Assembly: GCA_000309945.1 (NCBI GenBank)
Contig: CM001633.1
Location: 456,723-520,722 of the forward strand
Reading direction: 5' to 3'
DNA from: Leptolyngbyaceae cyanobacterium JSC-12
GTDB taxonomy: Bacteria; Cyanobacteriota; Cyanobacteriia; Leptolyngbyales; Leptolyngbyaceae
DNA: 64,000 bases
Shown here: in pieces, positions 1-64,000 of the stretch
Position numbering within the stretch: the stretch's first letter is position 1
How the letters are laid out: the number at the start of each line of letters is the position of its first letter
The notes under the pieces: generated by a model
Seen by the model: only the letters and a program-made list of their open reading frames with translations
Told to the model about the DNA's origin: nothing
Databases searched by the model: none
Program-made: the position numbers and the translations under genes

Positions 1-1036
<1,036 letters not shown>

Positions 1037-1169
1037 ACTTCCTTATTCATTGGCTTAACCAGCTTCTTCCTCTATGCAGCTTTCATCCGGTGCTGCTAGT
1101 TCCCAGTTCCCTTTATCCACAACTTACACCCACATTCTTGGTCGCAATTGTTTAGTTCTCATATCTATC

Positions 1170-1288
1170 TCCTGGTGTCTATGGCGATGTGGCTCCACCC
1201 TGACCCTTCCCGAACTCAGGTGTGAAACGCATCTGCGGCAAAGATAGTTGGACGGCTGCGTCCCGCAAAAATAGCTCGATGCCAGGAC
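1170..1288 (+). rRNA. rrf: 5S ribosomal RNA
   Basis: The 119-nt segment has the cyanobacterial 5S pattern: 5' strand tcctggtgtctatggcg, the conserved cccgaactcag loop, and a 3' strand ending in tgccagga that pairs with the 5' end. It lies about 130 nt after the 23S end and directly before a strong hairpin, as expected for the last rRNA of the operon. Confidence 0.95.
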
Positions 1289-1299
1289 CGTCTTGGATA

Positions 1300-1329
1300 A
1301 AGGCTCCCTTCTCTGATGAAGGGAGCCTT
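1300..1329 (+). terminator. rRNA operon terminator hairpin
   Basis: A perfect 12-bp inverted repeat (AAGGCTCCCTTC, loop tctgat, GAAGGGAGCCTT) lies 11 nt after the 5S gene. It lacks a long T tract, ending ...CCTTCG, but stem strength and position suit an rRNA operon terminator. Confidence 0.82.
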
Positions 1330-1751
1330 CGCATTGAAATCTACGAAAAGAGTTCGATCGCGTTATTGTGAGGAGATGCAATCGGAAAAGGATTTGTTTT
1401 GTTATGACTCGCGCAATCATGGAAACAGATAAAGGCACCATCCACTTAGAACTCTTTGATCAGGATGCGCCGAATACAGTTAAAAATTTTATTGACCTTT
1501 CTAAGAGCGGTTTTTATGATGGGCTTGCCTTTCACCGGGTGATTCCGAATTTTATGATTCAAGGGGGTTGCCCCAATACACGCCCGGGAGCAACAGGCAG
1601 ACCTGGCACTGGCGGTCCTGGTTATCAAATTAAATGTGAGATCAATCCAAATAAGCATTTAGCTGGAACGCTCTCAATGGCGCACGCTGGGCGCAATACT
1701 GGAGGAAGCCAGTTTTTCATCTGCCATTCTCCCCAACCGCACCTGGATGGC

Positions 1752-1760
1752 GTGCATACA
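1752..1760. repeat. Target-site direct repeat, left copy (IS copy 1)
   Basis: The 9-mer gtgcataca occurs at 1752-1760 and again at 3214-3222 on the other side of the IS. The outer CAC/GTG bases of the element overlap this repeat, so the duplication length is ambiguous (6 to 9 bp depending on where the IS end is drawn). Confidence 0.75.
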
Positions 1761-3214
1761 CGACTTGGCAAGTTACCCAGAAAGGAAAAAGATAAGCAGA
1801 AAATGTAGGAGACGTTAGCCGTAGCCGTATCATGCTGCCCTTTGTCGCTGTGCCATCGACGATTGCTCAAGAGTTTGGGAAATATCGAGACCTGTTCTGC
1901 CGAGGCGCAGGCTTTGAGCAGGTGAGTCGCTATGTGACCGGATTGCTGTTGAGTGAGAACAAAACCTTGCAAGGGATTGCCGGACAATGGGTAGCAGGTG
2001 GGGAGGTCGGCGGACGAAGAGCGATGCACGCAGCGGTGTTTGAGGCGGGCTGGAGGAGTTCAGAGTTAATGTCCCATCATCGTGCTGTGATAGCCAAAGA
2101 GCATCAGGGGCGAGGGCGAGAAGTCATCAGTCTGGATTGGACGCTCAGCCATCACGATTGGGGCAAGCAGATCTTTGGGGTGAAGCGATCCTATGATTAT
2201 GTGGAACATCGGATGAGTTGCTTTCAAACGGTGGTGACGGCGACGATTGCGAACCGCCACCTAATTGATGGGATTGACGTGGTGGTGCAGTTTCCAGATT
2301 TTTCAGTGGCAGAACGGGAGTATCTGAAGGTGACGGCAAAATCCCACTATGACGATTTAGACCAAGTGCGAGAACGACTGATTGAGATGTTGCATTATCA
2401 CAAGAATCGATTGGAGTATCGCAAACGCACCGAGATTGCCGTCGAGATTGTGCGCCAAGTGGAAGCGGAAGGACAATTTCCCACCGCCGATTATGCGTTT
2501 GACAATGGGGTGTTGACCGTTGAGTTAACCACCATGATTGAGTCCGCAGGAAAACACTGGGTGAGTGAAGTTGAAAGTTCTCGCAACATCTTGTGGAATG
2601 ACCAATGGCAACGGGTAGATGCGATTGGTTTAGAACTCAGAATCCATCACCCAGAGAGCTTTCGCCCGATTCAAGTCACTTGCCGCAACGGCGAAACGAA
2701 ACCGATTTGGGCATTTACCAAAGTCGTGCGCCTCAAGAAGTTTGGACGCAAGCGATTGGTCATCGTCCACGAGCAAGCAGATTTACAAGACCCACCTCGC
2801 TTCCTGCTCACCGATGCGTTGCATTGGGAAAGTGGGCGAGTCATGCAGACTTGGAGTTATCGATGGTCCTGCGAGGTCTTTCATGAGGTGAGCAAACAGC
2901 ACACCGGGCTAGAGTCGGCTCAGGTGCGGAACGAGGAAGCGGTCAACCGTCACTTCCGTCTTAGTTGCGTGGCGCAGTCGATTCTGCAACGGACTGCCTG
3001 TTCTGGCGCACAATCTGAACGATTTGAGTTTGCTCAAGGCAAGCAAACGGTGGGACAGAAGCTCTATACCCTCACTCGTCAAGCCTTTGATGATTTGCTG
3101 CAATTCATTGTGACGCGATGTTCTCACGGACATACAAATGAACAGATTTTACAAGCTCTCCTCCCCAGTTGATTGGCGATCGTTTTTTCTACTTCGGTAA
3201 CTTGCCAAGTTGTG
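1759..3214 (+). mobile_element. Insertion sequence, copy 1 (1,456 bp, IS4/IS701-like)
   Basis: The ends form 19-bp inverted repeats with one mismatch: CACGACTTGGCAAGTTACC on the left (1759-1777) and the complement of CACAACTTGGCAAGTTACC on the right (3196-3214). One transposase gene fills the element. The same 1,456-bp sequence, with the same ends, recurs at 60890-62345. I found only two differences between copies: C/T at 2518/61649 (silent) and A/G at 2597/61728 (Asn/Asp). The element sits in the cyclophilin gene. Confidence 0.93.
1832..3172 (+). CDS. DDE transposase (IS4/IS701-like), copy 1
   Basis: The 446-residue transposase fills the insertion sequence. Candidate catalytic acids are the Asp in VISLDWTLSHH (about residue 100), the Asp in ADYAFDNG (about 225) and the Glu in RWSCEVFHEVSK (about 350). 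The last segment has the R-x3-E-x6-K spacing of the IS4-type YREK signature, with Tyr next to the Arg rather than three residues before it. Family placement is therefore given broadly. The gene is intact, so this copy may be active. It has Asn in ILWNDQW where the second copy has Asp. Confidence 0.92.
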   Translation: MLPFVAVPSTIAQEFGKYRDLFCRGAGFEQVSRYVTGLLLSENKTLQGIAGQWVAGGEVGGRRAMHAAVFEAGWRSSELMSHHRAVIAKEHQGRGREVISLDWTLSHHDWGKQIFGVKRSYDYVEHRMSCFQTVVTATIANRHLIDGIDVVVQFPDFSVAEREYLKVTAKSHYDDLDQVRERLIEMLHYHKNRLEYRKRTEIAVEIVRQVEAEGQFPTADYAFDNGVLTVELTTMIESAGKHWVSEVESSRNILWNDQWQRVDAIGLELRIHHPESFRPIQVTCRNGETKPIWAFTKVVRLKKFGRKRLVIVHEQADLQDPPRFLLTDALHWESGRVMQTWSYRWSCEVFHEVSKQHTGLESAQVRNEEAVNRHFRLSCVAQSILQRTACSGAQSERFEFAQGKQTVGQKLYTLTRQAFDDLLQFIVTRCSHGHTNEQILQALLPS

Positions 3215-3311
3215 TGCATACAGTGTTTGGCAAGACAGATGACATGAGCATCGTGAATGCGATTCAGCAGGACGATCGCATCCTGTCCGTCAAGATTGAA
3301 GAGTAGTTAAC

Positions 3312-4019
3312 TTAGGACACGCGACCGTAGTGGGCAATGGTAAAACGAGCAGGATTTTCCTGGTTCGTTAGCCATGCCCATAGTTGATCACCGTAGCAGA
3401 AATGCCACCATTCATTTTCGTGACGCTTAAACCCTACCCGACTCATCACTTGATTTAGCAAGGTTCGGTGCTGATGGAACGTTTGCTCAGTTGAGTGAGG
3501 GCTGTTTGCAAAATAGTTGGGGTAAGAGCGCGGCGAAATTTCATCGATCGCAGACCCCATATTCACAACTTGCCCTGCTGCATCAACCAGAGTTACGTCG
3601 ATCGCGCCGCCTGTACTGTGTGGAGGTGGGCACATCGGATTAGAATCAGGCAATGCCCAAAATTTGTAGACTAACTCATACAAATCTTGTCGCTGGGTAT
3701 CGGTCAACTGTTCTGGTATTAATCCTTGCTGGTTTGCCAGATCTGCAAAGGTGTAATCTACCATGAACTGTTGCACCGCTAACGGGCGAAAGGCATCAAA
3801 GATCTGAATTTTCCAATTAGGATGATGGGTCTGTAACAGATTTTGAGCAAAGATAAGGCGATCGCAGACATTCTGCCGTACATAAAATGGTGATTTACCT
3901 TCATAAGGTGCACCTAAAACTTCATAGGGATGCGGCTGAACAAAGGCAAAAATATCTCCTGGTAGAGCAACTAAAGGTTCTCCACACTCTTTAATCGGCA
4001 CAGAACAATAGGGTTTCAT
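3312..4019 (-). CDS. D-Ala-D-Ala dipeptidase, VanX/DdpX-like (peptidase M15)
   Basis: Predicted zinc dipeptidase of about 235 residues. The zinc ligands and catalytic acid of the M15D family are visible as HSTGGAIDVTL (His, Asp) and NEWWHF (Glu, His). The family cleaves D-alanyl-D-alanine, used in cell-wall recycling or, in VanX, glycopeptide resistance. With no vanA/vanH genes nearby, peptidoglycan turnover is the likelier role. The ATG at 4019 overlaps the yidD stop by one base (TGATG), so the two genes are probably translationally coupled; a GTG one codon earlier is possible. No signal peptide is evident. Its stop lies 6 bp from the end of the broken cyclophilin gene, tail to tail. Confidence 0.85.
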   Translation of the reverse strand: MKPYCSVPIKECGEPLVALPGDIFAFVQPHPYEVLGAPYEGKSPFYVRQNVCDRLIFAQNLLQTHHPNWKIQIFDAFRPLAVQQFMVDYTFADLANQQGLIPEQLTDTQRQDLYELVYKFWALPDSNPMCPPPHSTGGAIDVTLVDAAGQVVNMGSAIDEISPRSYPNYFANSPHSTEQTFHQHRTLLNQVMSRVGFKRHENEWWHFCYGDQLWAWLTNQENPARFTIAHYGRVS

Positions 4020-4255
4020 CACGCTTTATTCTTTTTCGGAAGCACAGATGGCACTGGATCATATCCACCAGGATGAAACGGGTGACAGCGGCAAATGCGC
4101 AATGTTGCAAGCCAACTCCCTTTGAGAATGCCGTGATTTGCGATCGCGTCAATTGCGTACTGAGAGCAAGTCGGCTGAAATCGGCACCGAGGCGGAGTAA
4201 TTGACGAGATAAAAAGCTGATAGCTGCGAATTAGCCCAATCAAAATAATCTTCAT
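4019..4255 (-). CDS. yidD: Membrane protein insertion efficiency factor YidD
   Basis: A 78-residue protein with the full YidD signature: an N-terminal amphipathic/hydrophobic helix, then [17 protein letters not shown] and [14 protein letters not shown]. The family assists YidC in membrane protein insertion at the inner membrane. In many bacteria it sits in the rnpA-yidC cluster; here it is paired with a VanX-like dipeptidase instead. The start is the only suitable ATG and the length is standard. Confidence 0.95.
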
Positions 4256-4422
4256 GCCTTCATTTTACGAAAGTATCAATCACCTGATTCAGCTATCCGG
4301 AACCATAAGAATGGTAAGAGCTATTGGTTTTATTCAAAAACTCAGCAAAATCCTTTCTACTAGCTCTGTCTAACGGGTATACTAGAATGTCTGACTAGAT
4401 TTTTGAACTTAGAGGAAGGTCA

Positions 4423-5031
4423 ATGTCGCGTTATCGAGGTCCACGCCTCCGAATTGTACGTCGCCTGGGAGATCTCCCTGGCTTAACCCGTAAGCAGGCT
4501 CGTCGAGCCTATCCACCGGGTCAACATGGTCAAGCCCGTAAAAAACGTTCTGAGTACGCAGTCCGGCTTGAGGAAAAACAAAAGCTACGGTTCAACTATG
4601 GTTTAACCGAACGTCAACTTCTTCGCTATGTGCGGAAAGCCCGTCGTGCTGCTGGTTCTACAGGTCAGGTTCTCCTGCAACTGTTGGAAATGCGGTTAGA
4701 CAATACCGTTTTTCGGTTAGGAATGGCTCCTACGATTCCCGCAGCCCGTCAACTTGTGAATCATGGTCATGTGACTGTTAATGGTCGCGTGGTTGATATT
4801 CCAAGCTATAACTGCCGTCCCGGAGATGTGATCGGCGTTCGAGAGCACGATCGCTCCCGCAAGCTGGTAGAAACCAATCTCCAATATCCGGGCTTGGCAA
4901 ATCTTCCTAGCCATTTGGAGTTTGACAAAACTAAGCTAACTGGCAAGGTGAACGGCATAGTTGATCGAGAGTGGGTTGCACTCCAAATCAACGAACTACT
5001 AGTGGTTGAGTATTACTCTCGTCAGGCGTAA
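4423..5031 (+). CDS. rpsD: 30S ribosomal protein S4
   Basis: Full-length 202-residue S4. The N terminus [20 protein letters not shown] is cyanobacteria-like, and the S4 RNA-binding domain ([31 protein letters not shown]) lies at about residues 90-150. S4 nucleates 16S rRNA folding in the small subunit. A purine-rich RBS (agaggaagg) precedes the ATG, and a TATACT at 4378-4383 is a plausible -10. The gene is transcribed alone and followed by a terminator-like hairpin before smpB. Confidence 0.98.
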
Positions 5032-5082
5032 TTATTCAGAGGTTTTCATTACTTTTTTTCCGCGGCATTTCATCATTCTTCT

Positions 5083-5113
5083 AACCTCCTGGTCCGTCAG
5101 CCTGGAGGTTTTT
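5083..5113 (+). terminator. Intrinsic terminator after rpsD
   Basis: The arms AACCTCC (5083-5089) and GGAGGTT (5104-5110) pair, with a further TGG/CCT-type extension containing one mismatch, and run into TTTTT. Its position between rpsD and smpB suggests separate transcription units or partial read-through. Confidence 0.75.
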
Positions 5114-5135
5114 AATTTAAAGCTAAAGTTAAACT

Positions 5136-5603
5136 ATGAGCGAAACCAACAACGGATACAAAATCGTTAGCGATAATCGTCAGGCTCGTTTTCAGTACGA
5201 AATTCTGGAAACCTACGAGGCTGGGATTCAGCTATTTGGTACCGAGGTTAAGTCGATTCGTGCCGGAAAGGTGAACTTGAAAGATGGGTTTGCCTTAATT
5301 CGGAATGGGGAAGCGCTGTTGTTAAATGTTCATATCTCACCACATCATACGACCAGTCAGGTATTCAACCACGATCCTCGGCGCACTCGTAAGTTACTAT
5401 TGCATCGGGATGAAATCCGGCGATTAACTGGGAAAATTGAGCAACAGGGGTTAACGCTGGTGCCCCTGAAGATGTATCTTAAACGAGGGTGGGTAAAAGT
5501 AGACATTGCCCTGGCGCGAGGCAAGAAATTGCATGATAAACGAGAAGATGTTCGCAAGCGCCAGGATCAACGGGAAATGCAACGGGCGTTGAAGAACCGC
5601 TAA
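5136..5603 (+). CDS. smpB: SsrA-binding protein SmpB
   Basis: A 155-residue protein with SmpB motifs: YEILETYEAGIQLFGTEVKSIR near the N terminus, the YLKRGWVKVDIALARGKKLHDKR block, and a basic C-terminal tail (DVRKRQDQREMQRALK). SmpB binds tmRNA and delivers it to stalled ribosomes for trans-translation. It lies about 100 bp after rpsD with a hairpin between them. The length is normal and no tmRNA gene is visible in the window. Confidence 0.97.
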   Translation: MSETNNGYKIVSDNRQARFQYEILETYEAGIQLFGTEVKSIRAGKVNLKDGFALIRNGEALLLNVHISPHHTTSQVFNHDPRRTRKLLLHRDEIRRLTGKIEQQGLTLVPLKMYLKRGWVKVDIALARGKKLHDKREDVRKRQDQREMQRALKNR

Positions 5604-5613
5604 GGTAAATTGC

Positions 5614-6870
5614 TTAAGCAGGTTGGGTAACAGGCTCCTGCGACAGTCTTGTGTGATTTAGCAGCGTTAACTCTCGGGCCAGGACTTCTGCACTTCGTTG
5701 GTGATAGAACTTGGTAATCACTTTTTTACGAGAAGCCTGGCTAAGATTGAGAGCCAGTTCTTGATCTTGCATGATTTTTGCGATCGCGTCTGCAAGCCTA
5801 TCCGCATGCCGAGAGGGAACCAAAATACCATCCACACCATTGTCAATTAATTCTGACATTCCACCTACATCCGTCATTACAACGGGAACCTCCATTGCCA
5901 TTGCTTCCATCACAGCAACAGAAATACCTTCTTCTAAGCTGCCTAAGGCAAAGATATGAGCTTCTTCATAGCCTTGTCGGTTGCGATCTTCAGAGACCGA
6001 TCCCAGTAATTCAACACAATCAGATAACTCTTTTTGTTGGATCAGCTTCTCAATTTCCTGCCGATAACCAGAACCACCTTCTTCGTCTTCCCCAGCAATT
6101 TGAAGAAAAACATTAAATCCTCGCTGACGTAATAGCGCGATCGCTTCCAACAGGTAGGCATACCCCTTAGCAACATTTAATCGACCACACGCATAAATGC
6201 GACAGGCTCCAGTTCCGTTCCAGGGAGTGTAAGGAGTTTGCCGTTTATTTGTTTCAACATCAGCACCCATCGGTGCAATTTGGACACTGGCAGGTAAATA
6301 GCCATCCAACTGTTGAGTAACCACCTTTAATAACTGCTCCGACATAACCAAAGCAAACGCGGCTGACTTCCACTTTTGTTGTTGATTAGGACCAAAATCT
6401 TGCAACGGGCCTAGCAATGTCAAACTATAAGTACACTTACTTAAAATAGCGGCGAACATTGCCAAATGAGCTGAATCACTGCAATACAGAGAGTGTATAT
6501 GGCTCCATTGTTGAGTTCGCGCTAGCCATGCTAACTTGCCACCAACGACCATTAATGCAAACAGGCGTAGCTTTTGCGGAAGTGTCATGCCTTCAGCATT
6601 GACTACAATACCCAGACACTTTAGCCAAGCGGACGGTTCTGCCAGAAAAATTTCTCTAAGTGAACGTGCTAAATCGTTGCGACTAAATGGAATGAGATAC
6701 TCTGTTTGGGATTGGGCTTCTTGCACCCAAGGATGAGGCGTAATTTTTGGAGGTCTTCGGGTTGCTGCGATAGTAGCTTCAACACCCAACGATTTTAGAG
6801 TTTGATACTCTCGCCATGCCCAAGTATGGCTCTGTGCTGGAAATTCAGCCAGCAGATATCCGATGCGCAT
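5614..6870 (-). CDS. Glycosyltransferase, GT4-like
   Basis: A 418-residue protein of GT-B fold. The C-terminal nucleotide-sugar domain is clear: IYACGRLNVAKGYAYLLEAIALL, then LGSVSEDR and the E-x7-E type element (GSLEEGISVAVMEAMAMEVPVVMTDVGG). The N terminus (MRIGYLLAEFPAQSHTWAWREY) resembles exopolysaccharide glycosyltransferases. It probably transfers a sugar in exopolysaccharide or glycoconjugate synthesis; donor and acceptor cannot be read from sequence. It converges on smpB with an 11-bp gap and forms no obvious operon. Confidence 0.85.
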   Translation of the reverse strand: MRIGYLLAEFPAQSHTWAWREYQTLKSLGVEATIAATRRPPKITPHPWVQEAQSQTEYLIPFSRNDLARSLREIFLAEPSAWLKCLGIVVNAEGMTLPQKLRLFALMVVGGKLAWLARTQQWSHIHSLYCSDSAHLAMFAAILSKCTYSLTLLGPLQDFGPNQQQKWKSAAFALVMSEQLLKVVTQQLDGYLPASVQIAPMGADVETNKRQTPYTPWNGTGACRIYACGRLNVAKGYAYLLEAIALLRQRGFNVFLQIAGEDEEGGSGYRQEIEKLIQQKELSDCVELLGSVSEDRNRQGYEEAHIFALGSLEEGISVAVMEAMAMEVPVVMTDVGGMSELIDNGVDGILVPSRHADRLADAIAKIMQDQELALNLSQASRKKVITKFYHQRSAEVLARELTLLNHTRLSQEPVTQPA

Positions 6871-6997
6871 ATTGATTGATAGATAAATCTCGAACTAATT
6901 CAATCAAGTTAGCAGATGCTTTTTTTAACTTAACAAGGACTTTTTTGATAAGGACTTCATATTTTTATCCGAATGGGAATTCAGTTCTTTAAGATAC

Positions 6998-7030
6998 AAA
7001 GAAGTTCAGTTAAGCTGAACGACTTCTTTT
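6998..7030 (+). other. Hairpin with T tract upstream of the LpxB-like gene
   Basis: The stem AAAGAA-GTTCAG pairs with CTGAAC-TTCTTT, with a 3-nt bulge and a TTAAG loop, and runs into TTTT on the plus strand. It lies about 67 nt before the GTG start of the gene at 7097, between two divergent genes, so it would act as an attenuator or leader structure rather than an end-of-gene terminator. Function is unproven. Confidence 0.4.
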
Positions 7031-7096
7031 CTATTTCCCTGGAAGTTCTCAGCCAAGTTAGATGCAATTTGTTGCAATTTGTAAGGACAAAGGTGC

Positions 7097-8446
7097 GTGG
7101 GTAAGCCAATTGATATTTTGATATTGTCAAACGGACCAGGAGAGTTAGCAACCTGGGTAAAGCCTGTTGTGGCTGAATTGCGACACCAACTTGGCAACGA
7201 TCGCGCCTCTGTCAGGATTTCAATTGTGTTAGCCCCCTGTGCCAATGCCAGCGGTCAGGAACTAGCGATCGCTCGCCGCTACCCAGAAATCGATCGGATT
7301 CAAGGAGCCGAACATTTTCTGTCCTTTCTGTTGTGGGGGAAGACTCAGGAGAACTGGGATTGGCGCGATCGCGGTATCGTTCTTTTTCTGGGCGGCGATC
7401 AGTTTTTCCCAATTGTGATTGGCAAACGGCTGGGCTATCGTACCGTCATCTATGCTGAGTGGGAAGCCCGCTGGCATCGCTGGATTAACCGATTTGGGGT
7501 GATGAAATCAGAAATTCTGGAGCGAGTTAACCCCAAATACACCGATAAGTTCACCGTAGTTGGGGATTTAATGGCAGAAGCAAGGGGGAAAGGGAGTCAA
7601 GGAGTTTGGGAAAAAGAGGGAGGGGAAGAAGGGTTTGGGGTTTGGGGGCTAGGGTGCGAGGTCTCCCAAATTCCCGATTCCCTATCCCCAATTCCTCATC
7701 CCCGATTTCTGATTGGTCTGCTTCCTGGGTCTAAACCAATGAAATTGACATTAGGGATACCGTTGACGCTGGCGATCGCAGAACGAATTCACCAACAACA
7801 ACCCAATGTGCAATTTGTCATCCCAGTTGCGCCAACGTTGAGCCTGGAAGCTCTAGCAGCCTATGCCAATCCTAAAAACAATCCTGTAATTCATCAATTT
7901 GGCTGGGCAACAGCAGAATTGGTGATGCCAACAAACGATCAATCATTGCCCTGCTTGCAAACACCTACTGGAGTCCAGATTTCTCTTTGGACTGAGTTTC
8001 CTGCCTACAATATACTAACTCAGTGCAATCTTTGTATCACGACAGTTGGAGCTAACACGGCTGAGCTAGGAGCGCTGGCTGTTCCTATGATTGTGCTATT
8101 GCCAACTCAACAGCTAGATATCATGCGAGCGTGGGATGGGATTCCAGGGTTGTTGGTGAACACACCAGGTATCGGTTCCAGTTTTGCAAAGTTGATTAAT
8201 TGGATAGCATTACGGCGAGTCAAATTCCTGGCATGGCCCAACATCTGGGCACAGCGTGAAATTGTACCTGAAATAGTTGGGAAATTAGAGCCAGACGCGA
8301 TCGCTGCCAAAATTTTACATTATCTAGATAATCCAACACTTCTTCAGGAAATGCACCGCAACTTGCAAAGTGTACGGGGTACACCTGGCGCAGCAGAAAA
8401 GCTGGTGAAATTAGTTCGTGAAGAATTAGAAATCGATCAAAGTTGA
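7097..8446 (+). CDS. LpxB-like glycosyltransferase-related protein
   Basis: A 449-residue protein resembling lipid-A-disaccharide synthase (GT19): N-terminal LILSNGPGELATWVKPVV, central LLPGSKPMKLTLGIPLTLAIAERI, and C-terminal TQCNLCITTVGANTAELGALAVPMIVLLP. Classical LpxB joins two UDP-diacylglucosamine-derived units, but a lipid A pathway is not evident here and the true substrate is unknown. The start is a GTG followed by GKPIDILIL; no ATG fits better. Residues about 161-203 are a low-complexity Gly/Glu/Trp then Pro/Ser stretch with the base make-up of a dispersed repeat, inserted without breaking the frame. A second LpxB-like gene is at 32592. Confidence 0.75.
   Translation: MGKPIDILILSNGPGELATWVKPVVAELRHQLGNDRASVRISIVLAPCANASGQELAIARRYPEIDRIQGAEHFLSFLLWGKTQENWDWRDRGIVLFLGGDQFFPIVIGKRLGYRTVIYAEWEARWHRWINRFGVMKSEILERVNPKYTDKFTVVGDLMAEARGKGSQGVWEKEGGEEGFGVWGLGCEVSQIPDSLSPIPHPRFLIGLLPGSKPMKLTLGIPLTLAIAERIHQQQPNVQFVIPVAPTLSLEALAAYANPKNNPVIHQFGWATAELVMPTNDQSLPCLQTPTGVQISLWTEFPAYNILTQCNLCITTVGANTAELGALAVPMIVLLPTQQLDIMRAWDGIPGLLVNTPGIGSSFAKLINWIALRRVKFLAWPNIWAQREIVPEIVGKLEPDAIAAKILHYLDNPTLLQEMHRNLQSVRGTPGAAEKLVKLVREELEIDQS
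7580..7705 (+). repeat. Dispersed-type repeat inserted in frame in the LpxB-like gene
   Basis: About 125 bp of purine-rich low-complexity sequence (units such as gggtttggggtttggggg), followed by a pyrimidine-rich part with ccccaattcctcatccccgattt, interrupts an otherwise ordinary coding region between TVVGDLMAEA and FLIGLLPGSKP. The two halves are roughly complementary (tttggggg versus cccaattccc), so it could form a weak fold-back. The reading frame stays open throughout. Confidence 0.65.
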
Positions 8447-8830
8447 CTATGAGGATGCCCCATCTCGCCGTCCCAGTTCGTAAATGCCGCAGCCAATACA
8501 CGCGACAATTCCCATACTGATTGCCCAACTAGAACCCAGCGCAGATTCGACACCGATATTACACAAAACACCCACCGCGAGAAAAGGGAAAATGCTCAGA
8601 AATGAAGCGTAGAAAGCATTTTGAGATTCCCGTACTTTACGAGTTTGGTCAAACTCCTCCTGAGAAAAGTAAAGAGTGCGTTCAGCAAAGTTAAACCAGC
8701 GAATTAATTGGTGCGTCACCCAATCACTTGCAGGGGAGAAGCCTACATACAAGGCTAACGCCCATAAACTGGTTCCCGCGATCACAGCAGGAGGTAGAGG
8801 AAAGGTAAAAGGAAGAGATTCAAGCAACAT
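8447..8830 (-). CDS. Unknown membrane protein
   Basis: I do not recognise this gene. The chosen ATG at 8830 gives 127 residues starting MLLESLPFTFPLPP; an open frame extends upstream but its composition looks non-coding. Hydrophobic stretches near residues 12-30 (VIAGTSLWALALYVGF), 75-95 and 98-118 suggest three membrane spans around a charged loop (YFSQEEFDQTRKVRESQ). Its stop lies directly beside the stop of the LpxB-like gene, tail to tail. Confidence 0.6.
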   Translation of the reverse strand: MLLESLPFTFPLPPAVIAGTSLWALALYVGFSPASDWVTHQLIRWFNFAERTLYFSQEEFDQTRKVRESQNAFYASFLSIFPFLAVGVLCNIGVESALGSSWAISMGIVACIGCGIYELGRRDGASS

Positions 8831-9034
8831 AGTAACGGAAAGAAGACGCGGAAGCGGTGCAATTTTAGCATCGTAAACCATCTTAACGAATAGTAAACAG
8901 TTCGCAAAGCAAAAACATAAGCCGTTTACGGAATTCGGCTCAATAGAAATGATGTTCCGAATAGAAAGTGTCGCCACAAGCACTTTTCGGTTCCAGATGT
9001 ACCTGAAATACGTTTACCTGTAAGGAAATTAAAA

Positions 9035-9439
9035 ATGAAAAAGGTTGTTCTCGCCCTGCTGAGTGCAGGATTCGTCGCGTCTTCTAGTTTTGCAACCATT
9101 GCCCTAGCATGTGCAGAAGGTTCATTTTTGCCTCGCCCCAATAGTCGCGGTGATTTTACTCCTCGCAACGCTAATACTTACCAAAGTGAAACCAATGGAA
9201 TGGTGACCTGGCCTACGTGGCGAGTGGTGTCTAGCGATGGAGAACTAAACTGTCGTGCAACACCCAACGGCAGAATTATGAAAGTGTATCTAGCACGCCG
9301 CGATCGCATCCAAGCAGAAACACGCGGTGCCAATGCGATTAGCTTCTCTGGGGGTGCGCCCTGGATGTTAACCCGCGATCGCTGCTATGTTCGGGCAAAT
9401 GCGCGATATATTCAGCCAATTCAGTCAGAGTTACTTTAG
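9035..9439 (+). CDS. Secreted small protein, SH3-like region
   Basis: A 134-residue protein with a clear Sec signal peptide (MKKVVLALLSAGFVASS, cleavage probably after ALA near residue 25). The mature part has WRVVSSDGELNCRATPNGRIMKVYLARRDRI, which resembles the first strand-turn region of bacterial SH3 domains, and two or three Cys residues that could pair. Export to the periplasm is likely; the ligand is unknown. A purine-rich RBS (taaggaaatt) precedes the ATG. Confidence 0.75.
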   Translation: MKKVVLALLSAGFVASSSFATIALACAEGSFLPRPNSRGDFTPRNANTYQSETNGMVTWPTWRVVSSDGELNCRATPNGRIMKVYLARRDRIQAETRGANAISFSGGAPWMLTRDRCYVRANARYIQPIQSELL

Positions 9440-9484
9440 TCGAAGTCAGGATTTAGAAGCTAAGAGAAACGAAGAAGGCAGGAA

Positions 9485-9618
9485 CAATCAAGGAGCCTTT
9501 CTCCCGCCTTTTCCCTGTCCTGCCTTTTCCTCTCACTTCTAACTTCTGACTCCTGTAACTTCTGACTCCTGGCTTCTTACTTCTAATCTGCAATCTAAAA
9601 TCTGCAATTCCAAATCCT
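9485..9618 (-). repeat. Dispersed intergenic repeat cluster
   Basis: Imperfect tandem units of the type acttctgactcctg, then aatctgcaatctaaaatctgc, fill most of the gap between the secreted protein and the TPR gene. The same family in the other orientation occurs at 32110-32185 and inside a coding region at 41612-41697. Confidence 0.7.
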
Positions 9619-9662
9619 TCTTCTGACTTCAATAAAGCTAGACTAAACCTGTCATCCTATTT

Positions 9663-11285
9663 TTGTTTACTGGAGTGACAGGCTTGGAAAGTTCGTCTCC
9701 TCTCAACAGGTCTTCGGTTAACCTCGCGGATGCATTGCAATTCGCGATCTCTCGTCATCAAGCCGGACAGTTGGCTGAGGCAGAGCAGATCTATCGCCAG
9801 ATTTTGCAACAGCAGCCTCAGCATGTTGATGCATTGTCGCTCTTGGGAGTCATTGCCTGCCAGCAAGGCAAATTGGAGGAGGGGATTGCACTTTACCGAC
9901 AAGCCCTTAGCCTTCGTCCGGAGCATCGGCAGGCACGGGAAAATTTGAATTTAGCGCTGTGTAAGCAGGGTAAGCGCCTAATTGATGAGGCGATCGCTAA
10001 CCTCAACCTGATGATTAACTTTAACTCTAACAATGCCTCTATGCACCTGACTCTGGGTGGCATTTATCAAGAGCAAGGCATGTTAGACCAGGCATTGCAC
10101 CACTATCAGCAGGCACTTGCAGCCAACCCTACAGACCCTAATACGCTGAACCGTATGGGGATGATATTGCAACTCCAGAATAAATCTAATCTGGCCATTC
10201 ATTTTCATCAGCGGGTACTGGCAATTCAACCGAACAATGTTGATGCATTAATTAGCCTGGCAAAAGCAAAACTAGATCAGGGAGATGTGGAAGCTGGACT
10301 CAAGTATGCCAATCAGGCGTTGATGATCAGTCCAAATCATGCTGTTTCTCGATACAATCGGGCATTAATGCTTTTGAGCAAAGGGGACTTTGCACAAGGC
10401 TTCCCGGAGTATGAGTGGCGGTTGAAAACATCTGAGTTTCCGCCTTGTCCGTTTACTCAACCCAAGTGGGATGGCTCAGAGCTAAATGGCAAAACGTTGT
10501 TACTTCATGCTGAACAAGGACTGGGCGATACGATTCAATTTATTCGCTATGCCGCGATCGCTACTCAAAAGGGCGGACGAGTTATCTTAACCTGTCATCG
10601 ACCATTAATGCGGCTTTTATCAACTATTCCAGGAATTGAACAAATCGCGCCAATGGGCTTACCCTTGCCGGAGTTTCATGTCTACATACCGTTGATGAGT
10701 TTGCCAGCAGTTTTAGGCACTACACTCGAAACCATTCCGGCACAAGTTCCTTATCTGAAGCCCCCTGAAACCAGATTTCAACTGCCAATTAGTTCAGTCT
10801 CTTCCCCTCGTTTGAAAGTGGGGATTGCCTGGTCAGGGGGGAATCTTTACAAACGTAACCAGACGCGATCGTTTTCATTAGTGGAATACAAACCTTTACT
10901 CAACATTCCAGATGTAGCGTTCTACAGTTTGCAAAAAGGCATACCACAACTGGAAATTACTGATTTGGGTTGGACGCACAAACTGGTGGACTTAAGCGAC
11001 CAGCTAACAGACATGGCAGACACCGCCGCCGCGATCGCCCAACTTGACCTGGTGATCACTGTAGATACCTCCATCGCCCATTTAGCCGGAGCGTTAGGAA
11101 AACCAGTCTGGGTGTTATTATCCCATGTTCCTGACTGGCGCTGGATGCAAAATCGGGAGGATAGCCCCTGGTATCCCACCATGCGCTTATTTCGCCAGCA
11201 AGAACCAGGCAACTGGCAAGAAGTTATGCAACGAGTAATCGAGGCGCTAAAGCGCGATCGCCTTGCTCAGAACGCCTCTATCTAA
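9663..11285 (+). CDS. TPR protein with GT9-like glycosyltransferase domain
   Basis: A 540-residue fusion. Residues about 15-270 are six or seven tetratricopeptide repeats (e.g. AEQIYRQILQQQPQHVDALSL, LDQALHHYQQALAANPTDPN). Residues about 285-530 resemble heptosyltransferase-like GT9 domains: LLHAEQGLGDTIQFIRYAA, a KVGIAWSGG strand, and TVDTSIAHLAGALGKPVWVLL. Such TPR-GT proteins modify proteins or glycans, but the acceptor is unknown. The start is uncertain: TTG at 9663 or GTG at 9675, with no upstream ATG. No partner gene is adjacent in the same orientation. Confidence 0.85.
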   Translation: MFTGVTGLESSSPLNRSSVNLADALQFAISRHQAGQLAEAEQIYRQILQQQPQHVDALSLLGVIACQQGKLEEGIALYRQALSLRPEHRQARENLNLALCKQGKRLIDEAIANLNLMINFNSNNASMHLTLGGIYQEQGMLDQALHHYQQALAANPTDPNTLNRMGMILQLQNKSNLAIHFHQRVLAIQPNNVDALISLAKAKLDQGDVEAGLKYANQALMISPNHAVSRYNRALMLLSKGDFAQGFPEYEWRLKTSEFPPCPFTQPKWDGSELNGKTLLLHAEQGLGDTIQFIRYAAIATQKGGRVILTCHRPLMRLLSTIPGIEQIAPMGLPLPEFHVYIPLMSLPAVLGTTLETIPAQVPYLKPPETRFQLPISSVSSPRLKVGIAWSGGNLYKRNQTRSFSLVEYKPLLNIPDVAFYSLQKGIPQLEITDLGWTHKLVDLSDQLTDMADTAAAIAQLDLVITVDTSIAHLAGALGKPVWVLLSHVPDWRWMQNREDSPWYPTMRLFRQQEPGNWQEVMQRVIEALKRDRLAQNASI

Positions 11286-11349
11286 AAAATCAGCAGTCTA
11301 TCAAAAAATTAACAGTCTATCAAAGAGAACACCATCAAGTTAATCACCA

Positions 11350-12912
11350 TCAACCATCCCATGAAGGATGAGCATCAGTTTTGACAAGATCTTCAATAAT
11401 CCGCTGTTTTAGTTTCTCAAATTCAGTTTGTAGCATGGTTTTAGACATCGCAGGTCGCCCAACAGAGGGGGCTGTTTGAGACTGAATTGCCCATTGCTTC
11501 AGTCCTAAACATTGCGAATGGTGAATCTTAACAGTAATTACATGGGCGCATTTATGGGGATTTTCTATTGCAAATAGAATAATTTGGAATTCCTGGCGAT
11601 CAGCTAACTGGCGAATTAGCGACTGCCCCTGTCTTGTCTTCAAGTCTAAATAACAACGCAACCAGCGAGGACCACTTTCCTGGCTATGGAAACGGTTATA
11701 CAAAGCTGTAATCCACAGCACCATTGGGTGAGGAGATAGAGTACACAAAAAATTCTTGTAGATTTTGTTGTAAAGTCGGTTGAGTTGTAAGCTACGAATT
11801 TCTTGCATCGGGAGCATCACCCAAATAGTTGCAACTGATTCTCCAGCTTTAGAGTAAACGTGGGGAAACACAATTTGGGCAATGGGTTTGTTGGTAGGCC
11901 AAGTGGCTGACTGATAGATTTCTTCTAGAAGAGAGACCGGCTGCGGTTGCACCAGTTGCTCTTCTGTTAAACTCCTTCTAGCAAGCACTTCCCCAATCCG
12001 GTTCCCAATTTGCCGACTGGCACTATAACGTTCTTCTAGGGGAACCAATGCTCTGAGCACCTCTGCGACTGATTGAGGGCGGTTGTCAGCTTTTTTCTCA
12101 AGGCAAGCCATGACTAATGTTTCTAGCGCCTTGGGCAGTTTCAGGGTAGGGTTTGCGGCGTCAAATGTGCGCGGCGGCTGAAAATGATGAGCTTTGTACC
12201 AACCACCAAAAGAATGCGTTTCAGCCTGGAGTGGCATTTTGCCTGTCAACATTTCAAACATCATGATGCCGAGGCTGTAGATGTCCGAGCGGGGATCGAG
12301 ATCTTGCCCTTCCATTTGTTCAGGAGAAGAGTAGGGCAGCGTTCCCATAAATGAACTGGTTTGCCCACTGTCTTCTTGCAGCAGTTTAGCAATACCAAAG
12401 TCGAGAATTTTTACAAGTTCACCAAAGCCAGTGTCGTGACTGACGAGAATATTACTTGGCTTGATATCTCGATGAATAATAGGACAGAGTTGATTGTCAA
12501 TCTGAATTCCCTCGTGGGCGCATTGCAACCCCAGGCAAATCTGGCGGGCAAGGCTAAGAAAACGCGGCAGGGGGAGGGTTTGTGTAGTGGTAATCACCTC
12601 GCTCAGGCTTTCCCCCTGGAGATATTCCATGACATAGAAGGGAACATCCTCTCCATCGACGCCGTAATCGGTTACACGAACGATGTGTAAGCTTTTTTGT
12701 CCCAACTGAGCGCAGGTGCGGGCTTCGGTTTTGAAGCGATCGCGCATTCTTGGGGTCAGTAAATTGTGAACTAAAAACTTGACGGCTATAACACTTCCCA
12801 ACAGGACATCTTCAGCACGATAAACTCTCCCCATCGCGCCTTTCCCAACCAGTTCAACGAGGTGGTAGCGGTTTGCTATCAAACGTCCAATATTGGGGTC
12901 GTCTATCGTCAT
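11350..12912 (-). CDS. Serine/threonine protein kinase
   Basis: About 520 residues. The Hanks-type kinase domain spans about 15-285: glycine loop VGKGAMGRVY, Lys in IAVKFL, catalytic loop HRDIKPSNIL, DFGIAKL, and SSPEQMEG in the activation segment. The remaining 220 residues have no recognised domain or transmembrane segment, so the kinase is probably cytosolic. ATG at 12912 (MTIDDPNIG) is preferred to an ATG nine codons upstream because kinase homology begins soon after. It may phosphorylate regulators; targets are not visible. It is the last of a run of minus-strand signalling genes, separated from the upstream kinase by about 215 bp. Confidence 0.92.
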   Translation of the reverse strand: MTIDDPNIGRLIANRYHLVELVGKGAMGRVYRAEDVLLGSVIAVKFLVHNLLTPRMRDRFKTEARTCAQLGQKSLHIVRVTDYGVDGEDVPFYVMEYLQGESLSEVITTTQTLPLPRFLSLARQICLGLQCAHEGIQIDNQLCPIIHRDIKPSNILVSHDTGFGELVKILDFGIAKLLQEDSGQTSSFMGTLPYSSPEQMEGQDLDPRSDIYSLGIMMFEMLTGKMPLQAETHSFGGWYKAHHFQPPRTFDAANPTLKLPKALETLVMACLEKKADNRPQSVAEVLRALVPLEERYSASRQIGNRIGEVLARRSLTEEQLVQPQPVSLLEEIYQSATWPTNKPIAQIVFPHVYSKAGESVATIWVMLPMQEIRSLQLNRLYNKIYKNFLCTLSPHPMVLWITALYNRFHSQESGPRWLRCYLDLKTRQGQSLIRQLADRQEFQIILFAIENPHKCAHVITVKIHHSQCLGLKQWAIQSQTAPSVGRPAMSKTMLQTEFEKLKQRIIEDLVKTDAHPSWDG

Positions 12913-13128
12913 ACGAGAAGTTAACAAAGTCACCCTCATTCCCTAATGGCAATGAACCTATTCATGGAAAAGCCGTAGATGCACGTAATAATGAACCCTT
13001 ATTTTTTGATACTTAGCCAGTCACCTATCTATTAGTAATCCCGCATGGCTATTCTAGCTATCTCTTTTCACTATAATCTCTGGAGGTTAACGAAATTCCA
13101 GAAAAATTCTGTTGTAGTAAATTCCAAA

Positions 13129-14244
13129 TTACGCTCTCACACTTTTGAGCGTGACGACGAAGATACTACCTTGCCCAACCTGACTTTCTACCCGAATAGT
13201 ACCGTTATGGCTCTTGACAGATTGATTGACAATCGCTAGTCCAAGTCCTGTACCAGGAATCTGTTTCACATTACTACCTCGATAGAAGGACTCAAACAAT
13301 CGCACCTGATCATCAAGAGGAATTCCGATCCCATAATCTTGAACACGGAAAGTAAGCGTTTCGCGATCGTCAATCAGATCAAAAATGACTGGACTACCCG
13401 CAGGGGAATATTTGACAGCGTTTGAGAGGAGATTGGTCAAAATATGGCGCAGCAGCCTGATATCCAGGTAGTAGAATGGCTCAGTTGTTGGATCAATACC
13501 ACTGACATTGAAATGGATAATGGGTGAATTATCTTGATGCTGAATGTTGATCGCATCAATGACTTCATGACAAAACCAAAGCAGGTTAAGAGGCTCTGGA
13601 CGACACTCTAGTTTTCCAGATTCGGCTTCCCCGATTACCATGACCTCTTGCAAGAGTTGCAGCATTTGCTTGACTGCACTTTTGCCTCGCTGCAAACAGG
13701 CTTGCCTTTTTTCAGGCGGGACATTTGCATTGTCGTAGGACTCTAGCAAATCAAAAGAGAATTGTAGAGTGCTGAGAGGGTTGCGAAATTCATGAGACAC
13801 CATCGAAACAAACTGCGATTTGAGATCAAGAAGTGCTTTCTCTTTAGCCAAAGCTTGTTTGATTGCCAATTCTGCCCGATGGCGCGTAAGCGCAATTTCA
13901 ATCGCAGTGCTTAAATCTTGGCTATTAACAGGTTTTACTAAATAACCAAACGGTTGGGCAGCTTTCGCTTGTTGCAGGGTTTTTTCATCAGCATGAGCCG
14001 TTAAAAACACAATTGGAATCTCATATTGAGACTGAACTTGAGCAGCAATCTCGGTTCCATCAACCTTTCCATGCAGAACAACATCTAACAAGATCAGATC
14101 AGGTTTCTCTTGGGTAAGAGCTGCAAAAGCAGTATCAGCATCCCGAGCAGTTGCTATCACTTCGTAACCCAGTTTCAGCAATTGTCGTCTAATATCAAGA
14201 GCAATTAACTGTTCATCTTCTACGATTAATATTTTTGATGCCAT
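13129..14244 (-). CDS. Response regulator-histidine kinase hybrid
   Basis: About 371 residues. A receiver domain (MASKILIVEDEQ..., phospho-acceptor Asp in LILLDVVL, Lys in YLVKPVN) at 3-120 precedes a HisKA domain with phospho-His in MVSHEFRNPL and an HATPase domain with NLLSNAVKYSP, DYGIGIP and GTGLGLAIV. The order receiver then kinase implies that phosphorylation by another kinase controls this one. The likely donor is the HisKA_2-type kinase encoded just upstream at 14290. The ATG at 14244 is preferred because the receiver begins there. Confidence 0.92.
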   Translation of the reverse strand: MASKILIVEDEQLIALDIRRQLLKLGYEVIATARDADTAFAALTQEKPDLILLDVVLHGKVDGTEIAAQVQSQYEIPIVFLTAHADEKTLQQAKAAQPFGYLVKPVNSQDLSTAIEIALTRHRAELAIKQALAKEKALLDLKSQFVSMVSHEFRNPLSTLQFSFDLLESYDNANVPPEKRQACLQRGKSAVKQMLQLLQEVMVIGEAESGKLECRPEPLNLLWFCHEVIDAINIQHQDNSPIIHFNVSGIDPTTEPFYYLDIRLLRHILTNLLSNAVKYSPAGSPVIFDLIDDRETLTFRVQDYGIGIPLDDQVRLFESFYRGSNVKQIPGTGLGLAIVNQSVKSHNGTIRVESQVGQGSIFVVTLKSVRA

Positions 14245-14289
14245 TATTTTCTGCCCCGATTTAATGCCTGATCTCAAAGCCCATAAGTG

Positions 14290-17200
14290 TCATTCTGGCA
14301 TTCGATGACGGGGAAAAGTGATATGGAACATGGTGCCTGCTTGTTGAATCACCTCCAGTGTTCCTTCTAATTGTCCAACTAGCTCACACACGATTTGTAG
14401 CCCTAGCGATTTAGTGTTGCGAATATCAATATCGCTTGGAAGACCAACCCCATTATCGCAGATGCGCAAAAGGAACTGATTAGTGATTTCGTTAAATGTA
14501 AATAAAATCTGGACTTCCCCAGCGCGATCGTCAGGAAAGGCGTGCTTAATTGCGTTAGAAACTAATTCGTTGATGATTAAGCCACAGGGAATGACGACAT
14601 CCAGACCAAGTTCAATAGAATCTACGTGATGCGTCAAACGAATGGGCAAACCAATTGGAATGTAGGATTGGAATAGATCGGCAATCAGGCTCTGAACGTA
14701 CTGAGCAAAGTCAATTTGGGCAAGATCATTTGAGCGATAAAGCTGTTCGTGAATCATTGCCATGACTTTGATGCGGCGTTGACTCTCACGAAATAAATCT
14801 AACAAGTGAGGATCGGGCAGCGTATCTGCCTGAAGATTGAGCAAACTGGAGATAATCTGCAAGTTATTTTTGACACGATGATGAATTTCTTTCAGCAGCA
14901 CCTCTTTTTCTCGTAAGGAAGCTCGGAGTTGAACTTCTGCACGTTGACGTTCTAGTTCTATCTGCTTGCGATCGTTAATATCCATACAGACCCCAAATAG
15001 TTTTGTGGGGTTTCCGTGTTCATCTAGAATGCACGTCGCTCGATCATAAAACCAGCGCAGAGTGCCATCCGGTAATACAATCCGAAATTCGATCTCACAG
15101 AGTTGTTGGTTCTGCAATGCGACTAGCTCTGCTCGATACACGAGTTCTCGATCATCCGGATGGACACGTGCAAAAAATAAATCATTCGTCGGCATGGGGC
15201 TAAGCAAGTTTCCGGCTTCGTCGAGTACGTGCCCTTTACAATTAGTTTGATATTTCAAAAACTCATAAATCTCTGGCGACCAGCGCACTGCATCGGTGAC
15301 TATATCCCATTCCCAAGTGCCCATCTTGGCGGCAGAAAGCGCCAAGTGTAACTGGCTGGTACGCTGCTCTACTCGCAGTTCCAGGTCTTGATTGAGTTGC
15401 TGTACCTGCTGGAGCAGGGTCGTTTGTTGAATGGCGATCGCCACCTGGTCTGCTACTGCCTGAGCCAGTTCCACTTGCCCGTCTGTCCATCTGAATTGAT
15501 GTTGCTGACTGCTAAGGGTCAAACTGCCCCAGACCTTTTGATTGACAACAATGGGCACGAGTAACCAGGCTCCTGGAGCAATTTGAGCCAATTCTTGATT
15601 CACTGCATCAGTAATGGTGCTTGTATCGTTGACTCGCACCACCTCCAACTGTTTCAGTTGTGCAGCAAATGGATTCTCTGCATCGGGAATTTCTATCCCC
15701 AGGCAGTCAGGCATTTGGGGATTACACCGATGCTGCGCAATATGGAGCCAGCCAGCGCGTTCTGGAAGATATTGAGCAATCACTACCCTATCAACTTGCA
15801 ACAATTCAGCCATTTCAGCAATTGCCAGAGTAAATACAGTATCCAGATCAAGGGATGATCGCACAGCCTGAATCACCCGATTGAGTCCTTGCTCTTGGGC
15901 AACCCACTGACGCAAGGATTCAACCAGTTGACTTTGATCTAAGGCGAGACTGACTTGGTTAGCTAATTGTTGCAATAGATAAATGTCGTCCTGGCGCCAA
16001 TGACGGGGGGTGTGACACTGATGGGCAATTAACAATCCCCAAAGGGTGTGATCCTGTAAGAGCGGCACTACCAAATTTGCCCGTACCGAAAACTGCTGCA
16101 GCAAGGCTTTATGGCAATCTTGAAGATTTGCCTCCAGGATATCATGAGTGTAACTGATGCGCCCTTGGCGGTAGCGCTCTACATAATTTGCCGCAAAACA
16201 CGAGTCCACAATTTGTTGATGCAGCATTGAATAGTTTGGGGAACTGACTGCTTCTGTTGTAATCACGCCAAACCAATCAGGTGGGAAGAGGCGATAAATC
16301 AGGACCCGGTCTACTTGAAGAAGTTGCTGAACTTCATTGACTGTTGTTTGCAGAATCTCATCCAGGTTGAGCGATTGGCGAATTTTGATGGTAATTTCAG
16401 ACAAAAGTTGAGATTTTTGCCGTTCTCGTTCTCGTTCTCGTTCTCGTTCCACCCGGTCTGTAACATTCAGGCTGCTGCCAACAATGCGATAAATTTGTCC
16501 CTGGTTATCTCTAACAGGTGTTAGGGTGGTGATCCACCAGGTATCTTGCTGATTAAAAACAAGCTGCTCATCGTAGGTAATGCTGCTTCCTGCATCAACA
16601 CAATCTTGATAATGCTGACGAACAGCAGCGGCAAAATCCGGTGGAAATATCTCTTCGGGAGTTTTGCCATACAGTGCTTCGGTGGAAATGCCTGTAAACT
16701 GTTCGTGGGCAGGGTTGAATCCCCCGTAGCGAAACTCCCCATCTGGCAGCACATCCACAATGAACAAAGACACTTGAGTGTTGTTGTAAATGCTGCGTAA
16801 AAAGGTGTCGCTTTCTGCCAGAGCCACTTCTGCTCGCTTCAAGTCAGTCAAATCGTGGCAGATGACGATCGCGCCGCTGATACTGCCATCCGGTTCTTGA
16901 TAGGGAGCATAGCTAACTCCCAAAAAATGTGGTTCATGGTTAGCATCAGTAAACCAGGCTTCGTAGTGAACCTTTTCTCCAGCAAAGCAGCGATCAAGAT
17001 AGGGCTTGATAATGGATTGAAACACTGCTTCACCGTGCAGTTCGCTGACTGAATGCCCCACAATTTCATCTCGTTGTTTCCCACTCCAGGGGAGATAACT
17101 CTCGCTAATCAGGCGATAGATATAGTTTCGATCTACAAGCGACATACGTTCAGGATTTGCCGAAACGAGTTGCTCATACTGGCGTAAAGCTATTTCGGCA

Positions 17201-17721
17201 GTTTTGCGATCGCTAATGTCCACCGCGGTTCCAATTATTTGTTGTGGGGTACCATCTGCAGCGCGCTTAAAAATTTTGTCTCGGCTTTGTAACCAGCGCC
17301 ATTCACCACTGACATGCCGCATACGGTATTCAACTTCAAAAATATCGTCATCTTTTCCTGAAAAGCATTGCCTGACTTTTTCTAAAACTCTAGGAAGGTC
17401 ATCTGGATGAACTAGATTGATAAACAACTGATCGCCCATTGCCTGAATTTCGGCTGGGGAATAGCCCAACACCTCCGCAATTTGGTGATTAACATATACA
17501 TTGCGTTGCTCCACCAGATCGTAGACGTAGAGAATCGCGGAGGTGGATTCAAGGATTTGTTGAGCAAATGTTGGTTGGATTGCTTCTAGCTGCTGGAGCT
17601 GGAGCTGGCATTGCTGCAACTGTCGTTCTAGTTCGGCATTACGGGCTTGCAATAGCGCAATTTTGGCGGCATCTGGTTGCCAGGAGTCATTCAGTTGCCC
17701 AGAACATTCAACATCTGACAT
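14290..17721 (-). CDS. Multisensor histidine kinase, PAS-PAS-PAS-GAF-GAF-PAS-HisKA_2
   Basis: 1,143 residues with no transmembrane segment. The order is coiled coil (25-50), three PAS/PAC units (55-180, 185-300, 305-425), a charged linker, GAF1 (440-600), GAF2 (615-775), a fourth PAS (about 800-920), and a HisKA_2/HATPase kinase with [19 protein letters not shown] and [15 protein letters not shown]1 has DSCF at 506-509 and Cys536-His537 in [11 protein letters not shown], at the position where phytochrome-type GAF domains attach bilin, so it is a candidate cyanobacteriochrome domain. HisKA_2 kinases usually phosphorylate separate regulators; the receiver-kinase 45 bp downstream is the natural partner. 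Confidence 0.92.
16422..16450 (-). repeat. Hexanucleotide microsatellite in kinase linker
   Basis: Four perfect copies of gttctc followed by a partial fifth lie in frame and encode a run of alternating Arg and Glu (residues about 424-434) between PAS3 and GAF1. Copy-number change would add or remove two residues of the linker helix without a frameshift. Confidence 0.85.
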
Positions 17722-17993
17722 ACAGTTGATGGATTTTGGGAGTAGGGGAACCTCGTATTCTGTAGTCTATATACCCTGTTTCCACTGCTGTCTCAACGGA
17801 AGAATGGCTGACTTTAACAAAACGGGTGATTGTTGAAAAAATTGCTAAATTGCGTCCCACTCTAAAACTGGCGGTTTCTCTGAGAGGATGTTTTGAAGGC
17901 CCGGTTTCTAGTGATTTGGCCGACTAAAGTCGTGACTACGAACATAAGAACCTGGATGAGTGCGGCTGTTTCAAACACCCTCTAAGGGGTTAT

Positions 17994-18440
17994 TCACTCT
18001 AATTGCCTTTCTAGGGTAGCTTCCATGGTGCTGGTGAGATAATGCCCTGCCATAATGCCGCTCGAGAGGTAGTACTTGTTTTCGTCTACGCGATAGAGCG
18101 TTTCAAAACCGCTACGGCGCTGGCGATCGCCCAATACCCAATACCGCTGAACTATAGACTCTTGGGCAACCCAGCCTTCACCTTCCACGCGCCCTAACAA
18201 GCTGTGCTGGAGAACAAAAGTATATTGCCGCTCTCCCATGTCTAAGCGTCCCCGGTATTGCAGCGAAATTTCTTCGCGATCGCTGCCCGGAAAAACGAGT
18301 TTTGTGACCATTGTGAACCAATCATCTCGGCTCCAGGCTACCAGAGTTTTACCCATGACGGACATTGGCATTCCGTTTCGCTCTAGCCAGTGCCCCTGCA
18401 TTGTCCAGCGTCCTGGCTGTATCAAAAAGGTATGAGCCAC
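17994..18440 (-). CDS. Unknown protein, possible beta-barrel
   Basis: I do not recognise this 148-residue protein. It is rich in Trp, Tyr and alternating hydrophobic residues (RWTMQGHWLE, LQYRGRLDMGERQYTFVLQ, IVQRYWVLGDRQ), which suggests a small lipocalin-like beta barrel; this is only an inference. No signal peptide. It lies 66 bp downstream of anmK on the same strand and may be cotranscribed. About 270 bp of featureless sequence separate its stop from the kinase gene start at 17721. Confidence 0.7.
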   Translation of the reverse strand: MAHTFLIQPGRWTMQGHWLERNGMPMSVMGKTLVAWSRDDWFTMVTKLVFPGSDREEISLQYRGRLDMGERQYTFVLQHSLLGRVEGEGWVAQESIVQRYWVLGDRQRRSGFETLYRVDENKYYLSSGIMAGHYLTSTMEATLERQLE

Positions 18441-18506
18441 AGCGTTAATCCCTTGAACGACGATGTATCGCCATGCTGGTCAATCGGTAACCCATGCTAT
18501 CACGCA

Positions 18507-19691
18507 TTATGACACTGGGCTGAAGATTTCACCCAGTAGCATGTCCTGGCTTGCACCTGTCACACTGGGCAAATTCCCAGGAATATTACAGGTTCGCCAA
18601 TAGGCAAGAACCGCAAAGGCGATCGCTTCCTTGAAGTCGGCGTTTAGCCCAATTTCATCCGTAGTTAATACTGGTGTTGGTTGCAGGTGATGCTGAAGAC
18701 GCTGGTTTAGGTACTGATTTTTACTGCCACCACCACATAAAAAAATCCGCTCTGGCATTTGGGGAAGAAAGGTTTGATAACTATGGGCGATCGAGGCAGC
18801 GGTGAGTTCGGTTAACGTTGCTAGAATATCCGCAGGTTGAGTAACCCTCCACGCTTCGCAATCCTGCAGGCATTGGTGCAGGTATTCCACACCAAACAAT
18901 TCTCGCCCGGTTGATTTGGGCGGTGCTTGCTGAAAAAACGGGTGTTGTAGCCATTGGTGAACAAGGGTTGCAGCGGGGGTTCCGGTTGCTGCCCAAGAGC
19001 CATTTTCGTCGTAGCTTTTTTCTCCATGAGATAAATGCTGCACCGCCAGATCCAGCAAACTGTTACCAGGTCCCGTATCCCAGCCCAGCACCTGGTCTTG
19101 CCAGCGATCGCCTGTTTGTGCAGGCAAATAGGTGACATTCCCAATCCCACCAATGTTCTGTATACAACTTGTTTTGTGAGGATGCCCTAACAAGCAGGCA
19201 TCAACTTTGGATACCAGGGGTGCCCCTTGACCATTGGCTGCAATATCTGCTGCCCGAAAATTGCTCACCGTTGGAATCCTAGTCAGGTGAGCAATCAAAG
19301 CACCCCGCCCCAATTGCAGACTGTAGCCAAGGGCAGGGCGTTTATTGCTTCCATTCCCCTTTCCCTGTTCTTTGAATGCCTGTTTAGGACGATGAAAGAC
19401 CGTTTGTCCATGCGAACCGATTAGTTGTGCCGGAGCATAAGGCTTTTGAAGGGCGATCGCAGCATTGGCAAATTGTTCTGCGATCGCATCATCCAACTCT
19501 GCCAGTTCTGCCACTGAAAGGGGTGCTCCGCCGCACACTGCTAAAATCTGTTGACGCAACGCGGAAGGATAAGGAATCGTTTGCCCTGTCAAAAGTTCGA
19601 CCTGCAAGTCCATCGTTGAACCAGAAATTTCGACCAAGGCTGCATCAATACCATCCACCGATGTACCACTGATCAAACCAATCACCCGCAT
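18507..19691 (-). CDS. anmK: Anhydro-N-acetylmuramic acid kinase
   Basis: A full-length 394-residue Anm[21 protein letters not shown] at the N terminus, the sugar/ATP site motifs [24 protein letters not shown] and [13 protein letters not shown], and a C-terminal LCGGGSKN. The enzyme converts anhydroMurNAc from cell-wall turnover to MurNAc-6-phosphate. It is cytosolic. With the VanX-like dipeptidase at 3.3 kb it suggests peptidoglycan recycling, although the two are not linked. A 148-residue unknown follows. Confidence 0.96.
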
Positions 19692-19710
19692 CGTATCTCG
19701 CCCTTAGACC

Positions 19711-19736
19711 TTACACCCTATACCCTACACCCTATT
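19711..19736. repeat. STRR heptamer array
   Basis: Short tandem heptamers of the form ACCCTAT/ACCCTAC occur between anmK and the next kinase. The same heptamer occurs at 44784-44808. Short tandemly repeated heptamers are known from cyanobacterial genomes. Confidence 0.75.
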
Positions 19737-19743
19737 CTCCATC

Positions 19744-22700
19744 TCATATCGGTAAAGTAACCATAAACGTCGTTTGTTTAGAATGACTCTCAACCGTGAT
19801 TGTGCCTCCTAAATGGGCAACTAATTTTTGAACCAGTGCCAACCCAATGCCCGTACCACGATATCGCCATGGATCGTTGTTAGGAATACGGTAAAAGCGA
19901 TCAAAGATACGAGGAATTTCTTCGGCAGCTATTTCGACTCCGGTATTAGTAACTCCAATTTGCAAACCTGTCTCGGTTGGATGGGCAAACACGATGATGG
20001 TTTCACCCGCAGGCGTATATTTACAGGCGTTAGTCAATAGTTCACTAAGAATTTGTCCCAGATATGACAGATCAGTGACCAAAGCTGGGAGATTCTCCGA
20101 CAACCGGAGTTCTAGGGTTTGCTGCTGGTTGCGAATGTGCTCCAAAAACGGCTCCACTGCGTAGTTGATCCAGATTTTGGGAATCACAGTGGATAGCATC
20201 AGAGGTTCGGTTTCAGCATCCAGTCTAGAGAGTTTCAGTAAGTTGTCAATTAATTCGATTTCGCGATCACACTCCGTTTGCAAAATCTCAAAATATTGAC
20301 GGGCGGAACCAGATACAGCATCCAACAGCCCCAACGGGCGCAGCACAATCTCCAGCATTTGAATCGCCATCTTGATACTTGCCATGGGTGTGCGAAGTTC
20401 GTGCGAAATCATACTGAGAAAATCATCCTTTAACTGGTTAAGGCGTTCTAGTTCAGTAACTTGCGTCTGCGCTGCCTGGTATAAACGCGATTGACGCAAA
20501 GCGATCGCGCATTGATTAGCCACTTGCTCCACCAGACGAATTTCAACATCAGTAAAACTGTGCATCGTTGGTTTGAACAACCACAAATCACCTATTACGC
20601 CCTGGTCATCAAAAATCGGACAGGCTAAAATTGCGTGATCTTCTTCAGCAGGGTGATTTGGATTGGGAACTAACAGACAAAACTGGCAATACTGCGCCTC
20701 AAACAATTGCAAATAAACATCAACCGTTACTTCTTCCGAGAAACGAAAATAGCGATTGGTCGTAATCAAATCTGGCAATACAGCATACTCATGAGTAATG
20801 GTACCCGTTTGTAAATCAGCACTGTACAGCACAGCACCACAATATTCAGCATCGATTTCCTGTCCTAATTCGGCAACGGCCGTTTGCAGAATTTGATTTT
20901 CATCCAGTGAGTCTCGTACTTTGTCAGTAATTCGCTTTAGCAATGCTTCATAGCTAAGTGCCTGTTGGAGTTGCGCAGTTCGTTCCAAAACCTGATTTTC
21001 CAGATCGGTATTAAGCTGCTGCACCTGGGTATATAACTCTGATTGATGGATGGCGATCGCCAGTTGGTTGGCGATCGCGCAAATTAGATCAACCTGCCAA
21101 TCCTGCCAAACAAACGGTTGCTCATGCTTAATCAGGCTAATGTGCCCCCACACCACATCATTCACCTGAAGCGGAACCTGCAACCAGGCTCCAGGAAAGG
21201 TTTTTGCTAAAATCTGGCTAAATTCATCTTCCAGAGCACTGGCATTATCAATCCGTAAAATTTCGCCTCGTTTGATGACTGCTGTTTGAGGGTTGCCCTC
21301 ATCAGGAATTTCTAAGCCTAGATAGGCAGAGGCTTGGGCTGAATTTTGAGAATAAGTTGCGAGATGTACCCACACTCCCTGCTCTGGGAAAAATTGCAGA
21401 ATAGTGGCTTGATCAACCTGTAACAGGCTGCCAATTTCGGAAACGGCTGTGTTGAAAATAGTTGCTAAGTCGAGTGAGTTGCGAACAACCTGGATCACAC
21501 GATTCAGGGACTGCTCTCGCTGAGCGAGCTGTTGCGTTTGTTGATACAGTTGGCTTTGCTGAATTGCCAGCGACAGTTTAGCAGAGAGTCGCGATAAGAA
21601 GTCGATTTCCCAGACTTGCCAGTTTCGCGGGGCTGAACATTGCTGCACTGCCATCAAGCCCCAAAGGTTTTCTGCTTCCAGAATTGGAACGACTAGATTT
21701 GCCTGAATTTGATAGTTACTCAACAATTGCACAAAGCAATCTGCCAGGTTAGCAGTGTAAATATCGTTGATTACACTGACCTTGCCGCGAGTAAACGGTA
21801 GGATGCAGGTATCTTCAGCCAGACAGGGGTCAGAGATTTTGTGTCCCAGCATTGAAATCCAACCTGGCTCCATTGATTCCACAATGACAAAGCCGCTCCA
21901 GTCTGCCTCAAATCGATAGACAACAACGCGATCGGCGTGAAGTATCTGCTGCACCTCACTCACTGCGGTGTTAAGGATCGCATTCAGTTCCAGGGATTCG
22001 CGAATGCGCTGAGTGATGATGTTAAGCAACTGTTCTCGTTCTGCTTGCAGCCGTAGTTCTTCTTCTACCTGCTTGCGCTCAGTAATGTCGCGACTTACGC
22101 ACAAAATGGTTGTCACACTACCATCTTGAGCCAGTTCTGGTACAAGGCGTGATTGAAAGTATCTCAGCCCATTGCGGGTCACGTTTTCAAATTCAATCGT
22201 TTGTTCTTGCCCAGTTGCAAACACTTCCTGAAGTTTGTTTTCCCAATAGGTCACAATTGTCTCTGGCATTCCCAGTTCTCGATTGGTTTTACCAATAAAT
22301 GCCGAAACGGGAATTCCGGTGACGGTTTCAACGGAGGAATTGATATAAAGATGGCGGAAGTTGCGGTCTAATCGAGCGATGATATCAGGCGAATTTTCAA
22401 CCAGAGCACGAAATTCTTCTTCTTGTCGATGTCGTTGTTCTTCAATACGTTTGCGATCGGTGATGTCTTGAAATATCAGGACGCCTCCTAAGATATCCCC
22501 TTGACGATTGCGAATTGGGGTTGCAGTATCTCCGATTACCCGTTCAATGCCGTCTTTTGTTCGCAGGACACAGCGTTCTGGCAAATTTACTAGAGTGCCT
22601 TCTTGCATTGCCTGCAATAGTGGGTTGGCGATCGCTTCCTGGGTTTCTGAATCAACTAAATCCAGAATTTGATTAGCGGAAATACCCAGAGCTTCTGCTT

Positions 22701-23205
22701 GTCGCCAGCCTGTCAATGCCTCTGCGACCGGGTTCATGAAAGTTACCCGCCCATCTCGATCAGTCGTAATCGTGCCGTCCCCAATGCTGGTCAGGGTAGT
22801 GGTTAGCCACTGTTCAGTTTGTTCTAGTTGCTTTTCCAGGCGATGCCGCTGTAGCGCGATCTTGATTGAGGTGATGAGTTCTGTTTGATTAAAAGGTTTC
22901 ACCAAATATCCAAAGGGTTCTGTTGCAATGGCTCGTTGCAAAATTGTATCTTCCGTATTTGCACTTAAGTAGATGACTGGAATCCCTAATTGTTGACGAA
23001 TTTGCTCAGCCGCCGCGATCCCATCAATTTCATCCTTCAAATAGATATCCATCAAAATCAGGTCAGGGCGTAACTCCGCCGCAGATTGAATCGCTTCCTG
23101 TCCGGTTTCTGCGATCGCCAGAACTACATGGTCTGAACCTTCCAAAAAGTCTTGAATGCTTTGAGCGGCAACTAATTCATCTTCAACAATTAAAATTCTT
23201 GCCAT
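19744..23205 (-). CDS. Hybrid sensor kinase, REC-PAS-PAS-GAF-GAF-GAF-HisKA
   Basis: About 1,153 residues. A receiver (MARILIVEDE, Asp in LILMDIYL, Lys in YLVKPFN) is followed by two PAS units (about 135-255 and 275-390), three GAF domains (about 400-565, 580-745 and 775-930), HisKA with phospho-His in MISHELRTPM and an HATPase with ELLTNACKYTP and GTGIGLALVQKL. No membrane segment. The first GAF has DPCL and DCFVQLL where bilin-binding GAFs have DXCF and Cys-His; lacking the His, it is a weaker bilin candidate. The ATG at 23205 is chosen because the receiver begins there. It is separate from the kinase pair at 13-17.7 kb. Confidence 0.92.
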   Translation of the reverse strand: MARILIVEDELVAAQSIQDFLEGSDHVVLAIAETGQEAIQSAAELRPDLILMDIYLKDEIDGIAAAEQIRQQLGIPVIYLSANTEDTILQRAIATEPFGYLVKPFNQTELITSIKIALQRHRLEKQLEQTEQWLTTTLTSIGDGTITTDRDGRVTFMNPVAEALTGWRQAEALGISANQILDLVDSETQEAIANPLLQAMQEGTLVNLPERCVLRTKDGIERVIGDTATPIRNRQGDILGGVLIFQDITDRKRIEEQRHRQEEEFRALVENSPDIIARLDRNFRHLYINSSVETVTGIPVSAFIGKTNRELGMPETIVTYWENKLQEVFATGQEQTIEFENVTRNGLRYFQSRLVPELAQDGSVTTILCVSRDITERKQVEEELRLQAEREQLLNIITQRIRESLELNAILNTAVSEVQQILHADRVVVYRFEADWSGFVIVESMEPGWISMLGHKISDPCLAEDTCILPFTRGKVSVINDIYTANLADCFVQLLSNYQIQANLVVPILEAENLWGLMAVQQCSAPRNWQVWEIDFLSRLSAKLSLAIQQSQLYQQTQQLAQREQSLNRVIQVVRNSLDLATIFNTAVSEIGSLLQVDQATILQFFPEQGVWVHLATYSQNSAQASAYLGLEIPDEGNPQTAVIKRGEILRIDNASALEDEFSQILAKTFPGAWLQVPLQVNDVVWGHISLIKHEQPFVWQDWQVDLICAIANQLAIAIHQSELYTQVQQLNTDLENQVLERTAQLQQALSYEALLKRITDKVRDSLDENQILQTAVAELGQEIDAEYCGAVLYSADLQTGTITHEYAVLPDLITTNRYFRFSEEVTVDVYLQLFEAQYCQFCLLVPNPNHPAEEDHAILACPIFDDQGVIGDLWLFKPTMHSFTDVEIRLVEQVANQCAIALRQSRLYQAAQTQVTELERLNQLKDDFLSMISHELRTPMASIKMAIQMLEIVLRPLGLLDAVSGSARQYFEILQTECDREIELIDNLLKLSRLDAETEPLMLSTVIPKIWINYAVEPFLEHIRNQQQTLELRLSENLPALVTDLSYLGQILSELLTNACKYTPAGETIIVFAHPTETGLQIGVTNTGVEIAAEEIPRIFDRFYRIPNNDPWRYRGTGIGLALVQKLVAHLGGTITVESHSKQTTFMVTLPI

Positions 23206-23569
23206 AAATGTAGGGTTCCACCGACTCAAATCAGCAGTTCTAAAAATACAACTGTTGCTGCGCTTAGCGATTACTGTACAGAGAATAAATCAGGAACTTT
23301 CTGGAGATCCTGATACGAAGATATAGACTGTTAATTATTCCTCAACACCTTATCCAAGCCCTAATCTACAGAAAAGCCTGTGAGATAGAGTAAGACTTGT
23401 GGATGCACGCTCATTAGCACGTGGCTTCATTCAATAGAGACTTTAGTCAAAGCTGCTGCTTACAAGTTAAGCCAATTGAAGAAGCCTTGAATATATCAGA
23501 CTGCATGGGATTTTCGTCAACTAGTTCAGCGGTGAATTAGTCAGCGAACTGTAACGATTCATTGCCTAT
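23206..23569. other. Intergenic region without recognised features
   Basis: About 360 bp between the start of the hybrid kinase and the stop of the carotenoid oxygenase gene, both on the minus strand. It should hold the kinase promoter. I see no strong hairpin, repeat or RNA gene. Confidence 0.5.
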
Positions 23570-25000
23570 CTAAATGGGTTTCCAGGTACCATGAAAGCCC
23601 AACGGCACAATCACGGGTAGCCCTAATCGACAAACTGGCTCATTATCCAAATGTGCAGCGTCAAAAATCCAGAGTTCGCTACGGTTGTGGTCATGGTTAT
23701 ACAACACGATTAAAATCCAGCCTTGATTGGGATTAGTGGCATCTGGTGCATAAATAGGCTCGTTAGGATAACAGCGATCGCCCAAATTTGCCTGGGTCAA
23801 TGTCCCTGTTTGATGATCAAACCGAGCGATCGCATCATAAATTTCAGTCTGAATATTCGTCGTAGAGCGATGAACTGACAGGTAAGTGTAACGAGAAGGA
23901 TGACCCACATCCTGCGGGGGTGTTACCGGAAACTCACAACTTTGATTGAGTACTTTCTGCATCTCCACCCCCTGCTTGGAATGGGGATCAAGACGTAGCT
24001 GCCAAAGAGTGGCTTTAGCAGATGTTTGCAAGTATCCAGTGGCAATTTCTCGCAATCGCTGATTTGTCTTGAAATCTGGGTAACAAGCCAGGTGGAAAAC
24101 AATGGAACCATCCGGCAGCTCATAGCCGTTGCCAAAATGCCATTGATACCAAGAATCAGTTGTTGTACGGTTAACAACCTCTAACGTATCTCGGTCAATC
24201 ACAAGAATCTCAGTCCCTCGCTGAGGTTGCCATGCCATCGCATCGCTGAAACTTTTGAGCCGCGCCAACACGGGTAAAATCTGAATTCGCACTGGCGGAA
24301 TGCAGAAGACTAAATACCGACCAGCGATCGCACAATCATGAATCAACGGCACTCCATCCAGCGGTAACGAATGTGTCTGTCGCAGCCTGCCATCTGGGCC
24401 GCTGCGATAGAGATGTAATGCCGTTTGCCGACCCACAACCACCCCAAAATTAAAAATTTCTCCAGTATTGGGATCACGCTTAGGATGAGCCGAAAAACTA
24501 CGCCCATTCAAGCCATCCAGGTCATCCAGTCCCAAAGTTTCTAGCGTTTGCAGGTCAAGCGCATGGGGCAACCCTCCTTCCCACAACGCCAAAAGCTTAT
24601 TCGATAGCGCTAATACAGAAGTATTCGCAACATTTTTCACATCTTTGCCAAACCGCTTCCAGAGAGGACCGGGTGGTAACATGCCGTACCCCGCAAAGAT
24701 ATACCGTTTCGCATTTGCTTCGGTTTGAAATCCGGCTGTTTGAATGTAGCGATAAAGCCCTATTGCCCTTTCTTCATCAAAATGCACAGCCAAAATACCA
24801 CCATCACCATCAAACCAGTGCCCAACCGGATAACCATTGCGTTCTAACTGGGCTGGACCATTACGATACAAGGAACCTCGCAGCCCAGACGGAATTTTGC
24901 CGGAAAGAATCTCTAAAGCGACAGGTCCAAATTCTTGTGCCGGAGTTAAAACTCCGTTGATCCAGGCTGGAGTTTGAGTTGGTTGCAATACGTTGACCAT
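23570..25000 (-). CDS. Carotenoid oxygenase
   Basis: A 476-residue member of the carotenoid cleavage dioxygenase family, a seven-bladed propeller with Fe(II) held by four His. The likely ligands are in SAHPKRDP, LIHDCAIAGRY, FHLACYPD and the C-terminal GFHGTW. N-terminal YRNGPAQLERNG and HWFDGDGGILAVHF are also typical. Cyanobacterial members cleave carotenoids or apocarotenoids, for example to retinal; the exact substrate is not determined. No signal peptide. The length fits and the gene is probably monocistronic. Confidence 0.92.
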   Translation of the reverse strand: MVNVLQPTQTPAWINGVLTPAQEFGPVALEILSGKIPSGLRGSLYRNGPAQLERNGYPVGHWFDGDGGILAVHFDEERAIGLYRYIQTAGFQTEANAKRYIFAGYGMLPPGPLWKRFGKDVKNVANTSVLALSNKLLALWEGGLPHALDLQTLETLGLDDLDGLNGRSFSAHPKRDPNTGEIFNFGVVVGRQTALHLYRSGPDGRLRQTHSLPLDGVPLIHDCAIAGRYLVFCIPPVRIQILPVLARLKSFSDAMAWQPQRGTEILVIDRDTLEVVNRTTTDSWYQWHFGNGYELPDGSIVFHLACYPDFKTNQRLREIATGYLQTSAKATLWQLRLDPHSKQGVEMQKVLNQSCEFPVTPPQDVGHPSRYTYLSVHRSTTNIQTEIYDAIARFDHQTGTLTQANLGDRCYPNEPIYAPDATNPNQGWILIVLYNHDHNRSELWIFDAAHLDNEPVCRLGLPVIVPLGFHGTWKPI

Positions 25001-25066
25001 GGAGAGAATTGAAAAATACCACTGTCAGTATTACGTTGTTACGTTGATTCGCGATCGCTAGCCAAA

Positions 25067-25459
25067 TTATCCCGAAATAACACCCGCTGCATGGTTTGCC
25101 GAAGGACATTTCACCGGAGCAAGTCGCCCCTCTGCTAACATGCGCTGTATTGCTTCGTCCCAGCTTGGTGGTTCCACGTCTTCCTGATGCCAATGCACTG
25201 TAGACGCCTCATCACACCACTCTGCAAGCTTGGGCATTGCCTGCCGATGAGCACCCGATCGCATGTAGTTCCGCATAGAGGCTTCATCTTCCCAAACAGT
25301 GAGCGTCCAAAACACCAAGAAACGTTGCTGCCAAGTCAGCGTTTTCAGGTTTCCAGGTGCAGCTATGGATTGCTGAGAACTGGGAATCGCGTGCCTCAGA
25401 AACAGCAGCAAATAAAGTGGAGAGCGGAGCCGTAACCGAGTGACTGAAACGAATGCCAT
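25067..25459 (-). CDS. DUF3291-/ABM-like small protein
   Basis: About 130 residues, starting MAFVSVTRLRLRSP. The pattern VTRLRL...FLVFWTLTVWEDEASMRNYMRSGAHRQAMPKLAEWCDEA is that of dimeric alpha-beta barrel proteins such as DUF3291 or antibiotic-biosynthesis-monooxygenase-like domains. A few upstream in-frame codons exist, but the ATG at 25459 begins the conserved part. It is divergent from a PadR regulator over a gap of about 140 bp that holds repeated operator-like motifs, so it is a likely PadR target. Substrate unknown. Confidence 0.7.
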   Translation of the reverse strand: MAFVSVTRLRLRSPLYLLLFLRHAIPSSQQSIAAPGNLKTLTWQQRFLVFWTLTVWEDEASMRNYMRSGAHRQAMPKLAEWCDEASTVHWHQEDVEPPSWDEAIQRMLAEGRLAPVKCPSANHAAGVISG

Positions 25460-25502
25460 GAGTTTGTCTCCCAAAAGTCTATCGATGAACAAGATTATGC
25501 AC

Positions 25503-25580
25503 TTAGTTGCATATCAACTAAACTAATTATATGCAGCAAGTTTTATATGCCAATAGTTGCATATACAAAATGTTGCATAT
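25503..25580. promoter_or_regulatory. Candidate PadR operator cluster
   Basis: A palindrome TTAGTTG-CATAT-CAACTAA lies at 25503-25521 with perfect 7-bp arms. Related half-sites with the core tTGCATAT recur downstream (AGTTGCATAT near 25555 and TGTTGCATAT near 25571). They lie between the divergent DUF3291-like gene and padR, where a PadR-type repressor would bind to control both. Confidence 0.6.
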
Positions 25581-25602
25581 TAATCTCTCAAGGTAATTGC
25601 TC

Positions 25603-26148
25603 ATGTCGTTGTCCTATGCTTTGCTGGCACTGCTAATCGACTGTCCTCAGAGTGGCTACGAACTTAACAAAGCATTTGACACATCGGTTGGCTGCTTTTG
25701 GAAAGCCAGTCATCAGCAGATTTATCGTGAGTTAGGAAAATTAGAAGCATCCGGCTGGCTAGAGGCTGAACTAATTTCGCAACAGGGAAAGCCTGACAAA
25801 AAGATTTATCGAGTCACGGAGTCAGGAAAACAAGCCCTTACTGCCTGGATTGCTCAACCCTGCAACATTACACCCGTTAAAGAAGAAATTTTGGTCAAAC
25901 TATTTGCTGGTAATTTGGTTGAGCCGGAGGTGTTGCGAAATCATGTAGAAGCTCATCGCCAAGGTTATGCAGAGCGGTTAGCACTGTATCGAATGATTGA
26001 AGCAAAGGGTTTTCCAGATCCACAGAAACTCTCCGTGGAGGATTATTTTCGCTATCTCACGCTGCGTTGCGGCATTCAAGATGCCACTAGTTGGCTAGCC
26101 TGGTGTGAGGAGGTGTTGGAGTATTTGGAGACGATAGAACAATCGTAG
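25603..26148 (+). CDS. PadR family transcriptional regulator
   Basis: About 181 residues, starting MSLSYALLALLIDCPQSGYELNKAF. The N-terminal winged helix (SYALLALL, SGYEL, IYRELGKLEASGWLE, GKPDKKIYRVTESGKQAL) is typical of PadR, followed by a C-terminal helical dimer domain as in the longer VirR-like PadR proteins. PadR proteins are usually ligand-released repressors. The ATG at 25603 is preferred to a TTG two codons upstream. It lies 8 bp before phzF-like and divergent from the DUF3291-like gene, so it probably controls both. Confidence 0.92.
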   Translation: MSLSYALLALLIDCPQSGYELNKAFDTSVGCFWKASHQQIYRELGKLEASGWLEAELISQQGKPDKKIYRVTESGKQALTAWIAQPCNITPVKEEILVKLFAGNLVEPEVLRNHVEAHRQGYAERLALYRMIEAKGFPDPQKLSVEDYFRYLTLRCGIQDATSWLAWCEEVLEYLETIEQS

Positions 26149-26156
26149 AAAGGGGT

Positions 26157-27044
26157 ATGACGAATTTAAGTTTTTACATTGTGGATGTGTTTGCTGAAAC
26201 CAAATACGCGGGCAATCAGTTAGCAGTATTTACTAACGCAGGGACGCTTTCATCGGATCAGATGCAAGCGATCGCGAAGGAAGTGAACTTCTCGGAAACA
26301 ACATTTATTCTGTCGCCTGAGCAACGTCAGGGGGGGTACGATGTGCGTATCTTCACGCCAGCCAAAGAGTTGCCATTTGCGGGGCACCCTACGTTAGGGA
26401 CAGCGTTTGTGTTGCAGCAGGCAGTAATTCAGCAACCAATTGAGCAGGTGAATTTGAATTTACCAGTCGGACAAATTCCAGTCACGATCGCTGTTCAGAA
26501 TGCTGAACCTGATGTCCTGTGGATGAAAACAAATCCACCAACCTTTGGTAAAACAGTAACCGCAGAGGCGATCGCCCCAGTTCTCACGCTTCTTCCCGAA
26601 GATATTGATCTGCGTTTTCCAATTCAAGAAGTTTCTACTGGTCTACCCTTTCTAATGGTGCCGCTCAAATCTCTCGACGCACTGCAACGCATCCATATCA
26701 ATACGGAGCGACTGATGATGCTTGTAGAAGCTTTACAAGCCAAACAGGTGTTTGTTTTTTGCCCTGAAACGCGACACCCAGTGAATCAGTTTAGTGCCCG
26801 CATGTTTGCACCATTGTTGGGCATTCCTGAAGATCCAGCGACGGGATCTGCTAATAGCTGCTTTGCAGGTTATTTAGTGGAACACAATGTGTTGGGCAGT
26901 GAGGCGATCGCTGCGCGAGTTGAGCAGGGCTACGAAATAGATAGACCCTCACTACTAAGGTTAAAAGCAGAAAAAAAGAATGGGAAAATTGCTGTGGCAG
27001 TTGGTGGAACCGTTGTCATGGTTGCTAAAGGCGAGTTTGTCTAG
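26157..27044 (+). CDS. PhzF family isomerase/epimerase-like protein
   Basis: A 295-residue PhzF-like protein with two similar halves of the diaminopimelate-epimerase fold. It has the GNQLAVF start, catalytic Glu in NFSETTFIL, FAGHPTLGTAF and the C-terminal EDPATGSANSCFAGYL. True PhzF acts in phenazine synthesis, but no phenazine genes are present here and most family members have unknown substrates. It follows padR by 8 bp with an RBS (aaagggg), so both are likely in one operon. Confidence 0.93.
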   Translation: MTNLSFYIVDVFAETKYAGNQLAVFTNAGTLSSDQMQAIAKEVNFSETTFILSPEQRQGGYDVRIFTPAKELPFAGHPTLGTAFVLQQAVIQQPIEQVNLNLPVGQIPVTIAVQNAEPDVLWMKTNPPTFGKTVTAEAIAPVLTLLPEDIDLRFPIQEVSTGLPFLMVPLKSLDALQRIHINTERLMMLVEALQAKQVFVFCPETRHPVNQFSARMFAPLLGIPEDPATGSANSCFAGYLVEHNVLGSEAIAARVEQGYEIDRPSLLRLKAEKKNGKIAVAVGGTVVMVAKGEFV

Positions 27045-27063
27045 CTAGTTTTCATAGGTGTTC

Positions 27064-29916
27064 TCAGCGTTTCCAGAGTGCGTACCAACGGAAGACCAAC
27101 TTTTCCAGTTCAATCCACACAAACATCAACAGGCTCAACCCCAGACAAACCCCCAAATCTGTCATGCTCAAGAAATGAGTGCCAAAGAAATTACGGAGCG
27201 GAGGTACATAAACCAACATCAGTTGAAGAATTGTCGTTAAGATAACCGATGCCAGCACATAAGGATTAGACAGTGGATTCATTTCAATCGTGAGGCGAGT
27301 ACTGGAGCGAATTGCCATAGCATGCCCCATTTGAGCCAGACACAAGGTTGTAAAAACCATGGTTTTCCAGCGATCGCGACTCAGTACCGCATTCTGAACT
27401 TGCTCCGTGTAACCATACGCCCAAACCATTAACCCAATCGCAAGAATCGCTAGAATAATCCCAATCCGAACCATGTAAAGCCCCAATCCACGGGCAAAGA
27501 TACTTTCCTGAGGATCATGGGGCGGTCGTTTCATGACATTTGGATCGGCAGGTTCTACTGCCAGTGCTAGCGCTGGTAATCCATCTGTCACCAGGTTCAT
27601 CCAGAGAATTTGTAAGGGGGTTAAGGGAACACCTCCCAAACCTAACAGCGGAGCACAGCCAATGGTGATGAGTTCACCAATGTTGCTTCCCAGAATGTAT
27701 TTAATAAAGCGGCGAATATTGTTATAAACAACACGGCCTTCTTCGATAGCAGCAACAATCGTGGCAAAGTTGTCATCCAGGAGCACCATGTCACTGGCAT
27801 CTTTACTTACATCGGTACCCGTAATGCCCATCGCAATGCCAATGTCCGCTTGCTTGAGAGCGGGTGCATCGTTCACGCCGTCACCAGTCATAGCGGCAAT
27901 GTGCTTCCGACTTTGCAACGCCTGAACAATGTGTAACTTGTGTTCTGGTGCAACGCGGGCATACACGCTCACATCTTCTACCACGCTTTCCAGGTCGAGT
28001 TTCCCCATCTTTTCTAAATCGCGTCCAGTTAATACGCGATCGCCCACCTGAGCAATTCCCAAATCTTCAGCAACCGCCCGGGCTGTGAGCTGGTGGTCTC
28101 CAGTAATCATCACTGGGCGAATGCCAGCAGACCGACAGCGAGCAACCGCATCTCGCACTTCTGGTCGAGGCGCATCCAGCATCCCCACCAACCCTAACCA
28201 AACCAGCGCTTGCTCTGTTTTACCTTCTAAATCTTCAGTCGGTGCTTCATTTAATGGTCTAAAGGCAAAACCCAAGACGCGCAATCCTCGTGCTGCCATC
28301 TGGTTATTTTGCTCTAAAACTTGGCAACGCTGCTCATCCGTAATCGGCTTAATCTCCATATCAACTTGGATTTGAGTGCAGCGCTCCAAAATTAGTTCGG
28401 GTGAGCCTTTAGTAAACATCATGTAGCGAGCAGCACCATTGGAAACAACTTTGGAAGGATCCAGTGCCTCAAGAATCACGCTCATTCGCTTACGTTCGGA
28501 GGAAAAAGGAATCTCAGAGACCCGTGGGAGCTTACTCATCCACTGATCTCGTTCAAACCCCGCTTTACCTGCTAGAGATAGCAAAGCCCCTTCAGTTGGG
28601 TCGCCTAGAATTGTCCATTCACCATTCTGCTGTTGCAAAACAGCATCATTACAAACAGTGCAGGCAGTCAGCAAGGTCAACAACTCCGGATGGTCTTCCG
28701 GTGCCAGCGGAAGCGCTGAATCGGTTCGATTGTTTTCTTCGCTTAACAGATAAAATTTGCCAACCGGGTCATAGCCCTCGCCGCTAACGCGGAGCGATAA
28801 GCTGTTGGTGTTCAGGAGTTTCACTACCATCTTGTTTTGGGTAAGGGTCCCGGTTTTATCAGAACAGATGGTGGTGACTGATCCCAGAGTTTCAACAGCA
28901 GGAAGTTTTCGAATTAGGGCGTTGCGCCTTACCATGCGTTGAGTTCCGAGTGCCAGGGTCACGGTGATGACAGCAGGCAAACCTTCTGGAACGATCGCCA
29001 CTGCCATACTCAGCGACACTTCTAACAAGTCTTTCCATGCGCTCCAACCCAGGTAAGCAATTCCCCCAAAGACAACCAGCGCAACCAGAATCATCGCGCC
29101 TGTTACCAGGGCTTTGCTGAGCTGATCCATTCGTTGCTGGAGTGGGGTTGGCTCTGCTTCCACTGATTGCAACATGGTGGCAATTCGCCCCAGTTCCGTT
29201 CGCATTCCGGTATTGGTCACTATGGCAGTGGCACGCCCCTGCACTACGTCGGTTCCCTGATACAACAAATTCAGGCGATTGCCTAACGGAGTATCTTCAG
29301 GCAATTCAATATTGGCATCCTTATTAACTGCGAGTGCTTCCCCAGTTAAAGCCGCTTCCCGCACCTGTAAATTAGCTTCTTCGAGAATCCGCGCATCGGC
29401 TGGCACCTGCACGCCTGCCTCAATTAGCATGATATCGCCTGGGACCAGTTCCTTTGAATCAACTTCTATGGGTCTACCATCCCGAATCACTCTCACACGG
29501 GACGTTGCCATCCGCTTGAGTGCTGCTAAATCTTTCTCTGCCTTACTCTCCTGGAAGTAGCCTAGCATTCCATTCAAAATCACGATGGCCAGAATTGCGA
29601 TCGTGTCTTTGAATGGAACATCATCAAGCTTCATCTTGCCAGCCTGCATGTCGGTAAAATCCAGAATTCCAGAAACCACCGCTACCACAATCAGCAGAAT
29701 GAGCATGATGTTGGTAAACTGATCGAGCAAAATTTGCCACCAGTTGCGTCCACCCGATTCTTCTAGCTCGTTTGGACCATATTGTTGCAGCCGTTGAGCT
29801 ACTTCTTGACTGGTTAAACCTCGTTGGGAATCACTTCCAAGAGACTCTAATGTCTGAGTTGCAGCAATCGATTGCCAGGCGACTGGAGCGATCGCGGACG
29901 GAGAGTGAGCAGTCAT
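27064..29916 (-). CDS. P-type cation-transporting ATPase, PacL/Ca2+-type
   Basis: A 950-residue P2-type ATPase. Visible features are the actuator TGEAL, the transmembrane ion-site motif VPEGLPA (P-E-G-L as in SERCA-like pumps), the phosphorylation motif [13 protein letters not shown], the nucleotide-binding KGSPE, and the hinge [18 protein letters not shown], plus about ten membrane spans. It most likely exports Ca2+ from the cytosol, although Na+ or Mn2+ cannot be excluded. Monocistronic, tail to tail with phzF-like. Confidence 0.93.
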
Positions 29917-30028
29917 ACAAAAATCTGGGTGAAAAATGCAATACCGCCAATGATACTAAATTATAGTGCCTCGCCAGCAAGCATCGATACTATTAAATTA
30001 GTGTTACATCCCTCAGGTATTTTTCTCT

Positions 30029-31156
30029 ATGGTCGCAAACCCCTTTATTCCTAAAAAACTGGTGGGGCGTCAGGCAGAACTGTATCAAGTCAGTGCAGTT
30101 TTGGCAGCAGATGGCGATTTACTAATTGCAGGAGTTCCAGGGAGTGGGCGGCGCACGCTTGTGCAATCTGCGGCAGAGACAGTCGGAGCAAGAGTGATTC
30201 AAATTGACTGTTTGCGAGCAATCAACAGTCAGCGATTCCTGAATCTACTGGCAGAAGGAATTTTGTCTGTATTTAATTCAGATCCTGACTTGACAATCAT
30301 TCAACGCTGGATCACGGATCAACCCCTCATGTTAGAAACGTCTGCTGATGGACGTTATCGGCTAACCTGGCAGGTAACTCCCATGGATACCTGGCCAGTG
30401 TTTAAAGCTCTTCTGGCATTGCCGCAAGCGATCGCAGAAGCATTAAATTGTCGAGTTGTAATTCTATTTCAAAACTTTCCTCATATTCGTTCCTGGGATC
30501 GATCAGAAAAGTGGGAAAGTTACTTGCGCCACGAGATTCAACAGCAAAGTCGGGTGAGTTATGCCTTGATTGCAACCGTGGCTGAAAGTTGGGTACAACA
30601 AAGCACAATGCAAGTGATATTACTCGGTCCCGTCAAGCGCGATGATTTAAAACCATGGGTGGCAGAGGTCACCTCAAACCATGGGCTGGAGTTCGATGTA
30701 CCAGCCATGGAGTTGTTTCTAGATTACATTCAGGGCAACGTGGGAGATGCGATCGCACTACTGCGCCGCATATGGGTGGATGTCCAACTACACAGCCATT
30801 CCCTTTTACCAAATGCCAACTCCATCCAGGTTCGCCCTGCCCCACCAATATCTATCTCATCCAAACAAATTCACACCAGCGCCCTTGCTCTGGTCGAAGA
30901 TTTATCTCTCACTTTCGAGTCACTGCTGCTACTATTACCTTCAAGCCAGGTACGCGTGTTAGAAAGCCTTGCGCTCGACCCCACCGATAGTCCCCACTCA
31001 CGGGAGTATATTCAGAAACATCATCTGTCGCGAGGTGGCGGACTTCAGGGCGCACTCGCCAGCCTTCAGCAAAAAGGACTAGTCTATGGTCCTGAACACG
31101 GCTATCGCATCACGATGCCATTGTTGTCACTCTGGCTTAAGCAGCAGCTAGCCTGA
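30029..31156 (+). CDS. P-loop ATPase with C-terminal winged helix
   Basis: A 375-residue protein resembling archaeal-type AAA/STAND ATPases. LVGRQAEL and the Walker A motif GVPGSGRRT are at 12-45, a Walker B-like VVILFQNF lies near 150, a lid region follows, and the last 80 residues (SQVRVLESLALDP...LQGALASLQQKGLVY) look like a winged helix. The combination suggests an ATP-dependent DNA-associated or regulatory protein; the partner is unknown. It is transcribed separately from thiG, about 127 bp downstream. Confidence 0.75.
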   Translation: MVANPFIPKKLVGRQAELYQVSAVLAADGDLLIAGVPGSGRRTLVQSAAETVGARVIQIDCLRAINSQRFLNLLAEGILSVFNSDPDLTIIQRWITDQPLMLETSADGRYRLTWQVTPMDTWPVFKALLALPQAIAEALNCRVVILFQNFPHIRSWDRSEKWESYLRHEIQQQSRVSYALIATVAESWVQQSTMQVILLGPVKRDDLKPWVAEVTSNHGLEFDVPAMELFLDYIQGNVGDAIALLRRIWVDVQLHSHSLLPNANSIQVRPAPPISISSKQIHTSALALVEDLSLTFESLLLLLPSSQVRVLESLALDPTDSPHSREYIQKHHLSRGGGLQGALASLQQKGLVYGPEHGYRITMPLLSLWLKQQLA

Positions 31157-31283
31157 AGGAACCACCTTTATGAGTAAACTCTAGTGATTTCTCACCTTCT
31201 GAACCTGCAAGATTTACAATCCAAATTCGGTAGCAAGTCCAAAACGCTACCTTAGGGATCGAGAGAGGATTTTAATCAAGATC

Positions 31284-32111
31284 ATGCAGACATTAGAAAA
31301 ACCGTTGGAGCGCCCCCTCAATAATCCACTGGTGATCGCTGGGCGCACCTTTCAGTCTCGGTTAATGACAGGAACTGGGAAGTATCGCAATTTCGATGAG
31401 ATGCGACAGAGCATTGTAGCCAGTGGTTGTGAAATTGTGACGGTAGCAGTGCGCCGTGTGCAAACTAATGCTCCTGGTCATGAGGGCTTGGCAGAGGCAT
31501 TAGATTGGAAAACGATTTGGATGTTGCCGAATACAGCGGGCTGTCAAACAGCAGAAGATGCGATTCGGGTTGCCCGGCTGGGACGTGAGATGGCAAAGCT
31601 CCTGGGGCAGGAAGATAACAATTTCGTCAAGCTTGAGGTGATTCCGGATTCTAAATATTTGCTACCTGACCCCATCGGCACGTTGCAAGCGGCAGAGCAA
31701 CTTGTGAAAGAAGGATTTGCTGTATTGCCCTACATCAATGCTGACCCGCTCCTGGCAAAACGGCTGGAAGAGTGCGGTTGTGCAACTGTGATGCCGCTTG
31801 GCTCCCCAATTGGATCTGGGCAAGGACTGAAGAATGCAGCGAATATTCAAATCATTGTAGAAAATGCCAGGATTCCGGTAGTAGTCGATGCGGGGATTGG
31901 CGTACCGAGCGAAGCGGCGCAGGCAATGGAACTGGGTGCAGACGCCTTGTTGATTAATACGGCGATCGCCCAGGCTCAGAACCCACCTGCAATGGCATAC
32001 GCTATGAAGCTTGCAACCGAAGCCGGAAGACTGGCTTACCAAGCAGGGCGCATTCCTGTAAAAGCATTTGCCAGCGCTAGTTCTCCACTGACCGGAACAG
32101 TAGGGAGTTAG
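31284..32111 (+). CDS. thiG: Thiazole synthase ThiG
   Basis: A 275-residue TIM-barrel protein: [53 protein letters not shown] and the phosphate-binding [31 protein letters not shown]. ThiG forms the thiazole phosphate of thiamine from deoxyxylulose phosphate, dehydroglycine and ThiS thiocarboxylate. Here it is a single-domain protein, not fused to ThiO, and no other thiamine gene is adjacent. I found no complete TPP riboswitch upstream. Confidence 0.96.
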
Positions 32112-32185
32112 AAAGCGGAAAACAGAAGGCAGGAGTTAGGAGTCAGAAACCGGAAGTTAGAAACCAGGAGTCAGGAGAAAAAAGC
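32110..32185 (+). repeat. Dispersed intergenic repeat
   Basis: Units such as gcaggagttaggagtcag and accaggagtcaggag follow thiG. They are the complement of the 9485-9618 family and the same type as the in-frame segment at 41612-41697. Confidence 0.7.
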
Positions 32186-32295
32186 TTTCTTTTGACTCCT
32201 TCTTTTCTTGGCTAACGAAAGATTAAGAAATTTACGAAACTTAGTGGCAATTTACGTCTGTTCCAGTTACGGTTAATAAAAATTGAGGATAGTAC

Positions 32296-32466
32296 ATGAG
32301 ATATACAGTAGAAGATGGCGGACGCTTAAATAACTTTGCAGTTGAACCAAAGATGTATAAAGCCGAGCCACCCACCCAATCCCAAAAGCGTAACTATATT
32401 ATCCTGGGATCGATTGGTGCTGTACTAGTTGGCTTGCTGGTGTTTGTCGCGGCGTCCGTCTCTTAG
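32296..32466 (+). CDS. psb34: Psb34 / Ssl1498-family photosystem II assembly protein
   Basis: A 56-residue single-span protein: N-terminal conserved GGRLNNFAVEPKMY, a polar linker, and a C-terminal hydrophobic helix (YIILGSIGAVLVGLLVFVAA). This matches the Ssl1498/Psb34 family, small thylakoid proteins related to high-light-inducible proteins that bind photosystem II assembly intermediates near CP47. The ATG fits the family start. A strong terminator follows, so it is monocistronic. Confidence 0.88.
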   Translation: MRYTVEDGGRLNNFAVEPKMYKAEPPTQSQKRNYIILGSIGAVLVGLLVFVAASVS

Positions 32467-32531
32467 CAACGATTGTGTGGCTGTTGTGTGTTCTCATCTG
32501 AGAAAGCATTTTGAGACTTGTAAGCTCGTTG

Positions 32532-32559
32532 GGTGTTGAAAAGTTCAACACCTTTTTTT
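32532..32559 (+). terminator. Intrinsic terminator after psb34
   Basis: A perfect 9-bp stem (GGTGTTGAA, loop aag, TTCAACACC) is followed by seven T, a textbook rho-independent terminator. Confidence 0.92.
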
Positions 32560-32591
32560 GCAAGGTTCATGGAGAATGGGGGATTTGCGAT

Positions 32592-34007
32592 TTAACTACT
32601 CTGCCCTTGCTGTAATTGCTGCATCAAACATTGAGCAATGCGTTGAGCAGCGCCCGGTTCACCCATCCGCCAGCGCCCGTTTTCGGCAATGCGTTGAAGT
32701 CGTTCAGGATTTTGTAATAGGTCACGGATGGCGATCGCAGACTGAGCAGGGTGATCAACCAGAATTACGGATTCACCTAGTAGGCGAGTTTGAGCCTCAG
32801 CAAACTTTTGGGTAAATTGGGGACCTTTTCCAGGAAAGATAATCGCGGGTTTGCCCAATCCTACAAACTGTTCGGTTGCGGTGCCCGCCATTGCGATCGC
32901 CCAGTTTGCCCAGTGCAAGCTATCGGTATACGCTTCTTGGGTCAGGACAAGGGTAACCTGTTGTCGGGTAAACCAGTGGGCATGCACCGCGGAAAAGTCA
33001 TGTAATGTGGAATCTTTCATTTGCGGCGGATGTTCGTGTACCTGCCAACCTTGCTCAACCAGAGCATAGATAAGGGGTTCCAGGCTTAGATTAGGCGAGA
33101 TTGCACTGACAAAGCTCAACGATTGATTAGAGAAATGCTCATTAAAACTATCGATCGCCTGCAAAATTAACTTCCAGTTTTCATAAGCTTCTGGAATTCG
33201 AGAACCTGGTAACAGTAAACCCCTCAGCCAATCTTGCTTACCAGGAGCAATTTCTGAAATTTCGGGAGAAGAGTAGAGGCTGCGAGTTGCATCTTCTAGA
33301 GTTGAATTCCAATTCCAGGTCCCCATCGGAACGGGAGTTGAGGAAAGCGGCGGTTGCCTCAACCGGGGCTGTAACCCATCCATCATGGGATTACCCAAAT
33401 CAAAGGCTGGAATCGACCACTTTTGCAACACTTTAGTTGTCAATGTATCACGGGGAAACACTGCATGGCAGCGTGCCCGACTCATCATCCAGCGTTCCCA
33501 CGGGTAGTAAACCGACCCAGACCAACTTTCCCAAATTGCATGGGGGAAAAGTTTCCCAGTTTCGTCCCGCAAATAGTATTCCGATTTTGCAGTACCAACG
33601 AAGGCGTACGGTGCTCCACTGAAATAGGCAATGAGTAATGGAACAATATCCCCGACTGCCAAAATGCTGCCACCTTGGGTTGCCCATTGCCGCACTGCCC
33701 GAAACTGTGCCAGGGTCAGTTGCAACAACCCCCCTCGAATATCCCTTGCAAACTGCCGCCCCCCATCCATATAAATGAACCCACCGGATGGCATCGCCTT
33801 TGCTGGACCAATCAGTGGCACTCCCAACTTTTGATACGTCCACCCTTCACCCACAAGGGGCAATGCTGCGAGTTTTGGTGCGTTTGGTAGTTGCTGAAGC
33901 GCTTGCAAAATTCGCACCCCAATCACATCTTCTCCATGACCGTTGCTAAGGCAAAGCACCCTTTCGGTTGCTGAATAACCTGACGATTGAGACAGCAATG
34001 ATTCCAA
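32592..34007 (-). CDS. Lipid-A-disaccharide synthase-related protein
   Basis: A 471-residue LpxB-like protein of GT-B fold: LCLSNGHGEDVIGVRILQAL at the N terminus, then GGFIYMDGGRQFARDI, GDIVPLLIAYFSG, LLLPGSRIPEAYENW, and the C-terminal AIAMAGTATEQFVGLGKPAIIFPG. It resembles a family usually annotated only as LpxB-related, common in cyanobacteria and of unknown substrate. It is clearly different from the LpxB-like protein at 7097. Stands alone, tail to tail with psb34. Confidence 0.82.
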   Translation of the reverse strand: MESLLSQSSGYSATERVLCLSNGHGEDVIGVRILQALQQLPNAPKLAALPLVGEGWTYQKLGVPLIGPAKAMPSGGFIYMDGGRQFARDIRGGLLQLTLAQFRAVRQWATQGGSILAVGDIVPLLIAYFSGAPYAFVGTAKSEYYLRDETGKLFPHAIWESWSGSVYYPWERWMMSRARCHAVFPRDTLTTKVLQKWSIPAFDLGNPMMDGLQPRLRQPPLSSTPVPMGTWNWNSTLEDATRSLYSSPEISEIAPGKQDWLRGLLLPGSRIPEAYENWKLILQAIDSFNEHFSNQSLSFVSAISPNLSLEPLIYALVEQGWQVHEHPPQMKDSTLHDFSAVHAHWFTRQQVTLVLTQEAYTDSLHWANWAIAMAGTATEQFVGLGKPAIIFPGKGPQFTQKFAEAQTRLLGESVILVDHPAQSAIAIRDLLQNPERLQRIAENGRWRMGEPGAAQRIAQCLMQQLQQGQSS

Positions 34008-34251
34008 CTCCCTGAAAACTGTATATTCTGAAAGATTTCTATTGGATAAGCCTACCCTAGAGAGGGCGTAAACGGCTTAGGTGGCAAATGCTCACTATAT
34101 CCTTCACCACCCTACAACTGATCTTCTACTTCGCATCACCCTCCAATAAGGTGATTTATTGTGATTACTGCTCTTACGGACTGCGATCGCCTGTGATCAG
34201 TTCCAAGTACATCCATTACCATCAGAAAGCATGGTCAGAAGAAACAGTTGA

Positions 34252-36477
34252 ATGACGGCTCGTCTTTCCTCCAACTCCCAATTTGTCTCTCTTGAGAGTG
34301 CGCTCAAGCATTACTTTGGCTATGATAGCTTCCGCCCTGGGCAACGACAGATTATCGAGAAAGCGCTGCAAAATCAGGATTTGCTCGTCGTGATGCCAAC
34401 AGGCGGCGGCAAATCTTTATGCTATCAGTTACCTGCGTTACTTAAACCAGGTTTGACCGTTGTGGTATCGCCTCTGATTGCGCTAATGCAGGATCAGGTG
34501 CAGGCACTTCAAGACAACGGCATTCCCGCCACATTCCTCAATAGCAGTTTAAGTGGAACTGAACTACGAGAACGAGAACGGGCAATTTTAGACGGCGAGA
34601 TGAAACTCGTTTACATCGCGCCAGAACGGTTACTCAATGAAGGCAGACTGGCGGGCTGGCTGTCCCAGGTATATGTTGCCGCGATCGCGATCGATGAAGC
34701 CCACTGCGTCTCCGAATGGGGACACGATTTTCGCCCAGAATATCGACAACTTAGCCAGTTGCGTCAGTGGTTTGCCAATGTGCCGATCATGGCGCTGACT
34801 GCAACCGCTACAGAACGCGTCCGATACGACATCATCGAACAACTCAATCTTCAAGACCCCGTTCTGCACGTTTCTACGTTCAATCGCCCCAATCTTTACT
34901 ACGAAGTTCGCCCCAAGCACAAACAATCCTATCGGGAACTACTCCAACTAATTCGGCAACAGGCAGGGGCATCAGGGATTATCTATTGCCTTAGCCGCAA
35001 GCGAGTCGATGAACTGACAACCAAACTCCAGCGAGATGGCATTTCTGCACTGCCTTACCACGCTGGCATGGACAATCAACTGCGATCTGAAAATCAAAGC
35101 CGCTTTATTCGGGATAACGTGCAGGTGATGGTTGCCACGATCGCCTTTGGCATGGGCATTAATAAGCCCGATGTGCGCTTCGTCGTTCATTACGATCTGC
35201 CACGCAACATCGAAGGCTATTACCAGGAATCAGGACGAGCAGGACGAGATGGTGAACCTGCACGCTGCACGCTTTTTTTTAGCATGGGTGACGTCAAAAC
35301 AGTTGAATTTCTCATCAGTCAGAAAGTAGACCCCAATACCGGCGAACCCTTGGAAGATGAACAGCGAATTGCCACCCAACAGTTGCGGCGAGTCATTAAC
35401 TATGCTGAAGCGACGGAATGCCGCCGGATTATTCAACTGGGCTATTTTGGCGAAACCTTTTCTGGTAATTGCGGCAATTGCGATAACTGCCTCCAACCCA
35501 AACCTGTGGAAGATTGGACAATTGAAGCCCAAAAATTTCTCTCCTGCGTAGCCCGAGTCAAAGAACGCTTTGGCATGAATTACGTAATTGATGTGCTGCG
35601 CGGCTCCCGCAATCAACGCCTACTGCAAAACGGACACGACAAACTCTCAACCTATGGCATCGGCAAAGATCACAGTGCGGATGAATGGCGAATGTTAGGG
35701 CGATCGCTGATTCATCAAGGGCTGGTAGAGGAAACCTCGGATGGCTACTCAGTGCTACGGCTGAACCAGATGAGTTGGGAAGTATTGCGAAAACAGCGAA
35801 CGGTAGCGATCGCGGTGCCACCTAAACCAACAGCAACCTCCTCCAATCAACCCATCAGTACCAATAGTCAAATTGTTACAGAACTCTTTCAACGCCTGCA
35901 AAAACTGCGAAAGCAATTAGCTGATGAACAATCCGTGCCGCCTTACGTCATATTTCAAAACACTAGTTTGCAGGAGATGGCAGAACGTCAACCTCTTAAC
36001 AGTCGCGACTTTGCTGCAATTTCAGGCGTAGGGAGCCGCAAACTTTCTCAATATGGGGAAGTATTTTTGGCAGAAATTCGAGCATTTCGAGTTGAAAAAG
36101 GACTGCCTCTTGAAACGGTGCCAGAGCAGGCAGTGAATTCTGCTCAAACAATTTGTGAAGCAACAACTTGTAATTCCTTAGATACTCATTTACTGACTTT
36201 GAAACTTTATCAACAGGGCTTGAAGCCATTTGAAATCGCAGAACAACGAAATCTTCGCCTGAGTACAATCACAACTCATCTGGCAGAGCTTATTGAGTTG
36301 GGATATGAAATTCCGCTGGATGAGCTGGTTTTACCCGCGCGACAGCAAAAAATTATAGACGCGATCGCAGCAGTTGGCGCAGACTCTCGTCGGCGCATTC
36401 GAGATTACTTGGGTGAGGTCTTCGGGTATGACGAAATTAACCTTGTGGTAGCGTGGTGGCGAAAGCACAACTCGTAG
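34252..36477 (+). CDS. recQ: ATP-dependent DNA helicase RecQ
   Basis: A 741-residue RecQ. Superfamily 2 motifs: Walker A MPTGGGKSLCYQLPALL, DEAH-box AIDEAHCVSEWGHDFRPEY, ALTATAT and QESGRAGRDGEPARC. A zinc-binding part (CRR...CGNCDNC) and RQC winged helix follow, then an HRDC domain (about 540-610) and a C-terminal HTH_40-like segment (LYQQGLKPFEIAEQRNLRLSTITTHLAELI). RecQ unwinds DNA 3' to 5' in recombinational repair and fork restart. Monocistronic, with an ATG at 34252. Confidence 0.96.
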   Translation: MTARLSSNSQFVSLESALKHYFGYDSFRPGQRQIIEKALQNQDLLVVMPTGGGKSLCYQLPALLKPGLTVVVSPLIALMQDQVQALQDNGIPATFLNSSLSGTELRERERAILDGEMKLVYIAPERLLNEGRLAGWLSQVYVAAIAIDEAHCVSEWGHDFRPEYRQLSQLRQWFANVPIMALTATATERVRYDIIEQLNLQDPVLHVSTFNRPNLYYEVRPKHKQSYRELLQLIRQQAGASGIIYCLSRKRVDELTTKLQRDGISALPYHAGMDNQLRSENQSRFIRDNVQVMVATIAFGMGINKPDVRFVVHYDLPRNIEGYYQESGRAGRDGEPARCTLFFSMGDVKTVEFLISQKVDPNTGEPLEDEQRIATQQLRRVINYAEATECRRIIQLGYFGETFSGNCGNCDNCLQPKPVEDWTIEAQKFLSCVARVKERFGMNYVIDVLRGSRNQRLLQNGHDKLSTYGIGKDHSADEWRMLGRSLIHQGLVEETSDGYSVLRLNQMSWEVLRKQRTVAIAVPPKPTATSSNQPISTNSQIVTELFQRLQKLRKQLADEQSVPPYVIFQNTSLQEMAERQPLNSRDFAAISGVGSRKLSQYGEVFLAEIRAFRVEKGLPLETVPEQAVNSAQTICEATTCNSLDTHLLTLKLYQQGLKPFEIAEQRNLRLSTITTHLAELIELGYEIPLDELVLPARQQKIIDAIAAVGADSRRRIRDYLGEVFGYDEINLVVAWWRKHNS

Positions 36478-36920
36478 AGATTAAGAAATACAACGCAAAG
36501 GAATGTTTATTTTTGTGTCAATCACAATGAACTAAAAATCACTTTCGATCTCAGCGCCCTTGCATTAGAAAGCCTTCAACAGTCCTATCCATAAACAGTT
36601 GAGGGATCAACAAAATCATCATAAAAGTGTATCGATAGATTAAAAAATAAATTGTTTTATTGCGCTACCAAGTTACTTGTTCACCGTCTTGCTTCAAATC
36701 ATTAGATTTCACTGGCTAAAAACACCAAAAAGCAAGATAGAATCCTCATATTTCTTGATTAAGAAATGTTTCACTCATGGTGACAAAAGTTAACAGCGAT
36801 CACTAGAAAAATGAACATAGATTTCATAGTATGAGTTCGGGTAAATACAACTCATTTACCGCATTCATACCGACCATCACGGTCAAAACTGTTGTTATTT
36901 TGCAATCATCAATTAAACTC
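36478..36920. promoter_or_regulatory. psbA upstream region
   Basis: About 440 bp of AT-rich sequence between recQ and psbA. It must contain the psbA promoter and 5' leader. An open frame continues 30 codons upstream of the psbA start but lacks family similarity. No certain -35/-10 pair or operator could be assigned. Confidence 0.45.
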
Positions 36921-38003
36921 ATGACCACAACGATTCAAAGACGCGAAAGCGGCAACGCTTGGGATCGGTTTTGCGAGTGGGTCACCAGCACTGATAACCG
37001 CCTGTATGTAGGTTGGTTTGGGGTGTTGATGATCCCCACCTTGTTGACCGCCACCATTTGCTACGTCATCGCCTTCATCGCTGCTCCCCCTGTGGACATC
37101 GATGGCATTCGTGAACCCGTCGCTGGTTCCTTGATTTATGGCAACAACATCATCTCTGGTGCAGTTGTCCCCTCTAGTAATGCCATTGGTCTACACTTCT
37201 ACCCCATCTGGGAAGCAGCCTCTCTAGATGAATGGCTATACAACGGCGGACCTTATGAGCTGATCGTTTGCCATTTCTTGATTGGTATCGCCTGCTACAT
37301 GGGTCGTCAGTGGGAACTGTCCTACCGTCTAGGTATGCGCCCCTGGATCTGCGTCGCTTACAGCGCACCTCTGGCTGCAGCAACCTCAGTCTTCTTGATC
37401 TACCCCATCGGACAAGGCTCCTTCTCCGACGGCATGCCCCTGGGCATCTCCGGCACCTTCAACTTCATGTTCGTGTTCCAAGCCGAGCACAACATCCTGA
37501 TGCACCCCTTCCACATGCTGGGTGTAGCCGGAGTCTTCGGCGGCAGCTTGTTCTCCGCCATGCACGGTTCCTTGGTGACCTCCTCCTTAGTGCGTGAGAC
37601 CACCGAAACCGAGTCACAGAACTACGGGTACAAGTTTGGTCAAGAAGAAGAAACCTACAACATCGTAGCGGCTCACGGCTACTTCGGTCGGTTGATCTTC
37701 CAATACGCGAGCTTCAACAACTCTCGTTCCTTGCACTTCTTCCTGGGTGCATGGCCTGTGGTTGGCATCTGGTTTACCGCAATGGGTATTTCCACGATGG
37801 CGTTCAACCTCAACGGGTTCAACTTCAACCAGTCCGTGTTGGATTCTCAGGGTCGCGTTGTTAATACCTGGGCTGATGTGCTCAACCGTGCCAACCTGGG
37901 GATGGAAGTGATGCACGAGCGCAATGCTCACAACTTCCCGCTTGACTTGGCTGCTGGCGAAATCACTCCCGTTGCAATGCAGGCTCCTGCAATCAACGGC
38001 TAA
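36921..38003 (+). CDS. psbA: Photosystem II protein D1
   Basis: A complete 360-residue D1 with start [20 protein letters not shown]; the in-frame ATG 30 codons upstream is not part of the family. Tyr161 (Yz), Asp170, Glu189, His190, His198 (P680 ligand), His215, Ser264, His272, His332, Glu333, His337, Asp342 and Ala344 (C-terminal processing site) are all present, so it should be a functional, oxygen-evolving D1 and not a rogue form. Residue 130 is Gln, the low-light (D1:1-like) state rather than Glu. Codon use is strongly biased to C-ending codons, unlike many neighbours, as in highly expressed genes. Confidence 0.98.
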
Positions 38004-38023
38004 TTTTCCAGTAATCTGACTTG

Positions 38024-38053
38024 AAAGGCGCTCTCCTTGTGAGGGCGCTTTTT
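38024..38053 (+). terminator. Intrinsic terminator after psbA
   Basis: The stem AAAGGCGCTCTC/GAGGGCGCTTT (with G-U pairs and a cttgt loop) ends in TTTTT, 20 bp after the psbA stop. Confidence 0.88.
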
Positions 38054-38398
38054 GCTGCGCAGTCAATCTTGTATCTAAGGCTGCCCCAACTCTAAGAGTT
38101 CAATAGTTTTACCTGTCCCTACTCCAGAATTGCATCAACTAAGAAAATTTGCTGAGGCATGAGAGTTAATTCTTGTAAGTATTTGAGAATTCCAACCGCC
38201 AGTATGAATCAGTTGAATTGGATTTGTCACTCTCATCATGCAGCTTGCAGCAGTGAGTACAATTTTTTCTAAAGCTTATAAAAATTGAATAAAGACAGGA
38301 CTGTTTACCAAATCTTATGCCAGTTTGGATAAATACATGATTGTTATCGACTGTTGTTGCCCATTCTAAGTAGAATCATCCGTGTGTGAAGTTACGCT
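38054..38398. other. Intergenic region upstream of the 38.4-kb pair
   Basis: About 345 bp, AT-rich, without a recognised gene, RNA or repeat. It presumably holds the promoter for the two-gene unit that follows. Confidence 0.4.
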
Positions 38399-38986
38399 AT
38401 GCCTAATCCTAATCTGCCCAGCGATCGCTTCCGTTCTGCGACTGATTTTCCTCAGTCAATTGCTCATCTCCCGCCCACAGAGGCAAATGAAATTTATACC
38501 GAAATGCGGGATTGTTTGATCTTCACGAATCGCAGTCGAGCACAGTTAGTGCGCCGCAATGAAGAACATAAGCAAAAAGCGCTGATTCTGAAAAGTGATG
38601 TCATTCGCTTGCAGGAAAGCATTGACCGATTGAATCGGGAGAAGCAATCTCTTGCTCAAAATCAGCAGAATACGATCAATGAGTTAGAGCAAGAACTGCG
38701 ATCGATGACGAGGCATTTGGATCAACTATCCAAGGCATTTGAAGATGTAGAAGATATCAATAGCGCAATGGGTGTGATGGCAATTCCCGGACGGTTTGCG
38801 CGATTTTGGCAAGCATTGAAAGCGCTGATCGTTTGGTGGCGAGAGGAGCATGCAGAGGATTCACTTACCAATTCCAGAACCTTGCCAGCCTCATTTAATA
38901 AACCTTTGAGCGAACAAGAAATCCGTGAAAATCCGCAGTTGGGCAGCGATCCAGCCTCTATCAATCGTTCTCTTTTAGACAGATAA
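38399..38986 (+). CDS. Unknown coiled-coil protein (first of a pair)
   Basis: I do not recognise this 195-residue protein. Residues about 45-120 form a long charged helix with heptad pattern (RNEEHKQKALILKSDVIRLQESIDRLNREKQSL, broken at about residue 90), a strong coiled coil. It is followed by an amphipathic, Trp-rich segment (RFARFWQALKALIVWW) that could associate with a membrane, and a polar tail. No signal peptide. It lies 5 bp before the next gene, so the two are one operon. Membrane tethering through the Trp-rich helix is an inference. Confidence 0.75.
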   Translation: MPNPNLPSDRFRSATDFPQSIAHLPPTEANEIYTEMRDCLIFTNRSRAQLVRRNEEHKQKALILKSDVIRLQESIDRLNREKQSLAQNQQNTINELEQELRSMTRHLDQLSKAFEDVEDINSAMGVMAIPGRFARFWQALKALIVWWREEHAEDSLTNSRTLPASFNKPLSEQEIRENPQLGSDPASINRSLLDR

Positions 38987-38991
38987 AAATC

Positions 38992-39375
38992 ATGGGCAAG
39001 AAGCGGATTACGCAACTGCTGGATCAACTCCAGAGCAATCATCAAGCCGAGCTACAAAATGCGGCGGCTATTTTCACCGTAGCGCAAGTAGCAGTGAATC
39101 AACTGGAACAACAGTCCATCGAAGAAGCGATCGCCCCTTTACCACCCGCTACTCCCATTGACAGACATGAGTTAAAGCGGCGATACGGCTCCTTTAACGC
39201 CTGTCGTGCCGCAGCCAGTAAGCAGGGCATCCGCTTTAAAAAAACACCAACCTGGGAGCAATTAGCCACAGCATTCGCCTATTTTGAAGCTATCCAGTCC
39301 CTAGTTCACACCTACCTCTCCCAACATCCCAGCACTCATTTGCATGGATTATCCATGGAATTTAAGGTTGATTAA
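38992..39375 (+). CDS. Unknown protein (second of a pair)
   Basis: I do not recognise this 127-residue protein. The N-terminal half is helical (KRITQLLDQLQSNHQAELQNAAAIF...VNQLEQQSIEEAI). The C-terminal half has RHELKRRYGSFNACRAAASKQGIRFKKTPTWEQLATAFAY, a basic helix-loop-helix that resembles small nucleic-acid or protein-binding modules. It follows the coiled-coil gene by 5 bp and ends head-on against the bilin lyase gene. Confidence 0.75.
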   Translation: MGKKRITQLLDQLQSNHQAELQNAAAIFTVAQVAVNQLEQQSIEEAIAPLPPATPIDRHELKRRYGSFNACRAAASKQGIRFKKTPTWEQLATAFAYFEAIQSLVHTYLSQHPSTHLHGLSMEFKVD

Positions 39376-39395
39376 AGTAACGAATTGACTCCAGT

Positions 39396-39998
39396 CTAAC
39401 CAGCAGAAAGTTGTTGCGTTTTCTGGTAGCGATAAGGACCCATGATAGCTCCCCACAAAGCGTTTCCCGTTTCTGGGTCAATGCCCTTGTCATAGGTTAA
39501 ATATTCATCTGCGCTAACTTCAAATCCCAAAGCAACTTGCCCAATCTTGCCATCGTACTGAAAACGGCAGCAGGCACCGGGAGGAGCCGTTGCGATAAAT
39601 CGAGTGCCTGTGGACGTTGGCTGCTGGTTGATTTCCAGGATGCAGCCTGGGAGAAAATCAACTTGATCAATTGCGAGAAACTCTAATTTTTCGGGAGCTT
39701 GCCCTGCACCTCTAAAAGCGGATGGATCTTTAAAACCGTAGTACTGCACTTGTAAAGCTTCAGGATTAGCGGGCGATCGCATCAGCCGCAGCAACCGCTG
39801 TCTATATGGTTTATCTAAATTAACAACACTTGCCTGTTCCGCAAAAATTGTCACACTATCCTCTGCAAACAACTGCACTGGATGCTGCCATAAACGTAAA
39901 TGCACGTACCAGATAGGTTCATCTGCCGCCTGTTTGCGATTTTCAAATACACCCGTGAGATATTCAGCCAGAGTTAGCAATTCAAGAGGAAGAGGCAT
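39396..39998 (-). CDS. CpcT/CpeT-family chromophore lyase
   Basis: About 200 residues, starting MPLPLELLTLAEYLTGVFENRKQA. The conserved pattern PIWYVHLRLWQHPV, the RLLRL and YYGFKDPSAFRG blocks and the late WGAIMGPYRYQK match CpcT/CpeT lyases, beta-barrel proteins that attach phycocyanobilin or phycoerythrobilin to a Cys of phycobiliprotein beta subunits (Cys-153/155 type). No phycobiliprotein genes are in the window, so which subunit it serves is unknown. The ATG at 39998 starts the conserved domain; an upstream ATG adds 14 weak residues. Confidence 0.85.
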   Translation of the reverse strand: MPLPLELLTLAEYLTGVFENRKQAADEPIWYVHLRLWQHPVQLFAEDSVTIFAEQASVVNLDKPYRQRLLRLMRSPANPEALQVQYYGFKDPSAFRGAGQAPEKLEFLAIDQVDFLPGCILEINQQPTSTGTRFIATAPPGACCRFQYDGKIGQVALGFEVSADEYLTYDKGIDPETGNALWGAIMGPYRYQKTQQLSAG

Positions 39999-40028
39999 TG
40001 GAGAATAGAAAAGGGAATCTAACAGTTT

Positions 40029-40415
40029 ATGATTGTTCACTTCACCGGGATTATTAGCTCTTGCGAAGCGATCGCTCTTTCAAATTATATTGATACCCAA
40101 TGTGCGACTTTCTTGAAATTCCCTATAACTCGCGAAGTGATTGAACAATTTATCGCACAACTCTGGAATCAGTTCCAACTCAATGTTTGGCGCATTGGGA
40201 TTGATGCAGCAGTTAGATGTTCTCCCGGATGCCAGAACCCTATTCAAAATCACCTTTCTCGACTGCCCCTGTTCGTACCCCATGCCTACTTAGACAGTTT
40301 CCGATTCCTACTTTCTCTGAATCCAATCCAAAATCTCAAATCCTTCCGGCCTTTGCCTTCTGCCTCCTGCTTTACCAAAACTTGGCAAACTCACCATCAA
40401 ACGCGAAAATGGTAA
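40029..40415 (+). CDS. Doubtful open frame between divergent genes
   Basis: An open frame of 128 codons occupies the about 400-bp gap between the bilin lyase and psb29. The first 50 codons (YIDTQCATFLKFPITREVIEQFIAQLW) resemble a fragment at 46897-47082 (RIDVDTIYNFLEVPLDPACILNFL), both as DNA and protein. The last third is repeat-like (PSASCFTKTWQTHHQ), so the true end is unclear. No function recognised. It may be a small real gene or a relic; the overlap with promoter space argues against. Confidence 0.35.
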   Translation: MIVHFTGIISSCEAIALSNYIDTQCATFLKFPITREVIEQFIAQLWNQFQLNVWRIGIDAAVRCSPGCQNPIQNHLSRLPLFVPHAYLDSFRFLLSLNPIQNLKSFRPLPSASCFTKTWQTHHQTRKW

Positions 40416-40439
40416 AGAGTCGCACAATCTGAATTTACA

Positions 40440-41180
40440 GTGAATAACGTCCGCACCGTTTCTGATACGAAGAGAGCCTTCTACACCATTCACACTCGTC
40501 CAATCAATTCCATCTATCGGCGGGTAGTGGAAGAGCTTATGGTCGAGATGCATCTGCTAAGCGTGAATGTGGACTACTCCTACAACCCAATTTATGCCTT
40601 GGGTGTGGTCACTTCTTTCGAGCGTTTTATGCAGGGATATCGCCCTGAAAATGATAAAGCTCCGATTTTTGATGCGATTTGTCAGGCTTTACAAGATGAC
40701 CCCAATCGCTATCGGCATGATGCTCAGCGGTTGAATGACTTTGCCAAACAGAAGTCTGCAAAAGACATAGTAACTTGGCTGGAACAAGCAGCTACCTCCT
40801 ATGGTGGCGATGATTTACAGGAACAGGTGAAAGCGATCGCCAACAATCCCAAGTTCAAATACAGTCGCCTGTTTGCGATCGGGCTATTTACATTGTTTGA
40901 AACTGCCGATGCAGAAGTGGTGAAGAAAGAAGGTGAGCGGGAAGAATTGCTGAAGCAAGCCTGTGCTGCCCTGCGATTGTCTCATGATAAGGTGCAAAGA
41001 GACCTGGAACTATACCGCAGCAATCTAGAGAAAGTGGCTCAGGCGCAAGCCGTGATGGCGGATATGCTGGCAGCCGAGAAAAAGAAGCGAGAACATAAGC
41101 AGAACAACAGCACAACGGCTGATGCCTCTGCCTCTAATTCCTCAGAAACTCCCAAAAACGAAGCAGCTTCCGGTTCTTAG
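40440..41180 (+). CDS. psb29: Photosystem II biogenesis protein Psb29/Thf1
   Basis: A 246-residue protein starting at GTG with NNVRTVSDTKRAFYTIHTRPINSIYRRVVEELMVEMHLL, the hallmark of Thf1/Psb29. The conserved helical core continues through YNPIYALGVVTSFERFMQGY and FKYSRLFAIGLFTLFE, then a C-terminal coiled coil (AAEKKKREHKQ) and a low-complexity Ser/Ala tail. The protein supports photosystem II assembly and repair and interacts with FtsH proteases. No upstream ATG extends the conserved part, supporting the GTG. Confidence 0.94.
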   Translation: MNNVRTVSDTKRAFYTIHTRPINSIYRRVVEELMVEMHLLSVNVDYSYNPIYALGVVTSFERFMQGYRPENDKAPIFDAICQALQDDPNRYRHDAQRLNDFAKQKSAKDIVTWLEQAATSYGGDDLQEQVKAIANNPKFKYSRLFAIGLFTLFETADAEVVKKEGEREELLKQACAALRLSHDKVQRDLELYRSNLEKVAQAQAVMADMLAAEKKKREHKQNNSTTADASASNSSETPKNEAASGS

Positions 41181-41309
41181 CCAGGAAAAATGGAACAAAT
41201 CTACCAATCTCTTTAGAACCCATGTATTATTAGAGGAGATCAGCTTCATTCAACAGGCTGAGCAGGATTGATAGATCATTCCTGCAAGATCATCGTCAAC
41301 CTGGAAGGT

Positions 41310-43061
41310 ATGAGTCTGGAACAACCATTGGGTTCAGTCATTCAAGGATCTCTCAGCCAGGGGTTGGAGGTGCGCCTGCACGCTGATGTTTCAGTAGAAG
41401 ATATGCGAGTGGGTAAGTTTTTGGTGGTGCGGGGGCGGCGATCGCGCTTCTTCTGCATGTTGACTGATGTCACTTTAGGTACCAGTAGTCCACGCATTCT
41501 AGTCAATCCCCCTGAACCAGATAATACATTTTTGCAGGAAGTGCTGGCTGGCAGCAGCACTTTTGGCACGGTCAACTTAACTCCGATGTTGATGATTTGT
41601 GAAGATTCTAAACAAGAGTCACAAGTCAGGAATCAGGAGTCAGAGGAAACCTCTAGAGGGTTACGGGCAAAAGGGAAGCGGCAAACGGCAAAGATAGCAT
41701 CTTACAAAGCGCAGTCGAGCGAGCAGATTGAGTTGCTCCCCGTTAAAACCATTCCTAGCCACTTCAGCCCGATGTATGATGCAGGTGAACGAGACTTCCG
41801 TGCGGTGTTTGGTTGGGAAGATGATCCGTTGCGTCGCAATTTTGCGATCGGGCAACCAATCGACATGGATGTCCCCATCTGTCTCGACCTGGATCGCTTT
41901 GTAGAACGGAGTAACGGTGTATTCGGTAAATCAGGGACAGGTAAATCCTTTCTGACACGACTGCTACTTTCTGGCATTATTCGCAAACAGGCAGCCGTTA
42001 ATTTGATCTTTGATATGCACTCCGAGTATGGGTGGGAAGCCACTCGCGAAGGTAAACAATTCAGTACAGTCAAAGGTTTGCGGCAACTATTTCCTGGAAA
42101 GGTGCAGATCTACACACTGGACCCCGAATCTACCAAGCGACGAGGAGTCCGAGATGCTCAGGAACTTTACATCAGCTACGACCAGATTGATGTGGAAGAT
42201 TTGATGCTGGTACGCGGCGAGTTGAATTTGTCAGAAGCCAGCCTGGAGAACGCGATTATTCTCCGCAATGAGTTTGGCAAATCCTGGATTTCGCGTTTAC
42301 TGACGATGAGTAACCTAGAGATTCAAGAGTTTTGTGAAACCAAGATGGGCAGCAAATCTTCCATCATGGCATTGCAACGCAAACTCACCCGATTGGATGG
42401 ACTGAAATATATTCGTAACAGTTGCCCCCACAACTATGTAGGACAGATTCTAGACTCTCTGGATGCGGGCAGGCACGTGGTAATTGAGTTTGGTTCCCAA
42501 TCCAATATGCTGTCTTATATGCTGGCAACAAATGTGATTGCGCGACGGATTCACCATGCCTATGTGCAAAAGGCAGAAAGGTTTTTGCAGACCAAAAATG
42601 TCTGCGATCGCCCCCAACAACTTGTCATCACAATTGAGGAAGCTCACCGTTTTTTAGATCCTGCCACTGTTGGGCAAACTATCTTTGGCACAATCGCCCG
42701 TGAAATGCGAAAATACTTTGTCACCTTGTTAGTGGTAGACCAGCGCCCGTCTGGCATTGATAATGAAGTAATGTCCCAGATTGGTACCCGTATTACTGCC
42801 CTGCTTAACGACGAGAAAGACATCGACGCTATTTTCACAGGTGTTCCTGGTGCTCAGAGTTTGCGTTCCGTTCTATCCAAACTGGACTCTAAACAGCAAG
42901 CCTTGATTTTAGGACACGCTGTTCCCATGCCCGTGGTGATTCGCACCCGTGCCTATGACGAACGATTTTATGCTGAAGTGGGAGAAATCACCTGGGAAGA
43001 TGTTCCAGACTCAGTTGTCTTTAGAGCGGCTGAAACGGCAAAAGCAGATCTGGGATTCTGA
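41310..43061 (+). CDS. HerA-like ATPase (DUF87)
   Basis: About 583 residues. An N-terminal beta-barrel (HAS-like; GSVIQGSLSQGLEVRLHADVSVEDMRVGKFLVV) precedes a motor domain with Walker A GVFGKSGTGKSFLTRLL, Walker B VITIEEAHRFLD and a later DQRPSGIDNEVMSQ, as in HerA hexameric DNA translocases. ATG at 41310 is preferred; a TTG 14 codons upstream would extend it. Residues about 101-130 (SKQESQVRNQES...KRQTAKIAS) are a repeat-derived insert in frame. HerA usually pairs with NurA in archaea; no NurA neighbour is seen. Confidence 0.85.
   Translation: MSLEQPLGSVIQGSLSQGLEVRLHADVSVEDMRVGKFLVVRGRRSRFFCMLTDVTLGTSSPRILVNPPEPDNTFLQEVLAGSSTFGTVNLTPMLMICEDSKQESQVRNQESEETSRGLRAKGKRQTAKIASYKAQSSEQIELLPVKTIPSHFSPMYDAGERDFRAVFGWEDDPLRRNFAIGQPIDMDVPICLDLDRFVERSNGVFGKSGTGKSFLTRLLLSGIIRKQAAVNLIFDMHSEYGWEATREGKQFSTVKGLRQLFPGKVQIYTLDPESTKRRGVRDAQELYISYDQIDVEDLMLVRGELNLSEASLENAIILRNEFGKSWISRLLTMSNLEIQEFCETKMGSKSSIMALQRKLTRLDGLKYIRNSCPHNYVGQILDSLDAGRHVVIEFGSQSNMLSYMLATNVIARRIHHAYVQKAERFLQTKNVCDRPQQLVITIEEAHRFLDPATVGQTIFGTIAREMRKYFVTLLVVDQRPSGIDNEVMSQIGTRITALLNDEKDIDAIFTGVPGAQSLRSVLSKLDSKQQALILGHAVPMPVVIRTRAYDERFYAEVGEITWEDVPDSVVFRAAETAKADLGF
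41612..41697 (+). repeat. Dispersed repeat inserted in frame in the herA-like gene
   Basis: The segment has gtcacaagtcaggaatcagg and gtcagagg units followed by gggcaaaagggaagcggcaaacgg, the same family as the intergenic repeats at 9485 and 32110. It sits between the barrel and the motor domain and keeps the frame open. Confidence 0.65.
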
Positions 43062-43751
43062 GCAAATTCAAATTCCAGTGTGAGACATCCAATCGTCACA
43101 CGTTAGACGTATCACCTACACACAACAGTTAAACCATTCTAGTAAAACCGTCTAGTAACCAGTTCATTACATCTGTTCGGTTCCAATCCCGCCCTTTTCG
43201 GTTTTCCGCCCCTCCTGTTGTAAACCGCCGTTCTAAGTTCGGTTATCACTCTCAGTTAAGACTGTTCTTCTCTCAGGAATCCAGGCAGTATAAATTTAGT
43301 AGATCACGTAAGGTGGTACTCCAAAATGCACACAATAAATCCTCTACCCCCCTATTATCACTCAGCCTACTGTGATGACGTGTGCATCTCATCCACTGGG
43401 ATCATCCTCCCGGAGGAAACTAAAGAGCTTTACTCCCGTCTATAATTCTAGTACACTTAAAGAGTAAACTCATAATGATTTCGACTTTGGCAGAGCAATG
43501 TCTGTGCTCCATTGATTCAATGTTCGGTCATCAAGGTTGAATCGCTGCCAGCCCCTTACAGTTCTTTCTACAAATGTTAAGCCGTTAACCTCAGTGCTTC
43601 ATTTCAGTCCTTACGGCAATTTTAGTTATTCCCACTAAGGGTTGAATCTCGTTTTTCTACATTGGCAGCGATTTGCCTGATGTGGAGGTGTTTTTCAATT
43701 ATCAGTTGTGTTTTTCCTGTTTGTTTGTTTTAGGGAGTTAATGCCATAACC
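43062..43751. promoter_or_regulatory. Long leader region of the sigma factor gene
   Basis: A 690-bp gap upstream of the sigma gene. TATAAT at 43441-43446 is a good -10, with no clear -35; it would give an mRNA leader of about 300 nt. A ggttccaatcc motif at 43179 looks like a tRNA T-arm, but no cloverleaf folds around it. Confidence 0.45.
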
Positions 43752-44735
43752 ATGACCACTGCCAACGCAAAACCCAAAGCCGCTAAGTCCACTTTCACGG
43801 CAGACATGGTTCGTACCTATCTGCACGAAATTGGTCGCGTGCCGATGCTAACCCATGAGCAAGAAATTATTTATGGGAAGCAGGTACAGCAGATGATGGC
43901 GTTGCAAGAAAAAAAGGAAGCTCTTGCAAAGAAGCTAAACCGCGAACCGACGGATGCCGAGTTAGCGAGCCATACGAACCTCAGCGAAGATGAGCTAAAA
44001 GGGATCATGCATCGCGGTCGCCGAGCCAAGCAAAAGATGATTGAGGCAAATTTGCGCCTGGTGGTGTCGATCGCGAAGAAATACCAGAAGCGCAACCTGG
44101 AATTCCTGGATTTGATTCAAGAAGGCACGATGGGCTTGGAGCGCGGAGTTGAGAAATTCGACCCGATGCGGGGCTACAAGTTCTCAACTTACGCCTACTG
44201 GTGGATTCGTCAGGCAATCACCCGGGCGATCGCCCAACAAGCTCGTACCATTCGCTTACCCATCCACATCACCGAAAAGCTAAACAAAATCAAGAAAGTG
44301 CAGCGAGAATTGTCTCAGAAGCTGGGTCGGGCTGCCTCTGCTGCTGAAATTGCTGAAGCTCTGGAGTTAGAGCCAGCTCAAATCCGTGAATTCTTGATCA
44401 TGGCACGTCAGCCCGTTTCCCTTGACTTGCGTGTGGGCGACAATCAGGATACCGAGTTACAAGACCTGCTGGAAGACGACGGTCCTTCGCCAGAAATCTT
44501 TATGGCGCAAGAATCGCTCCGGCAAGATCTAGAAACTCTTCTAGCAGACTTGACACCGCAACAGCGGGAAGTTATTTCGCTTCGCTTCGGCTTAGAAGAT
44601 GGACACGAGTTATCCTTAGCAAAAGTAGGCGAGCGCATGAACATCAGCCGGGAACGAGTACGCCAGCTTGAACGGCAAGCCCTGGATCATTTGCGTCGTC
44701 GTAAGGCGCGAGTGCGGGAGTATCTAGCAAGCTAA
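43752..44735 (+). CDS. Group 2 sigma-70 factor (RpoD/SigA-related)
   Basis: A 327-residue sigma factor: region 1.2 ([23 protein letters not shown]), region 2 ([25 protein letters not shown] and the core -10 helix [21 protein letters not shown]), region 3 and region 4 (EVISLRFGL...[19 protein letters not shown]). It has no long acidic region 1.1, so it is a non-essential group 2 factor (SigB/C/D type in cyanobacteria) rather than principal SigA; exact class is not assigned. Such factors act in stress and light responses. A 690-bp leader precedes it. Confidence 0.94.
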
Positions 44736-44783
44736 GGGGATAAGGGATGTAGAGTGTGGGTACGGGAAAGGCGCGTTTGCCTG

Positions 44784-44808
44784 TACCCTATACCCTATAC
44801 CCTATACC
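44784..44808 (+). repeat. STRR heptamer array (CCCTATA)
   Basis: Three or more tandem TACCCTA units lie just before the RNase D-like gene. Identical heptamers occur at 19711-19736. Confidence 0.85.
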
Positions 44809-44819
44809 TTTCAGTTCCG

Positions 44820-45449
44820 ATGGCTTTGCAAGATTTCCAGATTTGTGACTGTGATTTGACGGCTGAGCAGTTAGCTGAATATTTGACTGCAGAGGCGATC
44901 GCAGTGGACACCGAAACAATGGGGTTGTTGCCACAGCGCGATCGCCTCTGTTTAGTGCAATTGTGCGATTTTCATGATCACGTCACCGTGATTCGGATTC
45001 AGCGTGGGCAAACAGCAGCCCCTCACCTGAAACAACTCCTGGAAGCTTCTCAGGTTCAAAAAATCTTCCACTTTGCCCGCTTTGATGTGGCAACGCTGCG
45101 CCATCACCTGGATATTCATGTAACCCCCCTTTTTTGCACTAAAATTGCTAGCAAACTGGCTCGCACCTATTCCCCCAAACATGGGCTAAAAGACCTAGTG
45201 CAGGAATTAATAGGGGTAGAACTCGACAAAACTGCCCAAAGCTCTGATTGGGGCAATGCTGCTAACCTGTCAGACGAACAATTGCGCTACGCCGCCAACG
45301 ATGTACGCTACCTACTCACTGCTCGTGAGAAATTAATTGCCATGCTGCAACGGGAAGACCGCTGGGAACTAGCACAACAATGTTTCCAATGTTTGCCAGT
45401 GCTCGTCAGCCTAGACCTATTGCAATACCAAAACATTTTTGAGCATTAA
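44820..45449 (+). CDS. RNase D-like 3'-5' exonuclease
   Basis: A 209-residue DEDDy exonuclease domain only: AVDTETMGLL (Asp, Glu), FHFARFDVATL (Asp) and a late YAANDVRYLL (Tyr, Asp). RNase D trims the 3' ends of tRNA and other stable RNAs. It lacks the C-terminal HRDC domains of E. coli Rnd, which is common in cyanobacteria. The ATG at 44820 is preferred; upstream codons encode the STRR array. Located 84 bp downstream of the sigma gene on the same strand. Confidence 0.9.
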   Translation: MALQDFQICDCDLTAEQLAEYLTAEAIAVDTETMGLLPQRDRLCLVQLCDFHDHVTVIRIQRGQTAAPHLKQLLEASQVQKIFHFARFDVATLRHHLDIHVTPLFCTKIASKLARTYSPKHGLKDLVQELIGVELDKTAQSSDWGNAANLSDEQLRYAANDVRYLLTAREKLIAMLQREDRWELAQQCFQCLPVLVSLDLLQYQNIFEH

Positions 45450-45494
45450 AGCTGCTGAATCTGAGCCGGTAATAGAAAAGCGATCGCATCTGAA

Positions 45495-45630
45495 TCAATT
45501 ACACAATGCTTTACGAGTTGCTTCCAGATGTTGGTGTATCTGTTGTTTCATTTGCTGTTTCAACTGATCCACTCGATTTTGAGTTTCTTGTTGAATGATA
45601 CTGACCTGTTCCAGGGGGCGATCGTGCTAC
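45495..45630 (-). pseudogene. Possible coiled-coil gene remnant
   Basis: A stop-bounded minus-strand frame of about 45 codons encodes a helix (LEQVSIIQQETQNRVDQLKQ...HQHLEATRKAL) and ends at 45495. An in-frame TAG precedes it and no start codon is visible. It looks like the tail of a lost gene. No function recognised. Confidence 0.35.
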
Positions 45631-45797
45631 TTTTCCACCTCAGTTATCATAGATTAGCTTAAGTCTTAGATCATTTCTTAGGAAGATTCTGCCCATTGTC
45701 CCAACTGATCTTTAGCATTGATTAAAATAACCAACTTAATAATGTCTTCTATTCAGTTGTTTCACTAGTTTAAGTTAGCATTAACGCGAATTCAAAC

Positions 45798-46078
45798 TCA
45801 AGCCACTTTGAGTTGACGATGGGGGAGACGAAAGTTGTGCAGCCCGCACTTGGTCTCCATCACATCATCCACATTAATCCGTTCGATTCCGAAACTTAAT
45901 GCACTACGATGTGCCAGCATTTGATACCACCAATCCAGTGCTCAATCTCAACTCGTTCTTCTCCATCACAAATCGCTTTGTCTTGCATTCTGGACCCGTA
46001 GGGGTCACTCCAAAAAGAGGCTCTTTCTCCCTCTTTTGCTAATGATCCTATTGGTAACGCTACCCGATGTCAGAATAG
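45798..46078 (-). pseudogene. Degenerate transposase fragment (IS5-like C terminus)
   Basis: On the minus strand, one frame reads DGEERVEIEHWIGGIKCWH; a shift then gives RSALSFGIERINVDDVMETKCGLHNFRL before a stop at 45798. The pattern EHWIGGIK...VMETKCGLHNFRL is that of the C-terminal part of DDE_Tnp_4 transposases of IS5-type elements. A frameshift and a missing N-terminal part show it is dead. No inverted repeats found. Confidence 0.6.
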
Positions 46079-46247
46079 GTGTCATCGTCACAGGTAGCAA
46101 CCTTGATCTAAAACAAACTGGAAAGCCGTTTACCAAAGCCAGCACATCTGAAAAGCTAGAGCAGATATTTCCTTGTCGAGAAAAATCAAGCTAGTTCAAT
46201 TCTTTAAATTGATACGAATAAATTTCTCAATCCTCACATCCGCCCCC

Positions 46248-46276
46248 TAAAATCTAAAATCTAACATCTAAAATCT
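46248..46276 (+). repeat. STRR-like repeat before ureG
   Basis: Imperfect copies of ATCTAAA occur in tandem about 10 bp upstream of the ureG ATG, related to the aatctaaaatctgc units near 9590. Confidence 0.6.
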
Positions 46277-46285
46277 TCAGTTCTC

Positions 46286-46879
46286 ATGAGTGCACTTCGG
46301 GTTGGTGTTGCAGGTCCAGTGGGTTCAGGCAAAACAGCATTAGTAGATGCGTTGTGCAAAGCTATGCGCGATCGCTTGAATCTTGCGGTTGTAACCAACG
46401 ATATTTATACCCAGGAAGACGCGCAGTTCTTAGTGCGCAGTCAGGCATTAGACCGCGATCGAATTTTAGGGGTAGAAACAGGCGGATGCCCACACACCGC
46501 CATTCGAGAAGATGCCTCTATGAATTTGGTGGCGATCGAAGAGCTGGAGAAGCGATTTTTAGACCTTGATGTGGTGTTTGTCGAAAGTGGCGGAGACAAT
46601 CTAGCTGCCACCTTCAGCCCAGAACTGGTGGATTTGACAATTTACGTCATTGATGTTGCTGGGGGCGACAAAATCCCACGCAAAGGTGGGCCTGGCATTA
46701 CAAAATCTGACTTGCTGGTAATCAATAAAATTGATCTTGCCCCCTATGTGGGAGCTGATCTGGCAGTCATGGAGCGTGATGCCAAAAAAATGCGTGGCGA
46801 AAAGCCTTTTGTATTTACAAATCTGAAGACCCAAGAAGGACTTTCTGCTATACAGACCTTTATTGAGGCTCACAGATGA
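46286..46879 (+). CDS. ureG: Urease accessory protein UreG
   Basis: A 197-residue SIMIBI-class GTPase: P-loop [32 protein letters not shown], the metal-binding GGCPHTAIR (Cys-Pro-His), [18 protein letters not shown] and the GTP base motif VINKIDL. UreG delivers nickel to urease using GTP. No other ure gene is in the window; the rest must lie elsewhere. It lies about 420 bp before urtA, so it joins the urea import genes in function but probably not in a transcript. Confidence 0.97.
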
Positions 46880-46896
46880 GGCGTTGATTAGAGTAA

Positions 46897-47082
46897 ATTC
46901 TGCTAGCCGCTGCTGTATTTCACCTACCAAAGGACAAGTCAGAAAGCCTACCTAGGATTGATGTTGACACAATATACAACTTTCTTGAAGTTCCCTTAGA
47001 TCCTGCATGTATCCTCAACTTTCTGACCAAAGCTACAAGTCTGGCTCAGGTATTACTCTCTCTACTACAAAGGATTTGTTAA
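46897..47082 (+). pseudogene. Possible protein fragment, related to 40029
   Basis: A stop-bounded frame of 61 codons without ATG, containing RIDVDTIYNFLEVPLDPACILNFLTKATSL. It resembles the start of the open frame at 40029 as both DNA and protein. No function recognised. The rest of the 46880-47296 gap holds the urtA promoter. Confidence 0.35.
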
Positions 47083-47110
47083 AAATCAGTTACAAGCTTT
47101 AGAGCTGTTT

Positions 47111-47152
47111 GTATAGGTCGATACAAATAGCGAACAGTCGTAACTCTAATAT
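47111..47152 (+). promoter_or_regulatory. NtcA-type promoter of urtA
   Basis: GTA-TAGGTCGA-TAC (47111-47124) is a perfect GTA-N8-TAC. Exactly 22 nt further is TAATAT (47147-47152), fitting TAN3T. This is the canonical layout of NtcA-activated promoters in cyanobacteria. Predicted start near 47159, giving a leader of about 138 nt to urtA. Confidence 0.8.
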
Positions 47153-47296
47153 CACTCAGTATTGCAATTACGTTTCCATTAACTCCTCCACAGTCACTAC
47201 GGACTAACAGGTAAATAGCTCACGGAGCTGGTTAGTTTGCTTGCAATCATGGTGTGTGCGTGTGAGATTTACACAGGCTAAGGAGAACATACATAA

Positions 47297-48691
47297 ATGA
47301 AGTCGCGTATTCCCCCCATTATTCTTGGCGGTATTAGCCGTCGTAGATTCATTCAGTACGGCTCTCTGGCGGTTGGCTCTGGTATTTTGGCAGCCTGCTC
47401 AAGTGGTGGCACTGGCGAGTCTACCTCTTCTTCGCCTGGTGCGAGTCCTGTTGCCACAACGGCAGGAGGTGACGGAATTAAAGTTGGAGTAATGTACTCA
47501 ACCACAGGGACGATCGCGATCGTCGAAAAATCACTCCAAGATGCAACTTTCTTGGCGATCGAGCAAATCAATGATGGCAAAGGCCCGTGGTCGGGTAAGC
47601 AAGGGATCAAAGGCAAAAAGATCGAAATGGCAGTTGTCAACCCAGACTCTAACTGGGACTTGTATAACCAAATGGCAAAGCGTTTAATCGATGAAGACAA
47701 AGTAGCATGCGTTCTTGGATGCTACACATCCGCTAGCCGTAAATCAGTATTGCCTGTTTTCGAAGAAAAAGACAAGATTCTATACTATCCTGTCTATTAT
47801 GAAGGCAACGAGTGTAGCTCAAATGTGTTCTACACTGGGGCTGCTCCCAACCAACAAATTACCGACTCAATTCCCTACTGCGCCAAGAACTTTGGTAAGA
47901 AAGGTTTCTTCATCGGTTCAGACTACATTTATCCCAAAGAAAGTAACCGGATTGCCAAAGCTGAACTTGTGAAAGCAGGTGGTGAAGTCGTTGGAGATGA
48001 ATATGCTGCCCTGGGTACTACTGAGTTCATCACCATCATCAACAAAATTAAGCAGGCAAAACCTGATTTTGTTCTTAGCAACTTGGTGGGTGACAGTATC
48101 CCAGCCTTCTACAAGCAGTACAAAGATGCAGGTATTTCTCCAGAAGATATTCCCATTATGGCGTATCCGACCACTGAAGAGGAAGTGCTGGCAATGGGTC
48201 CTGAATTTGCTGAAGGTCACTACACCAGCTTTAACTACTTTCAATCAGTTGATACTCCTGAAAACAAAGCATTTGTGGAGCAATTCAAGGAGAAGTTTGG
48301 TAAAGACCGCGTAACAAATGGGGTAATGGAAGCTGCTTACTTCCAAACCTTCTTTATGGCACAAGCAATGGAAAAGTGCCTGGATGAAGGGAAGGAAATC
48401 AACACTGCAAATCTACGGGAAGCAACCCGCGGACAGATCTTTAAAGCTCCTCAGGGAACTGTGAAAGTAGATCCTGATAACTACCACACTTACCTTTACT
48501 CCCGAATTGGTAAATGGAAAGAAGATGGGCAGGCTGAAATCCTCTTCTCCACCGAAGCGGCTGTCAAACCGATTCCCTGGAGTCAGGCTCTCTATAAAGG
48601 ACGGATTTGCGTCCATCCCAAGCCAGATACTCGGACTAATCCGATTGTTGAAACGAAGAAAGAAGTCCCCGTTGAATTCTTGAAAGTGTAA
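47297..48691 (+). CDS. urtA: Urea ABC transporter substrate-binding protein UrtA
   Basis: A 464-residue binding protein. The N terminus has a twin-arginine motif (SRRRFIQYGS) followed by a hydrophobic stretch ending in a lipobox (LAAC), so it may be exported by Tat as a lipoprotein. The mature protein (KVGVMYSTTGTIAIVEKSLQDA onward) is the UrtA/branched-chain amino acid-binding type. It captures urea outside the inner membrane for UrtBC. It is the first urt gene, with an RBS AGGAGA 11 bp before the ATG, preceded by an NtcA-type promoter and followed by a strong hairpin before urtB. Confidence 0.96.
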   Translation: MKSRIPPIILGGISRRRFIQYGSLAVGSGILAACSSGGTGESTSSSPGASPVATTAGGDGIKVGVMYSTTGTIAIVEKSLQDATFLAIEQINDGKGPWSGKQGIKGKKIEMAVVNPDSNWDLYNQMAKRLIDEDKVACVLGCYTSASRKSVLPVFEEKDKILYYPVYYEGNECSSNVFYTGAAPNQQITDSIPYCAKNFGKKGFFIGSDYIYPKESNRIAKAELVKAGGEVVGDEYAALGTTEFITIINKIKQAKPDFVLSNLVGDSIPAFYKQYKDAGISPEDIPIMAYPTTEEEVLAMGPEFAEGHYTSFNYFQSVDTPENKAFVEQFKEKFGKDRVTNGVMEAAYFQTFFMAQAMEKCLDEGKEINTANLREATRGQIFKAPQGTVKVDPDNYHTYLYSRIGKWKEDGQAEILFSTEAAVKPIPWSQALYKGRICVHPKPDTRTNPIVETKKEVPVEFLKV

Positions 48692-48707
48692 AGAATTTCA
48701 CGATTAC

Positions 48708-48740
48708 ATCCCTGATCTTCATTATCAGTAGATCAGGGAT
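48708..48740 (+). other. Intercistronic stem-loop urtA-urtB
   Basis: A perfect 11-bp stem ATCCCTGATCT/AGATCAGGGAT with an 11-nt loop follows the urtA stop, followed by only a weak T run. It probably protects the urtA mRNA 3' end or causes partial termination, giving more binding protein than permease. Confidence 0.75.
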
Positions 48741-48777
48741 TTCTGTTCAGCATTTAGCGGAGAGGGGGAAGGGTTGT

Positions 48778-49728
48778 ATGGATTGGATAATTTCATTAGG
48801 ACAATTAGTAGCAGAGGCACCGCCTCCTAAGACGGTTGACTTTGTAACACTGCTCAACCAATTACTCAATGGGGTAGGGATTGTTGGTATTCTTCTGCTC
48901 ACTGGTTTGGGGTTGGCAATTACCTTTGGAGTCATGCGGATTATCAATTTGGCGCATGGCGAGTTCATTATGTTAGGTGCTTACACCACCTTTTTGCTTC
49001 AGAGCAATCTCAAAATGGATTTGCTGCTTACAATTCCATTTGCCTTTATTGTGACTGCAATTATCGGTGCTTTAATTGAGCTAACGATTATCCGACGGCT
49101 CTATGGTCGTCCTCTCGAGACATTGCTGGCAACTTGGGGGTTGAGTATCATTCTGCAAGGGATTGTGAAATTGATTTTCACTGCTCAATTGAAATATGTG
49201 AAAGCCCCCCCCTACATTCGAGGGAATTTGACCCTCTTCAAGACAGCAGAGGGGCAATCGGTTGAAATTTCTTACTATCGGCTGTTCATTATCTTTGTTG
49301 CCCTTGCTCTATTTGGCATTACAGCCTACCTGCTGTATATGACTTCGTTTGGTCGCCAGGTGAGAGCCGTGACTCAGAACCGCGATATGGCAAAGTGCCT
49401 GGGCATCAACACTGGCCTAGTGGATATGGCAACCTTTGCTTATGGTTGTGGGTTGGCAGGTGTTGCGGGTTCTGTGATTGCACCGCTGAAGAGTGTAGCT
49501 CCGCCAATGGGGCAGGATTATCTGGTTGATGCGTGGATGACGGTTGTAACAGGTGGGGTAGACAAGTTAGTTGGGGTATTAGCGGGTTCCGTCCTCATTG
49601 GTCAGGCGAATGCTGTTCTGGCTTACCTTTTGAATGATCCTACTGCGCGAGTCATTGTCCTGGCTGCGGTAATTGTCCTGATTCGCTACCGCCCTGAGGG
49701 GTTATTTACAGTCCAGAAGCGGGGCTAG
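48778..49728 (+). CDS. urtB: Urea ABC transporter permease UrtB
   Basis: A 316-residue membrane protein of the LivH type with about eight spans. The LITFGVMRIINLAHGEFIMLGAYTTF-type region (residues about 49-75) is diagnostic. The C terminus has GQDYLVDAWMTVVTGGVDKLVGVLAGSVLIG. It forms the channel with UrtC. Part of urtABCDE, with 86 bp to urtA and 51 bp to urtC. The ATG at 48778 follows the cluster's GGAGAGGGGGAAGGG-type purine tract. Confidence 0.94.
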   Translation: MDWIISLGQLVAEAPPPKTVDFVTLLNQLLNGVGIVGILLLTGLGLAITFGVMRIINLAHGEFIMLGAYTTFLLQSNLKMDLLLTIPFAFIVTAIIGALIELTIIRRLYGRPLETLLATWGLSIILQGIVKLIFTAQLKYVKAPPYIRGNLTLFKTAEGQSVEISYYRLFIIFVALALFGITAYLLYMTSFGRQVRAVTQNRDMAKCLGINTGLVDMATFAYGCGLAGVAGSVIAPLKSVAPPMGQDYLVDAWMTVVTGGVDKLVGVLAGSVLIGQANAVLAYLLNDPTARVIVLAAVIVLIRYRPEGLFTVQKRG

Positions 49729-49779
49729 TGATTGTTTTGATGGCACGGGTTAATCTTTTGGAGGTTAGGAGCAGCAACG

Positions 49780-51057
49780 ATGACACAGGTTATGGGGCGC
49801 CTTAGGCAGTCTGTTGTCCCGATGAATCTTTTGATTACGGGTGGACTGTTTTTACTAATTTTGATTGTTTTTCCGTTTGTGGCTGGGTCGTTTCAAACTA
49901 ATTTAATGGCGAAGTTATTGCTGTTTGGTGTGCTGGCAATGTCGCTGGATTTGGTTTGGGGATTTACCGGCATTTTGAGTTTTGCTCATGGGGTCTTCTT
50001 TGCTTTAGGTGGGTATGCGATGGCGTACTATCTAAAGCTGAATCTTTCGGCAACGGCTAACACCTATGGGGTCACACTGCCTGACTTTATGGTGTGGAAC
50101 GGTTTAAAGGAGTTGCCCTGGTTTATAGCCCCTTTGCAGATCTTTCCAATTGCCATGCTGGCAATGGTGGCAATCCCGGCTGGTTTTGCATACATTATTG
50201 GCTCGTTTATCTTCCGGTCTAAGGTGAGCGGTGTTTACATTACGATCATCACTCTGGCGATCGCATCTGCATTAACAACCTTCTTTGTGAGCCAGCAAGC
50301 TTACACAGGCGGCACAAATGGGATTACGGATGTTTCTAAACTGAGTTTATTTGGCTTAGTGATTCCTCCTATCGGATTATATTTCATCATCCTGGCGTTT
50401 GCTGTGTTTGTGATGATTGCAAGTTGGTGGTTAACTCAGTCAAACTTTGGGCTAATTTTGCGCTCAATTAAGGAAAACGAGAAGCGCATTGCCTATCTAG
50501 GGTATGACGTTGCCAGCTTCAAGATTTTTGTTTGGACACTTTCTGCGGGGATTGCAGGCATTGCAGGTGGCTTGTTTGTACCTTTGAACAAGTTCATTTC
50601 TCCGGTGTATCTGGCAGTCGCGTTCGGAACTCAGGTGGTAATTTGGGTGGCAGTGGGAGGTCGAGGAACCTTATTTGGTCCCTTCATTGCCGCCATTTTG
50701 CTGGGTCAAGTTCAAAACTATGCAGACCGAGTAACGCAGGATTGGCAGTTGTTTGTCGGTATTTTGCTGGTGGTGGTGGTGCTGTTCTTGCCAGATGGGT
50801 TGATGAGCTTACTGCCGCAGAAGTTCCGATTAAATGATTCAACTCGACTGATGGGGATTATAGGGTCTAGTTCTTCAGCGGGTTTTGTTCAGGCGAAATT
50901 ATTAGATTGGTATACGCCTCTCCGGGTAGTCTTCAATATGCTTGGGCAATTATTCGCTCCTGTGTTGCAAGCTGTGCTGGTGCCACGGTCGCGATCGCGT
51001 CAGCGTGCTAAATCTTCGTATTTGTTGCCTTCAAGCAGAGATAAAATGCTGAAGTAA
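49780..51057 (+). CDS. urtC: Urea ABC transporter permease UrtC
   Basis: A 425-residue LivM-type permease: FGVLAMSLDLVWGFTGILSFAHGVFFALGGYAMAYYL, GGTNGITDVSKL and the GTQVVIWVAVGGRGTLFGPFIAAILLG conserved loop. Eight to ten membrane segments. After the usual end near LFLPDGLMSLL (about residue 345) there is an unusual tail of about 75 residues, partly amphipathic and ending basic (PRSRSRQRAKSS), not expected in a typical UrtC. A GGAGGTTAGGAG ribosome site precedes the ATG. Confidence 0.94.
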   Translation: MTQVMGRLRQSVVPMNLLITGGLFLLILIVFPFVAGSFQTNLMAKLLLFGVLAMSLDLVWGFTGILSFAHGVFFALGGYAMAYYLKLNLSATANTYGVTLPDFMVWNGLKELPWFIAPLQIFPIAMLAMVAIPAGFAYIIGSFIFRSKVSGVYITIITLAIASALTTFFVSQQAYTGGTNGITDVSKLSLFGLVIPPIGLYFIILAFAVFVMIASWWLTQSNFGLILRSIKENEKRIAYLGYDVASFKIFVWTLSAGIAGIAGGLFVPLNKFISPVYLAVAFGTQVVIWVAVGGRGTLFGPFIAAILLGQVQNYADRVTQDWQLFVGILLVVVVLFLPDGLMSLLPQKFRLNDSTRLMGIIGSSSSAGFVQAKLLDWYTPLRVVFNMLGQLFAPVLQAVLVPRSRSRQRAKSSYLLPSSRDKMLK

Positions 51058-51227
51058 CCAAGTGTTCAAGTTGTTTGTTGAGTCCACCACTATTGAGCAT
51101 TCAAGTTGAGCATTCAATTCGTTACAGCTTTTCTTTAGATTCACTGGAGATTCGCTAATTAGGTCACAAAACGACTCTGTTCGGTGGTGCTAGTGTTAAT
51201 TAGTTTGAATTGGGAAGGGTTAGTTTC

Positions 51228-52028
51228 ATGGAAGTCACTTCATCTGTCAATGAATTAGGGGCAGAGTCGTCTACAACTCCCGTTTTGTCGGTCAGACAAG
51301 TCAAAGTAGTGTTTTCGGGCTTTAAAGCACTAAAGGGAGTAGACCTGGATGTGGGTGACCGAGAGATTGTGACCATTATTGGACCAAACGGGGCTGGAAA
51401 AAGTACCTTGCTGGATGCGATCGTAGGCAAGTCACCCGTTGCCTCCGGACACGTTTACTTTCATGGCAAAGACATCACCAACAAAAGTCCCTATACAATT
51501 TCTCGCATGGGAATCGGGCGTAAGTTTCAGAACCCAAATGTCTACAATGAGCTGACAGTCTTTGAGAATATGTTGTTGGCACTCAAAGGTGCGCATGGAG
51601 TTCTGGACTCGATTAAATCGCGGTTGACTCGTGCTAAGAAAGAAAAAATTGAGGATGTGCTAGACCGAGTTGGGTTGCTCGATAAAGCTTTTACTCCCGT
51701 CTCCTCCCTATCTCATGGGCAAAAGCAATGGGTTGAAATCGGCATGGTGCTTGCCCAAGACCCGACCCTGGTTTTATTGGATGAACCAACGGCGGGGATG
51801 ACTCCTGATGAAACCCATGCCACAGGAGAGATTATCAAGACGATCGCGCAAGGTCACTCACTGGTTGTGATTGAGCACGATATGGAATTTGTCAAACAGA
51901 TCGCCCAACGGATTGTGGTATTGCACCAGGGCGAAAAACTTACCGAAGGTACGGTGAGTGAAGTTCAGTCTAACCCAGAAGTTATTGAGGTGTACTTAGG
52001 TCGTGAAAGAATCGATACCGCTGCTTGA
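51228..52028 (+). CDS. urtD: Urea ABC transporter ATP-binding protein UrtD
   Basis: About 266 residues. ABC ATPase of the LivG type: Walker A IGPNGAGKSTLLDAI, signature LSHGQKQWVEIGM, Walker B LVLLDEPTAGMTPDE and switch His in VVIEHDMEF. It energises urea import together with UrtE. The ATG at 51228 is chosen over an upstream TTG (51210). A 150-bp gap separates it from urtC. Its 3' end overlaps urtE by 26 bp, so the two ATPases are translationally coupled. Confidence 0.95.
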   Translation: MEVTSSVNELGAESSTTPVLSVRQVKVVFSGFKALKGVDLDVGDREIVTIIGPNGAGKSTLLDAIVGKSPVASGHVYFHGKDITNKSPYTISRMGIGRKFQNPNVYNELTVFENMLLALKGAHGVLDSIKSRLTRAKKEKIEDVLDRVGLLDKAFTPVSSLSHGQKQWVEIGMVLAQDPTLVLLDEPTAGMTPDETHATGEIIKTIAQGHSLVVIEHDMEFVKQIAQRIVVLHQGEKLTEGTVSEVQSNPEVIEVYLGRERIDTAA

Positions 52029-52716
52029 ATTATCCGATGTTACCGTTGCCTATGACCAGACTCCGGTGTTGTTTGGCATTAATATGGCAATTAACAAGGG
52101 TGAAATTGCCTGTCTATTAGGACGTAACGGTGTTGGGAAAACAACGCTTCTTCGGACTGTGATTGGGCTGACGAAGGTCATGTCTGGCGGAATTGTATTT
52201 GATGCAGATGAGATTACAAAAGTACCGACCTATAAACGGGCACGGTACGGCATTGCTTACATTCCTCAGGGACGTGAGATCATTCCTTATTTGTCAGTTT
52301 TAGAAAATCTGAAATTGGGAATGACTGCGAATAAACAAAAGTTGCGAAAGATTCCAGATGAAATTTTTGAGTTCTTTCCTATGCTAAAGCAACACCTCAG
52401 TCGGCAGGGGGGGTTGTTGAGCGGTGGACAGCAGCAACAATTGGCGATCGCACGAGGACTCTTATCTAATCCACAAATCATGTTGTTAGATGAACCCACT
52501 GAAGGAATTCAACCTTCAATTGTGCAAGAGATTGAAGCAACCCTAAAACGTATCAATCGAGAAAAAGGAATCACCATCTTAGTGGTTGAACAAAAGATCG
52601 ATTTTGCTCGGCAGCTTGCTCAGAAGTTCTTCATGATGCAGAAGGGTGCGATCGTTGCCAGCGGCAGCACCGATGAGTTAACCGATTCGCTAGTACATCG
52701 CTATCTTGCTGTTTAG
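52003..52716 (+). CDS. urtE: Urea ABC transporter ATP-binding protein UrtE
   Basis: A 237-residue LivF-type ABC ATPase: Walker A LLGRNGVGKTTLLRT, LSGGQQQQLAIARGLL, IMLLDEPTEGIQPSI and VVEQKIDFA. Starts at GTG inside urtD (26-bp overlap). It pairs with UrtD on the cytoplasmic face. It ends the operon; a terminator follows at 52786. Confidence 0.95.
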   Translation: MKESIPLLELSDVTVAYDQTPVLFGINMAINKGEIACLLGRNGVGKTTLLRTVIGLTKVMSGGIVFDADEITKVPTYKRARYGIAYIPQGREIIPYLSVLENLKLGMTANKQKLRKIPDEIFEFFPMLKQHLSRQGGLLSGGQQQQLAIARGLLSNPQIMLLDEPTEGIQPSIVQEIEATLKRINREKGITILVVEQKIDFARQLAQKFFMMQKGAIVASGSTDELTDSLVHRYLAV

Positions 52717-52785
52717 AGCCTGGTTATAATGCCATTCAAGCTTAGTAGCATTTGTTAGCTATTTAATTGGATAGTCATTATTAGT

Positions 52786-52820
52786 GCGTCTGAAGAAACA
52801 ATTCAGCTTCAGACGCTTTT
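52786..52820 (+). terminator. Terminator of the urt operon
   Basis: A perfect 10-bp stem GCGTCTGAAG/CTTCAGACGC with an 11-nt loop, followed by TTTT, 70 bp after urtE. Confidence 0.85.
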
Positions 52821-52855
52821 CAGTTTGCTACAAATGAGGTGAGAATACTAAAGAA

Positions 52856-52881
52856 AAACTCATGTATTGCTACATGAGTTT
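52856..52881 (-). terminator. Terminator of amiE
   Basis: A perfect 11-bp stem AAACTCATGTA/TACATGAGTTT with a 4-nt loop. Read on the minus strand it is followed by TTTTTCTTT, just past the amiE stop, and so faces the urt terminator. Confidence 0.88.
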
Positions 52882-52922
52882 ATCGGGATGCGAGACTTGA
52901 AACAAGTTAGTTGTTAGTTTAT

Positions 52923-54005
52923 TTAGTTATTAAGCAAAATAGCTTCCTTTTCCTTCATGACCAAAGGCGTTTCTGCCAACTTTTCGGTAGGTAAACCTTC
53001 AATTGGGCATTCCTTCGTACCTACTGTTTCGCGAGTAATCTCTTCCACCTGTTTTTTCACCTTCATAGGGTCAAGCACCCAATTGCGGTAAAACTCGTAA
53101 GGACATTCCTGTACACCCTCTGCGCCCTCGCCGGAATTGATTTTGCCCGTGTAGCCCCGGTGCAGCAGCTTGAACAGGTGATTTTGCGATTGTGCGTTCT
53201 TGCGAAAGTCGCGAATAGCAAACTTCGAAAGAGTAGCGTATTGAATGCCGTACTCTTCCTCGCCGCATTCGCCCAAGGTTCGACCATCAAATCCCACGAT
53301 CGCAGAATGACCGAAATAGCTATAAACCCCATCGAATCCAGAAGCATTGGCAACAGCAACATACACATTATTCATCCATGCCATTGCTTTAGACACCATA
53401 ATTTGCTGCTCTTTAGCGGGGTACATATATCCCTGGCAACGAACAATCAGTTCAGCCCCCTTCATAGCGCAGTCACGCCAAATTTCGGGATAGTTCCCGT
53501 CATCGCAGATAATCAGGCTCATCTTTAAGCCTTTCGGCCCGTCAGAAACATAGGTGCAACCACCAGGATACCAACCTTCAATCGGGCACCAGGGCATAAT
53601 CTTGCGGTAACGCTGCACAATCTCACCCTGATCATTCATCAAGATAAGCGTATTGTAGGGAACTTTGTTGGGGTGATCTTCATGCTTCTCACCTGTGAGA
53701 GAAAACACCCCCCAAACCCGATTCCGAATGCACGCCTGAGCAAAAATTTCAGTTTCTGGACCTGGAATATCAGAAGCCGTCTCCATCATTTCCTGATGGT
53801 CATACATGATTCCGTGGGTAGAGTATTCCGGGAAGACAACCAGATCCATCCCTGGCAACCCCACCTTCATCCCATCAATCATTGATGCAATCTTTTTGCA
53901 GTTTTCAATAACTTCTGCACGAGTGTGAAGGCGTGGCATTTTATAGTTGACGACCGCAACTCCAACGGCGTCTTCACTGGATGAAATATCACCATGATAA
54001 GCCAT
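52923..54005 (-). CDS. amiE: Aliphatic amidase AmiE
   Basis: A 360-residue nitrilase-superfamily amidase, very like AmiE of Pseudomonas from the N terminus ([20 protein letters not shown]) onward. The catalytic Glu is in [10 protein letters not shown], Lys in [15 protein letters not shown] (with a second Glu) and Cys in [11 protein letters not shown] (C166 in AmiE numbering). It hydrolyses short aliphatic amides to ammonia and acids. AmiF formamidases are close relatives, but FmdA next door is the more obvious formamidase. Preceded on its strand by an NtcA-type promoter and followed by a terminator. Cytosolic. Confidence 0.93.
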
Positions 54006-54203
54006 GACTTTCTCCTAAAGCTGTGCTGTCTCAAATCCTCAAAAACTAAGACACAATGGACGACCTTATAGAATTCCGTCCATCATCCTATGATTAATCT
54101 GATTAATCGCTCCACTGCAAGATAACTTCTCAATTTGTTTTCAGCATTGAGTATTTCCAGCATTGAATAAGAATATATGCAGTGTTCAATACGACTGCAA
54201 TCC

Positions 54204-54245
54204 AGTCTATCGGCTTGGTGTAGCCGAGCATGTAACATTCAATAC
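54204..54245 (-). promoter_or_regulatory. NtcA-type promoter of amiE
   Basis: On the minus strand GTA-TTGAATGT-TAC (54245-54232) is followed 22 nt later by TAGACT (54209-54204), which fits TAN3T. The predicted start is about 195 nt before the amiE ATG. The site also lies past the fmdB stop. Confidence 0.75.
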
Positions 54246-54274
54246 AGTTCTTCAGGAAATCGTTGGCGCGTGAT

Positions 54275-54544
54275 TTAGTGATTTAACATCCAGGGACGCC
54301 CACAGGACTGTGCTTGAAACTTTGGCTTTGCAGGTTCGCGATCGCGGGGCTTAGTCATCAAGTCAGGCTCAGGCGTACTTTTGCGAAGTGGCAGGCTACT
54401 TGACAGACTAATAGCAGGGGCTGAAAAAATGCGTCGTCCAGGCAACTGGCAAGTTGGGCAAAATGCTGGATTGCTTGATTCTGCCATTGTTCGCCACTGT
54501 TCAAACACACCACAGGCACTGCATCGAAACTCATAAATCGGCAT
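54275..54544 (-). CDS. fmdB: FmdB-type zinc-ribbon protein
   Basis: About 89 residues. MPIYEFRCSACGVFEQW and FCPTCQLPGRRIF form the FmdB/CxxC zinc ribbon (two CxxC pairs). The tail is Ser/Arg-rich and disordered. FmdB was named as a regulator of formamidase genes and often neighbours fmdA, as here (122 bp downstream of it). The ATG at 54544 starts the motif; upstream codons are not conserved. Regulatory function is inferred from the family name and neighbourhood. Confidence 0.85.
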   Translation of the reverse strand: MPIYEFRCSACGVFEQWRTMAESSNPAFCPTCQLPGRRIFSAPAISLSSSLPLRKSTPEPDLMTKPRDREPAKPKFQAQSCGRPWMLNH

Positions 54545-54666
54545 GTATAAACCTCCAGTCAAATTATCATCTGAACTATGGAAAGTTCTGAGTTTGAACC
54601 TTGAAATGCCCAAACCCAGAACATCGCATCATCACGTTGTAAACCCAATCATCTGCTGCGATCGCA

Positions 54667-55872
54667 TTAAGTTGGCAGGATATCCATATCAAAGATTTCA
54701 GTTGGAATAGCTACCGTACAGCAAGCATTTGGAATATCCACAATGCCACTAACACGCCCCTCAACTGGAGCACAACTGAGCAATAGATAGGCCTGTTCAC
54801 CCGTAAAACCAAACTTTTTCAAATATTCAATCGCATTCAAGCAAGCACGACGATAAGCAATATGAACATCCATAAAGTATTGCTTGCCTGTATATTCATC
54901 CACTGAGATCCCTTCAAACACCAGGTATTCAGAGTAGCGTGGCTCCACAGGACCAGGTTTGAAAATTGGATTCGTCAAGCCATACTTCTCCACGCCATCT
55001 TTGATGATATCTACATGTAGATCGATGTAACCTGACATTTCGATCGCGCCACAGAACGAGATTTCGCCATCCCCCTGAGAAAAGTGGATATCGCCCATCG
55101 ACAGCTTGGCACCTTCTACATAAACAGGAAAATAAATCCGTGTTCCACGAGAAAGGTTCTTGATATCGCAGTTGCCACCATGTTCACGCGGGGGCACAGT
55201 CCGAGCCGCTTCCGCTGCAACGCGCTCATATTCCGATTTCGGCAAAGTTCCCAGAATTGCATTTGTAGGATTCGGCAATGCGGCTAGAACGGGAACATTA
55301 CCATTCAACCCTGCCCCGTAGGTACGCAAATCCGGCTGAGTCGCCATCAATTCAGTTTCGCGTTTGTTCCAGGTTGCTAATAACTCATGGGATGGTGCAC
55401 ACCCAATCAACCCCGGGTGAGTAATACCAGCAAACCGCACATTGGGAATATGCCGAGATGTAGTGTAAATGCCTTGAAAATCCCAAATTGCTTTTGCTGG
55501 TTTCGGGAAATGATCTGTTAAAAAACCGCCCCCATTCTCTTTCGCAAAGATTCCGGTAAAGCCCCACTCATCGCCTTGCAAAGCACCAATGTCCAGTAAA
55601 TCAACCACCAAAATATCACCGGGCTGTGCTCCGTTTACCCAAATTGGACCGCTAAGAACATGAACTACAGTCAGGTCAACATCACGGATGTCATCAGGAT
55701 TGTCATTATTTTTTATTTGCCCATCTGTCCAGTCCTTACACTCAATCCGAAATACTTCACCAGGATTGACTGAAACAACAGCTGGAATATCGGGGTGCCA
55801 ACGGTTGTGACCAGGCAATTCCTGTTGATCCATTGGCTTGGTCAAGTCAACCTTAAAAAGCGTTTTGGGCAT
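54667..55872 (-). CDS. fmdA: Formamidase FmdA (acetamidase/formamidase family)
   Basis: A 401-residue member of the FmdA/AmdA family: LPGHNRWHPDIPAV at the start, PGDILVVDLLDIGAL, GLIGCAPSHELL, REHGGNCDIKNLSRG and SMGDIHFSQGDGEISFCGAIE. The enzymes hydrolyse formamide to formate and ammonia and are unrelated in fold to AmiE. It heads the minus-strand set fmdA-fmdB-amiE, with its own NtcA-type promoter and a leader hairpin upstream. Cytosolic, normal length. Confidence 0.93.
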   Translation of the reverse strand: MPKTLFKVDLTKPMDQQELPGHNRWHPDIPAVVSVNPGEVFRIECKDWTDGQIKNNDNPDDIRDVDLTVVHVLSGPIWVNGAQPGDILVVDLLDIGALQGDEWGFTGIFAKENGGGFLTDHFPKPAKAIWDFQGIYTTSRHIPNVRFAGITHPGLIGCAPSHELLATWNKRETELMATQPDLRTYGAGLNGNVPVLAALPNPTNAILGTLPKSEYERVAAEAARTVPPREHGGNCDIKNLSRGTRIYFPVYVEGAKLSMGDIHFSQGDGEISFCGAIEMSGYIDLHVDIIKDGVEKYGLTNPIFKPGPVEPRYSEYLVFEGISVDEYTGKQYFMDVHIAYRRACLNAIEYLKKFGFTGEQAYLLLSCAPVEGRVSGIVDIPNACCTVAIPTEIFDMDILPT

Positions 55873-56032
55873 ACAATCCTCCTACTGACCTACTTTGTGG
55901 CAAACACCTCCGACACGGCTCTTGAAGTGAGGAGCCGCAAGCAATGCAGCGAGAGAGTAACTTACCTCGCATTTTGGGAAAACCAACACTACTTGCCCTG
56001 CAAGAAATTGCAACAAGACCTACCGGGGCATT

Positions 56033-56072
56033 GATATCTGCCTGTGAACACACATTCAACAGAGCAGATATC
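56033..56072 (-). promoter_or_regulatory. Stem-loop at the 5' end of the fmdA leader
   Basis: A perfect 9-bp inverted repeat (GATATCTGC at 56033-56041, GCAGATATC at 56064-56072) with a 22-nt loop. The predicted fmdA transcription start is near 56073, so the hairpin would form at the extreme 5' end of the mRNA. A second, smaller stem (CGGCTC/GAGCCG) is near 55916. Confidence 0.5.
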
Positions 56073-56078
56073 GCTTAG

Positions 56079-56121
56079 ACTCTAGATGTTAAACCTCAGC
56101 ATAATCTGTAGTTTTGACTAC
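56079..56121 (-). promoter_or_regulatory. NtcA-type promoter of fmdA
   Basis: GTA-GTTTTGAC-TAC (56108-56121; palindromic ends) is followed on the minus strand, after 23 nt, by TAGAGT (56084-56079), fitting TAN3T. This lies about 200 bp before the fmdA start. The remainder of the 55873-56282 gap holds no gene. Confidence 0.7.
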
Positions 56122-56282
56122 ATTTAGAAATGGTCGTTGGTTATTGGTGATTAACTGTTGGGCATGGAAATTTGGGGTTGGAAACCAGGAGATAGGAGGA
56201 GATGAGGGGGAAGTGTCTTGATGGTTGAAAAATTCGCTATTGTTGTGGGTAACCTGGCAGGATTGGAGCGATTGGTTTTCCC

Positions 56283-57248
56283 ATGTTTCTTAGATTTATT
56301 TCTCAACTCGTATGCTTCAGCGTTGTTTTGTTTAGTAGTGCCTTAGCTGTAGAAGCAGTTCCTTCTGCTACGCTGTCTTATCAGACATTTGCAGAATGGT
56401 GCCGCAATCAGGCAACGTTACCCAAAGAGACGCAGTTTACGATTGCCGTGTTGCTTCAATCTGTCAATACATTGGATTGCGATCGCGCAGATGAACGACT
56501 GGCTAAAACATATAGCCTGGATTTGACGGATAGCAAAATTGCCGATCTCAGCCCATTGCGATCACTAACGCACTTAAAACAGCTTTATCTAGGAAATAAT
56601 CGCATCACAGATATCGAACCCTTAGAAGCACTAACTGATTTAACCCATTTGTATCTAAGCTACAATCAAATTTCAGACATCCACGCCATCGGAAAACTAA
56701 TAAACTTAAACTATCTATTTCTCTCTTCTAACCAGATTGAAGATATTGGTGCTTTGCAAGCTTTAAAGCAATTGGAAGGATTGGATCTTGTCTCTAATAA
56801 AGTTCGTAATCTTAACCCACTCCAGCCATTATTAAATTTAACCTACCTTGATCTCAGCTTCAATCAAATTAAAGATATTAGTCCACTAAAATCACTAACA
56901 AAACTTCAAGAGTTATCTGTTTCAGCGCAAGCAATTGTTGATCTGCGTCCGTTAAACTCCATGATTAACTTGGTGCATCTTGATGTTAGCGGCAACCAAA
57001 TTTCTGACTTAACCTCTTTACAATCTCTAACAAACTTAGTCAGTCTGGGATTGGGAGGAAACCGAATTACAGATGTTACGCCGCTAAGGTTTTTGTCTAA
57101 ACTCAACACACTCCATCTTGGTGAAAACCAGGTCAAAACACTTCAACCTCTGGCAACACTCAAAAGTCTTAAAATTCTGTATGTCCAGGGCAACCCACTA
57201 AATAGTGAACGTTGCCCAGTTCAACCTGCCTCTGTTTGTCGGTTTTAA
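56283..57248 (+). CDS. Secreted leucine-rich repeat protein (SDS22-like)
   Basis: A 321-residue protein with an N-terminal signal peptide (MFLRFISQLVCFSVVLFSSALA). After a short cap with Cys residues, about nine 22-residue LRR units follow, of the type LTHLKQLYLGNNRITDIEPLEA with conserved N-x-I-x-D/L positions, then a Cys-containing end (NSERCPVQPASVCRF) that could cap the array. Such exported LRR proteins bind other proteins; the ligand is unknown. Its stop overlaps that of the NarL-type gene by 4 bp. Confidence 0.87.
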   Translation: MFLRFISQLVCFSVVLFSSALAVEAVPSATLSYQTFAEWCRNQATLPKETQFTIAVLLQSVNTLDCDRADERLAKTYSLDLTDSKIADLSPLRSLTHLKQLYLGNNRITDIEPLEALTDLTHLYLSYNQISDIHAIGKLINLNYLFLSSNQIEDIGALQALKQLEGLDLVSNKVRNLNPLQPLLNLTYLDLSFNQIKDISPLKSLTKLQELSVSAQAIVDLRPLNSMINLVHLDVSGNQISDLTSLQSLTNLVSLGLGGNRITDVTPLRFLSKLNTLHLGENQVKTLQPLATLKSLKILYVQGNPLNSERCPVQPASVCRF

Positions 57249-57973
57249 GCAACCAATCCTGATCGCAATGCTCGAACGGCTGCCTGAGTTCGGTCTTCTG
57301 CACAGAGTTTGCTCAGAATGTTGCGTACGTGCGTTTTAACAGTGCCGACGGTGATATACAGCTTATCAGCGATCGCGGCATTGCTATACCCGGACACAAT
57401 CAGTTCCAGAATTTCCAATTCGCGTTCAGTTAGAGGATAACTCTCTAGCACCTGCTCAAACTCTGCATCCATTGCACCAATCTCCACTGTCTTAGTGCCA
57501 TGAGCCGCTCGACCGTTGGGTGCCACTTGGCGAATCTGATGCAGTACAACATTCGCGATCGTTGGGTCAATCCAGGAACTTCCAGTTTGAGTCGCTTTAA
57601 TAGCTTCCACTAACTGCTCAATGCTGACATCCTTCATGCAATAGGAATCGGCTCCAGCCGCAAATGCAGCCAGCACAGCATCTTCACTATCATGCATTGT
57701 CAGGATCAAAATCTTTGTTGCCCCATCTGCCTTCTCTGCTTGAAGTTGCCTGAATTTTTGAGTCAATTCAATCCCATCCATATCCGGTAGTCCAATATCA
57801 ACCACCGCCACATCAGGACAAAGGCTCTCTAACACCTTTAATCCCTGGTTGGCATTGGAAGCTTCACCTACTACTTGAATACCTACCTGCTGCTTTAGAG
57901 CAGTTCTCAAGCCGATGCGGGTTAAATCATGATCTTCGATCAAAACAACACGTATATCGCCTGGCTCGCTCAT
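57245..57973 (-). CDS. NarL/FixJ-family response regulator
   Basis: A 242-residue two-domain regulator: receiver (VVLIEDHDLTRIGLRTAL, phospho-Asp in VAVVDIGLPDMDG, Lys in SYCMKDVS) and a C-terminal LuxR-type HTH (LTERELEILELIVSGYSNAAIADKLYITVGTVKTHVRNILSKL). It is an unpaired regulator; the cognate kinase is not adjacent. It converges on the LRR gene with overlapping stops, so antisense overlap of the two transcripts is expected. Confidence 0.93.
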   Translation of the reverse strand: MSEPGDIRVVLIEDHDLTRIGLRTALKQQVGIQVVGEASNANQGLKVLESLCPDVAVVDIGLPDMDGIELTQKFRQLQAEKADGATKILILTMHDSEDAVLAAFAAGADSYCMKDVSIEQLVEAIKATQTGSSWIDPTIANVVLHQIRQVAPNGRAAHGTKTVEIGAMDAEFEQVLESYPLTERELEILELIVSGYSNAAIADKLYITVGTVKTHVRNILSKLCAEDRTQAAVRALRSGLVA

Positions 57974-58211
57974 ATCTCATGTCCTTGCAACCTTACGAAT
58001 GGCAGAACTAATAATATTCTGTCTGTAACGGTTATAGGGTGTTTTCAGAAAGCACGACATCCATCATTGGGTATAGCAACCTTATCCGAAAGCATGAATT
58101 AAGAAAAAGCAACGACTTCCAACCAGGATGAAGATCGAATTCAGGCTTATGAATACAACGTAGCAGGCTACTTAACTAAACTTGTGACCTTTGAAGTGTT
58201 CTCCCACCTGA

Positions 58212-60800
58212 TTATGGTGCTGAATCATTACTAGATGTTGAATGAGATGCCGCAGTTGTAGAAGGTTTAGTCATCTCCGGATGTAATCTTTCTAAACCGC
58301 CAAGCACCATCAACCAGAGCACCACAACCCCCCAGTGAATGACTGTGATAGTTAGTAAGGAACCTGTGAAGTAGTAAACACCGATACAGGCAATGCCCAG
58401 CAGCAGGGTCAGGGTAAGAAAAATGGGGTTGAAGAAGGTAGGGTCAGCATTTTTATACAGTGTCTTGGCGTTTAATGGATGACAGATAACAAATATAACC
58501 AGACTGGCGATCGCCCAAAGTATCCACTGTTGCTCAGTCACACCTGCACCAGGGTAAGGCAACATTACTACGCGAAAAATCAATTCTTCCAATAGCGAAG
58601 GCATCAAGAATAATTGCACTGCTAGTAAGAGATATTGCCATTTAGAGGCTTTCCAGACTTGAACTTGCAAAAATCCTTGAGAGAATCCAATTGGCAATGC
58701 GATCGCGGCATATGCCAGCAATCCCCCTAGCGCAACACTCCAGTCCCAAAGATTCGGCAACTTCAGAGCACCCAGAACACGGGCAACTAATATTGACACA
58801 ATCCGGATATCAGTCCCAGGAAAAGTCCACCGTCCAAAAGCGGGAGTGGGGGCGAGCGGCACAATATCCGGATCACTTCCCCCTACCTGATTGGTACGCA
58901 GAACCCAGAGGGCCGCTCCTCGTCGCAGAAACAAGATACTCAGTTCATCCTGCGCCTGGCGAGGTAAAATCGTTCGCCAACTGGTGAGAGCAGTTAATAC
59001 ATTTGCAGTTCCATCCCCTACTCGACTGAACTGAGGTGGCTCTGTACCAGTGCCAGACAAGGCATCCGCATTCAATTTCCAGTCGCCACGAACAATCCCC
59101 AGGGGAGTCAATTGTTGTTCCAGGTCATTTCCTAACGCCACAAGTTTTTCAAAGCGTTGAATAGTGGGATCATTGGGATGAAATGACCACCATTGCTGAA
59201 TTGCGGGGCTAGACTCTACTGTTTCCCGAATCCGTTGAATAGTCAGGAACAATGCCTGGTTGGAATCTTGCACACAGGATGTGGCAGCCGTGACATCTGC
59301 CGCTCCAGTGCCATCGCCGGTACGATAACGAGCGTTGATAATCTGAAGCTGGCGGATGAACTCATCCAGGGGAGAAAGCATGTTGCCATCAAAGTCATAA
59401 GCTTGCGCGATCGCATCCAGTTTGATGAGCACATCTGCCACCGGGCGAGTTCCCATCCAACCCCGTTGCAAATTGCCCATATAGTTCGTCCAAGTGTTAG
59501 TTCCAGCAATGATCCCTTCAATATTGGTGGCGTACACTTGTTCATAACGCACGTCAACTTGCAGTTCGTTGGTAAACGGCTCTCGCACAATTTCCGCAAT
59601 GCCATAGGAAAAATGTCCAGTCACGGTTCCCATTGCAGCTTTTTCGCCGTTTTTGCCCCCCCTTCCCCCAAATAAATGCATCACCAATACGCGATCGCCC
59701 TCTTTCCAGTTTGCAATTGCGGCTTCTGGCTGAGCACTAGTTGGATCAATCAACACCGTTTGGATCGTGCCTTTATGCTTCTCGGTATCTTTCCAGTTGT
59801 TGTAGTTGATCCAATCCAGCCCTTTGCCCTGATCCAGAATTATCTGCTGGGGTTGGAGTTGAAACAGCGATCGCGGCTTAATTGCCTGTACTGTAAACAA
59901 TCCAGTTTTGTCTTGCGCGCCATAAACATACCAGCCAGCAGTTCCGGCAGGCGATTTTTCTAGCTCTCGTGGAGTTGAGGCATAGACCCCAAACCCATCA
60001 ACAGGTTGCTGTGGAATACGAATGATTTCCTCAATCCCATCAAATCTTTTGGTTGCTGGGTTATAGTGCTGAACTCGAAATAGCTCACTGGGACAGGGTC
60101 GGGTTCCTGGACAAGCTTTAGGAATGAATTGAGTCGGAGAATTTTTAACTGAGCCTAAAATTTTGACCAGCGCGTAGTAGCGCCCGGTTTCCATCGCGGG
60201 TTCGGTTTCAAGTTGTAACGTGGTAGTCCCGTCGGCGGTTTGAGTAATCCCTAGATTCCCTGATAACGCTACAATTACGTCATCTTTGGGTCTGGCTCCC
60301 GCGATTGCTTGCAATGGTCCCACCCGCGATCGTCCATTCAACCGTATAGGATATAGATTCCCTGTGGTGCGCTGTTTTTCTTCAACATGCGGCGTAAATT
60401 GCACATCCCGCGTTACTGTCGTCACATACTGTTGCACCGAAGGCTTCTGGCTCCATTCCACCCGCACCTGTTTTCCAATCAAATCCTTTGCTCTGGCAGG
60501 TGCCTGATACACTTCCATCCAAACCCAGTCGGTGTCGCCCTGTTGTTGAACTGTTGGTAGGATTAACCGCCCCATCCAGTTTGCAGTTGGACGGTAGAGA
60601 TTTTCTGGCGGAGTTTGCGAAATCGGATAAAACTCTGGCTGGTTGAACGGTGCTCTACCCGTGATGGCATAGTGAGATTCCCATGCAGCACTTGGCTCGC
60701 TGTGCAACCCCAGCGCGATCGCACAAGATAAAGCTAACAGAATCATCCAGCGAATCTGCTGCCAGAAAGGTGGCTGAAGCCTTGGGAGATGGGTAAACAC
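58212..60800 (-). CDS. Large CPBP-family intramembrane protease-like protein
   Basis: An 862-residue protein. An N-terminal hydrophobic signal or anchor (about 15-40) is followed by about 600 residues of extracytoplasmic-looking, beta-rich sequence with no recognised domain. The last 230 residues contain about six membrane spans and the CPBP motifs EELIFRVVML (E-E-x3-R), CHPLNAKT and HWGVVVLW. CPBP proteins include Rce1-like proteases. The large added domain is unusual and may sense or process a partner. Monocistronic; the start at 60800 is the first ATG of the signal segment. Confidence 0.85.
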   Translation of the reverse strand: MFTHLPRLQPPFWQQIRWMILLALSCAIALGLHSEPSAAWESHYAITGRAPFNQPEFYPISQTPPENLYRPTANWMGRLILPTVQQQGDTDWVWMEVYQAPARAKDLIGKQVRVEWSQKPSVQQYVTTVTRDVQFTPHVEEKQRTTGNLYPIRLNGRSRVGPLQAIAGARPKDDVIVALSGNLGITQTADGTTTLQLETEPAMETGRYYALVKILGSVKNSPTQFIPKACPGTRPCPSELFRVQHYNPATKRFDGIEEIIRIPQQPVDGFGVYASTPRELEKSPAGTAGWYVYGAQDKTGLFTVQAIKPRSLFQLQPQQIILDQGKGLDWINYNNWKDTEKHKGTIQTVLIDPTSAQPEAAIANWKEGDRVLVMHLFGGRGGKNGEKAAMGTVTGHFSYGIAEIVREPFTNELQVDVRYEQVYATNIEGIIAGTNTWTNYMGNLQRGWMGTRPVADVLIKLDAIAQAYDFDGNMLSPLDEFIRQLQIINARYRTGDGTGAADVTAATSCVQDSNQALFLTIQRIRETVESSPAIQQWWSFHPNDPTIQRFEKLVALGNDLEQQLTPLGIVRGDWKLNADALSGTGTEPPQFSRVGDGTANVLTALTSWRTILPRQAQDELSILFLRRGAALWVLRTNQVGGSDPDIVPLAPTPAFGRWTFPGTDIRIVSILVARVLGALKLPNLWDWSVALGGLLAYAAIALPIGFSQGFLQVQVWKASKWQYLLLAVQLFLMPSLLEELIFRVVMLPYPGAGVTEQQWILWAIASLVIFVICHPLNAKTLYKNADPTFFNPIFLTLTLLLGIACIGVYYFTGSLLTITVIHWGVVVLWLMVLGGLERLHPEMTKPSTTAASHSTSSNDSAP

Positions 60801-60881
60801 AGCAGCTTACTGTAAAGATTAGAACGGCATTGTCTGCCATATCTTAATCTACAAACACTCAAGCTCATTCCAAAAATTGGA

Positions 60882-60889
60882 TAAAGCGT
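60882..60889. repeat. Target-site duplication, left copy (IS copy 2)
   Basis: taaagcgt at 60882-60889 is repeated exactly at 62346-62353, directly outside the CAC...GTG ends of the element: an 8-bp duplication. Confidence 0.9.
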
Positions 60890-62345
60890 CACGACTTGGC
60901 AAGTTACCCAGAAAGGAAAAAGATAAGCAGAAAATGTAGGAGACGTTAGCCGTAGCCGTATCATGCTGCCCTTTGTCGCTGTGCCATCGACGATTGCTCA
61001 AGAGTTTGGGAAATATCGAGACCTGTTCTGCCGAGGCGCAGGCTTTGAGCAGGTGAGTCGCTATGTGACCGGATTGCTGTTGAGTGAGAACAAAACCTTG
61101 CAAGGGATTGCCGGACAATGGGTAGCAGGTGGGGAGGTCGGCGGACGAAGAGCGATGCACGCAGCGGTGTTTGAGGCGGGCTGGAGGAGTTCAGAGTTAA
61201 TGTCCCATCATCGTGCTGTGATAGCCAAAGAGCATCAGGGGCGAGGGCGAGAAGTCATCAGTCTGGATTGGACGCTCAGCCATCACGATTGGGGCAAGCA
61301 GATCTTTGGGGTGAAGCGATCCTATGATTATGTGGAACATCGGATGAGTTGCTTTCAAACGGTGGTGACGGCGACGATTGCGAACCGCCACCTAATTGAT
61401 GGGATTGACGTGGTGGTGCAGTTTCCAGATTTTTCAGTGGCAGAACGGGAGTATCTGAAGGTGACGGCAAAATCCCACTATGACGATTTAGACCAAGTGC
61501 GAGAACGACTGATTGAGATGTTGCATTATCACAAGAATCGATTGGAGTATCGCAAACGCACCGAGATTGCCGTCGAGATTGTGCGCCAAGTGGAAGCGGA
61601 AGGACAATTTCCCACCGCCGATTATGCGTTTGACAATGGGGTGTTGACTGTTGAGTTAACCACCATGATTGAGTCCGCAGGAAAACACTGGGTGAGTGAA
61701 GTTGAAAGTTCTCGCAACATCTTGTGGGATGACCAATGGCAACGGGTAGATGCGATTGGTTTAGAACTCAGAATCCATCACCCAGAGAGCTTTCGCCCGA
61801 TTCAAGTCACTTGCCGCAACGGCGAAACGAAACCGATTTGGGCATTTACCAAAGTCGTGCGCCTCAAGAAGTTTGGACGCAAGCGATTGGTCATCGTCCA
61901 CGAGCAAGCAGATTTACAAGACCCACCTCGCTTCCTGCTCACCGATGCGTTGCATTGGGAAAGTGGGCGAGTCATGCAGACTTGGAGTTATCGATGGTCC
62001 TGCGAGGTCTTTCATGAGGTGAGCAAACAGCACACCGGGCTAGAGTCGGCTCAGGTGCGGAACGAGGAAGCGGTCAACCGTCACTTCCGTCTTAGTTGCG
62101 TGGCGCAGTCGATTCTGCAACGGACTGCCTGTTCTGGCGCACAATCTGAACGATTTGAGTTTGCTCAAGGCAAGCAAACGGTGGGACAGAAGCTCTATAC
62201 CCTCACTCGTCAAGCCTTTGATGATTTGCTGCAATTCATTGTGACGCGATGTTCTCACGGACATACAAATGAACAGATTTTACAAGCTCTCCTCCCCAGT
62301 TGATTGGCGATCGTTTTTTCTACTTCGGTAACTTGCCAAGTTGTG
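60890..62345 (+). mobile_element. Insertion sequence, copy 2 (1,456 bp, IS4/IS701-like)
   Basis: Same 1,456-bp element as at 1759-3214, same orientation, same 19-bp imperfect terminal repeats (CACGACTTGGCAAGTTACC left). Flanked by a perfect 8-bp duplication, which fixes the element's ends. It interrupts the MSMEG_0570-type pseudogene. Near-identity with copy 1 indicates recent transposition or gene conversion. Confidence 0.95.
60963..62303 (+). CDS. DDE transposase (IS4/IS701-like), copy 2
   Basis: A 446-residue transposase identical to the copy at 1832 except Asp for Asn in ILWDDQW. All candidate catalytic residues are kept and the frame is intact. The family acts by cut-and-paste with DDE chemistry. 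Either copy could mobilise both elements. Confidence 0.92.
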   Translation: MLPFVAVPSTIAQEFGKYRDLFCRGAGFEQVSRYVTGLLLSENKTLQGIAGQWVAGGEVGGRRAMHAAVFEAGWRSSELMSHHRAVIAKEHQGRGREVISLDWTLSHHDWGKQIFGVKRSYDYVEHRMSCFQTVVTATIANRHLIDGIDVVVQFPDFSVAEREYLKVTAKSHYDDLDQVRERLIEMLHYHKNRLEYRKRTEIAVEIVRQVEAEGQFPTADYAFDNGVLTVELTTMIESAGKHWVSEVESSRNILWDDQWQRVDAIGLELRIHHPESFRPIQVTCRNGETKPIWAFTKVVRLKKFGRKRLVIVHEQADLQDPPRFLLTDALHWESGRVMQTWSYRWSCEVFHEVSKQHTGLESAQVRNEEAVNRHFRLSCVAQSILQRTACSGAQSERFEFAQGKQTVGQKLYTLTRQAFDDLLQFIVTRCSHGHTNEQILQALLPS

Positions 62346-62608
62346 TAAAGCGTACCATCGGCCGTGATTCGGTAGCATAGTGAGCTGCTGCTGCCTCAAT
62401 CCGGGCAAGTTGTTTTAAGTCCATACTGCAAGGCATTCCATATTTTGCTTAAACACGATCGCTGGCAATTTGCAGAGCTGTCCGCGATCGCTGTAAAAAA
62501 TCATCGAGGGAATAGTTACTGTTGGGCGTGAAATAATCTTTCACCACCAGTGAAGGTGAATAACAAATTTCTTGCGCGCCATTGGGCTATTGAATTTGGA
62601 AGTTAATT

Positions 62609-62933
62609 TCAGGCATGAGTTTTTAAGAGTTGCTGATAATGGTATAGACAAAGCTGAGCCAAAGTTTCCAGGCATAGTTTGGCAAAATCTCTTGAGTATT
62701 CTGGATCAAGTCTGAATCAAGGCGTCAGAAAGTTCAGATTGGCAACTATAAACCATCACTGGTGCAACTTCAGCCGGAGAGTGTTGCAGATTCAAGCCAT
62801 TGCTCACCCGCGCTTCCTAGTATCATATTGCTGCCAGAGTTCAGTATGGAAAGTTACCAGCGCCTTTCCTACCAGGACAAGCTTTCACATCGGGAAGCAC
62901 TTCTTCCTCGTAATCCACGAAGAAGTCGATAGT
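62609..62933 (-). pseudogene. Remnant of the gene upstream of the MSMEG_0570-type gene
   Basis: Minus-strand frames look coding but are broken: DFFVDYEEEVLPDVKACPGRKG near 62925-62855, then in a shifted frame VTFHTELWQQYD, and finally LDPEYSRDFAKLCLETLAQL with a stop TGA at 62611-62609. That stop overlaps the pseudogene ATG at 62616, as in coupled operons. Several stops and frameshifts intervene. The parent family was not recognised. Confidence 0.4.
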
Positions 62934-62950
62934 TTAATGCGTTGCAGAAT

Positions 62951-63622
62951 TCAATAGGCTCCATTTTTGGTAAGTAGCACCAGAAGCGTTCTGAATATCA
63001 AAACCAGATCATAAAAGGGATGCCATTGAGCTTGATAACGCAAATCAAGTTGAACAATATCTTCAAAATCTCTAATCAGCGATCGCCCGCTTACCTGCCA
63101 CTCTCCTGTGATGCCAGGCTTGACATTCAGCCGTCGCCAGTGATGTTCTCGATACAGAGCAATTTCGTCAGCAGTGGGTGGACGAGTTCCCACCAGACTC
63201 ATTTCGCCCTTCAAGACATTCCAGAACTGAGGAAATTCATCTAGACTGGTTTTCCGCAGGAAACGCCCGACTCGGGTGATTCGAGGGTCATTGGAGTTTT
63301 TGAAAATCAGCCCTTTTGCTTCGTTTTCAACCTGGGATTTCAACTGGTCTGCATTCACAACCATGGAGCGAAACTTATAAATTCGAAATGGCTTTCCTAG
63401 TAGCCCATAGCGCTGTTGAGAATAAAGAATAGGTCCAGGGCTATCCAGCTTAATCGCAATCGCGATCGGAACAAAAATGATCGCCAGTACCAGCAGCCCA
63501 ATACAACTCCCCAGGATATCAATCAAGCGTTTGAATAGGGAAAACACGGAAGGGTGCGGATCTGCATTCTCTGATCGAATTAATTCAGGCGATGCGACCT
63601 CTGCATTAGTTGCCAATCTCAT
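62951..63622 (-). CDS. Bacterial sugar transferase (polyprenyl-phosphate initiating type)
   Basis: About 223 residues, starting MRLATNAEVASPE. One N-terminal membrane helix (DILGSCIGLLVLAIIFVPIAIAI region) and the sugar-transferase domain with SPGPILYSQQRYGLLGKPFRIYKFRSM, TSLDEFPQFWNVLKGEMSLVGTRPP and PGITGEWQVSGRS. These enzymes add the first sugar phosphate to undecaprenyl phosphate in exopolysaccharide synthesis. It lacks the long N-terminal membrane domain of WbaP/EpsE, a short monotopic form. No other polysaccharide genes adjoin within the window. Confidence 0.92.
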   Translation of the reverse strand: MRLATNAEVASPELIRSENADPHPSVFSLFKRLIDILGSCIGLLVLAIIFVPIAIAIKLDSPGPILYSQQRYGLLGKPFRIYKFRSMVVNADQLKSQVENEAKGLIFKNSNDPRITRVGRFLRKTSLDEFPQFWNVLKGEMSLVGTRPPTADEIALYREHHWRRLNVKPGITGEWQVSGRSLIRDFEDIVQLDLRYQAQWHPFYDLVLIFRTLLVLLTKNGAY

Positions 63623-63795
63623 AACGTTTTGCAAATGAAAGAGTACGTACAATCACTTACGACCTCACGAGATAATATTAAGGCGATCCCTATAAACCCG
63701 GATGTGTCCAATCCGAACACTCAGTGAATCTTCTTAGAAACTTCATAAAGTTCTTTAAATTTGAATTTCTTGCAAAGAAAATTTACCTAGTGGGC

Positions 63796-64000
63796 TTACA
63801 GGTGAATAAGCTGAGGCAAAAGAGCCTGGAAAGCTTTACCCCGATGGCTTACAGCATTTTTAAGAGTAACTGGCATTTCGGCGAAGGTCATTTGGTGTTC
63901 TGGCATGTAGAAGACGGGGTCATACCCAAATCCACTTTCCCCCCGTGGAGCTGTCAAAATCTCACCAGAACACACTCCTTCCGATTGCAATGCAATGGTT
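63796..64000 (-). CDS. rdgB: Non-canonical purine NTP pyrophosphatase, C-terminal part
   Basis: The 3' 68 codons of a HAM1/RdgB-type enzyme, running off the window edge. Visible motifs are GESGFGYDPVFYMPE and the purine-binding VSHRGKAF. The family removes inosine/xanthosine triphosphates from the nucleotide pool. The start is outside the window. Confidence 0.9.
   Translation of the reverse strand, partial: TIALQSEGVCSGEILTAPRGESGFGYDPVFYMPEHQMTFAEMPVTLKNAVSHRGKAFQALLPQLIHL

Follow-up and report, generated by a model that had tools for sequence, protein, structure and literature searches.

Gene Content and Promoter Layout

The window, meaning the whole 64,000-nt stretch of DNA analyzed here, carries genes for urea uptake and amide breakdown. 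On the forward strand, urtA (47297–48691) encodes the substrate-binding protein of a urea ABC transporter, and the remaining transporter operon, urtBCDE, follows at 48778–52716 with matches to TIGR03409, TIGR03408, TIGR03411, and TIGR03410, all above cut-off. UrtA itself matches PF13433 and TIGR03407; the latter, its best NCBIfam model, gives 424.6 bits where the cut-off is 492.75, and the UrtA name therefore comes from family and operon together. On the reverse strand are fmdA (54667–55872), encoding a formamidase of the acetamidase/formamidase family (NF045496, 681.3 bits, cut-off 500; PF03069), a gene for an fmdB-type small zinc-ribbon protein (54275–54547; TIGR02605, 59 bits, cut-off 31.3), and amiE (52923–54005), encoding an aliphatic amidase of the nitrilase superfamily (NF009802, 705.8 bits, cut-off 427). 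These three are collinear, with fmdB between the other two and its stop codon 29 nt from the amiE site described below. Family-model matches bear out the gene calls of UrtA-E, the aliphatic amidase, and the formamidase FmdA.

Upstream of urtA, amiE, and fmdA are exact matches to GTA-N8-TAC, the core of the canonical NtcA promoter. The urtA site, GTATAGGTCGATAC (47111–47124, forward strand), is followed after 22 nt by the −10 box TAATAT (47147–47152), with a start predicted at about 47159. For amiE the site, read on the minus strand, is GTATTGAATGTTAC (54232–54245), with TAGACT (54204–54209) 22 nt past the core and a predicted start at about 54197; for fmdA it is GTAGTCAAAACTAC (56108–56121, also minus strand), with TAGAGT (56079–56084) 23 nt past the core and a predicted start at about 56073. 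All three starts are predictions from the site and the −10 box. The core coordinates, the spacings of 22, 22, and 23 nt, and the orientation of each core and box toward its gene (urtA on the plus strand, amiE and fmdA on the minus strand) had been given correctly before. All three thus have the class II arrangement of a GTAN8TAC core and a gene-directed TAN3T box about 22 nt on.

Chance and Genome Background

There are 13 GTA-N8-TAC cores in the 64 kb. The earlier figure of about 16 expected by chance was too high: dinucleotide shuffles give 5.2, and a 1.2 Mb sample of the same genome holds 141, or 7.5 per 64 kb. Nine of the 13 are internal to ORFs. Another, at 63647, is intergenic by the ORF list and has no TAN3T at 15–31 nt; just the urtA, amiE, and fmdA cores are both intergenic and followed by a −10 box at the right distance. 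Counting both strands, the full motif, in which 22 or 23 nt separate the core from TAN3T, is far rarer than the core, with five copies in the 1.2 Mb (0.27 per 64 kb). Two of the five lie between genes and have an ORF beginning no more than 400 nt downstream, compared to three of three in the window. At least three in 64 kb has a Poisson probability of 0.0026 when all full sites serve as reference and 0.00019 when just those of the intergenic kind do; both values are flattering because the window was chosen for having the sites. Conservation in other genomes is a cleaner test, with a strongly positive outcome.

Conservation at Orthologous Loci

Loci were counted as conserved if the full site, with a spacing of 21–24 nt, was found within 600 nt upstream, leaving out the window's own genes. 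By this measure the site precedes urtA in 12 of 25 other loci (shuffle mean 0.25, maximum 3), amiE in 21 of 29 (mean 0.12, maximum 1), and fmdA in 16 of 57 (mean 0.44, maximum 4), bearing in mind that the relatives are often close kin and the counts are not independent events. One locus, L128, was dropped from the fmdA counts; its match starts at the locus edge, which makes the upstream slice meaningless. Spacing peaks at 22 nt for all three genes, and additionally at 23 nt for fmdA. Site and spacing are retained although the flanking sequence diverges, and each of the three proposed promoters is in this sense conserved in many other cyanobacterial loci. Among the nine closest urtA loci, including the window's own, the site takes the extended form TTTGTATA-N5-ATACAAAT, and CTAATATCAC at the −10 box is invariant.

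Where fmdA is directly upstream of urtA, the urtA site is found in none of eight loci, compared to 13 of 18 otherwise (own locus included). The amiE site is kept also in genomes where amiE follows another gene. Within 600 nt upstream, an exact core is absent from 29 of 57 fmdA, 11 of 25 urtA, and 5 of 29 amiE loci; at the same spacing, part of these loci have GTN10AC, one mismatch away from the core, and the others have no such site.

For fmdA, a comparison outside the Cyanobacteria was also made. A core lies within 500 nt upstream in 22 of the 44 loci treated as cyanobacterial (in shuffles 2.5 on average and at most 7) vs. 3 of 36 in other bacteria, a set of differing base compositions with a shuffle mean of its own of 0.86; core and −10 box together occur in 9 of 44 vs. 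0 of 36. One locus, L046, from Candidatus Gracilibacteria by its title, was counted as cyanobacterial on the basis of an 82% identical FmdA; the site is absent there, so that its inclusion counts against conservation.

NtcA and Other Nitrogen Genes of the Same Genome

The genome encodes NtcA (TIGR03697, 393 bits, cut-off 245), along with six more proteins matching the NtcA model, all more weakly. At glnA, GTAATTTGCTATAC is followed after 22 nt by TAN3T, and one of the five background full sites, in the stretch labeled L175, precedes an ORF of nitrite/sulfite reductase type, read here as nirA, although the name comes from PF03460 matches, with which a sulfite reductase would also agree. The NIR_SIR loci (L236–L241) begin within genes and are uninformative on promoters. 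Over 900 nt upstream of the family match, the full canonical site is absent at ntcA, three amt, two PII-type, and three nblA loci; not all such genes therefore share the canonical layout.

The initial annotation had proposed that the three sites define a local regulon. The three NtcA-type promoters are supported, and the genome has the NtcA gene to go with them; a separate local regulon is rejected, since glnA and the nirA-type gene share the layout. The promoters would instead be part of a wider NtcA regulon.

Proposed Regulation and Alternatives

In the main text of PMC3898017, canonical NtcA promoters are described as having the GTAN8TAC plus TAN3T layout, and the NtcA-activated class II promoters of cyanobacteria include those of urtA, nirA, ntcB, and glnA. 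The window resembles these in core, −10 box, the nitrogen-scavenging nature of the genes, and a genome-encoded NtcA. It differs in its targets: those given there include neither amiE nor fmdA (both “amidase” and “formamid” have a count of 0 in that main text). An NtcA promoter was thus to be expected for urtA; for amiE and fmdA no description was found in the literature searched. In Arthrospira sp. PCC 8005, FmdA increases at the protein and/or mRNA level under nitrogen limitation (PMC4509649). That is likewise a cyanobacterial FmdA-type formamidase, but the account, as far as it is drawn on here, names no NtcA site or promoter.

We consider it very probable that urtABCDE, fmdA-fmdB, and amiE are each served by a canonical NtcA-activated class II promoter, and the urea-uptake and amide-breakdown genes are probably turned on together under nitrogen shortage. 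A rise in 2-oxoglutarate during shortage would lead NtcA to bind GTAN8TAC, the center of which would lie some 41.5 nt before each start, and to contact RNA polymerase there, the −10 box of the promoter being TAN3T. The genes activated would be those for urea import (urtABCDE), formamidase (fmdA-fmdB), and aliphatic amidase (amiE), so that urea and short amides would be imported or hydrolyzed to yield ammonium. That NtcA binds and activates these promoters, where they start, and that they respond to ammonium are all features that we infer. By comparative evidence across cyanobacteria, formamidase and aliphatic amidase would join urea uptake in the NtcA regulon, and with their predicted starts the three promoters are directly testable.

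The three cores and boxes could in principle be a coincidence, picked out because they happen to precede nitrogen genes: cores are not rare at 7.5 per 64 kb, and the sites were chosen after the genes had been seen. The full motif is rare, however, and orthologous genes keep the site and its spacing amid diverging flanks, an observation that speaks directly against coincidence, so that this explanation is hardly credible. A different concern is that the sites are real but used by another CRP-family protein. Operators of CRP-family proteins can resemble each other, and the six weaker matches to the NtcA model would supply candidates. The combination found here is nevertheless the NtcA layout of PMC3898017, glnA and the nirA-type gene have it as well, and the genes served are nitrogen-scavenging ones; we regard a different CRP-family protein as very unlikely.

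It is also conceivable that NtcA binds but that one of the genes is controlled mainly from elsewhere, with amiE possibly relying chiefly on read-through from the fmdA promoter. The collinear fmdA-fmdB-amiE arrangement and the 29 nt between the fmdB stop codon and the amiE site would allow this. Conservation of the amiE site in 21 of 29 other loci, including genomes with a different gene before amiE, argues against it, and we think it improbable.

Additional Elements at fmdA and amiE

Further elements at fmdA and amiE suggest a possible second layer of control above the global nitrogen response. The fmdA leader contains a conserved dyad, TGAATGTGTGTTCA (56045–56058, minus strand; TGAAN6TTCA), at about +15 to +28. 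This is its single occurrence in the window, where 2.4 would be expected. Of the 58 regions upstream of fmdA, 15 contain it (in shuffles 1.5 on average and at most 5), 11 of them at the same place past the −10 box; the copies in L022, L047, and L049 appear to be chance matches, and that in L035 is doubtful. Upstream of urtA (0 of 26) and amiE (0 of 30) it does not occur. Around the dyad, from the predicted start (56033–56072, minus strand), a strong hairpin of −21.0 kcal/mol is predicted (z = −4.85 against mononucleotide shuffles). An RNA element is not claimed, as covariation across 11 sequences does not go beyond that of shuffles: the observed pairing was reached by 77 of 500 and the covariation score by 65 of 500. 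These 11, drawn from a separate set of 15 stretches, exclude L163 (identical to L018) and L035, L049, and L022 (dyad in another promoter context), and include L023, in which the dyad has the changed form TGAGTACCGACTCA. Rfam gave no match up to E = 1 between 46800 and 56500, so no riboswitch or other known RNA is proposed for the leaders. The dyad may be bound by a second regulator or belong to a 5′ stem-loop.

In other cyanobacteria a different element accompanies amiE. An amiE match is present in 45 genomes; 30 amiE loci were read, and in 15 of these, the window's not among them, an 18-bp palindrome, TAGTTAAN4TTAACTA, precedes the NtcA site when up to two mismatches and longer upstream stretches are allowed (nine of 30 by the strict count). 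Center-to-center distances to the NtcA site are 19–22 bp in 14 loci and 30 bp in one. Five loci, L113–L117, have no amiE start by the pattern used, and a scan of each whole locus shows no palindrome. A match to a receiver-MarR regulator is present in all 15 genomes with the palindrome, 12 of them over both domains, and in three of 15 without it, one over both domains. In G002 and G027 the regulator does not adjoin amiE, and the palindrome is still there. We propose that the palindrome is the operator of this receiver-MarR fusion regulator. That cyanobacterial amide use is under two-input control is, on this reading, about as likely as not. Four genomes have the regulator and no amiE match, which is part of what makes the two-input reading slightly less likely. 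The proposed pair of regulator and operator is specific enough to be tested.

The lineage of the window has neither palindrome nor regulator, and amiE keeps the NtcA site alone; the four matches to the palindrome in the window each have three mismatches, and none is near the amiE promoter. A single regulator for both dyads is ruled out, as the fmdA dyad and the amiE palindrome keep to separate genes. The strict TAGTTAA palindrome precedes none of 59 fmdA and none of 26 urtA genes, and a single copy with two mismatches is found before fmdA, in L107.

Sites, genes, and background frequency

The three NtcA-type promoters proposed in the initial annotation are exact in sequence, and their reading as such is supported. 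GTAN8TAC cores lie at 47111–47124 (plus strand) before urtA, 54232–54245 (minus strand) before amiE (aliphatic amidase), and 56108–56121 (minus strand) before fmdA (formamidase), with a TAN3T box after 22, 22, and 23 nt, respectively. Canonical NtcA promoters, as described in PMC3898017, have the same core, centered near −41.5, and the same box; urtA is among them, and the paper also cites earlier work that predicted NtcA sites computationally among cyanobacteria. The window's three are supported as a fresh instance of a well-known kind of promoter.

On the plus strand the relevant stretch carries ureG and the adjoining urtABCDE (urea ABC transporter); the minus strand carries amiE, fmdA, and between them an fmdB-type zinc-ribbon gene. 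UrtB–E, AmiE, and FmdA exceed their NCBIfam cut-offs, while the best model for UrtA falls under its own (424.6 of 492.75 bits); the nearest relatives of FmdA are cyanobacterial. The host genome (5.53 Mb in a single contig, the window being positions 456723–520722) encodes NtcA (TIGR03697, 393 bits vs. a cut-off of 245). About 840 bp upstream of ureG (45450–46285) contain no ORF of at least 60 aa, and are possibly decayed sequence.

The window has 13 cores. The initial expectation of about 16 per 64 kb by chance was too high: shuffled sequences give 5.2, and 60 stretches of 20 kb from this genome (1.2 Mb, 22% of the total) give 7.5. Apart from the three named cores, none combines an intergenic position with a −10 box spaced at 22 or 23 nt; one core within an ORF is followed by TAN3T after 24 nt. 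In the 1.2-Mb sample there are five full motifs (core and box at 22 or 23 nt), two inside ORFs and three intergenic. For two of the latter an ORF begins within 400 nt: in one case a nitrite/sulphite-reductase-type ORF, which we read as nirA, and in the other an ORF that appears from its sequence to encode a type 2 NADH dehydrogenase. The background spacing histogram has no clear peak at 22 nt (four at 22, one at 23, mean 3.6 per position). Poisson probabilities of at least three full motifs per 64 kb are 0.0026 for all and 0.00019 for the intergenic kind, values that are flattering because the window was selected for its sites.

Conservation at orthologous genes

Upstream regions of orthologues were taken from genome contigs and further relatives, with duplicates dropped and the window's own genes excluded, and searched for full sites with 21–24 nt spacing within 600 nt, against 300 rounds of shuffling. 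Such sites were found at 12 of 25 urtA loci (shuffle mean 0.25, maximum 3), 21 of 29 amiE loci (0.12, maximum 1), and 16 of 57 fmdA loci (0.44, maximum 4). Spacing peaks at 22 nt for all three genes (12, 21, and 10 sites), with a second peak at 23 nt for fmdA (six sites). Upstream of fmdA, a core occurs within 500 nt in 22 of the 44 loci counted as cyanobacterial (2.5 on average in shuffles) vs. 3 of 36 from other bacteria; for core plus −10 box the numbers are 9/44 and 0/36. Several of the nearest fmdA loci have GTG-N8-TAC, one mismatch from the core, likewise spaced at 22 nt. In an alignment of the nine nearest urtA loci (own included), TTTGTATA-N5-ATACAAAT and CTAATATCAC are kept while the flanks vary. 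Counting against conservation, an exact core is absent within 600 nt in 29/57 fmdA, 11/25 urtA, and 5/29 amiE regions.

Proposed regulation

Most likely, NtcA with 2-oxoglutarate would bind the three predicted sites as a class II activator, with predicted starts near 47159 (urtA), 54197 (amiE), and 56073 (fmdA) and leaders of about 138, 192, and 201 nt. UrtABCDE would then import urea, supplying urease, and FmdA and AmiE would cut formamide and short amides. The initial annotation also saw here a local regulon for urea and amide use. The NtcA-type promoters stand, but not the separate regulon: since some other nitrogen genes share the canonical layout, though not all, these promoters are part of a wider NtcA regulon. 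Upstream of glnA lies GTAATTTGCTATAC, followed by TAN3T at 22 nt. Cores lacking a correctly spaced box precede ntcA, one amt, and two nblA loci; in the upstream stretch examined, an exact core is missing from the remaining amt, PII-type, and nblA loci.

In PMC4509649, FmdA is reported as raised at the protein and/or mRNA level in Arthrospira under nitrogen limitation, and radiation is described in PMC8400943 as repressing fmdA together with other nitrogen genes. No description of an NtcA promoter of amiE or fmdA was recognized in the literature searched; coverage being partial, the novelty of these two is provisional.

A palindrome and a candidate regulator at amiE

At 15 of 30 amiE loci (L096 and L098–L111) the NtcA site is immediately preceded by an 18-bp palindrome, TAGTTAAN4TTAACTA, allowing two mismatches at most; the center-to-center distance is 19–22 bp at 14 of these loci and 30 bp at the other. 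One of the 15, L101, has an NtcA core with a single mismatch. Among 10 palindrome loci inspected, all except L102 have an ORF upstream of amiE read as a fusion of receiver and MarR-type domains, or a cut part of one; Pfam found both domains in all three ORFs scanned. Matches to this regulator (E up to 1e-60) occur in 22 of 388 genomes searched. These include all 15 palindrome genomes (both domains in 12, one part in G089, G113, and G318) and 3 of 15 amiE genomes without the palindrome (both domains in G276, the receiver half in G270 and G304), an association with a Fisher P of 1.1e-5 for any match, uncorrected for kinship. The other four (G073, G145, G161, G242) lack both an amiE match and a palindrome where the regulator is encoded, which means that the protein must serve other functions in those genomes.

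In two genomes the regulator is not adjacent to amiE and the palindrome is still present: G002, where the regulator is 17 kb from amiE, and G027, where a different gene precedes amiE. In their relative G056, regulator and amiE are on separate short contigs, so linkage is not readable. By inference, the receiver-MarR protein would bind the palindrome as its operator. The core and its eight inner bases are identical, GTAAAACTAGATAC, in 11 of the 15 palindrome loci (L096, L098, L102, L104–L111), the rest of the leader having diverged; NtcA alone does not explain the identity of the inner bases.

The palindrome is absent from the window, and at amiE neither its genome nor that of its nearest relative, G105, has it; both also lack a regulator match (E up to 1e-60). 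As a background rate, 1.2 Mb of the window's genome gave seven palindrome matches with up to two mismatches, none exact. The window's amiE leader (54010–54200) exceeds the leader in its nearest relative by about 170 nt, with the site at −240 rather than −71; a large part of it may therefore be dispensable or inserted.

The fmdA leader and the position of fmdA

The window's only copy of a dyad, TGAAN6TTCA, against 2.4 expected, is at 56045–56058, roughly +15 relative to the predicted start of fmdA. The dyad recurs in 15 of 58 upstream regions of fmdA vs. 1.5 by shuffling. In 11 of the 15, mostly close kin, it has an equal position after the −10 box. It could be an operator or a 5′ stem-loop, with neither preferred: in the window it lies inside a strong predicted 40-nt hairpin (56033–56072) beginning at the predicted fmdA start, and a covariation test of the dyad region did not favor RNA structure.

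Among 26 urtA loci, counting the window's own, 8 have fmdA immediately upstream in the same orientation, at a distance of 321 to 589 nt (L013, L017, L019, L020, L022, L127–L129). None of these eight has a full site of urtA's own, compared with 13 of the remaining 18 (Fisher P 0.0016, uncorrected for kinship). In three the full site is before fmdA instead (L017, L107, L109, where L107 and L109 are from the same genomes as L128 and L127); in L022 the core that precedes fmdA is followed by its box at 25 nt, and no site was found before fmdA in L013, L019, L020, or L165 (same genome as L129). The adjacency in these eight loci links formamidase to the urea transporter, and transport of amides by Urt as well would fit this arrangement.
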